The position numbers and the translations under genes were made by a program. A stretch of 46,600 bases of DNA, taken from an uncultured Nitrospira sp. (lineage in GTDB: Bacteria; Nitrospirota; Nitrospiria; Nitrospirales; Nitrospiraceae). Below, in pieces: positions 1 to 46,600 of the stretch. The DNA lies in NCBI GenBank assembly GCA_902500755.1, contig CABVRV010000005.1, forward strand, positions 1 to 46,600. Reading direction: 5' to 3'. The notes beneath the pieces are model-generated. The model had not been told where the DNA came from and made no database searches. It saw only the letters and a list, made by a program, of their open reading frames with translations. Numbering within the stretch: the stretch's first letter is position 1; every line of letters begins with the position of its first letter.

Positions 1-65
1 GGCTAGGGTTTCGCCCAGTTGCCTGTGGGATAGGATTCGATAGAAATGGCGCTGGTGGTTCACCA

Positions 66-1937
66 TTGGAGAAGCCATTGACCCGCGCCAGACCCAAACG
101 GCGTATCCCCCGCCCTCCGTTCACGGATTCGTTTCCACCGATTGAGAATCACGGGATCATCGGCGATCTCCATACCGTGGCACTCGTGGCGATGGACGGC
201 GCCGTCGACTTCATGAGTTTCCCATCGTTCGATTCACCCGCGATCTTCGCATCGTTGTTGGATCCCGAACGCGGCGGCTACTTCCGAATCAACCCCCTGC
301 AGGCGCCGAATCGACGGTCCCAGTTCTACCTCCCGGACTCCAACATTCTTCTGACGCGATTCTATTTCGATGAGGGTGTCGTCGAGTTATCCGATCTGAT
401 GCCCGTTGAGGAGCAGGATCACGCTCATCAACTGATTCGTCGAATCAAAATGGTTCATGGGACGGCGCAGTTTCGCATGGTCTGCGCGCCCAGTTTCGAT
501 TATGGCCGAGGCAGCCACAAAGTCTTGCGGCATGGGGATAACGAAATCCTGTTTAGGGCTGAAGGCGATCACAAGGTTACGCTGCGGCTTCGGGGTTCGA
601 TCCCGATGCACGCGCGAAACGGTAAGGCGACGGCGGAGTTTCGGCTCACGACGGAAGAGCATGCATCGTTCATTCTGGAGGACGCCGAGTTGGATGCCCC
701 GACAGGCCGGGTTGATGACCATGAAGTGTCCGAGGCCTTCAAACGCACCCTAAATTTCTGGCGTGGATGGGCGGGACGCTCGACCTATCGTGGCCGTTGG
801 CGCGAGATGGTGACTCGGTCCGCGCTCACCCTCAAACTGCTGACGTACCGACCCACGGGCGCGGTGGTCGCCGCTCCGACGTTCGGCCTCCCGGAAGAAA
901 TCGGTGGAACGAGAAACTGGGATTATCGATATACCTGGATTCGTGATGCGACTTTTACGATCTATGCTTTCCTTCGGCTCGGTTACACGGAAGAAGCGGC
1001 GGCGTTCATGCATTGGATCGAAGAACGATGCGCCGCGCAGGAATGGGATGGATCTCTGCAGGTCGTCTACGGGATCAGCGGACAAAAAGAACTGCACGAA
1101 ACTGACTTGAAGCACTGGCAGGGATACCGGGGCTCCTCACCGGTCCGAATCGGCAACGACGCCTATCTTCAACTCCAACTCGACCTCTACGGCGCGCTCA
1201 TGGATGCCGTCTATCTTTACAACAAATACGGGACCCCGATCCCATACGATCTCTGGCGTCACCTGACTCGGCTCATCGACTGGGTGTGTGAGAATTGGCG
1301 ACAGACGGGACAGGGCATTTGGGAAGTCCGCGGGCAGACACAGGAGTGGCTCAGCTCGCGATTGATGTGCTGGGTCGCACTTGATCGAGGTATCCGTTTA
1401 GCACAGAAACGTTCCTTCCCTGCGCCCACCGACCGATGGATACGAGGTCGCGATGCCATTTTTTCTGAAATCATGACGGAATTCTGGGATGCCGAACGCG
1501 CGACATTCACTCAATATAAGGGCAGCCGGTCGCTGGACGCATCCTGTCTCTTGATGCCCCTGGTCAAATTTATCGGACCGACCGATCCCCGCTGGCTCTC
1601 GACCATGAAGGCCGTGGAGCAGCATCTCGTCGAGGACTCCCTTGTGTATCGCTATGACGGGCAAGCCCGGGAGACCGATGGGCTGGCAGGCGGGGAAGGC
1701 ACCTTTTCCTTGTGCTCGTTCTGGTATGTGGAGTGTCTGTCCCGTGCCGGCGATCTGCATAAAGCGCGTCTCCTCTTTGAGAAAATGCTCGGGTATGCCA
1801 ATCATCTTGGGCTGTATGCCGAAGAGTTAAGCCGCAGCAACAACCATTTGGGAAATTTCCCACAAGCCTTCACGCATCTGGCGTTGATTAGCGCGGCCTA
1901 TGATCTGGACCGTCGCCTCGAAGACAACCGGCTTTAG
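66..1937 (+). CDS. Glycoside hydrolase family 15 protein (glucoamylase/trehalase-like)
   Basis: Predicted inverting exo-alpha-glucosidase acting on starch/glycogen-type glucans or trehalose, 623 residues. The N-terminus carries the family hallmark IENHGIIGDLHTVALVAMDG followed by FPSFDSPAIFASLLD, the start of the beta-sandwich 'trehalase-like' N-domain. The (alpha/alpha)6 barrel follows from about residue 240, with GGTRNWDYRYTWIRDATFT and the GYRGSSPVRIGNDAYLQ motif. The likely catalytic acid is E420 in GIWEVRG and the likely base is E586 in YAEELSRSNNHLGNFPQA; both match the paired glutamates of bacterial GH15 enzymes. No signal peptide is seen, so it is probably cytoplasmic. The start used is a TTG. 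The frame stays open to the left edge of the window, so a start further upstream is possible. It stands alone on the plus strand and converges on the DoxX gene. Substrate cannot be decided from sequence alone. Confidence 0.9.
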   Translation: MEKPLTRARPKRRIPRPPFTDSFPPIENHGIIGDLHTVALVAMDGAVDFMSFPSFDSPAIFASLLDPERGGYFRINPLQAPNRRSQFYLPDSNILLTRFYFDEGVVELSDLMPVEEQDHAHQLIRRIKMVHGTAQFRMVCAPSFDYGRGSHKVLRHGDNEILFRAEGDHKVTLRLRGSIPMHARNGKATAEFRLTTEEHASFILEDAELDAPTGRVDDHEVSEAFKRTLNFWRGWAGRSTYRGRWREMVTRSALTLKLLTYRPTGAVVAAPTFGLPEEIGGTRNWDYRYTWIRDATFTIYAFLRLGYTEEAAAFMHWIEERCAAQEWDGSLQVVYGISGQKELHETDLKHWQGYRGSSPVRIGNDAYLQLQLDLYGALMDAVYLYNKYGTPIPYDLWRHLTRLIDWVCENWRQTGQGIWEVRGQTQEWLSSRLMCWVALDRGIRLAQKRSFPAPTDRWIRGRDAIFSEIMTEFWDAERATFTQYKGSRSLDASCLLMPLVKFIGPTDPRWLSTMKAVEQHLVEDSLVYRYDGQARETDGLAGGEGTFSLCSFWYVECLSRAGDLHKARLLFEKMLGYANHLGLYAEELSRSNNHLGNFPQAFTHLALISAAYDLDRRLEDNRL

Positions 1938-2054
1938 TCTTGCGTCCTGACGTTCTTGCAAACAACGATCGCACACTGCAGGTATTCCTGCGCTGCCGGG
2001 GGACTCCTGAGTGATCGTCAGCTTCCGAGCAGATTCGAGCGTTCTTCGTGGAGC

Positions 2055-2080
2055 CCGTCACGTTCGAGGGACCGTGACGG
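2055..2080. terminator. Inverted repeat at convergent gene ends (possible bidirectional terminator)
   Basis: Perfect 8-base arms CCGTCACG (2055-2062) and CGTGACGG (2073-2080) surround a 10-base loop. The hairpin overlaps the stop of the DoxX gene, which converges with the GH15 gene. No T-run follows on either strand, so an intrinsic terminator is only a possibility. Confidence 0.3.
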
Positions 2081-2486
2081 TGAGTCCATGACGGATCCGT
2101 TCTCGAGCGTCCAGACTGATCCGTCCCGCGCCATAGATCATCACGTACAGTAGCCCTCCGCTCATCGACAAGTTCTTGAGAAAGTGAATCATCTGATTCT
2201 GATCAGCGAAGTTCGTATGAAAGAGCAATGTTGTTGGGATCATAAAGAACAGGAGGAGTGAAGCGGCCCGCCTGGTCTGATACCCGACAAAGAGGCATGC
2301 TCCGGCTCCCACCTCGACCACGATGGCCGCGACGTAGAGTGCCGTCGTGAGCGTGTTCAATCCATGCGACGCCATGTACTGCTGTGTCGCCTCAGGCGTG
2401 AGTATTTTATTGATACCCGACATGACGAAAATGAGCCCGATCAAGACGCGACCGACGAGGGAAAGATAGGATTCTGGAAGTTGCAT
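2058..2486 (-). CDS. DoxX family integral membrane protein
   Basis: A 142-residue protein with four predicted membrane helices: LVGRVLIGLIFVMSGINKI near the N-terminus, then TTALYVAAIVVEVGAGACLFVG, AASLLLFFMIPTTLLFHTNF, and a last segment around GGLLYVMIYGAG. The layout RxxLGLIFxxSGxxKI, ExxxGxxLFxG and HTNF is typical of the DoxX/YphA family. That family includes subunits of thiosulfate:quinone oxidoreductase and many small proteins linked to redox stress. No partner DoxD or catalase-like gene lies beside it, so the role is open. The ATG is preceded by GAGGTGATCC, a good ribosome site. It lies 86 bases downstream of the transaldolase on the same strand and may be cotranscribed with it. Confidence 0.85.
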   Translation of the reverse strand: MQLPESYLSLVGRVLIGLIFVMSGINKILTPEATQQYMASHGLNTLTTALYVAAIVVEVGAGACLFVGYQTRRAASLLLFFMIPTTLLFHTNFADQNQMIHFLKNLSMSGGLLYVMIYGAGRISLDARERIRHGLTVTVPRT

Positions 2487-2572
2487 GGATCACCTCGGTG
2501 TTTGGTTCGACAATCAGGCCTTACGGCACCGCGAACGCCGGCCGTTGATCGACTCGCATGTTATCGCGCGGG

Positions 2573-3886
2573 TTATCGGTATAAGTGGCGCGTGATTTGG
2601 CCATCCATCTCCTCTTGATGTTTCTCGAAGTCTGCGTCCGCGAGCAAGCTGTACAGAGTGTCGAGCGGAAGGCGTTGTGTGAGTGAGCCGTTCAGGTCAG
2701 GGACCTTCCCTCGACGAATTTCCGCCCAATCATCCTGCCGTGGGCTATAGAACATATCGCCATACCCTGCCTCCTCAAAGCGTTTGAACAGGGTTTCGGC
2801 GTCGTTGAGCTCCCGCCATTCCTGAGTCGATCCGAATGTCTGAAGGAACTCGATGAAGGACGGCTCGACATCATACAGTCTCGCGATTCGTTCGGTTCCG
2901 AGCAGGGATAGAACGCGAGCGGATGTGCCGAGACGATCGTCGTAGGAGTGGTCGAGCCGTGACGTTACCTCCTCCGGGGCGATCTGCTCTTGCCTCATCC
3001 AGTGCCGAAGCACATTCACCGGGGCCGTATACACGTCGCACCCGGCCGTATGAACGAAGGTGTCCCAGTTCCGTATGCTGGCGACGATCAGGAGCGTTTT
3101 CACTCCGAGGGCATGGCGGAGCTGCCGTAAGACCCGTTGTGATTCCAGGCTCACGTGAGCGCCGAGCAAAGAGGCTTCGAGCCCTTGGTCAAGACGACCA
3201 AGGAAAATGTTGGTTCTGGTTACGTCGCAGAGGAGCGCCGCCGCGACCACCTGCCGGGCGGAGAAGGTCGAGGTGAAGTTCACGGGTATGCCCTCACGCT
3301 CGAGATCGCGGGCCACGATGAAACATTCGGGAGCGTAGGGAACGAAAGGAACTTTGATGATGGCCGCCGGGGCCATCCGATGAATCCATCGGGCGATGTC
3401 CTTTGCGAGATTTGGAAATTTCGTCAGGCCCATGTGAAGTTGAAGGCTGACCTCCCACGATCTGCGGCCGGCGAAACGATGATCAAAATCGTTTCCGATC
3501 TTGGCGCAGAGGATCGCATAACAGAGCGCGGTTCGCTCAAGCGTGACCGGTTTGTTGACCGAAAAACCGAAGCGATCGGAACAGGTCTGCGGGTCCCACT
3601 GGTCGAGATACTTTCGGATGACTTTGTGCACGAGCGGTTGGTTGATGGTATTGCCGTCCACGTCGGAATAGATCGAGGACTCGTCGATTGAGATGACTCC
3701 TTGCAGCTCTCTGACGTCGGCCGTGTCGGCATAGATCTTCGTCGTACCGAGACGGCGCAATGCATTCAGACGCGGGTGAGGAATGAGGTTCGGCTCACGG
3801 AGTGGTTGCGCTGGTCGCGCCAACACCCTCATCGCATCGAACTCTTCGCCCGTTATCGTTCCGGCGATAAGAGAATCATATTCCAT
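2573..3886 (-). CDS. tal: Transaldolase family protein
   Basis: Predicted to transfer a dihydroxyacetone unit between sugar phosphates in the non-oxidative pentose phosphate pathway, in the cytoplasm. The protein has 437 residues, longer than the classical 310-380. The extra length is an N-terminal lead of about 45 residues and a C-terminal tail. Family motifs seen are IYADTADVRELQ (active-site Asp region), DGNTINQPLV, and IIKVPFVPYAPECFIVA with the likely Schiff-base lysine at K178. NFTSTFSARQVVAAA and VASIRNW follow in the expected order. The ATG is preceded by GGAGGAGAAGTCC, a strong ribosome site. With the transketolase about 15 kb away it gives the two enzymes that interconvert pentose and hexose phosphates. 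Bifunctional Tal-Pgi or fructose-6-phosphate aldolase activity is less likely, since no isomerase domain is present. Confidence 0.88.
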   Translation of the reverse strand: MEYDSLIAGTITGEEFDAMRVLARPAQPLREPNLIPHPRLNALRRLGTTKIYADTADVRELQGVISIDESSIYSDVDGNTINQPLVHKVIRKYLDQWDPQTCSDRFGFSVNKPVTLERTALCYAILCAKIGNDFDHRFAGRRSWEVSLQLHMGLTKFPNLAKDIARWIHRMAPAAIIKVPFVPYAPECFIVARDLEREGIPVNFTSTFSARQVVAAALLCDVTRTNIFLGRLDQGLEASLLGAHVSLESQRVLRQLRHALGVKTLLIVASIRNWDTFVHTAGCDVYTAPVNVLRHWMRQEQIAPEEVTSRLDHSYDDRLGTSARVLSLLGTERIARLYDVEPSFIEFLQTFGSTQEWRELNDAETLFKRFEEAGYGDMFYSPRQDDWAEIRRGKVPDLNGSLTQRLPLDTLYSLLADADFEKHQEEMDGQITRHLYR

Positions 3887-4084
3887 ATGGACTTCTCCTC
3901 CTGACTCCTAGCGTGACGATTGTCTACGACGATCCGACGATTCACCATCATGGATCATTGATGGATCATGGCGGACGATGACCGGGTTCATAAGAGTGCT
4001 TCAGCATAACCATGGACCTCACGCAGCACTACTGGTGGAGACCCTAGTGAGTCGATTCAGCGCGGTGAATGGCGGCGAAGGCGA
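3887..4084. other. Intergenic region upstream of transaldolase, with a tandem 11-base repeat
   Basis: No gene is seen in these 198 bases. They contain the leader of the transaldolase gene. ATGGATCAT occurs twice, at 3950-3958 and 3961-3969, spaced by exactly one helical turn (11 bases). Spacing of this kind is common in operators, but no regulator is known here. Confidence 0.4.
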
Positions 4085-4267
4085 TCATGGGGTCGCCGCG
4101 TCATAGGGCTGGTGCTGCGCCCACTGCTCATGTGCAGCGAAATCAAAAACCGCCAAAATGAGCGCAGAAGCTTCGGTGTCTTCATAGGTCGCGATGACGG
4201 CAGAGGCGCCCACGTTGCCGACGAGCAGGCCGATGATCCAGGGAATCCCTGCCCAGACCAGGATCGC
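4085..4267 (-). CDS. Open frame directly after the nuoN stop (60 codons, status uncertain)
   Basis: Immediately after the TAA of nuoN, in the same frame, 60 sense codons run to a TGA. The translation starts AILVWAGIPWIIGLLVG and ends AHEQWAQHQPYDAATP. It has a hydrophobic N-terminal half that could be a membrane helix, an acidic middle (YEDTEASALI) and a polar tail. Third codon positions are mostly G or C, as in the neighbouring nuo genes, which favours coding. There is no ATG; the only ordinary start in frame is a GTG at 4211-4213, which would give 42 residues without a clear ribosome site. It could be a former NuoN C-terminal extension cut off by a stop, a read-through product, or a small gene with a rare start. 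I do not recognise the sequence. Confidence 0.3.
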   Translation of the reverse strand, partial: AILVWAGIPWIIGLLVGNVGASAVIATYEDTEASALILAVFDFAAHEQWAQHQPYDAATP

Positions 4268-5731
4268 TTAGTCGGCAGCCACCAAGACCGCCGTCGTATG
4301 CTCGATCAAGTCGATAAAGGGAATCGGATAGACACCCAACCAGACAATGGCAAGAATGAGAGTTGCCATCACGACCCCATCGGACCAAGTCCACCTCGGA
4401 GCAAGCGCTTGTCTCTGTCCATCAGAGGATTCGGAATCTCTCGCCAAGGCGACGCGGATCAAGTTGAGGTAATAGAAGAGCCCGATCACGCTGTTCAAGA
4501 CGAAGAACAGCACCAACAGCCATCGATCGCTCGACAGGCCTGCCACGACCACATAGAACTTGATGACGAATCCGGCTGTCAGCGGCACACCGGCCAGAGA
4601 AAGGACGGCGATGACCCAGATCGCACCGGCGGGAGGGTCCCGCCACAATAATCCTCGGAGATCCTCCACTCGTTCCGCCTCGACATAGGGCTTTGACAGA
4701 AGAGTCAGAACCCCGAAGATGCCGAGCATCGTCACCAGATAGGCGGCGACGTAAAAGCCGACCGCTTCCGCTCCCAGCGCGCCGCCCGCGATGACCGCCA
4801 CGAGCAGGTATCCCAGGTGCGCGATCGAGGAATAGGCCAGCAGGCGCTTCACATTGTCTTGGAGCAGAGCCAACATGTTTCCCGCGAACATGGACGCAAC
4901 CGCTAAGACACTGAGGGCGTCTGTCACAGCCTTGTCGTTTAACGCGCCCATGTGGAACAAGGCACGGAGGAGAAGCGCGACCACGGCGATCTTCGAGATG
5001 GTCGCCACGAATGCGGCTACCGGCGTTGGGGCGCCCTGGTAGACGTCGGGCGCCCACATATGAAAGGGCACCACCGCCAGCTTAAATCCGATGCCGGTGA
5101 GAATCAGAGCCAGGCCGGCCAGGCACACCGCGCGACTTGGCCCGTCATCGGCCAGGGGAGGGCGCAGGGCGGAAAAAATCAGCTCGCCGGTAAGAAAGTA
5201 GAGCAGTGCTAATCCCAAAAGGAGAAACGCCGATGCGACAGCCGAAAGGAGCAGATACTTGATCCCGGCTTCCAGCGCGCGCGGGTCCTCCCGAGCGTAG
5301 GAAAGCAGGGTATAGAGGGAGACGCTCAGCAATTCCAGGCCCAAAAACAAAGAGGCTCCATGAACAGACATCGCCAACACTACTCCTCCCAATGAGGCGA
5401 GCAAGAGTAGCGCATAGTATTCATTGTGCCGGTCCAGCTGGCCATCAAGGTATCCATGTGAGAGGATCGTCACCAACACGCCGCCGAGGAGAATGAGCGC
5501 AATATAAAAGAGCGCAAACTCATCCACCAGGAAGAGCGCAGTGGCTTGGCGTGGAATCACATTCGACGCGAGGAGCACGCCCCCTAACGCCAATGCCTGC
5601 ACGGTCGCCACCGTCCGATTCACCATGCCGTGAGGGCGGTTCCACGCGGCCAACAGCATAATGACGAGCGCACCAGCCGCCAGTATGAGGGCAGGCAGCA
5701 ACGCGATGATGTCGTTGAGAGTCATGATCAT
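4268..5731 (-). CDS. nuoN: NADH-quinone oxidoreductase subunit N
   Basis: Antiporter-like membrane subunit of respiratory complex I, 487 residues, close to the 485 of the E. coli subunit. It carries proton-channel helices of the Mrp type. Seen are ELLSVSLYTLLSYAREDPRALEAGIKYLLL (about residues 120-150), GFKLAVVPFHMWAPDVYQGAPTPVAAF with its conserved Lys and His, and LLALLQDNVKRLLAYSSIAHLGY, the usual order for NuoN. About fourteen hydrophobic segments are visible. The start chosen (MIMTLND) overlaps the nuoM stop by ATGA; a second ATG two codons later is also possible. It is the last gene of the nuo operon. An open frame continues past its stop (see that entry). Confidence 0.95.
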   Translation of the reverse strand: MIMTLNDIIALLPALILAAGALVIMLLAAWNRPHGMVNRTVATVQALALGGVLLASNVIPRQATALFLVDEFALFYIALILLGGVLVTILSHGYLDGQLDRHNEYYALLLLASLGGVVLAMSVHGASLFLGLELLSVSLYTLLSYAREDPRALEAGIKYLLLSAVASAFLLLGLALLYFLTGELIFSALRPPLADDGPSRAVCLAGLALILTGIGFKLAVVPFHMWAPDVYQGAPTPVAAFVATISKIAVVALLLRALFHMGALNDKAVTDALSVLAVASMFAGNMLALLQDNVKRLLAYSSIAHLGYLLVAVIAGGALGAEAVGFYVAAYLVTMLGIFGVLTLLSKPYVEAERVEDLRGLLWRDPPAGAIWVIAVLSLAGVPLTAGFVIKFYVVVAGLSSDRWLLVLFFVLNSVIGLFYYLNLIRVALARDSESSDGQRQALAPRWTWSDGVVMATLILAIVWLGVYPIPFIDLIEHTTAVLVAAD

Positions 5732-7284
5732 CGACCCGACGGCGCGGGAGTGGCAAGGTCCGAGGCTTCGTGTTCGAGGGCGGCGGGGGTGTCCTGTGTG
5801 TCGGTCTGGGACCCCCACGTTTGAATCCGCGCGATCGCAGGCCTTGAGGCATTGAGAAGAGGTTGCGGGTAGAGCCCGAGAGTCAGGCTCAACAGGATCA
5901 TCGCGCCGAGGGTGGCGAACTGGGCTGCGCCGAGATCCGGCACCTTCCAGCCTTCGGTGTTCTCCCCGTGAAAAGCCCGCTGAATGAGGATTAACGAATA
6001 CAATGCGGCTCCCACGACGCCGATCGTCGCAAGAATCGCCAGAGGAATATTGACGCGATAGGTGCCCAGCAAGACGAGGAACTCTCCGATGAAGTTTGCC
6101 AATCCCGGGATGCCGAGGGAGGCCATGGAGAAGACGAGCGTCACCCCGCTCAATTTGGGAACGACCGGCCACAATCCGCCCATGCGTCTCAGGTCGCGCG
6201 TATGGAGACGTTCCTGCAGGAGGCCGGCAATCATGAACAGCGCTCCCGTGCTGAGACCGTGAGCGACCATCGCCATGATCGCTCCTTGCCGCGCGTGCAG
6301 ATTGCCGGCGTAGACCCCGAGCAGGACAAACCCAAGGTGGGCGACGCTGCTGTAGGCCACGAGCCGCTTAAAGTCGGTCTGCGCGAACGCCAACAACGCG
6401 CCATAGAGAATCCCCACCACGCCCAGCGTCATGGCCACGATCGCGAAGGTTTCCGAGGCGTTTGGGAAGAGGGGGATGGCAAACCGCAAGAGGCCGTAGG
6501 CGCCGGTTTTCAACAACACCCCGGCGAGAATGATACTGCCTCCGGTGGGAGCTTCGGTATGAGCGTCGGGCAGCCATGGATGCAACGGGACCACCGGCAG
6601 CTTCACCGCAAATGCGGCGAAAAACCCCAACATCAGCCAAAACTCCGTTTCCGGAGGGAGCGAAGTCCCCAACAGAGCGGAATAATCGAACGTCGCGATG
6701 CCGGTCTGACGGTAATGCACGACCGATAGCGCGAGAATCGAGATCAACATCAGCAACCCGCCGGCCTGCGTGAACAGAAAGAATTTTGTCGCGGCATACG
6801 ATCGACGCTCATGGCCCCAAAGACTGATCAAGAGGTACATCGGGACCAGCATCAATTCCCAGAAGACGAAGAACAGAAACAGGTCCATCGCGACGAAAAC
6901 CCCCACGATCCCGGCCAACACCCAGAGCAGATTGAAATGAAAAAATCCGATGCCGGTGGTGATGTCCGTCCAGGACGCGATGACGGCGACCATCCCCAGC
7001 ACGAGTGTCAGACCGATGAGCAAAAACCCCAAGCCGTCCATCGCGAGGTGGAGGCCGATGCCGAACCGCGGGATCCACGGCACAGAGTATTCCCGTAGCC
7101 AGGGATTCGACGGCAGTTCAACGTGACCGATAAGATGAGGAACGGTATCGACCCCAATCGCGCAGAGACCGACGAACGTGGTTCCAAGGGTGACCCAGCG
7201 GGGCCAGTTTGATCCGGCCCGCTCTGAAACCCACGCGATGAGGCCGCCGAGCATCAGCAGCGCGATCAACAAGAGCAAGATCAT
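5728..7284 (-). CDS. nuoM: NADH-quinone oxidoreductase subunit M
   Basis: Antiporter-like proton-pumping subunit of complex I, 518 residues. The conserved glutamate region is visible as FLFFVFWELMLVPMYLLI. It is followed by TKFFLFTQAGGLLMLI, then VKLPVVPLHPWLPDAHTEAPTGGSI with the channel lysine and histidines, then FAQTDFKRLVAYSSVAHLGFVLLG. The start MILLLLIALLML overlaps the nuoL stop by ATGA, and the stop overlaps nuoN the same way. Only one NuoM is present in this cluster. That matters because Nitrospira are known to carry a second type of complex I with two NuoM copies. The C-terminal tail after about residue 490 is hydrophilic and rich in Glu, Ala and Pro. Confidence 0.96.
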   Translation of the reverse strand: MILLLLIALLMLGGLIAWVSERAGSNWPRWVTLGTTFVGLCAIGVDTVPHLIGHVELPSNPWLREYSVPWIPRFGIGLHLAMDGLGFLLIGLTLVLGMVAVIASWTDITTGIGFFHFNLLWVLAGIVGVFVAMDLFLFFVFWELMLVPMYLLISLWGHERRSYAATKFFLFTQAGGLLMLISILALSVVHYRQTGIATFDYSALLGTSLPPETEFWLMLGFFAAFAVKLPVVPLHPWLPDAHTEAPTGGSIILAGVLLKTGAYGLLRFAIPLFPNASETFAIVAMTLGVVGILYGALLAFAQTDFKRLVAYSSVAHLGFVLLGVYAGNLHARQGAIMAMVAHGLSTGALFMIAGLLQERLHTRDLRRMGGLWPVVPKLSGVTLVFSMASLGIPGLANFIGEFLVLLGTYRVNIPLAILATIGVVGAALYSLILIQRAFHGENTEGWKVPDLGAAQFATLGAMILLSLTLGLYPQPLLNASRPAIARIQTWGSQTDTQDTPAALEHEASDLATPAPSGR

Positions 7285-9248
7285 GAGAGCACCGCGAATC
7301 CCGCCAGGCCGAGGGCGCCGGCGACCAAGACCGTGGAGTACCATCGGACTTGACCGGTCTGCAGACGGCCGGCCGTGACGGCCGACTGTTCCACCAATCG
7401 GGTGAGCCCTCCGTAGACACGATCCAGCGCATCGTCCCGGTTGATATCGGCGATCCAAAGAAAGGGACGCATGATCAAGCGCTCATAGCCTTGATCCAAA
7501 ATATCGACCTTCGCCGTACGGGCGAGATATCCAAAGGGTTTTTGGATCGTCCATCGGTAGACCCAATTGAAGCCCCATCCACGAAGCAGGAATCGACGGA
7601 TCGTCTGAACAGCCTCCGTCTCACCCACAGATTCGAGTACCGCCGGTCGCTGCATGTACATCAGATAGGCTAAACCCGTGCCCAGCAACGCGGCGCCCGA
7701 AGCCAGGAGCGCGATCGTGCCGGCCTGCGCATCCGTGACGAGATACGGTTGGTGCACCGGCATGGCGGTGTCCATCAGCCGAAGGAACCAGGAAGGTTCC
7801 TCCGCTCGCGCGGACCACCCCAGCCAACCGACGCCGAGGGATAGGGCGGCCAATACCCCCATCGGAACGGTCATCCTCCATCCCGGAGATCGTGTGACCT
7901 CGCTGTGCTTGTCGCCGAAGAATGCCAGGAACACCACCCGGAAACTGTAGAGGGCGGTCAACATGCTGCCGAGTAAGCCTGCGGTCAGCAACCATAGGCC
8001 TCCGCTCGGCGAACGCCACGCCTGGAGAAGGATCTGGTCTTTGCTGAAAAATCCCGCCGTGATGAAGGGAAGGCCCGAAAGCGAGGCGGCCCCGATGACG
8101 GCCGCCCAGAAAACAAAAGGAAGATCCCGTCGTAGTCCTCCCATGTTCAAAAGGTCTTTTTCATGATGAAGACTGAACATGAGCGCTCCAGCCACTAGGA
8201 AGAGGAGCGCCTTGAAACAGGCGTGGGTAAAGAGGTGAAAGATCGCCGTTCCGGCCGCGCCGACGCCCAGAGCCATGAACATGTAGCCCAGTTGGCTGAT
8301 GGTGGAGTACGCGAAGATGCGTTTGATATCCCGTTGAACCAGCGCGCTTGAGGCGGCGAACAACATCGTCGTCGTTCCGATGACGACGATGGCCGTCTGC
8401 GTCGCCGGCGCAAGAGCGAAGAGCGTATGGGTCCTCGCGATCAAATACACCCCGGCCGTCACCATCGTGGCGGAATGAATCAGCGCGCTGACCGGCGTGG
8501 GTCCGGCCATCGCATCCGGTAACCAGACCTGCAGCGGAATCTGTGCGGATTTGCCGACGGCGGCCCCCAGCAGAAGTGCGGTGGCTGCGATCGCCATCGG
8601 ATGGCCGATCGTCCACTGTAACGCCGCCTGCCGGAGCACCGCTTGAATCTCCAGCGTTCCCAGCTCCGTAAACAACAAACAGAGACCGACGATCATAGCT
8701 GTGTCACCGATCCTGTTCACGATGAACGCCTTCCGAGCCGCCAGACCGTTGAGCAGATCGCGATACCAGAACCCGATCAAGAGATAACTGCACAGACCCA
8801 CGCCTTCCCACCCGAGAAAGAGCAGAAGAAAATTGTCCGCCAGCACCAGCACGAGCATGGCGCCGACGAACAGGCTCATATACGCAAAGAACCGCTGGTA
8901 ATCAGAGTCGTCGGACATGTACTCCGTCGCGTAGAGCTGGACAAGGACTCCGACTCCGGTGATGATCATGACCATCGTCATCGACAGCGCGTCGACGTAC
9001 AGGGCTATACGCGGGGTGAACCCGGCGAGATCCATCCAGGTCCAGAGGGCCTGCGTATGTCCGACGGGATGAAATCCCTGATGCAGGAGCGTGACGGCGA
9101 GGGAGGCCGCCAGCCCGGCCGCCAGTGCCGATGTTCCGAGAGCAATCCCGGAGACCATCGCGCGTGGCAACGATGGGCCGAGCGTCAGGATGAGAAATCC
9201 GACCAGAGGCACAGCTGGGATCGTCCAGAACCAGTCGAGCATGGTCAT
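7281..9248 (-). CDS. nuoL: NADH-quinone oxidoreductase subunit L
   Basis: Largest antiporter-like subunit of complex I, 655 residues. It carries the distal proton channel and the long lateral helix. Seen in order are FLLLFLGWEGVGLCSYLLIGFW (conserved Glu), GKSAQIPLQVWLPDAMAGPTPVSALIHSATMV with the channel lysine and histidine, and LVQRDIKRIFAYSTISQLGYMFMALG. HACFKALLFLVAGALMFSLHHE and the SGLPFITAGFFSKDQIL stretch follow. The start at 9248 (MTMLDWFW) gives the ATGA overlap with nuoK that is used throughout this operon; an ATG two codons later is the alternative. The C-terminal 150 residues hold the amphipathic lateral helix and final membrane anchor expected of NuoL. Confidence 0.96.
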   Translation of the reverse strand: MTMLDWFWTIPAVPLVGFLILTLGPSLPRAMVSGIALGTSALAAGLAASLAVTLLHQGFHPVGHTQALWTWMDLAGFTPRIALYVDALSMTMVMIITGVGVLVQLYATEYMSDDSDYQRFFAYMSLFVGAMLVLVLADNFLLLFLGWEGVGLCSYLLIGFWYRDLLNGLAARKAFIVNRIGDTAMIVGLCLLFTELGTLEIQAVLRQAALQWTIGHPMAIAATALLLGAAVGKSAQIPLQVWLPDAMAGPTPVSALIHSATMVTAGVYLIARTHTLFALAPATQTAIVVIGTTTMLFAASSALVQRDIKRIFAYSTISQLGYMFMALGVGAAGTAIFHLFTHACFKALLFLVAGALMFSLHHEKDLLNMGGLRRDLPFVFWAAVIGAASLSGLPFITAGFFSKDQILLQAWRSPSGGLWLLTAGLLGSMLTALYSFRVVFLAFFGDKHSEVTRSPGWRMTVPMGVLAALSLGVGWLGWSARAEEPSWFLRLMDTAMPVHQPYLVTDAQAGTIALLASGAALLGTGLAYLMYMQRPAVLESVGETEAVQTIRRFLLRGWGFNWVYRWTIQKPFGYLARTAKVDILDQGYERLIMRPFLWIADINRDDALDRVYGGLTRLVEQSAVTAGRLQTGQVRWYSTVLVAGALGLAGFAVLS

Positions 9249-9553
9249 CCCGCCATCAGTGTAACTGCATCGGCGTCCAGCGTACGGATTCGGCGATGCA
9301 CCTGCAGCACCAGCGCGAGCGCGACGGGCACTTCCGCCGCAGCCAGCGTCAGAATGAACATAAACATGATTTGCCCATCGGCCTGTCCCCATCGGGCGCC
9401 GGCCGCGATGAACCCGAGACCTGCGGCGTTGAGCATGACTTCTACCGACATCAGCATGAACAACACATTGCGCCGCGCGAGGAATCCGATCAGGCCGAAG
9501 GCGAAGAGAATTCCGGCCAACATCATCGTGTGCACCACCAGCGGGCCGCTCAT
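9245..9553 (-). CDS. nuoK: NADH-quinone oxidoreductase subunit K
   Basis: Small membrane subunit of complex I, 102 residues with three helices, the standard length. The signature GLIGFLARRNVLFMLMSVEVMLNAAGLGF contains the conserved helix-2 glutamate, and TLAAAEVPVALALVLQVHR contains the helix-3 glutamate. Both take part in the proton relay that couples the quinone site to the pumps. The ATG overlaps the nuoJ stop and the TGA overlaps the nuoL start. Confidence 0.96.
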   Translation of the reverse strand: MSGPLVVHTMMLAGILFAFGLIGFLARRNVLFMLMSVEVMLNAAGLGFIAAGARWGQADGQIMFMFILTLAAAEVPVALALVLQVHRRIRTLDADAVTLMAG

Positions 9554-10053
9554 GGGCCCTCCCTCCGACGCCGTCCGAGATAGTAGGCCCCGAGAATTCC
9601 TGGAAGCAGGAGGATAGAGGCCAGCTCCACACCCAGCACATACGGACCGAGCAGCACAAGGCCGACCTCTTTGGGACCAACCGGACGAGGTCCGGATTCG
9701 GCCGTGACCCCTCCCGTCACGATCAGGAACCCCACCTCCGCCACAAGAATCAGGGCGAGCACCGCAGGGCCCCACCAGATCCGGAACCCCAGTCGGCGGC
9801 GTTCCTGGTCCACCGATGTGGGACCCATGTGGAGCATCATGATCACGAACACGAACAACACCATGATGGCGCCGGCATAGATGATGATCTCCAAGGCGGC
9901 GGCGAAAGGAGCGCCCAACAGAAGCAGGATCAACGCAATCGCGACGAACGAGACGATCAGGTTCAGCAATGCATGGACGGTATTGGACGCGACGACGAAC
10001 AGCAGAGTGGCCAGGACCGCCACGGAGGCTGAAAGATAAAACAACACCGTCAT
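9550..10053 (-). CDS. nuoJ: NADH-quinone oxidoreductase subunit J
   Basis: Membrane subunit of complex I, 167 residues with five predicted helices. The family pattern is seen in [51 protein letters not shown]. This includes the [20 protein letters not shown] helix whose pi-bulge is part of the conformational coupling in NuoJ. The loop after [15 protein letters not shown] is short and the C-terminus ends in a basic cluster. The ATG overlaps the nuoI stop (ATGA). Confidence 0.95.
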
Positions 10054-10574
10054 GGCAGAAGGCTCCGAACATCCACCGGCGGGCTTTCGCGCTGCGCACC
10101 CCCCTTGTCCTTGCCGCTGATCGCCACCCCGGCGACCCGGTAGAAGTTATACTCGGGATACTTGCCGGTCCCGGAGATCAACAAATCGTCCTTCTCATAC
10201 ACGAGACTCGTTCGTCGATATTCGCTCATCTCGAAATCCTGGATGAGTTGGATCGCATACGTCGGACAAGCCTCTTCACAGTAGCCGCAAAAAATGCATC
10301 GTGAAAAATTGATGCGAAACCATTCCGGATACCGACGACCCTGCGTGTCCTCCGTCGCCTGGAGCGCGATGCAATCCACCGGGCATGCGACGGAGCAGAG
10401 GTAACAGGCGACACACCGTTCTTCACCGTCCGGATCACGGGACAGGATGATGCGCCCGCGCCATCGCGAAGAAACAGGGATAGGCTGGTCAGGATATTGA
10501 ATCGTCACCGGACGCTTGAACAGTCGCGCGAACACTCGCCAAACGGCTTTCAGGCTGGGCATCAGCAGTTTCAT
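10050..10574 (-). CDS. nuoI: NADH-quinone oxidoreductase subunit I (8Fe ferredoxin-like)
   Basis: Peripheral-arm subunit of complex I, 174 residues, carrying clusters N6a and N6b that pass electrons to N2. Two full CxxCxxCxxxCP motifs are visible: [12 protein letters not shown] and [12 protein letters not shown]. The N-terminal stretch [28 protein letters not shown] is the usual amphipathic membrane-contact helix. The start chosen gives the family length and lies 14 bases after the nuoH stop, one of the few non-overlapping junctions in the operon; AGAAGGG lies upstream as a moderate ribosome site. Confidence 0.95.
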
Positions 10575-10588
10575 CCACGTTACCCTTC

Positions 10589-11542
10589 TCACGACACGTC
10601 GTGCCGGTTCATAAGAATCACGGCGGCCGTCACGAGGAGATTGATCAGCGTCGCCGGCAACATGATCGTCCATCCAAACGCAATCAACTGATCGAACCGA
10701 GGCCTCGGGAACGTCGCCCGCATGAGGAGGAACAGCATCATGACCACGACCGTCTTCGTCCCAAACCAGACGAGCGGCGGCAACCACGGACCTTGCCATC
10801 CGCCGAAGAAGAGGATCACGATGAGCGACGACATCAGCACGATGCCGAGGTATTCACCGAGAAAAAACAGGCCGAATTTCATGCCTGAATACTCCGTGTG
10901 GTAGCCCGCGACGAGCTCCGCCTCGGCCTCAGGAATATCGAATGGGAGACGGTGTGTTTCCGCCAAGGCCGCGATGAAAAAAATGCCGACTCCAAGCAAT
11001 TGTGGAATGCAGAACCAGAGATTCTGCTGAGCCTCCACGATGTCGCGTAGCCGGAAGGATCCGGCGAGCATGACGACCCCCATGAGCGAAAGCCCCATGT
11101 AGACTTCATAACTGAACATCTGAGCCGCTCCGCGGAGTCCGCCGATCAACGCGTATTTGCTGTTCGACGCCCAACCCGCCAGGACGATGCTGTAGGCGCT
11201 CAAAGACGACACGGCCAAAAGGAACAAGATGCCGATGTTGAGGTCGGCCACGACCAGCGAAGGCCCGAACGGCACGACGGCGAACGACAACAGCACGGCG
11301 GACACCACCACGGCCGGCGCCAGAATGAACACCGTTTTGTCGGCGAAGGGAGGAATCCAATCCTCCTTCGTCAAGAGCTTGATGACATCGGCCGCCGTTT
11401 GGAGAATTCCCCCGGGTCCTACACGATTGGGGCCGTAGCGTTCTTGCCACTGTCCCAAGAGCCGTCGCTCCACCCAGATGAGAAGCGCACTGATCGTCAG
11501 GAGCGAGCCCAAGAGGAGCACGATGAACGGCAGCGCTTTCAT
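10589..11542 (-). CDS. nuoH: NADH-quinone oxidoreductase subunit H
   Basis: Membrane subunit at the quinone entry site of complex I, 317 residues, eight helices. Typical blocks are [47 protein letters not shown], followed by a short helix-loop series. The loop [39 protein letters not shown] holds the conserved acidic residues that line the E-channel. The ATG overlaps the nuoG stop by ATGA, which fixes the start at 11542; the frame is open well upstream inside nuoG, but that part is out-of-frame nuoG sequence. Confidence 0.96.
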
Positions 11543-14292
11543 GTGGACGGTGCTCTCCTCAGCGTCACCCAAGCGGGAAGCGTGACATAGGCTCCGTCCC
11601 CGACGACGAGGAGTCCCGCGACACCTCCGGCCATGGTCTCGTCCGTCTCGACCGGGAGGCGTCGTACGAGACCCGGCGCAGTGATGTCGATGGCGTGCCC
11701 CTTCCGCACACCGAGCCGATCCGCGTCTCGGGGATTGAGCACGACGGCGGCTTGCGGAATCCGTTCGCGGATCGCGGAGCTTCGAGCGCTCAATTCTTCC
11801 GCGCCGAACAATCGGGGAATCGGCACGAGGAGCAGTTGATTGTTCCGGCGGTCGCAACGAGGGGGCGCATTCTCGAAGAACGGGATGACCCTGCGGGATT
11901 GCGCGTCGAATAATCTGACGCCGGGGTTTTCGTTGCGGAGCGGTCCGCCGATTTCATCCTGAAACTTGTTGACCGCTTCATTGGAGTTCCAGCGGGAGGC
12001 CCAGAAGAACGGAATGAGCGGGGAGGGTGGTTGTCTCGGTGTCCCTTCCATCGAAAACGCCAATGGGCTCTCAGGGTCATCAGGCGGCTGAGGCTCATGG
12101 ATCGTTTCAAGCATGGGAAGCGCGGTGCGCCCGCTGAACCGATGAGGAGCGCGTGGAATTTTTTGGTCCCAGATCCTGAACGGCGCAGGCGGGGCCGTTT
12201 CTCCGATGCGGCGTAAGAGCGGGAATTCCCCGGCGATCGCGTCGTGAATATCTTCGAGGCGGTTCCAATTCGACATTGATTGGAAGGAATCCCGCGATGC
12301 GTGTCGAGCAATATCGCGTATCCACCGCCAACTTTCCTCGACATCCGGCTCCTTCGGCATGGCGGAGAAGAACCGTTGGGCGCAGCCCTCATTATTCACA
12401 AGAGTGCCGTCGCTGCACGCGATGGGGGCCGCGGGAAAGACGAAATCGGCGTGATCGGGAACGGCCTCATCGACATGATCGATCACGATTACCGGATCGA
12501 ACTGCTCCAGCCAACGATCAAGGGTCGGCTTCTCCAGACGACGGCGCAGATCGTTCTCCAGAATGATCATCGCATCACGATTCCGATCCGCTCCGGTCGT
12601 AGCCGTTCGATCGAGACTTCTACCGTCGAGCAGAGCAACGCCCAACGTATTACATTCCTGAAGGGCGAAGGCGATGCCGGCTGCGACGCCTCTGCGGCGC
12701 AAGGCCCAGGCCACGTTCGCGGCGGCTTTGATGACCCATGCTTCCCCCGTTCCGGTGCCTGCCACCACGACCGGACGCTTCGCCGAAGCCAGCGCCTCGG
12801 CGATCTCACGGATCAGATCGGCTTCACTGAGCGAGAGTTCAGAGCTTTTCGGAGAGTCCGGATAGATCTTATGCGCCACGGCGCATCCCAGTCGGGCGAT
12901 GTCGTTGGGTGCCCCACGAAACGTACGAGTGGCCACGTCATCGAGAGACGTGCCGGCGACTGTGCCGATGTACAGGGGTCCCTTCTGACCATGCAACGCG
13001 GTGCGCACGGCGCTATCTTGCCAACGGGGAATGTTCAGTCGCTCGAGTTGTTCCATCGGCTGGTTGCGCACCGACTGGCGCAGCGCCAGCGCCAGTCGAG
13101 GTGCGGTGTGCCCGAGGTCTTCCCCCAGGATCAGTGCCGCATCCGCTTGTTCGACTTCTTGAACCGACCAGCTCGGAGCAGGTCCGCCCTTGAGCACTCG
13201 GAGAATGAGCGACGCGTGGTGGTGTTCGACCTCGGACATCCCGCTGAAAAAATGCTCGCCGCCGACCAGCGTTCTCAACGCGTAGTTGGATTCGAGCGAC
13301 GCCCTGGGCGAACCGACGCCGACGATTCTTTTCTTTTGAGCCAGGCGCACACCAAGCTGCGCAAGCGCCTCGGCGGGCATGAGCGGGATTAAGGAAACGG
13401 AGTTCTCTCGGGACGCGCGGACTGCCGGGCGACGAAGGCGCTGGGGATGATTGACGTATTCATACCCGAACCGGCCGCGGTCGCACAAGAAATATCCATT
13501 GATGCGGCTATGGTATCGATTGGTGACCCTCCGCATGATTCCAGCTCGCTCGGACAGGTGCACGTTGCACCCTACGCTACAGTGGCTGCAGATCGACGGA
13601 GTGCTCTGCATGTCCCATTTTCTTGCGTAATGGCGGGAGAGGGTTTTGTCCGTAAAGACGCCGGTGGGACAGACCTCCACCAAGTTGCCGCTGAATTCGC
13701 TTTCGAGCGTCCCGTCTGTCATCCGGCCGAAATACAGTCGATCGCGCGAACCGAATACATTCAGGTCTTCCCCACCGGCGATGTCGCGGTAGAACCGAAC
13801 GCAGCGGTAACACTGGATGCACCGATTCATCTCATGGGTGACGAAGGGTCCCAGGTCCTGATTGCGATAGGTTCGTTTCGATTCTCGGTAACGACGAGAC
13901 ACGTGGCCCGTCATGACGGTCATGTCCTGGAGATGGCATTCGCCGCCCTCGTCGCAGACCGGACAATCATGGGGATGATTCAACATCAGCCATTCGATCA
14001 CGCTCGCGCGGAACTCCCGCGCCTCAGAGTCCTCGATCGAGATGCGCGTTCCCTCCGCCGAGGGAGTCATGCAGGCCATCACGATCCGCCCGGCCTGGTC
14101 GGATTCGTCCTTGAATTGTTTGACCGCGCATTGTCGACAGGCGCCGACTGAGCCCATGGCGGGATGCCAACAAAAGTACGGGAGGTCGAAGCCCAGCGAG
14201 AGGCAGCTCTCCAATAGGTTTCGTTGAGGATCCGCCTGAACGGATCGACCGTCGACGTGGATTGTGATGGAATCGGTGTTTCCCTTAGTCAC
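11539..14292 (-). CDS. nuoG: NADH-quinone oxidoreductase subunit G
   Basis: Large iron-sulfur subunit of the NADH-oxidising arm, 917 residues, similar in size to the E. coli protein (about 908). The N-terminal [2Fe-2S] domain shows C41, C52, C55 and C74 ([20 protein letters not shown] and VMACMTP). Next comes the His/Cys [4Fe-4S] motif [16 protein letters not shown], then [17 protein letters not shown], then [17 protein letters not shown] at about residue 230. The rest is a molybdopterin-oxidoreductase-like fold without the cofactor. The start is a GTG ([10 protein letters not shown]) six bases after the nuoF stop. A C-terminal formate-dehydrogenase-type domain is recognisable at [21 protein letters not shown]. 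Confidence 0.95.
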
Positions 14293-14298
14293 CTGTGA

Positions 14299-15609
14299 TC
14301 AGGCCTCCGTCCCCTGGGATTTCCAGGGGCAACGCTGGTCGTGAATGTGCCGGTCGAAATCCGAACGAAAATACCGGAGCGCGCTTTTCAGGGGCTCCAT
14401 CGCTCCGGGCGCATGCGCGCAATAGGTCCTGCCGGGACCTAACAACGTCACATGACGCTCGAGGATTTCCACATCCTGTGGGCGTCCGTTTCCATTATCG
14501 ATGTCGGCAAGGAGGCGCTCGACCCAGGGTAATCCGTCCCGACAAGGGGTACACCAACCACAGGATTCTTGAGCAAAGAAGTGCTCGAGGTTTCGAACAA
14601 AGCCGACGGGACAGGTGCGATCGTCCAACACGATCGCCGTTCCTGTGCCGAGACGGCTTCCGACCGACGACAGCGAGTCAAAGTCCATCGCCAAATCCAG
14701 ATGGTCTTCGGTGAGAAATCCGGTCGATCCTCCTCCCGGTTGCATGGCGCGAAAGGCGTAGCCTTCTTGCATGCCCCCGGCATGGTGCTCCAGAATCTCG
14801 CGCATCGATGTTCCGATCGGAAGTTCCCACACGCCAGGCTGTTTCACACGCCCGCTGACGGCGTAGAGCTTGGTTCCTGCGTCCTTGCCCTTTCCCAGAT
14901 TTCTGAACCACTTCGCGCCATGGGCGAGTATGTGAGGAAGATTGCAGACGGTTTCCACGTTCTGCACGATGGTCGGCTTGCCCCAGAGACCGCAGACTTG
15001 CGGATAGGGTGGTTTGGATCGAGGGATGACCGGATGTCCTTCCAACGCGTTCAAGAGCGCCGTTTCTTCTCCGCAAATGTACCGCCCCGCGCTGGTGTGG
15101 ACATGGACCGTCAAGCTAAAACCCGAGCCGAGAAGGTTGTGGCCGAGGAGTCCCGTCTCGCGCGCTTCACGGATGGCTCGCCCGAGTGCGATCACGGACG
15201 GGTGATAGGCCCACCGCACGAACACATAAGCACACTCGGCTTGAATCGCATAGGCCGCGATGATGATGCCTTCGATCAATCGATGAGGATGACCTTCGAG
15301 CAGCAGGCGATCTTTAAAACTTCCCGGCTCCATCTCGTCGGCGTTGACGACGAGATATTTGGGACGAGGCGCATCGGCTCCCATCGGGACGAAGCTCCAT
15401 TTTTGCCCGGTAGGAAAACCGGCGCCTCCGCGCCCACGCAGGTTGGAATTCATGACTTCCTGCTGAACGTCCTCCGGTGTCATGTGGGACAGCATCGTGC
15501 GGACCGGTGCATATCCGCCGCAATCTTCGTATTCCGAGAGGGTCGGCGGCGGACCGTGGCGACGAATCTGTCCGGTTAACGGTCGATCATCATTCATCGG
15601 GTTGCTCAC
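14299..15609 (-). CDS. nuoF: NADH-quinone oxidoreductase subunit F (NADH-binding, FMN)
   Basis: Oxidises NADH at FMN and passes electrons to cluster N3; 436 residues, normal for the family. Visible are the NADH/FMN-binding glycine loop LRGRGGAGFPTGQKWSF, the NADEMEPGSFKDR motif, and YICGEETALLNALEG. Near the C-terminus is the [4Fe-4S] ligand set SCGWCTPCRDG plus the distant Cys in RTYCAHAPGAMEPL. The ATG overlaps the nuoE stop by four bases. With nuoE and nuoG it forms the complete NADH module, so this complex is a true NADH dehydrogenase rather than a ferredoxin- or F420-linked form. Confidence 0.97.
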   Translation of the reverse strand: MSNPMNDDRPLTGQIRRHGPPPTLSEYEDCGGYAPVRTMLSHMTPEDVQQEVMNSNLRGRGGAGFPTGQKWSFVPMGADAPRPKYLVVNADEMEPGSFKDRLLLEGHPHRLIEGIIIAAYAIQAECAYVFVRWAYHPSVIALGRAIREARETGLLGHNLLGSGFSLTVHVHTSAGRYICGEETALLNALEGHPVIPRSKPPYPQVCGLWGKPTIVQNVETVCNLPHILAHGAKWFRNLGKGKDAGTKLYAVSGRVKQPGVWELPIGTSMREILEHHAGGMQEGYAFRAMQPGGGSTGFLTEDHLDLAMDFDSLSSVGSRLGTGTAIVLDDRTCPVGFVRNLEHFFAQESCGWCTPCRDGLPWVERLLADIDNGNGRPQDVEILERHVTLLGPGRTYCAHAPGAMEPLKSALRYFRSDFDRHIHDQRCPWKSQGTEA

Positions 15610-16100
15610 GGCATCTGCGAATCCAAGAGTCGGTCCAATTCATCCTCCGTCAAGGGTCCATGCAACGTCTCATCAATCATTACCGCCGGCGCACGATCAC
15701 AGGCTCCCAGACAGACATTCGGCAGCACGGTGAAGCGGCCGTCGGCCGTGGTCTCGCCGGCTCCGACGCCTAATCGGTGCCGCAGCCGATCGCGCAGACG
15801 GTCCGCGCCCATGAGCCAACAGGACACACTGTCGCAGACAAGCACCACATGCCGACCGATCGGCCGTCGGAAGATGAGGTTATAGAAAGTCGCCGAACGA
15901 TCCAGCTCGGCGGGCGCCATTCCCACATGGTGCGCGACCGCCAGCAACAGGTCGTCGGAGATCCACCCTCGACGGCGCTGGACGATCTTTAACGCTTCGA
16001 TCCCGCCGGCCCGTGTAGTGGGGTAGTGAGACAATTCCTCGTCGATCATTCCCTTCTCTTCCTCCGTCAACATCGATCGGATCTTTTCGTCTCTGCTCAT
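15606..16100 (-). CDS. nuoE: NADH-quinone oxidoreductase subunit E (2Fe-2S)
   Basis: Thioredoxin-fold [2Fe-2S] subunit of the NADH module, carrying cluster N1a; 164 residues. Ligands fit the family pattern: CDSVSC (Cys-x4-Cys) and CLGACDRAP (Cys-x3-Cys). The N-terminal helical part EEELSHYPTTRAGGIEALKIVQRRRGWIS is typical. It begins 46 bases after the nuoCD stop, the largest gap inside the operon, with a GAG-rich leader. Its stop overlaps nuoF. Confidence 0.95.
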   Translation of the reverse strand: MSRDEKIRSMLTEEEKGMIDEELSHYPTTRAGGIEALKIVQRRRGWISDDLLLAVAHHVGMAPAELDRSATFYNLIFRRPIGRHVVLVCDSVSCWLMGADRLRDRLRHRLGVGAGETTADGRFTVLPNVCLGACDRAPAVMIDETLHGPLTEDELDRLLDSQMP

Positions 16101-16146
16101 CGGTCAATAACTCGTGAACGTCGGACGCCGCGTCTCGTCCCTTCCG

Positions 16147-17895
16147 CTACCGGTCTACATCCGCCAGGACAAAATCCACGCTTCCCAGGATCGCCAAGAG
16201 ATCCGCCAGCAAATGCCCCTTTGAAATCAACGGGACCATCTGGATATGCGGGAACGACGGGGTGCGGATGCGGACTCGATACGGCCAGGGCGCTCCATCG
16301 CTGATCAAATAGTACGCATTGCATCCCTTTGTGGCTTCGACCTTCGCCATGACCTCTCCCGCGGGAATCGCGGGACCCCAGCTGACGGCGAGAAAGTGAT
16401 GAATGAGGGTTTCGATATCCTGCAGCGTTCGATCCTTGTTCGGCGGAGTCGCGAGCGGGTGGTCGGCTTTTGTCGGCCCTTCCGGCATGTATTCCAGGCA
16501 TTGTCCGATGATGCGGAGGCTTTGTCGCATTTCCTCGACTCGCACGAGGCCACGGTCGTAACAGTCTCCATTGACCGCCGTCGGCACGTCAAAGTCGAAT
16601 TGCTCATAACCGGAATAGGGCTGGGTTTTCCGAAAATCCCAGCTGAATCCGGTGGCGCGTAAGCCGGGGCCGGTCACGCCCCAGTCGATGGCTTCTTGGG
16701 TGGAGTAGCGACCCACGCCCTTGGTCCGCGCCTGAAAAATGGGGTTGCGTAGAACGAGATCGTCGTATTCGCTCAATCGAGACGGCAAGTACTCCAGGAA
16801 TTCACGGACGAGATGAGTCCATCCCACCGGCAGATCGTGGGCCACTCCTCCGATGCGGAACCAGCCCGGATGCATGCGCCCGCCGGTAATCGCCTCAATG
16901 ATGCGAAAGATCCGCTCGCGGTCCGTGAACATGTAAAAGACCGGCGACAGCTGTCCCACGTCTTGAGCGAAGGTGCCGTACCAGACCAAGTGACTCGCGA
17001 TCCGAAACAGTTCCGCGAGCATGACCCGGATGACCTCAGCCCGAGCCGGCACGCGAATGCCTGCGAGCCGCTCGACGGCGAGGAGGTAGGGCAGCTCGTT
17101 CATGACTCCCCCGAGATAATCGATTCGGTCCGTGTACGGGATATAGGTGTGCCAGGTCTGGCGTTCGCCCATTTTTTCCGCCGCACGATGGTGAAACCCG
17201 ATGTCTGGCACGATGTCGACGATCCGCTCTCCGGCGAGCTGGACCACGAGACGGAGTATTCCGTGGGTGCCGGTATGCGCCGGACCCAAATTGAGGAACA
17301 TGTACTCGATGTGGTCATCCTTCCGCTGCATGCCCCAATCTTCCGGATTGAATTTCAGCAGGTCCTGCTCGGTTTCTACATCTTCGTCGGTGAGCTCGAA
17401 CGGAGTCATCTCGGTGGCTCGCGCGGGATGATCCTTTCTGAGAGGATGTCCTTCCCAGGATTTCGGCATCAACAGCCGACGCAGATGCGGATGTCCGTTG
17501 AAACTGATCCCGAACATGTCCCAGACCTCACGTTCATACCAATTGGCCGAGGGCCAGACCGACGTGACGGATGGGAGCGCGAGATCGTCCGAGGAGAGAG
17601 CGACTTTCACACGAAGATCTTGGTTTCGAACGAACGAGAACAATTGGTAAGTGACCGTAAACTCGTTCGACGCTTCCATCGGACGAGTCTTTCTGTTTCG
17701 CTCGTCGATCGCGGTCATATCGAACAACATCGGGTAGGGCTGTTCCGCGTCCTGTTTGAGAAAGCGAAGCAGGGGAACCACAGAGGCTCGGTCCACCCGG
17801 ATGGTCGGAACGCCGTCCCGCGTTTCCTCGACCTGAACGCCGTTCGTTCCGAACTTCAGGCGCAGTTCGTTGAGTATCGGCAGATCCCGTATCAT
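16147..17895 (-). CDS. nuoCD: NADH-quinone oxidoreductase fused subunits C and D
   Basis: A single 582-residue polypeptide joins the 30-kDa (NuoC) and 49-kDa (NuoD) subunits of complex I. NuoC covers about residues 1-185 and includes [28 protein letters not shown] and HPLRKDHPA. NuoD follows from about residue 200 with [20 protein letters not shown] and [33 protein letters not shown], the helix-loop that lines the quinone site. The ATG overlaps the nuoB stop by four bases. The fused form is best known from gammaproteobacteria such as E. coli. Here it may mark the phylogenetic origin of the cluster. Confidence 0.96.
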
Positions 17896-18611
17896 CGCGG
17901 CTCATGATCGTGATTCGAATACCAGGCCACCGTATCCATGCCGGGAAATGTCCGTGCGCGTTGGCGGAACTCTCTCGCCAGATCCCGACGGGCCGGCAAG
18001 GTCGGACGCTCGATTTGCTCGGGACCGAGCACCCAGCTCAGCGGCCGTCGCTCGCTGCCGACGGTCTGTTGCAAGAGCAACAGACCCTCCATCAGCGTAT
18101 GCGGCGCCGGAGGGCACCCTGGGACGTACACATCGACAGGAAGAAACTTGTCCACTCCTTGCACGACGGAATACACATCATACATCCCGCCGGAGTTGGC
18201 GCAGGATCCCATCGAGATGACCCAGCGCGGCTCCATCATCTGATCGTACAGTCGCTTGATGATGGGCGCCATTTTGCGGAACACCGTACCTGCAATGACG
18301 ATGACGTCGGCCTCTCGAGGCGTTCCCCTGACGACTTCGGAGCCGAAGCGCGCAATATCGTACCGGCTGGTTAGACTCGTCGCCATTTCGATGTAACAGC
18401 AGGACAGCCCGAAATTGAACGGCCAAAGGGAGTGTGTCCGTCCCCAGGCGATGAGGTCTTGCAGTCTTGCCAGCACGACCGAGCGGCGCACCGTCTCTTG
18501 AATCCCGTCCGCGTCGCGCAGACGAATGCGACTCGGGACGGTTCCGTGAACAGCCTGATTCTCCACTCTGCCAGTCGTGTTATCCCGTGATTCGTCTTGG
18601 TGGTGCATCAT
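17892..18611 (-). CDS. nuoB: NADH-quinone oxidoreductase subunit B (cluster N2)
   Basis: Carries the terminal [4Fe-4S] cluster N2 that reduces quinone; 239 residues. Ligands are visible as the tandem cysteines in GLSCCYIEM, the Cys in [14 protein letters not shown] and the Cys in [15 protein letters not shown] leader of about 45 residues precedes the conserved core ([21 protein letters not shown]). The start overlaps the end of nuoA by about 30 bases. Two adjacent ATGs at 18611 and 18608 follow a GGAGGG; the second has better spacing. Some homologues start later, so the N-terminus is uncertain. Confidence 0.94.
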
Positions 18612-18966
18612 CCCTCCAGTCCAAGGCTCCGACGCGCCACACATAGATGAGCGCGATGAGCAAGACACCGATAAAGATCGTCATCTCCCAGAACGCCAGC
18701 CATCCCGCCTCTCGCACGACCAGGGCCCAGGCAAACACAAAGGCCGCTTCCAGATCGAAGACCACGAAAAGCATGGCAACCAGATAAAACTGAACGGGGA
18801 TAGGGAATCGACTCGACCCGGTTGGAACGATGCCCGACTCATAGGGTTCGGATGTGCCCGGGCTTCGGTGTCGTTCCCCGAGGATGTACGACAAGCCCAA
18901 TGTGGCGCCGACGACAAGAAGTACCACGAGGGCATGCCAGAGCAGGGATTGCAAAGAGTCAGGCAT
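18580..18966 (-). CDS. nuoA: NADH-quinone oxidoreductase subunit A
   Basis: Small membrane subunit of complex I, 128 residues, three helices. The family pattern is clear: [53 protein letters not shown], including the conserved YESG loop and the FDLE motif. ATG at 18966 is preceded by GGAG seven bases upstream; a GTG four codons earlier (18978) is possible. This is the first gene of the nuo series. The upstream transketolase ends only 62 bases away, and I see no terminator or convincing promoter in that gap. Confidence 0.95.
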
Positions 18967-19028
18967 TTCGCACTCCACTCAAGTGGAACGTAGTATCCCC
19001 TCCGTCAATTCGCACTCGATTCAGGCCA

Positions 19029-20924
19029 TCACACACGAAGGTTCTCACGGACTGCCTTGACGATCGCGCCGGCGCTGATCCCATACCGGTCCAGCAGTTC
19101 ATCAGGATTGCCGCTGCGGGGAATCTCACGAACGGCCAGTTTATGGACGCGTACGCGCTTCGTGCTTAAGCTTGCGAGCACGATGTCTCCAATGCCGCCA
19201 TGTTCATAGTGGTCCTCGACCGTGAAGAGGCGACCATGCGTCGCTCGAGCGCAATCGACGAGTGTTGCGCGATCCACGGGTTTGAGGCAGTACAGATCCA
19301 CAACTCTCGCGAAGATATCGTATTCTTTGAGTTGGTCGTAGGCCTTCAGCGCTTCACCGACCGTGATGCCCGCCGCCACAAGCGTGAGGTGATCGTGCTC
19401 GCTCGAGCGGAGAATTTTGCTGCCTCCGATCATGAACTTGTCTTCATCGGAGTAAAGCGTCGGCGTCTCTCCTCTGGTCGTTCTGATATAGACGAGCCCG
19501 CGATGATTGGCGGCCTGTTGCACCAACCGGTGAGTGGCCGGGCCGTCAGCCGGATACAGCACGACCATGTTCGGCTGTGTCGCCATCATCGCGATGTCTT
19601 CCAACCCCATCTGCGAGGGGCCATCCTGGCCGATGCTGACTCCGGCATGGGAACCTACGAGTTTGACGTTGGCGTTGCTGATCGCCGCCATGCGGATCAC
19701 GTCGTGGGCCCTGGTGAGAAAACAGGCGAAGGTCGCGGCAAACGGAACCTTGCCGCAGGCCGACAGTCCCGCGGCTACGCCGACCATGTTTTGCTCCGCG
19801 ATAAAGCATTGAATGAGCCGGTCGGGGAATGCTTCGGCGAACGTCTGCATCTTGGTGGAATCCTGAACGTCGCCGTCTAGTCCAACGACGCGCTCATCGA
19901 GGTGCCCCAAGGCGACCATTGCATCGCCGAAAGCAGAGCGCGTCGCCATCGAATTTTCTCCTCCAGAAGCTGGAGGCTTCACGACCTGGCTCGACTGGCT
20001 CCCGGCCACCATGGATGGTTCATCTGGCGAGGGCTTTGGAATCAACGGTTGAGGGGCATGGTCAAGAAATGTTTCCTGTAAGGCCTGAATTGCCTGAGAA
20101 GCCTCGTCTGCCGAAAGCGGTTTTCCATGTTTCCCTTCACGGTCTTCGACCGACGGGATCCCTTTCCCTTTCAGAGTTCGTGCGAGGATGACCGTCGGCT
20201 TTCCGGGAGTTGACCCCGCTTCAGCAAAGGCTTCGAGTAGCGCTCCCAAATCATGTCCATCCACCACAATTGCGCGCCACCCGACTGCTTCCCATCGAAC
20301 GCGGTAGGCGTCCGTATGGTGTTGAAATCGAGTGGGGCTAGATTGCCCGAGTCGGTTCACGTCAACGATGGCACAGAGATTATTCAACGATTGATCAGCC
20401 GCGAATTCTGCGGCTTCCCATACCGCACCCTCAGCCGTTTCTCCATCCCCGAGTAATGCATAAGCGCGGATTCCATCATGTCTCCACCGCTTCGCATCCA
20501 GCGCGATTCCAGCCGCGACCGAGAGGCCTTGACCTAAGGAGCCTGTGGCGAAATCCACAAACGGAAGGCGAGGGGTCGGATGCCCCTCAAGATCGGAGCC
20601 CAGACTTCGGAGCTCCAGAAGCTCATCCTGCCGAAGAAATCCCGCTTCAGCCCAGGCGGCATACAGCAAGGGAGCGGCGTGTCCCTTGGAGAGGATGAAG
20701 CGATCGTTCCCGGCATAGTCGGGACGTAGCGGGTCGTGGCGCATGACGGCGAAGAACAATACCGCCACGATGTCTGCCGCCGAGCAGCAACTTGTGACGT
20801 GGCCGCTTCCGGCTTTGGTCGTGGAACGAATGCAGGCGATGCGCAATCGTGTCGCAATGTTGTGCAGCCCGGGGCGGAGCATTTGATGAAAACTCGCTCG
20901 ATTCGTATGTGTAATGAGAGTCAC
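19029..20924 (-). CDS. tkt: Transketolase
   Basis: Thiamine-diphosphate enzyme of the pentose phosphate pathway, moving two-carbon units between sugar phosphates; 631 residues in one chain. Visible are AGSGHVTSCCSAADI with catalytic-site His42, SKGHAAPLLYA, the ThDP/metal motif at GDGETAEGAVWEAAEFA (residues 159-175), and LKGKGIPSVEDREGKHGKPL. A Pro/Ser-rich linker at about 300-325 leads to the pyrimidine-binding domain and then AEQNMVGVAAGLSACGKVPFAATF with the conserved Glu. The size and motifs fit the shorter, animal/archaeal-like branch (about 620 residues) rather than the E. coli type. The start is GTG with AGGAGGAAAGACC upstream. It probably leads the nuo transcript. 1-deoxyxylulose-5-phosphate synthase was considered but motifs favour transketolase. 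Confidence 0.92.
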   Translation of the reverse strand: MTLITHTNRASFHQMLRPGLHNIATRLRIACIRSTTKAGSGHVTSCCSAADIVAVLFFAVMRHDPLRPDYAGNDRFILSKGHAAPLLYAAWAEAGFLRQDELLELRSLGSDLEGHPTPRLPFVDFATGSLGQGLSVAAGIALDAKRWRHDGIRAYALLGDGETAEGAVWEAAEFAADQSLNNLCAIVDVNRLGQSSPTRFQHHTDAYRVRWEAVGWRAIVVDGHDLGALLEAFAEAGSTPGKPTVILARTLKGKGIPSVEDREGKHGKPLSADEASQAIQALQETFLDHAPQPLIPKPSPDEPSMVAGSQSSQVVKPPASGGENSMATRSAFGDAMVALGHLDERVVGLDGDVQDSTKMQTFAEAFPDRLIQCFIAEQNMVGVAAGLSACGKVPFAATFACFLTRAHDVIRMAAISNANVKLVGSHAGVSIGQDGPSQMGLEDIAMMATQPNMVVLYPADGPATHRLVQQAANHRGLVYIRTTRGETPTLYSDEDKFMIGGSKILRSSEHDHLTLVAAGITVGEALKAYDQLKEYDIFARVVDLYCLKPVDRATLVDCARATHGRLFTVEDHYEHGGIGDIVLASLSTKRVRVHKLAVREIPRSGNPDELLDRYGISAGAIVKAVRENLRV

Positions 20925-21377
20925 GGTCTTTCCTCCTACACAGAACAGTCGTTGTCGAGTGCTTGCGGCCGTATGTATATGCGCGCGCCAACATCTAGAT
21001 TCGCAGTGTTTCGACTCAGTGGCTTGAGATTGAGCAGTCGGGCAATCGCCGCGTCCAGCTTACGACAGCAGCGTAGAATGAACCGTTCAAGCAAGCGACT
21101 GGTCGAAACCCTTGCTGGGGCAAATAGTTCCCGTTTAATTTTCGATGTGAACCGTCCAACGATGGTTTGGTTGTGCCCGGCGTGGGAAAGATTAATCAGG
21201 CGAGCTAGTAGTTACTCTAGGTGTGCCCTGTCTGATGATGCGATAGAGCTGTTGCGGGCACGGGCAATGTGCGTCGCTCAAACAAGGTGTCCATGGCGCA
21301 AACAGGACGCCTCGTGGACGATGTGATCGTCGAGTTTGGAGGAACGTGTCCGACGAGTCCGATGGAGCGGTGAGTCG
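20925..21377. other. Divergent intergenic region between tkt and the SulP gene
   Basis: About 450 bases separate the divergent transketolase and SulP-carbonic anhydrase genes. Frames on both strands translate to low-complexity, Arg/Ser-rich peptides with no family resemblance, so I see no gene. Promoters for tkt-nuo and for the transporter should lie here. No box is convincing enough to mark. Confidence 0.4.
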
Positions 21378-21398
21378 ATGAACCGACAATGGTTCTAA
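21378..21398 (+). CDS. Possible hexapeptide leader frame upstream of SulP gene
   Basis: ATG at 21378 opens a six-codon frame (MNRQWF) ending in TAA, six bases before the ATG of the transporter gene. GGAGCGG lies 6-10 bases upstream of this short frame, whereas the transporter ATG itself has no recognisable ribosome site. Translation of the leader could therefore load ribosomes for the downstream gene by re-initiation. This is an inference from spacing only; chance is equally possible. Confidence 0.2.
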   Translation: MNRQWF

Positions 21399-21404
21399 AA
21401 CCCG

Positions 21405-23654
21405 ATGAACACAAATATGAAATATCTAGATGATCTTAAGGCCGGCGTCATCGTTTTCATTGTAGCCCTTCCGTTGTGCCTCGGAATTGCGCTTGCGTCG
21501 GACGCTCCGCTGCTTTCTGGATTGTTAGCGGGCATCGTCGGCGGCATTCTGGTGGGGTTAATCAGCGGATCGCACATAAGTGTCAGCGGTCCGGGCGCTT
21601 CCTTGACGGCCGTTGTGGCGGCTGAGATACATGCCCTCGGGTCGTTCTCTGCGTTCCTGCTGGCCGTGCTTCTCGCCGGAATGATCCAAATCGGGTTGGG
21701 TGTGGTCCAGGCCGGGTCCCTCGCCGCCTTCTTTCCGACCAGCCTGATTAAGGGGTTAATGGCCGCCATCGGGTTGATCCTGATTCTCAAGCAAATCCCC
21801 CACCTCTTTGGACATGATCTCGATCCCGAGGGAAATTTGGCTTTTCATCAGATCGACGATCAGAACACGTTCTCTGAACTTTTGGGTCTCACCGGGGGTA
21901 TCGAACCAGGGGCATCCGTCATCGGCCTCGTGTCGTTGGCCTTGCTCATTGTCTGGAGCAAGTGGCCGCCGCTCAAAAATTCATTCATCCCGGCCCCCAT
22001 GGCCGTGGTCCTGGTGGGCATCGGAGCCGGGTTTTGGTTTGAACACCTTGGCGAACCGTGGCTGATTGAGCCACGCCACCTCGTTCAGGTGCCGGCTACA
22101 GAGAACGTGGGCGAGTTGTTCGACCTCTTCCGGACACCTGATTTTTCTCAATGGGCGAATCCGGCAATCTATACAGCCGCCGTGACCATCGCGATGGTGG
22201 CCTCTCTGTCATCATTACTCAACTTAATGGCAGCAGACAGAATCGATTCACAGCAACGCACCTCTCCACCCAGTAGAGAACTGGTGGCTCAAGGTATCGG
22301 GAACGTGACCTGTGGGCTGATCGGCGGAATTCCAGTCATTTCAGAAATCGTCCGCAGTTCTGTGAACGTGGATACCGGCGGGAAGACAAAAGTTGCCACG
22401 ATCGTTCATGGTCTCCTGTTGTTGATCAGCGTCCCGCTCATCCCCACGTGGCTGAACATGATCCCATTGTCCTGTCTGGCGGCAATTCTGATCTACACCG
22501 GCGCCAAACTGGTAACCCCTTCACTGGTAAAACAAATGTGGTTCGAAGGGTACAATCAGTTTCTACCGTTCGCAACGACCGTCGTTGCCATCGTCTTCAC
22601 CGATCCACTGATCGGTTCCTTGATCGGCTTGGCCGTGAGCATCGGGTTCATCCTCCACAGCAACTTACGCAATCCCATGCGCCGATACACAGAAAAACAT
22701 CTTGGCAATGACGTGGTACATGTTGAATTGCCCAACCAGATAACTTTTCTAAATCGCGCCGCCCTCTCCACCGCGTTGGCCGAGATTCCCCGCAATGGGC
22801 ATGTCTTGCTTGACGCTCAAAGCACAGACTACATCGATCCGGATGTGTTCGGTTTGATTCGTGAGTTCAAAGAACGATCAGGACCGGCACGTGGTATTAA
22901 GGTGAGCCTTCTGGGATTCCAGAATAAGTACGATTTACGGGATCGGCTTCGCTATGCGGAGTACTCGACCCCTGAGCTCCAAGCGTCGCTTACTCCCCAG
23001 CAGGTCTTAACCATTCTGAAGGACGGCCACCAGAGATTCCGTACCGGTCAGAGGCTGACCCGCGATTGGAGTCGTCAGATCCGCGCCTCGGCCAAAGGGC
23101 AACATCCCCTCGCCGTGGTACTGAGTTGCATCGATTCCCGAACGCCCGCTGAGTTGATCCTAGACCTTGGGTTGGGTGACATCTTCAGTGTCCGCATTGC
23201 CGGGAATGTGGCGACTCCGGACGTGCTGGCCAGTGCCGAGTACGGGTGCGCGGTCGCGCAAGCCAAGTTGATTCTGGTGTTAGGCCACACACGGTGCGGT
23301 GCCGTGACTACCGCTGTACAACTCAACGGCTCACCCCGAACGGTTGCCGAGGCGACAGGATGTGAACATCTCGATCACATTATCCACACCATTCAGCAAT
23401 CGGCCATCCCGGCGTCTCATAGTACGGACGACCCACGGCCGGCCTCGGAGACGGACCAGCTTGTCGACACGGTCTCCCGCCATAATGTGTTGCAGGTGAC
23501 GACAGTCCTTCGCGAGAAGAGCCGTACGCTCGCCGACCTCATCGGGGAGGGTCGAGTGGCTGTCGTCGGCGCGATATATGATGTCGTGACGGGAGAGATC
23601 GAGTTTTTTGAAAATGACATGCCTACCTCTGGGAGCCGGCAGCCAGAGCAGTAG
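21405..23654 (+). CDS. SulP family transporter fused to beta-carbonic anhydrase
   Basis: A 749-residue fusion. Residues 1-420 form a SulP/SLC26-type anion transporter of about twelve membrane segments (VALPLCLGIALASDAPLLSGLLAGIVGG near the start; SGPGASLTAVVAAEI in the substrate region). A short STAS-like or linker part follows (about 440-520, HVLLDAQSTDYIDPDVFGLIREF). From about 530 to 735 lies a beta-carbonic anhydrase. Its zinc ligands are C575, H628 and C631 (CIDSR and HTRC), and the D577-R579 dyad is intact, so catalysis is likely. The enzyme interconverts CO2 and bicarbonate beside the transporter, which fits bicarbonate uptake or supply for carboxylases. The substrate could also be sulfate. 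The start is uncertain (an ATG four codons later also exists). Confidence 0.92.
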   Translation: MNTNMKYLDDLKAGVIVFIVALPLCLGIALASDAPLLSGLLAGIVGGILVGLISGSHISVSGPGASLTAVVAAEIHALGSFSAFLLAVLLAGMIQIGLGVVQAGSLAAFFPTSLIKGLMAAIGLILILKQIPHLFGHDLDPEGNLAFHQIDDQNTFSELLGLTGGIEPGASVIGLVSLALLIVWSKWPPLKNSFIPAPMAVVLVGIGAGFWFEHLGEPWLIEPRHLVQVPATENVGELFDLFRTPDFSQWANPAIYTAAVTIAMVASLSSLLNLMAADRIDSQQRTSPPSRELVAQGIGNVTCGLIGGIPVISEIVRSSVNVDTGGKTKVATIVHGLLLLISVPLIPTWLNMIPLSCLAAILIYTGAKLVTPSLVKQMWFEGYNQFLPFATTVVAIVFTDPLIGSLIGLAVSIGFILHSNLRNPMRRYTEKHLGNDVVHVELPNQITFLNRAALSTALAEIPRNGHVLLDAQSTDYIDPDVFGLIREFKERSGPARGIKVSLLGFQNKYDLRDRLRYAEYSTPELQASLTPQQVLTILKDGHQRFRTGQRLTRDWSRQIRASAKGQHPLAVVLSCIDSRTPAELILDLGLGDIFSVRIAGNVATPDVLASAEYGCAVAQAKLILVLGHTRCGAVTTAVQLNGSPRTVAEATGCEHLDHIIHTIQQSAIPASHSTDDPRPASETDQLVDTVSRHNVLQVTTVLREKSRTLADLIGEGRVAVVGAIYDVVTGEIEFFENDMPTSGSRQPEQ

Positions 23655-23812
23655 GCCTTGGAGTTTGTGCATGACTGGACGACGATATAAATCAGATTGC
23701 GGACATACCTAGGGAAAGTGCGCGTTACGATGCACAGTTCCTTAGAGCAGACTGAGAGCCTTGGGAACGTGTAAGTCTCAAGCCATAATCATCATTGATC
23801 GGAGGTAGTTTT

Positions 23813-24280
23813 ATGAAACAGATATATGCCTGTCTATTCTATCTATGTGGCGTAGTTGTCGTCTCGTTTGCGGGAGCGGCCTCAGCCGAGAGATTGTCTG
23901 TTGGATTAGGGGTGAGTGAGCGCCACGGACTCCATCAAGATTGGTTCGAGCGAAATCGGTTTCTCTACAAGGTGGATGAGAGCGGTATCCCCGACAGTTA
24001 TGGTGATATGCATGATCCTGATCTTACGCCTCCATTCCAGCGCGGGCCATTCCAACCGTCCGGGAATGATGGGAATGACGACTTAAACTCGTCCGAAAAT
24101 GGAGGCAACCGGACGATGACCCCCTCCGCCGATGTGCCGGACAGTGTGCACGGTTACTCAGGGGGTCTAAAGACTTGGCCTGGCGCGAGACCAGGTTCAG
24201 AAGGTGATCCGAGTGTGAGGGAACTAGGCAGTAGTGGCCTTTCAGAACCGGGTGGTCCTCCTGGTTCCTTGGGAAGATAG
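23813..24280 (+). CDS. Small exported protein of unknown function
   Basis: A 155-residue protein with a clear signal peptide, MKQIYACLFYLCGVVVVSFAGAASAE, with a likely cut after ASA. The mature part has an N-terminal segment with GLGVSERHGLHQDWFERNRFLYKVDESGIPDSYGD and then a long region rich in Gly, Pro, Ser and Asn. That region looks disordered. No family is recognised. ATG is preceded by GGAGGTAGTTTT, a strong ribosome site, so it is probably expressed. It lies 158 bases after the SulP gene and may be read from its own promoter. Confidence 0.7.
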   Translation: MKQIYACLFYLCGVVVVSFAGAASAERLSVGLGVSERHGLHQDWFERNRFLYKVDESGIPDSYGDMHDPDLTPPFQRGPFQPSGNDGNDDLNSSENGGNRTMTPSADVPDSVHGYSGGLKTWPGARPGSEGDPSVRELGSSGLSEPGGPPGSLGR

Positions 24281-24293
24281 AAAGGTCTTTCAT

Positions 24294-24333
24294 CAACCCA
24301 CCGGCCGTAGATGAAAAGACTGTCGGTGGGTTG
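24294..24333 (+). terminator. Hairpin after the exported-protein gene
   Basis: Arms CAACCCACCG (24294-24303) and CGGTGGGTTG (24324-24333) are perfectly complementary around a 20-base loop, 14 bases after the stop of the exported-protein gene. There is no downstream T-run, so it may be a terminator, a processing site or an RNA-stability element. Confidence 0.4.
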
Positions 24334-24651
24334 TAGTGGATGTTCATCTCAGGAGATATCGAGTGTAGGTCTCGAGTTATCTCGCTCAATTGGCTTTCGC
24401 CGTTTCTGAGCCGTTTGTGATCGGTACGCGAATGTCCATCAGGGCATGAACTTAGGTTTCCCAAAAGACTAAATATCTGCTTGCAGCCAGACCTCACAGC
24501 CATGACACGCGACCTTGGATCGGAATGGTCGTCTATAAAGAGATCAAAGACATCCGGCTAGGGGTTGCACCAGGTTTGATCGGCGATAGGAGCTGGTAGA
24601 CCGTAGACATACATCTTACTTGTCTTCATGTACATGTAAAGGAGGGGGCCC
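24334..24651. other. Intergenic region before the first Slp gene
   Basis: About 320 bases without a recognisable gene. It ends in a strong ribosome site (AAAGGAGGGGGCCC) for the Slp lipoprotein gene. The 8-base palindrome TACATGTA at 24631-24638 lies just upstream of that site, and a related palindrome sits before the DUF1328 gene. Confidence 0.4.
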
Positions 24652-25209
24652 ATGAATGTATTGATCATCTCGATGCTGTCGGTCGTGATTCTGTTCGTCA
24701 GCGGATGTAATCGGAAGGACGTCATCCCGGAACGGCTCGAAGGGAAGGTCGATCGCGATCTGCGATATTCCGATATCAAACACGATCCCCTAGCAAAAAA
24801 AGGAAAACTGATGCTGGCGGGCGGCAAAGTGCTGGCAGCCGAACGCGTGAAAGATGGCACGCGAATCGAAGTACTGCAGATCCCGTTGTCCGAAGATCTG
24901 ATGCCGACGGGTCGCGAAACCGAGTCGAAGGGACGATTCGTGGTCATCGACCGTGATGGTCAGGTGTCTGATCCGGCCGTCTTCGACGATGAAAACAAAC
25001 GCATCACGGTGGTGGGGGAAGTGGTGGGATCCACAACCATTACCATCGACGAGACGCAACAACGGGTTCCTCAGCTGGCTCTCAAGCATGTCACGGTCTG
25101 GGATTGGGATCGCGTGAAAAGCGGGTATACCCCGTATTACGGCTACGGTTATCCCCGTGCCTGGGGAGGGGCCTATGGAGGCTATTATGGCTATCCCTAC
25201 TATTGGTAG
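24652..25209 (+). CDS. Slp family outer membrane lipoprotein, copy 1
   Basis: A 185-residue protein with a lipoprotein signal peptide (lipobox FVSGC, Cys19) and the fold pattern of the Slp/YeaY starvation-inducible outer membrane lipoproteins. The pattern is seen in MLAGGKVLAAERVKDGTRIEVLQIPL, GRFVVIDRDGQVSDPAVF and ITVVGEVVGSTTITI. The tail after about residue 157 is rich in Tyr, Gly and Pro and ends in YYW. Its core (24742-25147) is base-for-base identical to copy 2, while the signal peptide and tail differ. It sits 125 bases before copy 2 and likely in the same operon as the RND pump genes. Function of the family is not well known; membership in an envelope-stress or metal-export unit is inferred from context. 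Confidence 0.85.
   Translation: MNVLIISMLSVVILFVSGCNRKDVIPERLEGKVDRDLRYSDIKHDPLAKKGKLMLAGGKVLAAERVKDGTRIEVLQIPLSEDLMPTGRETESKGRFVVIDRDGQVSDPAVFDDENKRITVVGEVVGSTTITIDETQQRVPQLALKHVTVWDWDRVKSGYTPYYGYGYPRAWGGAYGGYYGYPYYW
24742..25147 (+). repeat. 406-base direct repeat, copy 1 of 2
   Basis: Every base matches 25422-25827 (offset 680) when read side by side. It covers most of the first Slp gene's mature domain. Flanks diverge sharply at both ends. Confidence 0.95.
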
Positions 25210-25334
25210 AAGCGTTTTGTTGAAAACTGGATGAGCGCCAGGCGATTGAGCGGTGGTAGGCACTTCAGCCATACCTTGATGACGATCAACGTAACCGACA
25301 GCTATGGAGCGCAGGCAAGAAAGGATGGTGTTCC

Positions 25335-25883
25335 ATGAATATCCTGATGATGGTCATGTCTGGCTTAGTGCTGTTTACCGGCGGATGTGCTCGGGAAGAT
25401 ATTGTTCCGGATCGGTTGGAGGGGAAGGTCGATCGCGATCTGCGATATTCCGATATCAAACACGATCCCCTAGCAAAAAAAGGAAAACTGATGCTGGCGG
25501 GCGGCAAAGTGCTGGCAGCCGAACGCGTGAAAGATGGCACGCGAATCGAAGTACTGCAGATCCCGTTGTCCGAAGATCTGATGCCGACGGGTCGCGAAAC
25601 CGAGTCGAAGGGACGATTCGTGGTCATCGACCGTGATGGTCAGGTGTCTGATCCGGCCGTCTTCGACGATGAAAACAAACGCATCACGGTGGTGGGGGAA
25701 GTGGTGGGATCCACAACCATTACCATCGACGAGACGCAACAACGGGTTCCTCAGCTGGCTCTCAAGCATGTCACGGTCTGGGATTGGGATCGCGTGAAAA
25801 GCGGGTATACCCCGTATTACGGCTACGCCTATCCGTATCGTTGGGGATATCGGGGCTACTATGGTTATCCCCTTTATTGGTAG
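25335..25883 (+). CDS. Slp family outer membrane lipoprotein, copy 2
   Basis: A 182-residue paralog of the preceding gene with a different lipoprotein signal (lipobox FTGGC). The middle 135 residues are identical to copy 1. The Tyr/Gly-rich tail differs (YGYAYPYRWGYRGYYGYPLYW). ATG follows GGATGG at moderate spacing. The stop lies 24 bases before the outer membrane channel gene, so it is almost certainly cotranscribed with the RND efflux genes. As an outer membrane lipoprotein it could work beside or on the efflux channel; this is inference. The Tyr-rich tail might contact metal or peptidoglycan, but nothing proves this. Confidence 0.87.
   Translation: MNILMMVMSGLVLFTGGCAREDIVPDRLEGKVDRDLRYSDIKHDPLAKKGKLMLAGGKVLAAERVKDGTRIEVLQIPLSEDLMPTGRETESKGRFVVIDRDGQVSDPAVFDDENKRITVVGEVVGSTTITIDETQQRVPQLALKHVTVWDWDRVKSGYTPYYGYAYPYRWGYRGYYGYPLYW
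25422..25827 (+). repeat. 406-base direct repeat, copy 2 of 2
   Basis: Identical to 24742-25147. It covers most of the second Slp gene's mature domain. A perfect match including third codon positions points to very recent duplication or gene conversion. Confidence 0.95.
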
Positions 25884-25907
25884 AAACGCTCGGTCGGAAG
25901 GTCTGTC

Positions 25908-27221
25908 ATGACGATGTTAGGATGGACTCTTCTTACGCCAATCAAAACTATGGCGCTCGTGCTCATGCCGCTGCTCATCGCTGGGACAGGCCGGCCGTCC
26001 GATGCGCAGGATGAGGAACGTTCGTATGTGTTGCCGGAAGTCATTGGGTTGGCCATTGATCACAACCCGAGGCCGGCCGGCGCCATCGGCGTGATCGATA
26101 TACAGGAAGGATTGCTTGTCCAGGCCGGCGCTTATCCAAATCCAAGTGTCACGGGCCGTGGCGGCCGTGGCTCGCTCCGTGATGAAGGTGCCTTTGTGCC
26201 TGGCACTGTCAGTCAGCTTCCGCCCGCTGATGTGACCGAATACAACGCCCTATTCTCTCAACCCCTGGAGTGGCCGCTGAAACGAGAGGCGCGGAAGAAT
26301 GCCGCGCAGGCCGGTCTGGAAGGGGCCATTGTCGGGTATGATGAAACCCTGCTCCATCTGCGGGCCGATGTGAAGTTGGCTTTTTGGACCCTCCTCTCTA
26401 CGCAGCAAAGCTTAAAACTGGCCAAAGAAAATTTGGCGATCATCCAAGATATCAGACAGACCGTCGATCGACGAGTCAAGCTCGGAGAGACTCCGCGATT
26501 CGAAGCGATTAAGGCCGAGGTGGAAGTCCTCAAAGCGGAACAGCGAGTCACTCGGGAAGAGAACCATGTCGAAGTCAGCCGCGTCGTGCTCGATACTCTC
26601 ACGGCCGGATCGCTGGGCCTTCGCTATAGGATCGATGGTGAGTTCGAGCGGTTACCCCCGGCGCTCGAACGAAATCAGTTGGTTGAAGACGCGCTTCAGC
26701 AACACCCCACGATTCGCCGTCTGCGTAAGGTGATCGAAGAGTCCGGCAGGACGCTGGATTTTGAGCGTCAAGCTCGTGTCCCGAACCTGACCGTGATAGG
26801 AGGCTACTGGCGTGAACTCGGACGTGAGGCGGTGCATGGAGGTATCAGCGTGCCTCTCCCCATCTGGTACCAACGGCAAGGAGAGATTGCTTCCGCCCTG
26901 GGTACCATCCGGCGAGAAGAAGCCAATCTGCTCCGTGTCCGGTATGACTTCGTTCGGCAAGTAAATCAGCATTTCAAAGATGCCGGCACGGCGGAGCGCC
27001 TGGTCGGGGTGTTTGAAAAAGGCCTGCTGCGTAAAACTCAAGTTGCGCTGCAAATGGCGCAGTTCAGTTTTAAACGAGGGGAAAGCAGTTTGCTTCAAGT
27101 GCTGGACGCTCAACGAGTTCATCGTGAAATCATGCTGGATTACTGGCAGGCCCGCCAGGATCTTTCCATTGCGACGACTCAGTTGGAGCGGTTCGTCGGC
27201 CGGAGTCTGTATGTTCGATAA
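25908..27221 (+). CDS. TolC/CusC-like outer membrane efflux protein
   Basis: A 437-residue outer membrane channel of the heavy-metal RND type (CzcC/CusC class). The N-terminus has a hydrophobic signal region (MALVLMPLLIAGTG, cut near SDAQ). Two long alpha-hairpin repeats are visible: residues about 120-220 (YDETLLHLRADVKLAFWTLLSTQQSLKLAKENLAIIQ) and about 330-430 (LGTIRREEANLLRVRYDFVRQVNQHF, RGESSLLQVLDAQRVHREIMLDYWQA). They form the periplasmic tunnel. Ribosome site GGAAGGTCTGTC precedes the ATG. It lies 24 bases after Slp copy 2 and upstream of the adaptor and pump. Confidence 0.9.
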   Translation: MTMLGWTLLTPIKTMALVLMPLLIAGTGRPSDAQDEERSYVLPEVIGLAIDHNPRPAGAIGVIDIQEGLLVQAGAYPNPSVTGRGGRGSLRDEGAFVPGTVSQLPPADVTEYNALFSQPLEWPLKREARKNAAQAGLEGAIVGYDETLLHLRADVKLAFWTLLSTQQSLKLAKENLAIIQDIRQTVDRRVKLGETPRFEAIKAEVEVLKAEQRVTREENHVEVSRVVLDTLTAGSLGLRYRIDGEFERLPPALERNQLVEDALQQHPTIRRLRKVIEESGRTLDFERQARVPNLTVIGGYWRELGREAVHGGISVPLPIWYQRQGEIASALGTIRREEANLLRVRYDFVRQVNQHFKDAGTAERLVGVFEKGLLRKTQVALQMAQFSFKRGESSLLQVLDAQRVHREIMLDYWQARQDLSIATTQLERFVGRSLYVR

Positions 27222-27258
27222 AGAGGATCGAGGCCGGTATTCGTCGCCTGGATCTTCC

Positions 27259-28467
27259 ATGAATCAGCTACCGTGCAGGGTAACAAAGAAGCCGTACCGT
27301 CTTATCGTTCTCCTCACCATGGTGAGCCTTGCCTACGGGTGTGACGCCGGATCAAACGATACGTCCGCCGAGACATCCAAAAAGGCGGCGAAGGAAGAGG
27401 CCCTCAAGACCGTCAGCCTCGACGAAAAAGCGATGGCGGAGAGGGGAATCACCGTCGAACCGGTCAAGCGCCAACCCTTTCGCAGCTATCGCGATTTTCC
27501 AGGCACCGTCGAATTGAACGAACGCAAGACGGCGAATCTCACAACGCTGGTCCGCGGGCGTGCGATCGAAGTGTACGCGGACCTTGGGCAGGAGGTGACA
27601 CAGGGGACCTTGCTCGCCACGCTGGAGAGTCGAGAATTCGGAGATGCTCAGTCGGCCTATCTCAAAGCGAAAGCCACATTGTACGTGGTCGCCCGCGCGT
27701 ACGAGCGTGCGCAGGCGTTATTAAAAGAAGAAATCATTTCCGTGGCCGAGGGACAAAGACGCGAGGGCGACATGGTCCGCGCGCAAGCCGAACTGCGGGA
27801 ATCGCACCAACATCTTCGGCTCATGGGCATGAGCGATGAGCAGATCAAAGAGCTTGCTCAAAGCCGATCCATCCACCCCCGCATCTACATCACAGCGCCG
27901 TTCCATGGGTTCGTCATTGCGCGCAACATCGTGGTCGGCGAGGTCGTGGAAGTGACCGAAACCATGTTTGTGGTGGCCGACCTGTCGGAAGTGTGGGTAT
28001 TCGCGAACATTCCCGAAAAGGACATTTCGTTCGTTCTGAATTCCGAGCGAACGGACGGCCGCCAGATCGGCGAGTTGCTCCTCCACGCCTATCCGGACGA
28101 GGTCTTTCACGGCACGGTGACCTACATCGGCGCTGTCTTGGATGTGGCCACTAGGACGATGGACCTCCGCCTCGAATTGCCGAATCCGGACCTGAAATTG
28201 AAACCCGACATGTACGCGACCATTCGGATGTATTCTAGCCCGACGAACGATGCGCTCACCGTCCCGGAAAACACAATTCAACGCGATGGGGACAGGCGCT
28301 TCGTGTTCGTGCGGCGCGATTCCGGGACGTTCGAAGCTCGGGACGTCAAGTTGGGAGACTCCAACGGAAAAGAGGTCATGATCATCGGCGGCCTTCGTGA
28401 AGGAGAACCGGTCGTGACGAACGGCGGATTCACTTTGAAGTCTGAGTTAATGGGCGAAGAGTTATAA
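27259..28467 (+). CDS. RND efflux periplasmic adaptor (CusB/CzcB-like)
   Basis: Membrane-fusion protein that links the inner membrane pump to the outer membrane channel; 402 residues. An N-terminal signal with a possible lipobox (LAYGC) is followed by a Thr/Ser/Lys-rich linker. The barrel-sandwich motif TLVRGRAIEVYADLGQEVTQGTLLATLESREF (about 92-125), a helical hairpin, and PRIYITAPFHGFVIARNIVVGEVVEVTETMFVVADLSEVWVFA follow in the family order. Beta-barrel and membrane-proximal parts extend to the C-terminus (LREGEPVVTNGGFTLKSEL). The start is ambiguous: an in-frame ATG at 27211, overlapping the channel gene and following GGAG, would add 16 residues. The signal peptide favours 27259. Confidence 0.9.
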   Translation: MNQLPCRVTKKPYRLIVLLTMVSLAYGCDAGSNDTSAETSKKAAKEEALKTVSLDEKAMAERGITVEPVKRQPFRSYRDFPGTVELNERKTANLTTLVRGRAIEVYADLGQEVTQGTLLATLESREFGDAQSAYLKAKATLYVVARAYERAQALLKEEIISVAEGQRREGDMVRAQAELRESHQHLRLMGMSDEQIKELAQSRSIHPRIYITAPFHGFVIARNIVVGEVVEVTETMFVVADLSEVWVFANIPEKDISFVLNSERTDGRQIGELLLHAYPDEVFHGTVTYIGAVLDVATRTMDLRLELPNPDLKLKPDMYATIRMYSSPTNDALTVPENTIQRDGDRRFVFVRRDSGTFEARDVKLGDSNGKEVMIIGGLREGEPVVTNGGFTLKSELMGEEL

Positions 28468-28470
28468 TAC

Positions 28471-31400
28471 ATGCTCACCAAGCTTCTTGAGTTTTCCCTC
28501 AGGCAACGGATCCTCGTGCTGATTTTTTCCGCAGGGCTGGCTGCCGGAGGGCTCTACACATTCCAGACGATTCCGATCGACGCCTTTCCGGACGTCACCA
28601 CGATTCTGGTACAGGTGGTCACCAAAGCCGAGGGACTGTCGCCCGCGGAAATCGAACGGTTCATCACCTTTCCGCTGGAATTGCAATTGCGGGGCGCTCC
28701 GGGGCTGACGGAAATCCGATCCTTTTCCAAGGTGGGCGCCTCCATCATCACGGCCGTCTTTCGCGATGACATCGATATCTATCTGGCCCGCCAGATCGTC
28801 TTGGAGAGAAGCTTAGAGGTTCAAGCTAGACTGCCCCCCGGCGCGTCCTCGCAGCTGGTGCCGAACTATACCGGTCTGGGAGAGGTGTATCAATTCTACC
28901 TGGAGGGTCCACACGACAGCGAGCCGGACCACCGGATGACCGTCGAGGAATTGACCGAGCGACGAACCTTGGTGGATTGGGTGATTCGCCCCCTGCTCAA
29001 AGGACTGCCGGACGTCGTGGATGTCAATTCGATGGGCGGCTATGTCAAACAATATCAGGTCGTCGTCCATCCGGGCCTCCTCCGCAAATACGACCTCGCC
29101 CTGCATGACGTCTTCGATGCGGTTGCCAAGAACAACGCCAATGCCGGAGGAAGTCTCCTCGAAAAAGAGGAAGAAAAATACATCGTCCGCGGTATTGGGC
29201 TGATTCGCACGCTGAACGATATCGGCAATATCGTCTTGCGCGAAGTCGACGGCACGCCGGTGTACGTGCGGAATGTGGCCGAGGTGCGGTTCGGCCATGC
29301 CGTACGGCATGGCGCGACCGTGCTTAACGGTTCGCGCGAAGTCGTGTCCGGCTTGGTGCTCATGCTGCGCGGCGGCAATGCGCGGGAGGTGGTGCAGGCC
29401 GTCAAGGAGAAAATCGACGAGATCCATGACAAACATATTCTTCCGAACGGTCTGCGCATCGTGCCGTATTATGACCGCATGGAATTGGTCAATGCCGCCT
29501 TGTATACGGTCTACAAGGCGCTCATCGAAGGCATCATTTTCGTCGTGATCGTCCTGTACTTGTTCCTTGGCAGCATTCGCAGCGCCCTGGCCGTGACGAT
29601 CGTGCTCATCGTCGCGCCGCTCTCTACCTTCATCGTAATGCGGTACTACGGGCTGTCGGCCAATTTGATGTCTCTCGGCGGCTTGGCCATCTCGCTGGGC
29701 ATGATTACCGACGCCGCGATCATCCAAGTGGAGAATGTCGCGCGGCATCTGTCGGAAGCCTCGGAGGAAGACCGTGGGTCCGTGGAACGCCGGCTCCCGA
29801 TCGTGCTCAAGGGCGTGGCCGAGGTCCGCGGTCCCAGCCTGTTCGGGGAATTGATCATTGCCCTGACCTTTGTGCCGATACTGGGACTCGTAGGGATGGA
29901 AGGCAAAATGTTCGGTCCGTTGGCTTTGACGATCATGATGGCATTGTTCGTATCTCTCCTGCTGTCCTTTACCCTCTCGCCGGCCTTGTGCTTGTTGTTG
30001 TTGAAAGGCAGCCACCATGGGGATCCGTTCCTCGTTCGATGGGCAAAGAAGGGCTATCGCCCCATGTTGGACTGGGCGTTCGCGCACCGCATCCTTTTGC
30101 TCGGCGTTGCCGGCGCGATGCTGGCCGGCAGTTTGGCCCTGTTTCCATTCCTGGGCGGAGAATTCATTCCAATCCTCAACGAGGTCGCCATCACGCCTCA
30201 AACCATTCGCCATCCGAGCATCTCACTCGAGGAGTCGATACAAATCGAAATGGAAATGCAGCGGGCAGTCATGGAATTTCCCGAGGTCACCAAGGTGCTC
30301 TCAAAGATCGGCCGATCCGAAATCGGCAACGATCCACAGGAGCCGAACGCGAGCGATCCCGTCGTCACGCTGAAGCCGATGGACGAATGGACCACGGCGG
30401 AGACCAAACCGGAGTTGGATCAAGCGGTACGCAAACGCATTGAAAAGATCCCCGGGGCCACGTTCTTGCTGAGCCAGCCCATTCAACAGCGCGTCGATGA
30501 GCTGCTGTCGGGTGTTCGATCGGAGGCCACCGTCAAAGTCTTGGGTGACGATCTGAATGTGCTGCGCAAAACCGCCGAGCAAATTCGCGCCATCATGAGT
30601 GAGGTGCGAGGGGTCGCCGATATCCGCGTCGAGCAACTGTTCGGCCAAGTGTACTTGGCGATCGATATCGATCGCGAGAAGATCGCCCGGCGCGGTATCA
30701 ATGTCGCGCATATCCAAGACATCGTCTCGACGGCGATCGGCATGGAACCGGCCACACAAGTGTATGAAGGCCAAAAACGTTTTGATCTGACGTTGCGCTA
30801 TCCGGAGCCGTTTCGGAACAGCGTCGAGACCATTCGCAATATCCTGCTGCGCGGCACCACCGGCACCCTGATTCCTTTGGGCGACCTCGCGCAGGTTGAA
30901 TTGCGTGAAGGCCCGGCCTTGATCAGTCGGGAGCAATTGCAGCGGCGGATCTACATCGGTTTCAACACGTACGGACGCGACATCGAGAGCATCGTCGCGG
31001 AAGCCCAGAAGAAAATCGACAAAATAAAACTTCCCCCGAACTATCACATCGTCTGGGGCGGGTCATTTGAGAATATGCAGCGGGCAATGGCCCGTTTGAA
31101 GATCATCGTCCCGATCACGATCGGCATCATCTTTCTGTTGCTCTACGTCTCGTTCAATTCATTCCGGTATGCGACCTTAATCATGCTCAATCTGCCGTTG
31201 GCCCTGATCGGGGGCATCGTCGGTCTCTGGGTGACGGGCGAGTATCTGAGTGTGCCCGCCTCCGTGGGCTTTATCAATCTGTTCGGCATCGCGGTGCTGA
31301 ACGGCATTGTGCTGCTGTCGTACATCGCCCAACTGAGAGAGAAGACAGAATCCGCCAAGGAGGCGGCCGTCCAGGGCTCCATGCTGCGTCTGCGCCCCGT

Positions 31401-31593
31401 GCTCATGACCGCCACGGTGGCGCTGCTCGCGCTGACGCCGCTCGCCTTGGCCACAGGCGTAGGATCGGAGGTGCAGCGACCGCTCGCTGTCGTCGTCATC
31501 AGCGGCCTCGTCACCTCGACATTCCTCACGCTGCTGGTCCTGCCCAGCATATTCCCTTGGTTCGAACCGAAACAAAAGAAGAACGCAACATAA
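28471..31593 (+). CDS. Heavy-metal RND efflux pump (CusA/CzcA family)
   Basis: Inner membrane, proton-driven pump of 1040 residues, twelve membrane helices with two large periplasmic loops. The N-terminus RILVLIFSAGLAAGGLYTFQTIPIDAFPDVT is diagnostic for heavy-metal RND proteins. The proton relay on helix 4 reads SLGMITDAAIIQVENV: D414 and E421 match the D/E pair conserved in both CusA and CzcA. The position of the first CzcA aspartate (CzcA D402) is S408, so it resembles CusA (monovalent Cu/Ag) more than CzcA here. Metal specificity cannot be proven; the methionine triad needs an alignment. It begins three bases after the adaptor stop. The nearby Cys-rich protein (40918-41292) also suggests copper handling. 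Confidence 0.93.
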   Translation: MLTKLLEFSLRQRILVLIFSAGLAAGGLYTFQTIPIDAFPDVTTILVQVVTKAEGLSPAEIERFITFPLELQLRGAPGLTEIRSFSKVGASIITAVFRDDIDIYLARQIVLERSLEVQARLPPGASSQLVPNYTGLGEVYQFYLEGPHDSEPDHRMTVEELTERRTLVDWVIRPLLKGLPDVVDVNSMGGYVKQYQVVVHPGLLRKYDLALHDVFDAVAKNNANAGGSLLEKEEEKYIVRGIGLIRTLNDIGNIVLREVDGTPVYVRNVAEVRFGHAVRHGATVLNGSREVVSGLVLMLRGGNAREVVQAVKEKIDEIHDKHILPNGLRIVPYYDRMELVNAALYTVYKALIEGIIFVVIVLYLFLGSIRSALAVTIVLIVAPLSTFIVMRYYGLSANLMSLGGLAISLGMITDAAIIQVENVARHLSEASEEDRGSVERRLPIVLKGVAEVRGPSLFGELIIALTFVPILGLVGMEGKMFGPLALTIMMALFVSLLLSFTLSPALCLLLLKGSHHGDPFLVRWAKKGYRPMLDWAFAHRILLLGVAGAMLAGSLALFPFLGGEFIPILNEVAITPQTIRHPSISLEESIQIEMEMQRAVMEFPEVTKVLSKIGRSEIGNDPQEPNASDPVVTLKPMDEWTTAETKPELDQAVRKRIEKIPGATFLLSQPIQQRVDELLSGVRSEATVKVLGDDLNVLRKTAEQIRAIMSEVRGVADIRVEQLFGQVYLAIDIDREKIARRGINVAHIQDIVSTAIGMEPATQVYEGQKRFDLTLRYPEPFRNSVETIRNILLRGTTGTLIPLGDLAQVELREGPALISREQLQRRIYIGFNTYGRDIESIVAEAQKKIDKIKLPPNYHIVWGGSFENMQRAMARLKIIVPITIGIIFLLLYVSFNSFRYATLIMLNLPLALIGGIVGLWVTGEYLSVPASVGFINLFGIAVLNGIVLLSYIAQLREKTESAKEAAVQGSMLRLRPVLMTATVALLALTPLALATGVGSEVQRPLAVVVISGLVTSTFLTLLVLPSIFPWFEPKQKKNAT

Positions 31594-31741
31594 TAAGCTT
31601 GTTGAGCTTTCTATCGCTCACCTAGATCAGACTAGTCCAGATTCGTCTTATCCGATTAGTTCGGTGCGTTCACCAACAAGCTGGGTTCGGCATATCCGGC
31701 CCGCAAGCATTGGGATGCTCGTCCACATAGGACGAAACGGC

Positions 31742-33109
31742 TTATGTCGTCGAAGCTGCCGCGGCGCGACGCAGAAGCAGACTCCCCAGGAAAGCGCAAC
31801 AAGTGGAACCCAAGAGCACTGCAACTTTCGCATTTGCGAGATGATCGGAGGTGCCGAACGCGATGTTCGCAATGAACAATGACATAGTAAACCCGATTCC
31901 ACTTAGCCAAGCGATCGCGTGAACATGGCTGAAAGACACGCCTTTCGGGAGAGGTGAAAGACCACTGCGCACAGCAAGCCATGCAGCAGCGGCAATGCCG
32001 AATGGCTTGCCGATCATGAGACCGGCCAGAATGCCGAGTGGCACTGCCCCCGATAACGCCTTCAATGTGTCCACGTGGATCGGGACGCCGGCGTTTGAAA
32101 GCGCGAACAGTGGCATGATGACAAGCATGGTCCAGGGCCATAAGGCATGCTCTAAGCGTTGTAACGGTGTCTGAGCAAGATCACTGGCGAGTTCCAACTT
32201 TCGGGCTGCGTCGGCTTGGGTAGGGTTGGCTAAAGGAGAATCCTCGACCTGTCCAGCCTGGTGAAACGTAGTAAGGAGATGGGCCCCTCTCCTGACAAAC
32301 TCTTGTCGGTCGAGATGAGGCCGTGCCGGAATGGCGAATGCGGCCAGCACTCCGGCTACCGTGGGATGGACTCCCGATATCAGAAACGCAACCCAGAGGC
32401 CACCGATTCCTAAGACGCCGTAAATAATAGAATGACGAAATCCAGCCATATTCGCTGCTATTAATGCCACGAGAAATCCTATCCCGACATACAGACTCAA
32501 GATGGATAAGTCCGACGTGTAGAAAAGCGCTATCACGAGCACGGCGCCGAGATCATCCACGATCGCGAGGCTGAGCAAAAAGATCCTCAAGGCTGGCGGC
32601 GCTCTGCGAGAAACGATGGCGAAGAGACCGAGGGCAAAGGCGATGTCAGTCGCCATAGGAATCCCCCAGCCGGCAGCTGCCTGTTCGGTTCCGCCCATCG
32701 TTGTGACGGTACCTACATAGCACAGAGCCGGAACGAGCATTCCGCCAATCGCGCACAGTACGGGGAGGGATGCTTCTCGAATCGACGACAACTCTCCGAC
32801 TAGGAATTCGCGTTTGATCTCGAGCCCCGCCACAAAAAAGAACATAGCCATGAGCCCATCGTTGATCCAATGCAGCAACGACCGCTCAAGGACAAGATCC
32901 CCGAATGAAATCGAAAGGGGGATATGCCAAAGCGTTTCGTAGCTCTGGGCCCAGGGAGAATTGGCCCACGTCAAACCAAGCAGCGTGGCACCAACTAAAA
33001 GAGTCCCACCCAAAACATCCTTCTGAGCGTGAGTACGCGTCCCATCCGCCGTCCCTTGCGCGGAGTTCTCAGGTGCTGTAAGACTTTTCATTGCTGGGGA
33101 TATAGCCAT
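31742..33109 (-). CDS. nhaA: NhaA Na+/H+ antiporter
   Basis: Inner membrane electrogenic antiporter that exports sodium for protons and defends cytoplasmic pH; 455 residues. D155 (MATDIAFALG) and the pair D185-D186 (LAIVDDLGAV) match the essential E. coli residues D133 and D163/D164, with the same spacing offset of 22. Also seen are ERSLLHWINDGLMAMFFFVAGLEIKREFLVGEL and the helix near SGIGFTMSLFIANIAF. A hydrophilic loop at about 305-345 is longer than in E. coli. The start is not firmly set; MKSL six codons later is possible, and neither has a clear ribosome site. The gene ends 148 bases from the convergent RND pump gene. Confidence 0.95.
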   Translation of the reverse strand: MAISPAMKSLTAPENSAQGTADGTRTHAQKDVLGGTLLVGATLLGLTWANSPWAQSYETLWHIPLSISFGDLVLERSLLHWINDGLMAMFFFVAGLEIKREFLVGELSSIREASLPVLCAIGGMLVPALCYVGTVTTMGGTEQAAAGWGIPMATDIAFALGLFAIVSRRAPPALRIFLLSLAIVDDLGAVLVIALFYTSDLSILSLYVGIGFLVALIAANMAGFRHSIIYGVLGIGGLWVAFLISGVHPTVAGVLAAFAIPARPHLDRQEFVRRGAHLLTTFHQAGQVEDSPLANPTQADAARKLELASDLAQTPLQRLEHALWPWTMLVIMPLFALSNAGVPIHVDTLKALSGAVPLGILAGLMIGKPFGIAAAAWLAVRSGLSPLPKGVSFSHVHAIAWLSGIGFTMSLFIANIAFGTSDHLANAKVAVLLGSTCCAFLGSLLLRRAAAASTT

Positions 33110-33237
33110 AAATCAGATTCAAGCCGAGTGTCCCGCGAGACCGACCTACTGAGAAACTGGTGATTCCCCTAGCCTTGATGAGAACGAGTGATCAATTGGG
33201 CTTTCCTCGATGCACAGGGAGGTCGAGAAGGTTTACC

Positions 33238-33248
33238 TCACCAGGTGA
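33238..33248. promoter_or_regulatory. Palindrome TCACCAGGTGA in the nhaA/DUF1328 divergent region
   Basis: A perfect odd palindrome (TCACC-A-GGTGA) lies between the divergent nhaA and DUF1328 genes. It may be an operator. No regulator is encoded nearby and a chance origin is quite possible. Confidence 0.2.
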
Positions 33249-33303
33249 ACAAGGGTTACACCCAGTGGCTCTAATCTGGTATCGAGGGTAAAACGTAACA
33301 ACC

Positions 33304-33313
33304 GTACATGTAC
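33304..33313. promoter_or_regulatory. Palindrome GTACATGTAC upstream of the DUF1328 gene
   Basis: A perfect 10-base palindrome 30 bases upstream of the DUF1328 ATG. The 8-base core TACATGTA also occurs at 24631-24638 before the first Slp gene, and TGTACAT occurs at 35254-35260 before the PRC-barrel gene. It could be a shared regulatory site of the stress-type genes. Confidence 0.25.
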
Positions 33314-33342
33314 ATTTTGCGCATTCTTAACAAAGGTGCCTT

Positions 33343-33525
33343 ATGACGTTACTGAAATGGGCCGCAGTGTTTTTTATCGTATCCGTCATTGCCGGATTGT
33401 TAGGGTTTACCGGCATCGCTACAGGAGCGGCGGCGCTTGCGCAGGTGTTATTTTATCTGTTCCTAGGCATTTTTCTAATTCTGCTGACGGCAGGGTTGAT
33501 CGTTGCGAACAATGTGGTTGACTAG
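33343..33525 (+). CDS. DUF1328 (UPF0391/YtjA-like) small membrane protein
   Basis: A 60-residue protein of two membrane helices with the family pattern [46 protein letters not shown]. Homologues are widespread, often induced by stress, with unknown function. ATG follows AAAGGTGCCTT. It is divergent from nhaA and begins the run of small stress-type genes. Confidence 0.9.
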
Positions 33526-33557
33526 CCAGCAGGTGCTCAAAAAAACCGGCTCTTGAA

Positions 33558-33752
33558 TCTCACAGGCGTACGGTTAGTAGTCGTGTTCGACGAATCAATG
33601 GTCGGAGCACCGCGCGTGAAGCCGGTGCCAAAAAAGTCATCAACAAGCTCACGATCGAAGAGCGCAATTAAAGAACGAGTAAGGAATTGCTTGAAGAGCG
33701 GTCAGGTCGCGCGACGGTCGATCGTACGGCGGGTACGCCGATGCAGGTCTGA
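33558..33752 (+). pseudogene. Decayed BON-domain gene remnant
   Basis: One frame here reads SSRVRRINGRSTAREAGAKKVINKLTIEERN and then a TAA (33669-33671). It continues as RTSKELLEERSGRATVDRTAG to TGA. The part AREAGAKKVINKLTIE resembles the end of a BON (OsmY-type, transport-associated) domain, which commonly ends in a VxNxLTV pattern. Just upstream in another frame LTGVRL resembles the preceding strand, so a frameshift seems to have split it. No start or signal peptide is present. It looks like a degraded periplasmic stress protein gene. Confidence 0.45.
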
Positions 33753-33764
33753 TGAGCAAGTGTT

Positions 33765-34424
33765 ATGAGTATTCCGTCACCCAGTCGCGGTATCACGACG
33801 GTTCAAGCGAAGCGATCCATACTGTCGCGGCACGAGATTCTACCCGCTCAGGCCATCCTCCACAACGATGTGGTCAGTGGTCTGACACTGCTGCAATGGT
33901 TGCTTGGGGGGATGATCCTGATCGCAACGGTCGCCTGTTCGCCACGGATTGTCGCAGAAGGAGTCCATGAGACCCTTCCTACTCAGGGCACCCTCATTGG
34001 GGTGTGGGGGACACATCCGACGCTCGAACACACGGTCATTTTGTGGCTTGGCAAGCGTGGGCTACGAGTGATCGATCCCACCGAACTTCGTGTCCATCTC
34101 AGCGGTGCAAGCAACGCGACTTCGCTTTTAGAAGAAGAGTCTATCCTCGAAGTGGCGGAGAAACATGATCTTCGCGAGGTGGTCTTTGTTCGCCTTGTCG
34201 GAGATCAGCGCGCCCCGGCAGTCCTAGTTCGGGCGCTGACACTTCCTGAGCGACAGGTTGCATGGGTTGGGAGCGCTCGATATGAAGAGTACTTATCCAA
34301 ACCCACTGTCAACCATCTGGTCGTTGCCACGTGCCGGGCCATGGCAGCGGCTTGGGGTCTTGAGTTCAGATCCGACAGTGCGCGATGTGTGCGCGATCAA
34401 GACGATTTGATCCAGAACAACTGA
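33765..34424 (+). CDS. Putative lipoprotein of unknown function
   Basis: 219 residues. About 45 residues precede a hydrophobic stretch, LLQWLLGGMILIATVACSPR, whose VAC could be a lipobox; a later start would make this a normal lipoprotein signal. The mature part reads as a compact alpha/beta domain (HTVILWLGKRGLRVIDPTELRV, HDLREVVFVRLVGDQRAPAVLVRALTLPERQVAWVGSARYEEYL). Strands and an ordered layout are suggested, but no family is recognised; the later half recalls the curli-/LpoB-type lipoprotein fold only loosely. The ribosome site is weak and the true start may be internal. It precedes another lipoprotein-like gene by 47 bases. Confidence 0.6.
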   Translation: MSIPSPSRGITTVQAKRSILSRHEILPAQAILHNDVVSGLTLLQWLLGGMILIATVACSPRIVAEGVHETLPTQGTLIGVWGTHPTLEHTVILWLGKRGLRVIDPTELRVHLSGASNATSLLEEESILEVAEKHDLREVVFVRLVGDQRAPAVLVRALTLPERQVAWVGSARYEEYLSKPTVNHLVVATCRAMAAAWGLEFRSDSARCVRDQDDLIQNN

Positions 34425-34471
34425 GCGCTGAATATGCGAGGCGCTCCGGCAAGAAGGAGAGCTGCTCGTTG

Positions 34472-35065
34472 ATGAAGCGATCATTCACCCACACGTGCCT
34501 GAAGGGACTTGTTCTCAGCCTGATGATCGTGTGGCCAGGCTGCAGCGTCGTGCAAGAGCGAACCAATTCTCCGATGACCTCGGTGGAGCAGCTACTCCTT
34601 TCACAGGCCGTTGAACGAGGGTTGGGCGACCTGACCCTTCCGCTCCCGCTCGGAACTGCAGTGGCTCTGAAATCCTATGGCTTTACACCGGACAGGGAGT
34701 TTGCTCGACGCATTGTGGAGGGCTGGTTTCTCGATCAAGGCTATCGGATCGTGCCAATGAATGTCGCGCCTGTAACGGTTCGAATTGTCATTCATGCTCT
34801 TGGAACCGAGCGCGGGGAGTCGTTTTTCGGGATCCCACCGATCAGGAGCTTTTTTTTTCCTGCGGCCCTTCCAGAACTGGCCATCTATCGCATGGCCGGA
34901 CAGAGGGGCATAGCTCGGTATCAACTCGAAATCGCGGATACACAAACCGGAGGTTTGATCCATCGATCACCCATCATCGATGGATCTGTGTTCATGAATC
35001 AGTACACGGTACTGCTCTGGTTCACATTCCAGCGGACAGATCTTGTGGGTGCGCCTTCACTTTGA
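34472..35065 (+). CDS. Putative lipoprotein of unknown function
   Basis: 197 residues with a good lipoprotein signal, MKRSFTHTCLKGLVLSLMIVWPGCSVVQ. The mature part (SVEQLLLSQAVERGLGDLTLPLPLGTAVALKSYG, DREFARRIVEGWFLDQGYRIVP, VTVRIVIHALGTERGESFFGIPPIRSFFFP) looks like an alpha/beta domain that would sit in the outer membrane inner leaflet. AAGGAG lies upstream at a long spacing. It follows another putative lipoprotein on the same strand; the two may form one unit. No family is recognised. Confidence 0.65.
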   Translation: MKRSFTHTCLKGLVLSLMIVWPGCSVVQERTNSPMTSVEQLLLSQAVERGLGDLTLPLPLGTAVALKSYGFTPDREFARRIVEGWFLDQGYRIVPMNVAPVTVRIVIHALGTERGESFFGIPPIRSFFFPAALPELAIYRMAGQRGIARYQLEIADTQTGGLIHRSPIIDGSVFMNQYTVLLWFTFQRTDLVGAPSL

Positions 35066-35337
35066 TCGAGCGCAACGGCGAGGCAGTTGGCTCTGAGATA
35101 TGCGACTCAGGAACGGTCAATCCCGGCGACTGCGCACGTGACTATTTGAGGTGAGGACATCTGAGGGCTGCAGGATTACATCTGCCATGTGGATGCGTAT
35201 GAACGCTGAGCCTCTTCTAGGGGAAGTTCCAGTCGTGCACTGATGAACGAGGATGTACATTATAAAATCCGCGTGCACATAAATATGGCGATGCAGAGGA
35301 CCACATCTGAAATATATCCATGAGGGAGGGACAAATT
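35066..35337. other. Intergenic leader of the PRC-barrel gene
   Basis: About 270 bases without a gene. TATAAAAT at 35261-35268 looks like a -10 element next to TGTACAT (35254-35260), but no matching -35 box is evident. Confidence 0.3.
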
Positions 35338-35856
35338 ATGCGATTCAAAACACTAGCGAGTTTCGCGGTTTTTGCTTTGGTGGGAGTATTTGGTTTTACC
35401 TCGTCGGCCTGGGCTGATCACACTCAGCCGGAGATCGTGAAAGGCAGCAAGATCATTGGGAAATCTGTCCAAACGATGGGAGGCAAGAAGATCGGTGAAA
35501 TTGAAGATTTAGCCATCGATGAGCTTGATGGACAAGTTCGGTACGCAGTCCTCTCCTTCGGCGGCATCCTCGGTTTGGGCGAAAAATATTTTGCGATTCC
35601 TTGGGAGGCCTTGAGCTTAAGCAACAACAAGGAGCATTTCGCTTTGGCTGTAACAGAGAAGGAGCTTGAGAAGGCCCCAGGCTTCGACAAGAACAACTGG
35701 CCGGACTTTGCAGATCCCGTTTATTACGCCACCATTTATGACTTTTACCAGGTCCCTCTCCCAAAGGTAGGGGAGAACCCTGTGTCAAAGACGGATTCCT
35801 CAAAGACTAGCGAGAGCGGCAAAACAAAGCAGTCGAAGAAAGAGTATAAGAAATAG
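35338..35856 (+). CDS. Exported PRC-barrel domain protein
   Basis: 172 residues. Signal peptide MRFKTLASFAVFALVGVFGFTSSAWAD, cut after AWA. One PRC-barrel (residues about 35-110): KIIGKSVQTMGGKKIGEIEDLAIDELDGQVRYAVLSFGGILGLGEKYFAIPWEALSL. The C-terminus is a Ser/Lys-rich tail. Proteins of this type are abundant in stress-prone soil and water bacteria; the role is unknown. GGGAGGGACAAATT precedes the ATG. The gene ends 13 bases before the third Slp-type gene, so the pair is probably one operon. Confidence 0.87.
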   Translation: MRFKTLASFAVFALVGVFGFTSSAWADHTQPEIVKGSKIIGKSVQTMGGKKIGEIEDLAIDELDGQVRYAVLSFGGILGLGEKYFAIPWEALSLSNNKEHFALAVTEKELEKAPGFDKNNWPDFADPVYYATIYDFYQVPLPKVGENPVSKTDSSKTSESGKTKQSKKEYKK

Positions 35857-35869
35857 TTAAGGAGAACAT

Positions 35870-36484
35870 ATGTCCTCTTATGCGCCAACCACTGTCGCCT
35901 CAGGAGCAGCAAATGGCAGCATTGCCATGGTGTGCGCAAGAAATGAGTCCGTCTTGCTTTTCAGCCTCGTTACACTACTTACAGCTTTCGGATGCAACAG
36001 GTATGAGGTGATTCCTGCCCATTTAGAATCTCAGCTCGCGCCCGATCTCACATATGAAACCGTTCGAGCCGCTCCGAATAATCATCAAGGAAAGCTCGTC
36101 GCATGGGGAGGGGAAGTCCTTGCTGCGATCAGGACCAAAGAGGGTACCAGAATGGAAATACTTCAATTACCCTTAACCGATGACCTTCATCCGACTGAAG
36201 AGCGGATGCGTTCGAAGGGTCGATTTGTCGCGTTGGACATGGAGGGCACGATCACCGATCCTGCGGCCGTTGAACCTGGCACGCCGGTGACCATCGTCGG
36301 ACGAATCGGGCCAGCTGAGCATGAAGAATTGCAGGGCGTCGATTATGACTATCCAAGAGTGGATGTGCTGGATATGACCGTCTGGGAGCGGAAGGTAATC
36401 AGAAGTCGGCGTTATTTGGGAGGTTGGGGATGGCGATACGACCCTTCGCCGCGCACACTCTATCGAAGCTATCGAGTTGATTAG
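35870..36484 (+). CDS. Slp family lipoprotein, third paralog
   Basis: A 204-residue protein of the same family as the two Slp genes at 24.6-25.9 kb, but clearly diverged. Shared pattern: HQGKLVAWGGEVLAAIRTKEGTRMEILQLPLTDDLHP, SKGRFVALDMEGTITDPAAVEPGTPVTIVGRIGP. The chosen ATG has a strong ribosome site (AAGGAGAACAT), but it gives about 40 residues before the Cys (LLTAFGC), long for a signal peptide; an ATG at about residue 20 would be more natural. The lipobox is weak. It follows the PRC-barrel gene by 13 bases. The Tyr/Gly tail of the other two is absent. Confidence 0.82.
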   Translation: MSSYAPTTVASGAANGSIAMVCARNESVLLFSLVTLLTAFGCNRYEVIPAHLESQLAPDLTYETVRAAPNNHQGKLVAWGGEVLAAIRTKEGTRMEILQLPLTDDLHPTEERMRSKGRFVALDMEGTITDPAAVEPGTPVTIVGRIGPAEHEELQGVDYDYPRVDVLDMTVWERKVIRSRRYLGGWGWRYDPSPRTLYRSYRVD

Positions 36485-36705
36485 AACTTATCTCAAAATC
36501 GGTTGTCGAGGAAACCGGTTCTTCACCATTGAGGTAGCTTCTAGCCTGTAAGCATGACTCACCGTCTCAGACGGTTAGTCTCCCGATTCCTAACGATCGC
36601 CTGATTGAACAGACGGATCCGGTACAACAAAGTCCTCAGTTCTCGTGACACAGACGGATAAAAAGGAATGGAGCGTGTGGTCCTCGTGCGGATGCGGAGG
36701 AGACT

Positions 36706-37086
36706 ATGAAGATATCTCGGAAACAGGCCAAACGGACTGAGCTGAAGAGCTCAGGCGGTGTTGCCAGTCGAGAACGACCATCCCCAAACCAAAAGAAGGC
36801 TGAAGCCATTCGACCATGGATCCATCCAGAGGAGCGAATCTCGGTTGATTTTGAGGATGCGTTTAATCTCAACGCCGAGGTGGTGGACTGCACGACACAG
36901 GTTGTGACACTTCGCCTTGAGGCCTCCGTGCTGGACCTCCCTCACTATCATCAGAACGTCGTCATCCCCCTTCGCCTTGTTACAATAAGTGAGGATCCGA
37001 CCAGATATACGAGAAATCCTGACGCGCCACTTCGGTACGGTCGCCTCAAGCTGATCGTGAGAAAAAAACGATCTGCCGTTGCGTAA
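36706..37086 (+). CDS. Hypothetical protein, beta-rich
   Basis: 126 residues. The N-terminal 40 are basic and polar (KISRKQAKRTELKSSGG). The rest alternates hydrophobic and polar residues (ISVDFEDAFNLNAEVVDCTTQVVTLRLEASVLDLPHYHQNVVIPLRLVTI) as in a small beta barrel, then a basic end. A PilZ-like fold is a possibility I cannot check. No signal peptide or membrane segment. GGAGGAGACT precedes the ATG, so translation is likely. It converges with the DUF2934 gene. Confidence 0.6.
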   Translation: MKISRKQAKRTELKSSGGVASRERPSPNQKKAEAIRPWIHPEERISVDFEDAFNLNAEVVDCTTQVVTLRLEASVLDLPHYHQNVVIPLRLVTISEDPTRYTRNPDAPLRYGRLKLIVRKKRSAVA

Positions 37087-37138
37087 TGTTTATGGCGATG
37101 GTTCCGATACAAGGCCGTCGCTTCGGATCGATCAGGGT

Positions 37139-37429
37139 TTAATCGCGAACATAACTGGGTGATAACAATTGGCGTTCGGCCTCGAGCCAATGATCTAGCG
37201 CGCGGCCGTCAATGCACCCCTCTTGTTGATACAACTCATAGGCGCGTTGAGTGATGGCCTGGTGATCTGAGGAAGGTCTGGATTCTGGTTGTGTACCCTC
37301 ATGATGCTGTGATGGAACATGCTGCTGTGACGGAATCGGTTGGTCAGCAATCGCTTGCTGCGCCTCAGTTAACTCTCTGCTCAGTACTACGGGTGTGGTT
37401 CGTTTTCCGGTTCTCAATTGTGTCGGCAT
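37139..37429 (-). CDS. DUF2934 domain protein
   Basis: 96 residues. The C-terminal half carries DUF2934: ITQRAYELYQQEGCIDGRALDHWLEAERQL, the family's AYELY...G..DGxxxDxWLxAExxL pattern. The N-terminal half is a polar, Gln/Ser/Pro-rich stretch. Such short proteins are common in Nitrospira and other environmental bacteria; the role is unknown. ATG is preceded by GGAGGAAGT. Confidence 0.85.
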   Translation of the reverse strand: MPTQLRTGKRTTPVVLSRELTEAQQAIADQPIPSQQHVPSQHHEGTQPESRPSSDHQAITQRAYELYQQEGCIDGRALDHWLEAERQLLSPSYVRD

Positions 37430-37820
37430 ACTTCCTCCATAAGCTGAGTCTGTGTCAGGTTAGAGTATGAGATCGCCTGCAGCGCAACCCACCACCGCTT
37501 TAGTTCTGGCATCAATATGGTTGATTTGTACGCATATTAGGACAGCCTGCACACTGGACCAACCCCTAGTTCTCTCTCCGGCCCGATTTCAGATACGCGA
37601 GCGGTTATTGTTATTGCTGAGGCAAAGGTAGTCCCACGTAGCCTGAGGTTGATTTTGGACGATTTTACAAGCGAGTCAGTGTCCGGCAATAGTCTTTGTG
37701 GCCTGTTGTTCCCAATTGGAGACGATGGTTCGAATCGCCATTGAGATACGGATCGGCCGAGGGGCAGAGGTAATGGAGCCACGCCAGACCGGTCCTAGGC
37801 TCTATACTGGAGCTTAGACC
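37430..37820. other. Intergenic region with no recognised gene
   Basis: About 390 bases between two minus-strand genes. Several short frames are open on both strands, and one plus-strand frame has a smooth 60-codon stretch, but none has a start with a ribosome site or any family resemblance. Confidence 0.3.
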
Positions 37821-38210
37821 TCACTGGCTAGTCGGTGGAGGTAGTTCCGGAATAGGAGTCTCGATTAACTTCATAATTTCATGGTCCTCATTCACGACGA
37901 CTGTGACACGGTCTCCAACTGTTACATGTTCGAGCAAGTGAGGTTTTCTGATTTTCAAGATGATCGGTTGACCGAGGGGATTGCGGAGCCGAACGGTACT
38001 CGACTCCAGGCTGACGGATTCCAAGATTCCTGAGACGACTTCCCCTTGCTCGGCTCTGCTACTGATTGTGTTAGCTAGAGTCAACAGCGAGAGCAGGAAT
38101 ACAACCACCCACTGCGTGAACCATGCGACTTCCCGGTTATATATGTCTTTCCCAGAATAATGCTCGCTGGGCACTGCCACTGTTTGTCGAGGTCTCGCGT
38201 GGCCAGTCAT
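37821..38210 (-). CDS. Small exported protein with OB/SH3-like barrel
   Basis: 129 residues with a membrane-spanning or signal segment near residue 30-50 (WFTQWVVVFLLSLLTLANTISSRA). It is followed by a small beta-rich domain: GEVVSGILESVSLESSTVRLRNPLGQPIILKIRKPHLLEHVTVGDRVTVVVNED. This layout (write-up of a strand pair, 'GDRVTV') resembles small OB-fold periplasmic domains. The ATG at 38210 is preceded by GGAAGGAGACAAAGGC, which decides the start although the frame is open further upstream. No family is recognised. Confidence 0.6.
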   Translation of the reverse strand: MTGHARPRQTVAVPSEHYSGKDIYNREVAWFTQWVVVFLLSLLTLANTISSRAEQGEVVSGILESVSLESSTVRLRNPLGQPIILKIRKPHLLEHVTVGDRVTVVVNEDHEIMKLIETPIPELPPPTSQ

Positions 38211-38486
38211 GCCTTTGTCTCCTTCCTGCGCGCAATGCGAGCACGTTTGAAAACGTATTCTTCTTCCATTCAGCACAATCACAGATATCTTTCGGAGCGC
38301 CTCATTACTGCGCCGCCTATTCGTAACACTATAATAAGTCGATAATAAGTCGGCGAGTTGCGCTTGTATCCTGGTTACAACCCTAGTTAGTTTGAGCAAG
38401 ACAAAGGTCACCCTCGCTTAAACTTACTCTATTGTTGAGCGAAAGACATTCCGTCGATTCATGAAAATCTTTGGATTATGAGTGGA

Positions 38487-38858
38487 TTATTTTGGCGCTG
38501 ATTTCTCTGGAGGTTCCGAAGGTAGCGGTGTCGGACGCGAAGGTTTGTTAGTTGTGGGAGCATCCTGAGGATGAATCGACATATCAGGATCAATGATCGG
38601 TGGGTCTACTACTGAATCCGGATGTGGTTCCGCAGGAGGGGGGATTACGATCCCCGGGTCAATGCTTGGCCGTTTCTCAGGTGGGAGTGCAGATCCGGGA
38701 GAAGGGACATCTTCACGCTTCTCAGGCGCAGGAGGAGTCGGAAAGACATCAGCCGCCAAGCTGGTTCTCAACTCGGCAAGCACGCTACCTCCTATCAACA
38801 TTGAATAGATCATCGATAATATGATGCTTTTCCGGCCAAAGCCTGTTTGATATTTCAT
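38487..38858 (-). CDS. Proline-rich exported protein
   Basis: 123 residues from the start chosen, a signal peptide MKYQTGFGRKSIILSMIYSMLIGGSVLAELRTSLAAD. The mature part is almost wholly low-complexity, Pro-, Glu- and Ser-rich (PPAPEKREDVPSPGSALPPEKRPSIDPG, PPPAEPHPDSVVDPPIIDPD), so probably an extended linker or surface/periplasmic spacer. Upstream in-frame starts at 38918 and 38945 exist; none has a clear ribosome site. A second Pro-rich protein of similar size lies at 40556-40888. Confidence 0.55.
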   Translation of the reverse strand: MKYQTGFGRKSIILSMIYSMLIGGSVLAELRTSLAADVFPTPPAPEKREDVPSPGSALPPEKRPSIDPGIVIPPPAEPHPDSVVDPPIIDPDMSIHPQDAPTTNKPSRPTPLPSEPPEKSAPK

Positions 38859-38945
38859 TGGCTCATTGTGTTGCCGGCTCCCTAGCTTTGCTGTAAGTGA
38901 AGAAGTCTTTTTCTTCATTGTTTTGTACTCTTTTCGATTGGTCAA

Positions 38946-39156
38946 TTGCTTAAGGGTGGTCAGTGTGTCCCCGTCAAAGCTTCACCTGAACATGGGCTTA
39001 TCTCCAAACTCCTACTGTAAACTTTCCTCTAATTCTTTAAGTAAGGCAATCTTCAGACCTAGGATGTTCCCACGGTGCGACCAACACAATATTCTTCACC
39101 AAGGGCGGTATGTTAAACACCAGAAAGTGCGACGAGTTTCGACACACTTACCGGCA
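38946..39156. other. Intergenic region upstream of the Pro-rich gene and after gap
   Basis: About 210 bases with no recognised gene, between the 3' end of the GAPDH gene and the proline-rich protein gene. It is noticeably A/T-rich compared with the GAPDH coding part. Confidence 0.3.
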
Positions 39157-40170
39157 TCAGCTCTCGACCGGCACGACGAGCACCATCGAAAGCGCCTGTC
39201 GGACCATTTGGCTGGCATAGCCCCACTCATTATCGTACCAACTCATAACCTTGACCAGATTGCCATCCACGACCTGCGTCATGTCGACATCGACGATCGA
39301 CGCGCGCGAATCCTGAATGATGTCGGAAGACACGATCGGATCTTCCGTTACACCCAGCACTCCGGCATACCGATCACTCCGCGCCTCCTTCAAGAAGATA
39401 GCGTTCACCTCTGGAACGGTCGTCTCCCGGTTCGTCAGCATTATAATGTCGGAGAGTGAACAAATCGGCACGGGCACCCGGACGGCCGCGCCCTGAAATC
39501 GTCCTTTGAGATCGGGCAAGGCGCGTGTCGTCGCCACGGCTGCACCCGTGAACGATGGCACAAGATTGACGGCCGCGGCTCGCCCGCGGCGCTGGCTCTT
39601 GTGTTGTCCGTCAACCAGAGCCTGGCTGGCGGTGTACGCATGTGTCGTCGTCATCACCGCCTTTTGCACACCCAGATGGCGTTGGATGATTTCCACGATC
39701 GGCGTCACGCAATTCGTCGTGCAGCTGGCACACGACACAATCGGCCCAGCTTTTTCATCGTACGCGTTCACGCCGTAGATAACGGTCGGGATATCCTCGT
39801 CTTTGGCCGGCGCCGAGAGAATCACCCGCTTTGCGCCCGCCTCGATGTGTTTTGAGAGCGTGGCTCTGGTGTTGAACCGCCCTGAACATTCAAAGACCAC
39901 ATCGATTCCCAGGTCTTTCCATGGCAGACAGATCGGGTCATGTTCGGCAAGAAGAGCATACCGGCGATCGGCCATCGTGATGGTCTCCTGATCGGCTTTC
40001 ACCCGAATGTGGTATCGACCGTACACGGTGTCGTGATTGAGCAGGTATGCCAGTTGAGCAGCAGGAGCTGGATCGTTGATGGCCACCAGCTCGAGTTCAG
40101 GGGTGTTCACCAGAATTTTGAATGTGGCTCGGCCGATACGACCAAGGCCGTTGATTGCCACTCTCATCAT
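39157..40170 (-). CDS. gap: Glyceraldehyde-3-phosphate dehydrogenase, type I
   Basis: Glycolytic/gluconeogenic enzyme that interconverts glyceraldehyde-3-phosphate and 1,3-bisphosphoglycerate with NAD(P); 337 residues. Rossmann motif INGLGRIGRATFKI is at the N-terminus. Asp33 (INDPA) favours NAD. Catalytic Cys150 lies in SCASCTTNC, followed by the catalytic His in MTTTHAYTASQ. Then come RRGRAAAVNLVPSFTGAA and SWYDNEWGYASQMV. The start is one of three in-frame ATGs within ten bases; 40170 has GAGG at the best spacing. Its neighbours are unrelated, so it probably has its own promoter. With transketolase, transaldolase and the glucoamylase it completes much of the sugar-phosphate chemistry in this window. 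Confidence 0.95.
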   Translation of the reverse strand: MMRVAINGLGRIGRATFKILVNTPELELVAINDPAPAAQLAYLLNHDTVYGRYHIRVKADQETITMADRRYALLAEHDPICLPWKDLGIDVVFECSGRFNTRATLSKHIEAGAKRVILSAPAKDEDIPTVIYGVNAYDEKAGPIVSCASCTTNCVTPIVEIIQRHLGVQKAVMTTTHAYTASQALVDGQHKSQRRGRAAAVNLVPSFTGAAVATTRALPDLKGRFQGAAVRVPVPICSLSDIIMLTNRETTVPEVNAIFLKEARSDRYAGVLGVTEDPIVSSDIIQDSRASIVDVDMTQVVDGNLVKVMSWYDNEWGYASQMVRQALSMVLVVPVES

Positions 40171-40251
40171 AGGCATGTCCTCATTGAAATCATCCTGTTT
40201 CTCCTAGGGACAAGTGACGTCGCGTCCTAGTCTAGAGTTGCCAACGGCGCT

Positions 40252-40545
40252 TCAGTTTGGCCGCAAGCGGCTGTAGGCTTCGTGCACGATCTGAAGGCGA
40301 AACCCTGGGTACGAAGTTGTGCACAAGTGTCTCACAAGCCACGGCATGATGCCGAAGGCGCCGATTACTGCGGTCAATGCAAAGGGGAAAAGAAGAGCTC
40401 CCCAGGAAGGACTCGTACGGGCGAGTTCGGGCAAGCTCACGATGATGAGTGCATTGACTAGGGTGAGCAATAATACAACGCTTCCAACCCCACGCCAGAG
40501 AATAGTCCATCCAATTCTGATTGATTGCCAATATGTCGGTTCCAT
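40252..40545 (-). CDS. Small membrane protein, unknown
   Basis: 97 residues with two membrane helices (GSVVLLLTLVNALIIVSLPEL and LLFPFALTAVIGAFGIMPWLV). It has a soluble N-terminus MEPTYWQSIRIGWTILWRG and a basic C-terminus. ATG follows AGGAGAATTTCG, a strong ribosome site, which sets this start within a longer open frame. The upstream Pro-rich gene ends 10 bases before it, so they form a two-gene unit. No family is recognised. Confidence 0.65.
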   Translation of the reverse strand: MEPTYWQSIRIGWTILWRGVGSVVLLLTLVNALIIVSLPELARTSPSWGALLFPFALTAVIGAFGIMPWLVRHLCTTSYPGFRLQIVHEAYSRLRPN

Positions 40546-40555
40546 CGAAATTCTC

Positions 40556-40888
40556 CTATCCCATACTCGTGTCATGACGTGGATCGCTGCCCGGTGATGG
40601 CAGAGGGTGTAGCGGTTTTGGTGTTGGCGACTGTGGACCCGGGATAGGCTCGGACGGTTTGGGTGTTGGATCGGTTGGTCCTGGGCTCGGATCGGTCGGT
40701 GGCACTGGCATCGGATGGGGGCGCGGATCAGTCTGTTGGATGCTGGTATCAGATGAACGTACAATCTGATCGGCGCACTGATCGGAGCAAACGCCCATCG
40801 AGGATGGTGTCCAGGTGATGAGATACATAAGGAACAATGTGCTGATCATAAAGAATGTATCCCGTAGGACCTCAAGTTGAGAATTCAA
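40556..40888 (-). CDS. Proline-rich exported protein
   Basis: 110 residues if TTG (40888) is the start; a later ATG at 40849 would give a 97-residue form with a cleaner signal peptide (MISTLFLMYLITWTPSSMGVCSDQC). The mature part is strongly Pro-rich (DPRPHPMPVPPTDPSPGPTDPTPKPSEPIPGPQ), similar in style to the protein at 38487-38858. Just after the signal peptide it has VCSDQCADQI, a CxxxC pair. It is the first gene of a unit with the small membrane protein. Confidence 0.5.
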   Translation of the reverse strand: MNSQLEVLRDTFFMISTLFLMYLITWTPSSMGVCSDQCADQIVRSSDTSIQQTDPRPHPMPVPPTDPSPGPTDPTPKPSEPIPGPQSPTPKPLHPLPSPGSDPRHDTSMG

Positions 40889-40917
40889 TCTTTCGCTATC
40901 GATTCACCTGAAGTTGT

Positions 40918-41292
40918 TCATGCTTTACTGTGAACTCCGCTCTCTATCATTTCGCGGCAGGTATCCGCGCACCGCTTGCACTGTTCTGCACACGGGCCGC
41001 ACAAAGCATGATGAGGGGCATGACGCTCGCATACCTCTGCACATTCATCACATATCTCGGCGCAGAGTTCGCATAGAGCTTCGAACTGAGGAGAATTCCG
41101 GCTGATCCAACGGCCTGCGAGAACACAAATATCACTACAATCTCGGCAAAGTCGGGTACAGCGCGCCATGAGGTCATCGTCATGGTGTTTCATGCCGATC
41201 ATGTCGTCTGCACACGTCTCGCAGATTTGAGCACAGGCGAAACAGGCATCGATGCAGTTTTGCTGCTGCTGAGACAACGAGGTGGATTGCAT
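40918..41292 (-). CDS. Cys-rich four-helix bundle copper-binding protein
   Basis: 124 residues with about 18 cysteines arranged in repeats CxxxC and CxxC on predicted helices: CIDACFACAQICETCADD, LCRDCSDICVLAG, LCELCAEICDECAEVCERHA, CGPCAEQCKRCADTCREM. This is the DUF326/copper storage protein (Csp) pattern, in which a four-helix bundle packs Cu(I) ions into its core. No signal peptide is visible, so it would act in the cytosol, as Csp3-type proteins do. ATG follows AAAGGAGGCAGAGTT, a strong ribosome site. It suggests copper handling, fitting the CusA-like pump. Confidence 0.9.
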   Translation of the reverse strand: MQSTSLSQQQQNCIDACFACAQICETCADDMIGMKHHDDDLMARCTRLCRDCSDICVLAGRWISRNSPQFEALCELCAEICDECAEVCERHAPHHALCGPCAEQCKRCADTCREMIESGVHSKA

Positions 41293-41804
41293 AACTCTGC
41301 CTCCTTTGTAAAGGTGTTAATGACGACATCTTTAACGAAGCAAGTAACAGGCCAACGCTGACTTAGACTGCTGATGGATCAATCTGTCTGTGTCGCATGC
41401 CAGATCTTTGAATTTGCTGCCGAATCAGAGAACTATCAGTTCCTTCCAACATAAAGTTGATTAAATCATCTCCGTATTGTCGGGCAAGACGAGGCAATAG
41501 AGGTCGGCTGCAAGATACCTTGTCCTGAGCTGGACACTTTGTCCACCAGGATCGTTTCCTGATTCTCAAAGACATTTCCAGCCATCGAGCACGCAAGATT
41601 GTCAGACGACCATTCTTTGAGGGCAGGCTCAAAAATTGTGAAGACACCACCACATGCCGTGATGGCGGGTCTGTCTTTTGCAATATCAACAGGTAGTGAG
41701 ATGCGCCGTCATCATGAAGCTCCGGCAATCTACGGAGTTTAACTACTAGAGAAAGTGGTGATCCGTCAGTCGTCCGTCATCAATTGACCATACAGGAGGT
41801 TCAT
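41293..41804. other. Intergenic region between Csp-like gene and PRC-barrel gene
   Basis: About 500 bases between divergent genes. A 121-codon minus-strand frame (41363-41728) is open, but it starts with TTG without a ribosome site and looks like no family. I call it non-coding or unproven. Confidence 0.35.
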
Positions 41805-42506
41805 ATGAAGGTTTCTATGAATAGAGTGAGTCACGTGAGCCATATAATGATCTTGGTTGTACTGGCAATATCCGGATGGGCCTTAGCTGAGACGCCTGCG
41901 GGGTCCGGCAATACGAAGTCCACTTCGAAGCCCAATCAATCGCAATCTCTGCAAGACCAGGCAACCGATATGATCGAAAAGCAGGGGAGCATTACCGGTA
42001 AATATGATGTCGTACCGGTTCGGAGAGGCGAATTGGTCGACGCAAAGGGTGGACCGTTGGATCATGTCGTTAAAAATAAGAACGGAGAGACGCTAGGTAC
42101 CATTGAGAAGTTGCTGAAGGATGCTAAGACGGGAAAGACGGAGTATGCAGTCCTTGAGTTGGAAGAAACGAAAGACCAGCTGCCACTCCAATGGACCCAA
42201 TTTAAACAGGAAGCAGGCAAACTGACATTAAATGCCTCAAAGAAAGATCTGTATCCGGTAGCGAGCTCCACCTATTCAAAAGATCTCTCTCCTGATATCT
42301 CACAGTATATGAATGAAATTAATAAAGTCCGCAGCCAACCGAAGACCAAGCGCAGCAGCCAGACACAGGAAGGTAGCGACGGTCCTGTCTCAACGGGTCC
42401 GATGGGTGAATCGGCTGTAGGAGGTGGAGGGCCTAGCGGTACACGTCCTCTGCCGCCAGGGGGTGCACCGGGTTATGAAGGCGAACACCCTAGCAGCAAA
42501 CGCTAA
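41805..42506 (+). CDS. Exported PRC-barrel domain protein
   Basis: 233 residues. Signal peptide MKVSMNRVSHVSHIMILVVLAISGWALAE. The PRC-barrel part (about 80-140) reads DHVVKNKNGETLGTIEKLLKDAKTGKTEYAVLELEETKDQLPLQWTQFKQEAGKLTLNAS. A Ser/Gly/Pro-rich tail follows. Similar to the PRC-barrel protein at 35338, but with a longer N-linker and tail. The ATG is preceded by CAGGAGGTTCAT. Likely a periplasmic stress protein; function unknown. Confidence 0.87.
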   Translation: MKVSMNRVSHVSHIMILVVLAISGWALAETPAGSGNTKSTSKPNQSQSLQDQATDMIEKQGSITGKYDVVPVRRGELVDAKGGPLDHVVKNKNGETLGTIEKLLKDAKTGKTEYAVLELEETKDQLPLQWTQFKQEAGKLTLNASKKDLYPVASSTYSKDLSPDISQYMNEINKVRSQPKTKRSSQTQEGSDGPVSTGPMGESAVGGGGPSGTRPLPPGGAPGYEGEHPSSKR

Positions 42507-42564
42507 ATAATATAATAATAGAGGAGTGGGAGCATTTTATCCCTGTGAGGGAGGTTGAACCTGC

Positions 42565-42666
42565 ATGGCTGGTATGTTTGGTGACAATCCACTCGTTGTC
42601 TTGGTAGCGGTTGGACTCGTCGTGATAGCAGTAATAGCATTCGCGCTTATGACAGCGGGATTTTAA
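42565..42666 (+). CDS. 33-residue single-pass membrane peptide
   Basis: Short frame: MAGMFGDNP, then a hydrophobic helix LVVLVAVGLVVIAVIAFALM and TAGF, ending in TAA. GGAGG lies 10 bases upstream of the ATG. The layout is a perfect single membrane span with a polar N-terminal cap, typical of membrane microproteins that modulate larger proteins. It lies 58 bases downstream of the PRC-barrel gene and probably in its transcript. It is too short for usual gene finders; no family known to me. Confidence 0.55.
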   Translation: MAGMFGDNPLVVLVAVGLVVIAVIAFALMTAGF

Positions 42667-42999
42667 CAGTTAATCCACAAATCCAAGTTGATGCGGCGGT
42701 ATCAGCTTGGCTAAGTCTTGCCCACCAGACTAAACCCCGACCTGGGGGATCTTCACCTGGTTTCCCTAATGGGATCTCCCATAGTCGCATGCGCTCGCAA
42801 TACGTTCCTCGCTGGAACCGGTCACCATCTGGGGAACGCTTCCGGGAGGGTCCAGTGGCGTGATCGACGGACGCGCGAAAGTTGATTCCTGAATATTGCA
42901 ACCTGAAAAATCACCATGTACAGTGATTGATCGATACAAGCAATTCTTAAGCATCCCGACTACTCATAACGTTTCTTGGTTTCTTATTGAAGAGGCAGT
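42667..42999. other. Intergenic region before the DUF2238 pair
   Basis: About 330 bases without a recognised gene. Open frames are short and have no ribosome sites. Confidence 0.35.
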
Positions 43000-43647
43000 A
43001 TGACACAACGGAGTCGACTCTTCCTGGTGGGACTGGTTATCTGGTACCTGCTTCTCTCGTGTTGGGCGGCTTATGAGCCGGCTGATCGGCATTTCTGGTT
43101 ACTGTCCAGCTTACTTCCCAGTTTTTTGGTCTTACTCTTGGCGAGCACATACCGATACTTGCCCTTGTCGCCTGCCTCATATGCGTTAATTACACTATTT
43201 CTCACCTTACATATGATCGGCGTCCACTACACCTATGCACAAATGCCCATGGGGGATTTGATCAATCATGCCCTTCACATAGGACGGAACCACTATGATC
43301 GACTTGTACATTTCAGTTTCGGCTTTTTGCTCACCTATCCCATTGAGGAGCTGTTTCGTCTCACCGGAGCCTTGCGCGGCTGGCTCGTCTATTACCTGCC
43401 CGTCATGACCATACTCGGCCTCAGCGGACTGTGGGAAATCATCGAATCATGGGTGGCACGAGTCGTCCATCCCGAGCTGGGCATAACTTATCTGGGGTCT
43501 CAGGGAGATGTATGGGATGCTCAGAAAGACATGACTGCCGCCCTGTATGGCTCACTACTCTGTGTAGGACTCCTCCTAGTCTGGCGCCTTACGTTGAGGG
43601 GTTCACGACCCTGTGGCGCGGAACCTCTTGCCGACGTGCTCCGTTGA
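43000..43647 (+). CDS. DUF2238 (YjdF-like) membrane protein, copy 1
   Basis: 215 residues with about six membrane helices. Family motifs are LTLHMIGVHYTYAQMPMGD, NHYDRLVHFSFGFLLTYPIEEL, SGLWEIIESWVARVVHPELGITYLGSQGDVWDAQKDM. The repeated His, Asp and Glu residues (HY, DRLVHFSFG, WEIIE, GDVWDAQKDM) could be a catalytic or metal site, but the activity is unknown. It overlaps copy 2 by TTGA. Confidence 0.87.
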   Translation: MTQRSRLFLVGLVIWYLLLSCWAAYEPADRHFWLLSSLLPSFLVLLLASTYRYLPLSPASYALITLFLTLHMIGVHYTYAQMPMGDLINHALHIGRNHYDRLVHFSFGFLLTYPIEELFRLTGALRGWLVYYLPVMTILGLSGLWEIIESWVARVVHPELGITYLGSQGDVWDAQKDMTAALYGSLLCVGLLLVWRLTLRGSRPCGAEPLADVLR

Positions 43648-44306
43648 ATCACGCTGGAGAAACAAGCAGTAATCGGACGATCGTGCTTGCAGGGCTGGCG
43701 GTCTGGTATGCGGGACTGTGGTGCGTTTTAGCCATAGCTCCGTACGATCGGCAGGACTGGTTGTTAGAAAACATTCTCGCGCTGACTGCGGTAGCCACGC
43801 TTCTTCTGACCTTCAGACGGTTTCAATTTTCAACTTCTTCTTATGTGCTCATCACGGCGTTTTTGACGCTTCATGCCGTTGGCGCCCATTATACGTATGC
43901 CGAAGTTCCGTTCGGCTTCTGGCTGCAGCGGACATTCGAGTTGGCTCGCAATCCCTTTGATCGCATCGTACATTTTTCCTATGGTCTGCTTTTGGTCTCC
44001 CCTCTTCGTGAGCTGCTGGTGCGATTGGTCGGCATCAGCGGATTTTGGTCCTATTATCTACCAGTCAGCGGCCTGTTGGCGCAGAGTGGTTTTTTTGAGA
44101 TCGTTGAAGCCCTGGTTGCCACGGTCGTCAATCCAGAGTTAGGCACCGCCTATCTCGGCACGCAAGGCGACGAATGGGACGCACAGAAAGATATGACGGC
44201 TGCCTTTGGCGGTGCGGTCGTCACCATTCTCATCCTTCTTTTCACTCGACGGCGTGACGAGCCCGTAGCGCAACGCGACAGATATCTGAGTTCACTAGGA
44301 CGATGA
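43644..44306 (+). CDS. DUF2238 (YjdF-like) membrane protein, copy 2
   Basis: 220 residues if the TTG overlapping the stop of copy 1 (TTGA) is the start, which gives an N-terminus of matching length. It is a clear tandem paralog: LTLHAVGAHYTYAEVPFG, NPFDRIVHFSYGLLLVSPLREL, FFEIVEALVATVVNPELGTAYLGTQGDEWDAQKDM. A GTG 13 codons later is the alternative start. The two copies have diverged well beyond the identical Slp pair, so this duplication is older. Confidence 0.85.
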   Translation: MNHAGETSSNRTIVLAGLAVWYAGLWCVLAIAPYDRQDWLLENILALTAVATLLLTFRRFQFSTSSYVLITAFLTLHAVGAHYTYAEVPFGFWLQRTFELARNPFDRIVHFSYGLLLVSPLRELLVRLVGISGFWSYYLPVSGLLAQSGFFEIVEALVATVVNPELGTAYLGTQGDEWDAQKDMTAAFGGAVVTILILLFTRRRDEPVAQRDRYLSSLGR

Positions 44307-44573
44307 ATGGTCTTCCATCGCCCTCTCTCTGTGCTCATAAGTTCGACAATCGCTCTCTTAATCGTGCCGGTAACTTTTAATCTATCTGGGAGCCCCCTGT
44401 GAGACTCCTAGGGGTTATGCTGGTACCCTACCAACCGGTGTTCGTCTATAGAAACCATACAATTTGAAGCCGAACACAATTTAATGCGCGTGGCCAACGG
44501 ATACGTTGTGGAAGCAGAGCGCGATTCAGAATGTGAATGCAGGCTGTAGCCACGCCTGTTTTGAGGTGTACAA
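44307..44573. other. Intergenic region before the zinc-ribbon gene
   Basis: About 270 bases with no recognised gene. AGCCCCCT and AGGGGTT near 44391-44416 could pair into a hairpin after the DUF2238 genes; there is no T-run. Confidence 0.25.
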
Positions 44574-44744
44574 GTGACCACGACTCAAGCAGCTGAACTG
44601 CGAGTAAAGTGGAAACAAAAGGCCAGCCTTCACGAGTGCGAACATTTGAACCTTGAATTGGAGTGGAGTGAAGGAGGGTATCGGACTGGCAACTACAATT
44701 GCATCCTCTGTGGAGAGAAGGTCGTCACCAGATTAGAGCCGTGA
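44574..44744 (+). CDS. 56-residue zinc-ribbon-like protein
   Basis: GTG start preceded by GAGGTG. Translation begins MTTTQAAELRVKWKQKASLHECEHLNLELEW and continues SEGGYRTGNYNCILCGEKVVTRLEP. Likely zinc ligands are the CxH pair (CEH) and the CxxC pair (CILC), a small zinc ribbon. I recall similar short proteins in Nitrospira genomes, but cannot give a family. It is short and uses GTG, so it is easily missed. It is convergent with the DUF748 gene. Confidence 0.65.
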   Translation: MTTTQAAELRVKWKQKASLHECEHLNLELEWSEGGYRTGNYNCILCGEKVVTRLEP

Positions 44745-44860
44745 GCGGATGAGCGGTCGCCATTGTCTTTGCCCGATAAGGGGCAGGTCTGGCATTGCCT
44801 ATCTGATGATGCCCATCTCCCACGATATTTCCAAGCGGAATTGAAGTACACGGCACGCGA

Positions 44861-46420
44861 TCACGAACCTTTCTTGAGTTGACCCTCCAGCCCTGGCAGC
44901 ACCGCCTCGAAAAAGGCGTTCTTAAAGAGGGTTACGACCAGTTCCCAAGTACTCGCCTGCGGGTTTTCGACTGGTCCGGACACATCGGCTTTCGTCGCTA
45001 CTTCCTCCCTCGGGGTATTCTTGAGGAGCTCAGCGGCCATATTAATCGTGTGTTCATAGATCTTTTGTAAGAGGCCTTTGTCCTCATCTTGCGCGGGATC
45101 GTACGCTTTGACATCCTTGAAGAGAGGTTTGAGATAGCCCTTCACCTTCCCGTTCTTGACCGTCATCTCGCTATACACGGAGAAAACTCCCGAGGCGACA
45201 TCTATCCCGCCATATGCCCGAAGCAACTGATTCAGGGAGTTGACTGGGGTCCTGAGTATTTTCACGCTCAAGTCAAAGTCTGGAGATTCCGTCTCTGGTC
45301 GGAAGGCTCCCGAGATGTGCGTCTCACCGGATCCCATCAACAGGCCCTTGAGTCTGACCATGGCGGTCCATTCTGATAGCTGGTTGCTCCAGTTCTCGAG
45401 TTCGATATCCGTCTCTGTCATGAACACCCGGTAGGGAGGATCGCTCGACTTATTGACCAGCCCAAACTCGCTCTTGTCGATCTTTCCTCGATCGATCCGC
45501 AACAGCAGCGTGGGATGGTTCGAAGCTTTGTCCGCCGCCCGAGCCACCTTTGTAGCCGTGTGTTGTTCTTTCTGTTGCGTCTTGACGGCATGCACAAAAT
45601 CCCCCCTCACGTCGCGTACGGTCAACGTGTTCAATCGCACCTGTTGCACCGTTGGGGCATATTCCACATGACCTTCTGCGGAGAGTACTCCCTGGGACAG
45701 ATGCACTTGACGTTGGGTCGTGAGCGGTAATAAATCCGCGAGTGTCATATCGGTCAGGGTGACATCCGCATTGACCGCCAGGGAGGGTTCGGCAAAAAAA
45801 TCAGCATGGCCGTCTAGATGGAAGCGCCCCTTTTCGAAGACGACGGCGTCGATACGCACGTCCGAGGGATAGTGAGAGGGCGCCGAGCGCACATTGCGGA
45901 TGTTCCCGGCGTGAACAGTGAGTTCTCTAATCTGAAGGGGATTCGAGGACGTATTGTCACGATAGGTCACGTCGCCATTCGTGATGCGGACTTCATTGAG
46001 CTGCACCTCATGCATGGCAAAGAGCAGTTCCTGCCAGCTCTGCTCCTGTTCAGGCGACGCCTCTACTTCCTTCACCGCTTGCGGACGGGTGAAGTGAATC
46101 ACCGGATGTTCGATCGACTGATCGGTGACGAAACGGCCGGATAAGAGGGCCGTCCACTGGAGGCTGCCACGCATCTTCGAAACGGCGGCGATCGGCGGAT
46201 CGGGGTGATCGTTTTGTCGGACGACAACGTCTGCGAGATCCAAGGAGAGACTCAGCGGATGCAGATCAAGCGTCCCGATGTGAACGGTATAGGCCGGCAA
46301 GCGGTGGTTGATCTCGCGCTCGGCATAGGTCCGCAGCGGCTCGTCGATAAACGACAGCGCAAAAGCGATGACCAAGAGAAGTCCAATCGGAATACTGATC
46401 CAGTGTAACCATTTTGGCAT
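44861..46420 (-). CDS. DUF748/AsmA-like envelope protein
   Basis: 519 residues. An N-terminal membrane anchor (HWISIPIGLLLVIAFALSFI) is followed by the AsmA/DUF748 opening pattern REINHRLPAYTVHIGTLDLHPLSLSLDLADVVVRQ. A long beta-rich repeat body follows, as in bridge-like lipid-transport proteins of the AsmA/TamB clan. It would span the periplasm from the inner membrane, possibly moving lipid to the outer membrane; this is by family analogy. A C-terminal region (KGYLKPLFKDVKAYDPAQDEDKGLLQKIYEHTINMAAELLKN) is the conserved part of DUF748. At 519 residues it is much shorter than full DUF748 proteins. AAAGG is upstream. Confidence 0.85.
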   Translation of the reverse strand: MPKWLHWISIPIGLLLVIAFALSFIDEPLRTYAEREINHRLPAYTVHIGTLDLHPLSLSLDLADVVVRQNDHPDPPIAAVSKMRGSLQWTALLSGRFVTDQSIEHPVIHFTRPQAVKEVEASPEQEQSWQELLFAMHEVQLNEVRITNGDVTYRDNTSSNPLQIRELTVHAGNIRNVRSAPSHYPSDVRIDAVVFEKGRFHLDGHADFFAEPSLAVNADVTLTDMTLADLLPLTTQRQVHLSQGVLSAEGHVEYAPTVQQVRLNTLTVRDVRGDFVHAVKTQQKEQHTATKVARAADKASNHPTLLLRIDRGKIDKSEFGLVNKSSDPPYRVFMTETDIELENWSNQLSEWTAMVRLKGLLMGSGETHISGAFRPETESPDFDLSVKILRTPVNSLNQLLRAYGGIDVASGVFSVYSEMTVKNGKVKGYLKPLFKDVKAYDPAQDEDKGLLQKIYEHTINMAAELLKNTPREEVATKADVSGPVENPQASTWELVVTLFKNAFFEAVLPGLEGQLKKGS

Positions 46421-46502
46421 GGACGTGACCTTTATTCACGTGAGTCACAGTCTGAATGGTGGCATGGCTGCGATGAACTGGGAAGAACCCTGGCTCCCCG
46501 GA

Positions 46503-46600
46503 CTACCAGCCTGAGCTCGGCTTATGCCGTCCGCTTCTGACGTTACGGACCATGCAGAAGTTGGCGTGAATGCGCTTGCCGGTTTGCGCGATTTCGTCCA
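46503..46600 (-). CDS. Possible 3' end of a gene entering from the right edge
   Basis: A 31-codon minus-strand frame reads from the window edge to a TAG at 46503-46505. Translation includes DEIAQTGKRIHANFCMVRNV. Third positions are mostly G or C, as in the genes around it, but the length is too short to name a family. Confidence 0.3.
   Translation of the reverse strand, partial: DEIAQTGKRIHANFCMVRNVRSGRHKPSSGW

Follow-up and report, generated by a model that had tools for sequence, protein, structure and literature searches.

Two Slp lipoprotein genes, slp-a and slp-b, lie head to tail in the 46.6-kb stretch of Nitrospira DNA analysed here (the window), with a start-to-start distance of 683 nt. 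Both ORFs are intact, and both match the Slp profile PF03843 well above its cut-off (E 7.9e-27 and 3.8e-28; 93.9 and 98.2 bits, gathering score 22.5). When the lipobox rule is applied to their signal peptides and the translations are inspected by eye, a putative lipobox cysteine is found in each, within LFVSGC and LFTGGC. The products are presumably outer-membrane lipoproteins with one common domain, as knowledge of the family would predict. The features of the locus are as follows, with related genomes given by G numbers; Nitrospira sp. ACE_NIT10 (L033) is also G074.

21405..23654, + strand: SulP-type transporter with a fused carbonic anhydrase; synteny with G059, no counterpart found in the stretch of G061
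23816..24280, + strand: upstream ORF "sp", no Pfam match; stands before the single slp in G059, partial matches in G061 and ACE_NIT10
24652..25209, + strand: slp-a, first Slp lipoprotein gene, 185 aa, putative lipobox VSGC (ORF; PF03843)
24652..24741, + strand: private 5' end of slp-a, with signal peptide and lipobox; sides with ACE_NIT10, G059 and G061
24742..25147, + strand: core copy 1, 406 nt, exact match; synonymous differences 0/99.7 sites
25148..25209, + strand: private 3' end of slp-a, encoding a Gly/Tyr-rich tail; agrees with that of slp-b at 38/53 sites
25210..25334, + strand: unique intergenic spacer from slp-a tail to slp-b start; no match on the repeat diagonal
25335..25883, + strand: slp-b, second Slp lipoprotein gene, 182 aa, putative lipobox TGGC (ORF; PF03843)
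25335..25421, + strand: private 5' end of slp-b; joins G003 in the tree (support 98.9/99), with 73/87 sites identical
25422..25827, + strand: core copy 2, 406 nt, exact match
25828..25883, + strand: private 3' end of slp-b, Gly/Tyr-rich tail; compared with the slp-a end
25908..27221, + strand: outer membrane efflux protein; comes after the lone slp of ACE_NIT10, G059 and G061

Positions 21000-29000 gave no Rfam match at the gathering score, and the idea that the repeat acts in regulation or as an RNA was rejected. Promoter-like sites numbered 2 (shuffled mean 2.2) and terminator-like sites 0 (mean 1.8). Kinship of Slp to a solved structure was likewise set aside, the search having returned a single weak match (E 0.12).

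A sequence-only reading had described 406 bases free of mismatches, synonymous sites included, and this description holds in full. Pairwise comparison of 24742-25147 with 25422-25827 gives 406/406 identical bases, the run of identity starting and stopping exactly at these coordinates, and none of 99.7 synonymous sites differs. Within the assembly, a 203-contig draft that is 94% complete, the core occurs twice, both times at this locus; it is also the only direct repeat reported by a scan of the window (20-nt seed, at least 40 nt). Over the same stretch, slp-a differs from four relatives at 32 to 58 synonymous sites, with a synonymous divergence of 0.43 to 1.21. These silent positions contradict chance as the cause of the identity. 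They also bear on the idea that strong purifying selection holds the core identical without any exchange; although the core is indeed the conserved part of the protein, selection of this kind would not account for 0/99.7 synonymous differences beside 32 to 58, and we give it practically no credence. By our own arithmetic (rule of three), synonymous divergence in the core since the exchange is below about 0.03. Among the 204 polymorphic sites counted across six related genes (the window set), slp-a and slp-b agree at 131 consecutive ones, a run reached by 0 of 10000 permutations. Trees and permutation tests used 6 genes each, and the donor test 7, out of a 22-gene alignment, from which G001b (in-frame stop, cut short) had been removed beforehand and into which the broken match G010:C19 and the match G018:C1 were not taken. 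Permutation pairs tried were 8 of 15 in the window set and 11 of 15 in a second set (G016, G024 and G085).

Perfect identity could also arise in the assembly, if two slightly different cores had been merged into one consensus that was then used twice. The draft state of the genome speaks for this, and an exact repeat of 406 bases exceeds usual k-mer lengths. Against it, the slp-a tail runs through the unique spacer into the slp-b start, and the genes outside the pair correspond to those of G059, so that the assembly path does not close without a second core; moreover, the same kind of tract occurs in a single-contig genome, G024. We consider such an assembly effect very improbable as an explanation of the locus. 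The tandem itself is unlikely to be an assembly product, while smoothing of a few small core differences by the assembler is possible. Since smoothing can happen with short reads, perfect identity is claimed less firmly than conversion.

Strongly different flanks, the other half of the sequence-only description, were likewise borne out. In the private coding segments, which are short (87-90 and 53 compared sites), slp-a and slp-b are identical at 56/87 sites at the 5' end and 38/53 at the 3' end, and the comparison of core with flanks that had been called for sets 0/99.7 synonymous sites in the core against a synonymous divergence of 1.14 in the 5' part and 1.25 in the 3' part. The 130-nt leaders are no more similar than shuffled sequences (score 18, shuffle maximum 23 in 50 shuffles). 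In the 5' part, the commonest split comprises 11 two-state sites that separate slp-a, ACE_NIT10, G059 and G061 from slp-b and G003; the 5' tree joins slp-b with G003 (support 98.9/99), and the AU test rejects a tree in which slp-a and slp-b are forced together (p 0.00013). Because their 5' ends have separate kinship, the two genes look older than the core they have in common. Marks of segmental concerted evolution are found here, namely a tract identical at synonymous sites as well, diverged flanks, and segment trees that conflict in AU tests.

For the core, the AU test rejects a tree that places it with G003 (p 0.018); slp-a is thus the likelier donor and slp-b the likelier recipient, on moderate evidence. 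The ACE_NIT10 slp mixes the lineages, its 5' coding end being like that of slp-a, its leader like that of G003 (score 47, shuffle maximum 20) and its core joining G003. It fits no two clean lineages, so the reference genes may themselves be recombined, and the donor assignment is weakened accordingly.

In three relatives, namely G059 (single contig), G061 and ACE_NIT10, this place holds one slp. In G059, the gene is flanked as in the window, by transketolase and the transporter-anhydrase gene on the 5' side and by efflux genes on the 3' side. ACE_NIT10 matches the window on the efflux side and in part of the upstream ORF, where its contig stops; G061 has kept the same parts, and neither transporter nor transketolase was found within the stretch of it that was examined. 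G003 has one slp after the same transketolase, with different genes downstream and a carbonic anhydrase remnant between (115 nt, L036 6006-6120), from which we conclude that the transporter-anhydrase gene was probably lost there. By rpoB, which was found in 10 genomes, G059 is the closest of the eight other genomes compared (95.1%), G001 being excluded from the divergence comparison as its gene is split over two contigs. The efflux operon (25908-31593) is a mosaic: ACE_NIT10 is the nearest relative for its outer membrane gene (86% DNA) and G061 for the genes of the RND protein and the adaptor (91 and 89%), whereas similarity to G059, the closest genome by rpoB, is 67-80%. With neighbouring genes having different nearest relatives, the locus is a mosaic of interspecies exchanges, and slp-b could have come by transfer instead of old tandem duplication.

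The single gene in three relatives, together with the resemblance of the slp-b 5' end to G003, would also suit a single slp that was recently duplicated in tandem and later had its flanks replaced from a relative. This history requires that, in one copy, the leader with the 5' end and the 3' end were replaced independently, with nothing changed between them; both ends exceed 1 in synonymous divergence, and the pairs in G016, G024 and G085, described below, represent an older duplication plus tracts. We therefore hold it to be very unlikely. The sequence-only reading had left the choice between such a duplication and gene conversion, and it is conversion that survives the comparison, the 5' ends being separate lineages with relatives elsewhere. 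Unequal crossing-over is a further route, in which a pair expands to three genes and contracts to two, leaving a hybrid with the common core and an outcome like that of conversion. Copy number does vary at the locus, with one gene in G059, G061 and G074 and two in the window. Two events would be needed, however, and one non-reciprocal event appears to agree better with the unique spacer and with slp-b having both its ends private; we regard crossing-over as unlikely, if less so than the recent duplication.

Among 80 genus genomes searched (the window's own, G000, included), 14 match slp-b at E 1e-50, and a direct tandem of this Slp subfamily is present in five of these 14, namely G000, G016, G024, G085 and G060; drafts may hide more. 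Significant tracts were found in G000, G016 and G024, and none in G085. The G060 pair, on a single contig, is more similar in its middle, the genome set holding no orthologous pair for comparison. Separately, G010 has two slp copies on different contigs (L042 2518-3185, L043 1456-2126) that are 92% alike over 672 nt, with an exact run of 148 nt, in stretches with no further match to each other; they represent either a gene-sized dispersed duplication or a strain mixture.

In G016, G024 and G085, the tandem slp pair occupies one syntenic place, where blocks 4.9 to 6.2 kb long align with 87.5 to 91.5% identity, and adjoins transaldolase- and GAPDH-like ORFs, as judged from translations. The G016 pair has an exact tract of 207 nt that begins 10 nt upstream of the start codon, and the G024 pair one of 98 nt that begins 54 nt within the gene (0/10000 permutations each); G024 being a single contig, a short-read repeat effect is unlikely for its tract. 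In the G085 pair there is no tract, the longest exact run being 18 nt (9981/10000 permutations). The 3' parts track position, with a synonymous divergence of 0.13 for G016a/G085a versus 1.11 for G016a/G016b, and within-genome pairing is rejected for them (AU p 3e-16). A tree of the 5' part that follows position orthology is rejected (AU p 0.0001), and one in which all three genomes pair within themselves is not (AU p 0.126), despite G085 having no tract. Syntenic orthologues of both paralogues are available for these pairs; the relatives of the window pair have one slp each. This independent slp pair is a clearer case of conversion than the window pair. Some runs of agreeing sites lie between genomes (G016a/G085a, 2/10000 permutations; G059/G061 in the window set, 61/10000; G016b/G085b, 221/10000), and these we ascribe to uneven divergence or to transfer rather than to exchange within a genome.

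Arrays of a second Slp subfamily, of 3, 3 and 2 genes, occur in G018, G031 and G012 (L052, L053, L054). There, the body rejects position orthology (AU p 0.014) and the tail fits it, with position groups drawn after the tails had been seen. Permutations over 28 pairs gave at best 17/3000 within a genome and 11/3000 between genomes (G018_0/G031_2), neither significant after correction. These arrays hint at agreement with a broader rule, by which tandem slp arrays across the genus would have their body repeatedly homogenised by conversion and their tails kept position-specific, yielding one lipoprotein domain with several private ends. As a rule for the genus, this is a speculative proposal that we think doubtful.

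For the window pair, we consider it likely that old, diverged slp-a and slp-b had their core homogenised lately by segmental gene conversion, more likely from slp-a into slp-b. The two genes would be diverged tandem paralogues that predate the common core. Recombination between the copies would then have overwritten the central 406 nt of one with those of the other, more probably in the direction of slp-b, by RecA-type gene conversion or by template switching between close direct repeats. The exchange would halt where pairing fails, just past the lipobox region and at the Gly/Tyr-rich tail, so that each gene would retain its own leader, signal peptide and tail. Exchange of this kind has also acted, with different tract boundaries, at the independent slp pair of other Nitrospira species. 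Conversion had been called "ongoing" in the sequence-only reading; this is supported as recurrence within the genus, by the G016 and G024 pairs, and not as continuing in this genome. The further suggestion there, that the cell could vary signal and tail parts by means of swapped ends, finds no support in these data: both ORFs are intact, and the tract ends where the likeness of the copies ceases, as expected from homology limits alone. Antigenic or phase variation by cassette exchange, which would call for silent cassettes, a single expression site and exchange of a variable region, was rejected in view of the intact ORFs, a core present only twice in the assembly, and an exchanged part that is the conserved one.

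Together, three syntenic pairs (two with tracts, one with none) and the window pair offer an example of segmental gene conversion that is clean and open to testing, in a bacterium from the environment, with minimum tract lengths of 98, 207 and 406 nt. Trees of Nitrospira slp genes can mislead if segments are not analysed separately. Among the matches listed for literature naming both Nitrospira and gene conversion, neither term stands in a title or abstract. In the part of the source drawn on, four distinct slp copies are reported in N. marina and four in Leptospirillum, of the same family as slp-a and slp-b, and a term search of its main text found neither "gene conversion" nor "tandem" (PMC7231039). 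A comammox paper, in the portion cited, states that an slp lipoprotein forms a crystalline layer and refers to a review of Slp-coated liposomes (PMC13109103); it seems to confuse Slp with S-layer proteins.

The homA/homB and babA/babB genes are like the slp pair in segmental conversion of paralogues beside diverging segments; the hom and bab proteins contact the host, whereas the slp products are lipoproteins of an environmental nitrifier and have their middle in common. In the hom case, conversion takes place between separate loci. According to the available text of the respective papers, one segment of homA/homB in Helicobacter pylori evolves in concert through intragenomic conversion while another diverges, with segmental concerted evolution of babA/babB cited in the same work (PMC2795765), and conversion between bab loci, which are separate where slp-a and slp-b are tandem, gives chimeric genes (PMC4552749). 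Wang and Chen (2018) described 26 prokaryotic genes with long-lasting concerted evolution, such as tufA/tufB, in which, as in slp, paralogues are closer within a genome than to orthologues, a pattern ascribed to gene conversion; by its own statement that work concerns genes concerted over their full length, whereas slp tracts are partial, and a term search of its main text found no Nitrospira, lipoprotein or slp (PMC6053082, as far as its consulted sections go). The process is thus known as segmental concerted evolution, and what is new is its instance in the little-studied slp family of Nitrospira.
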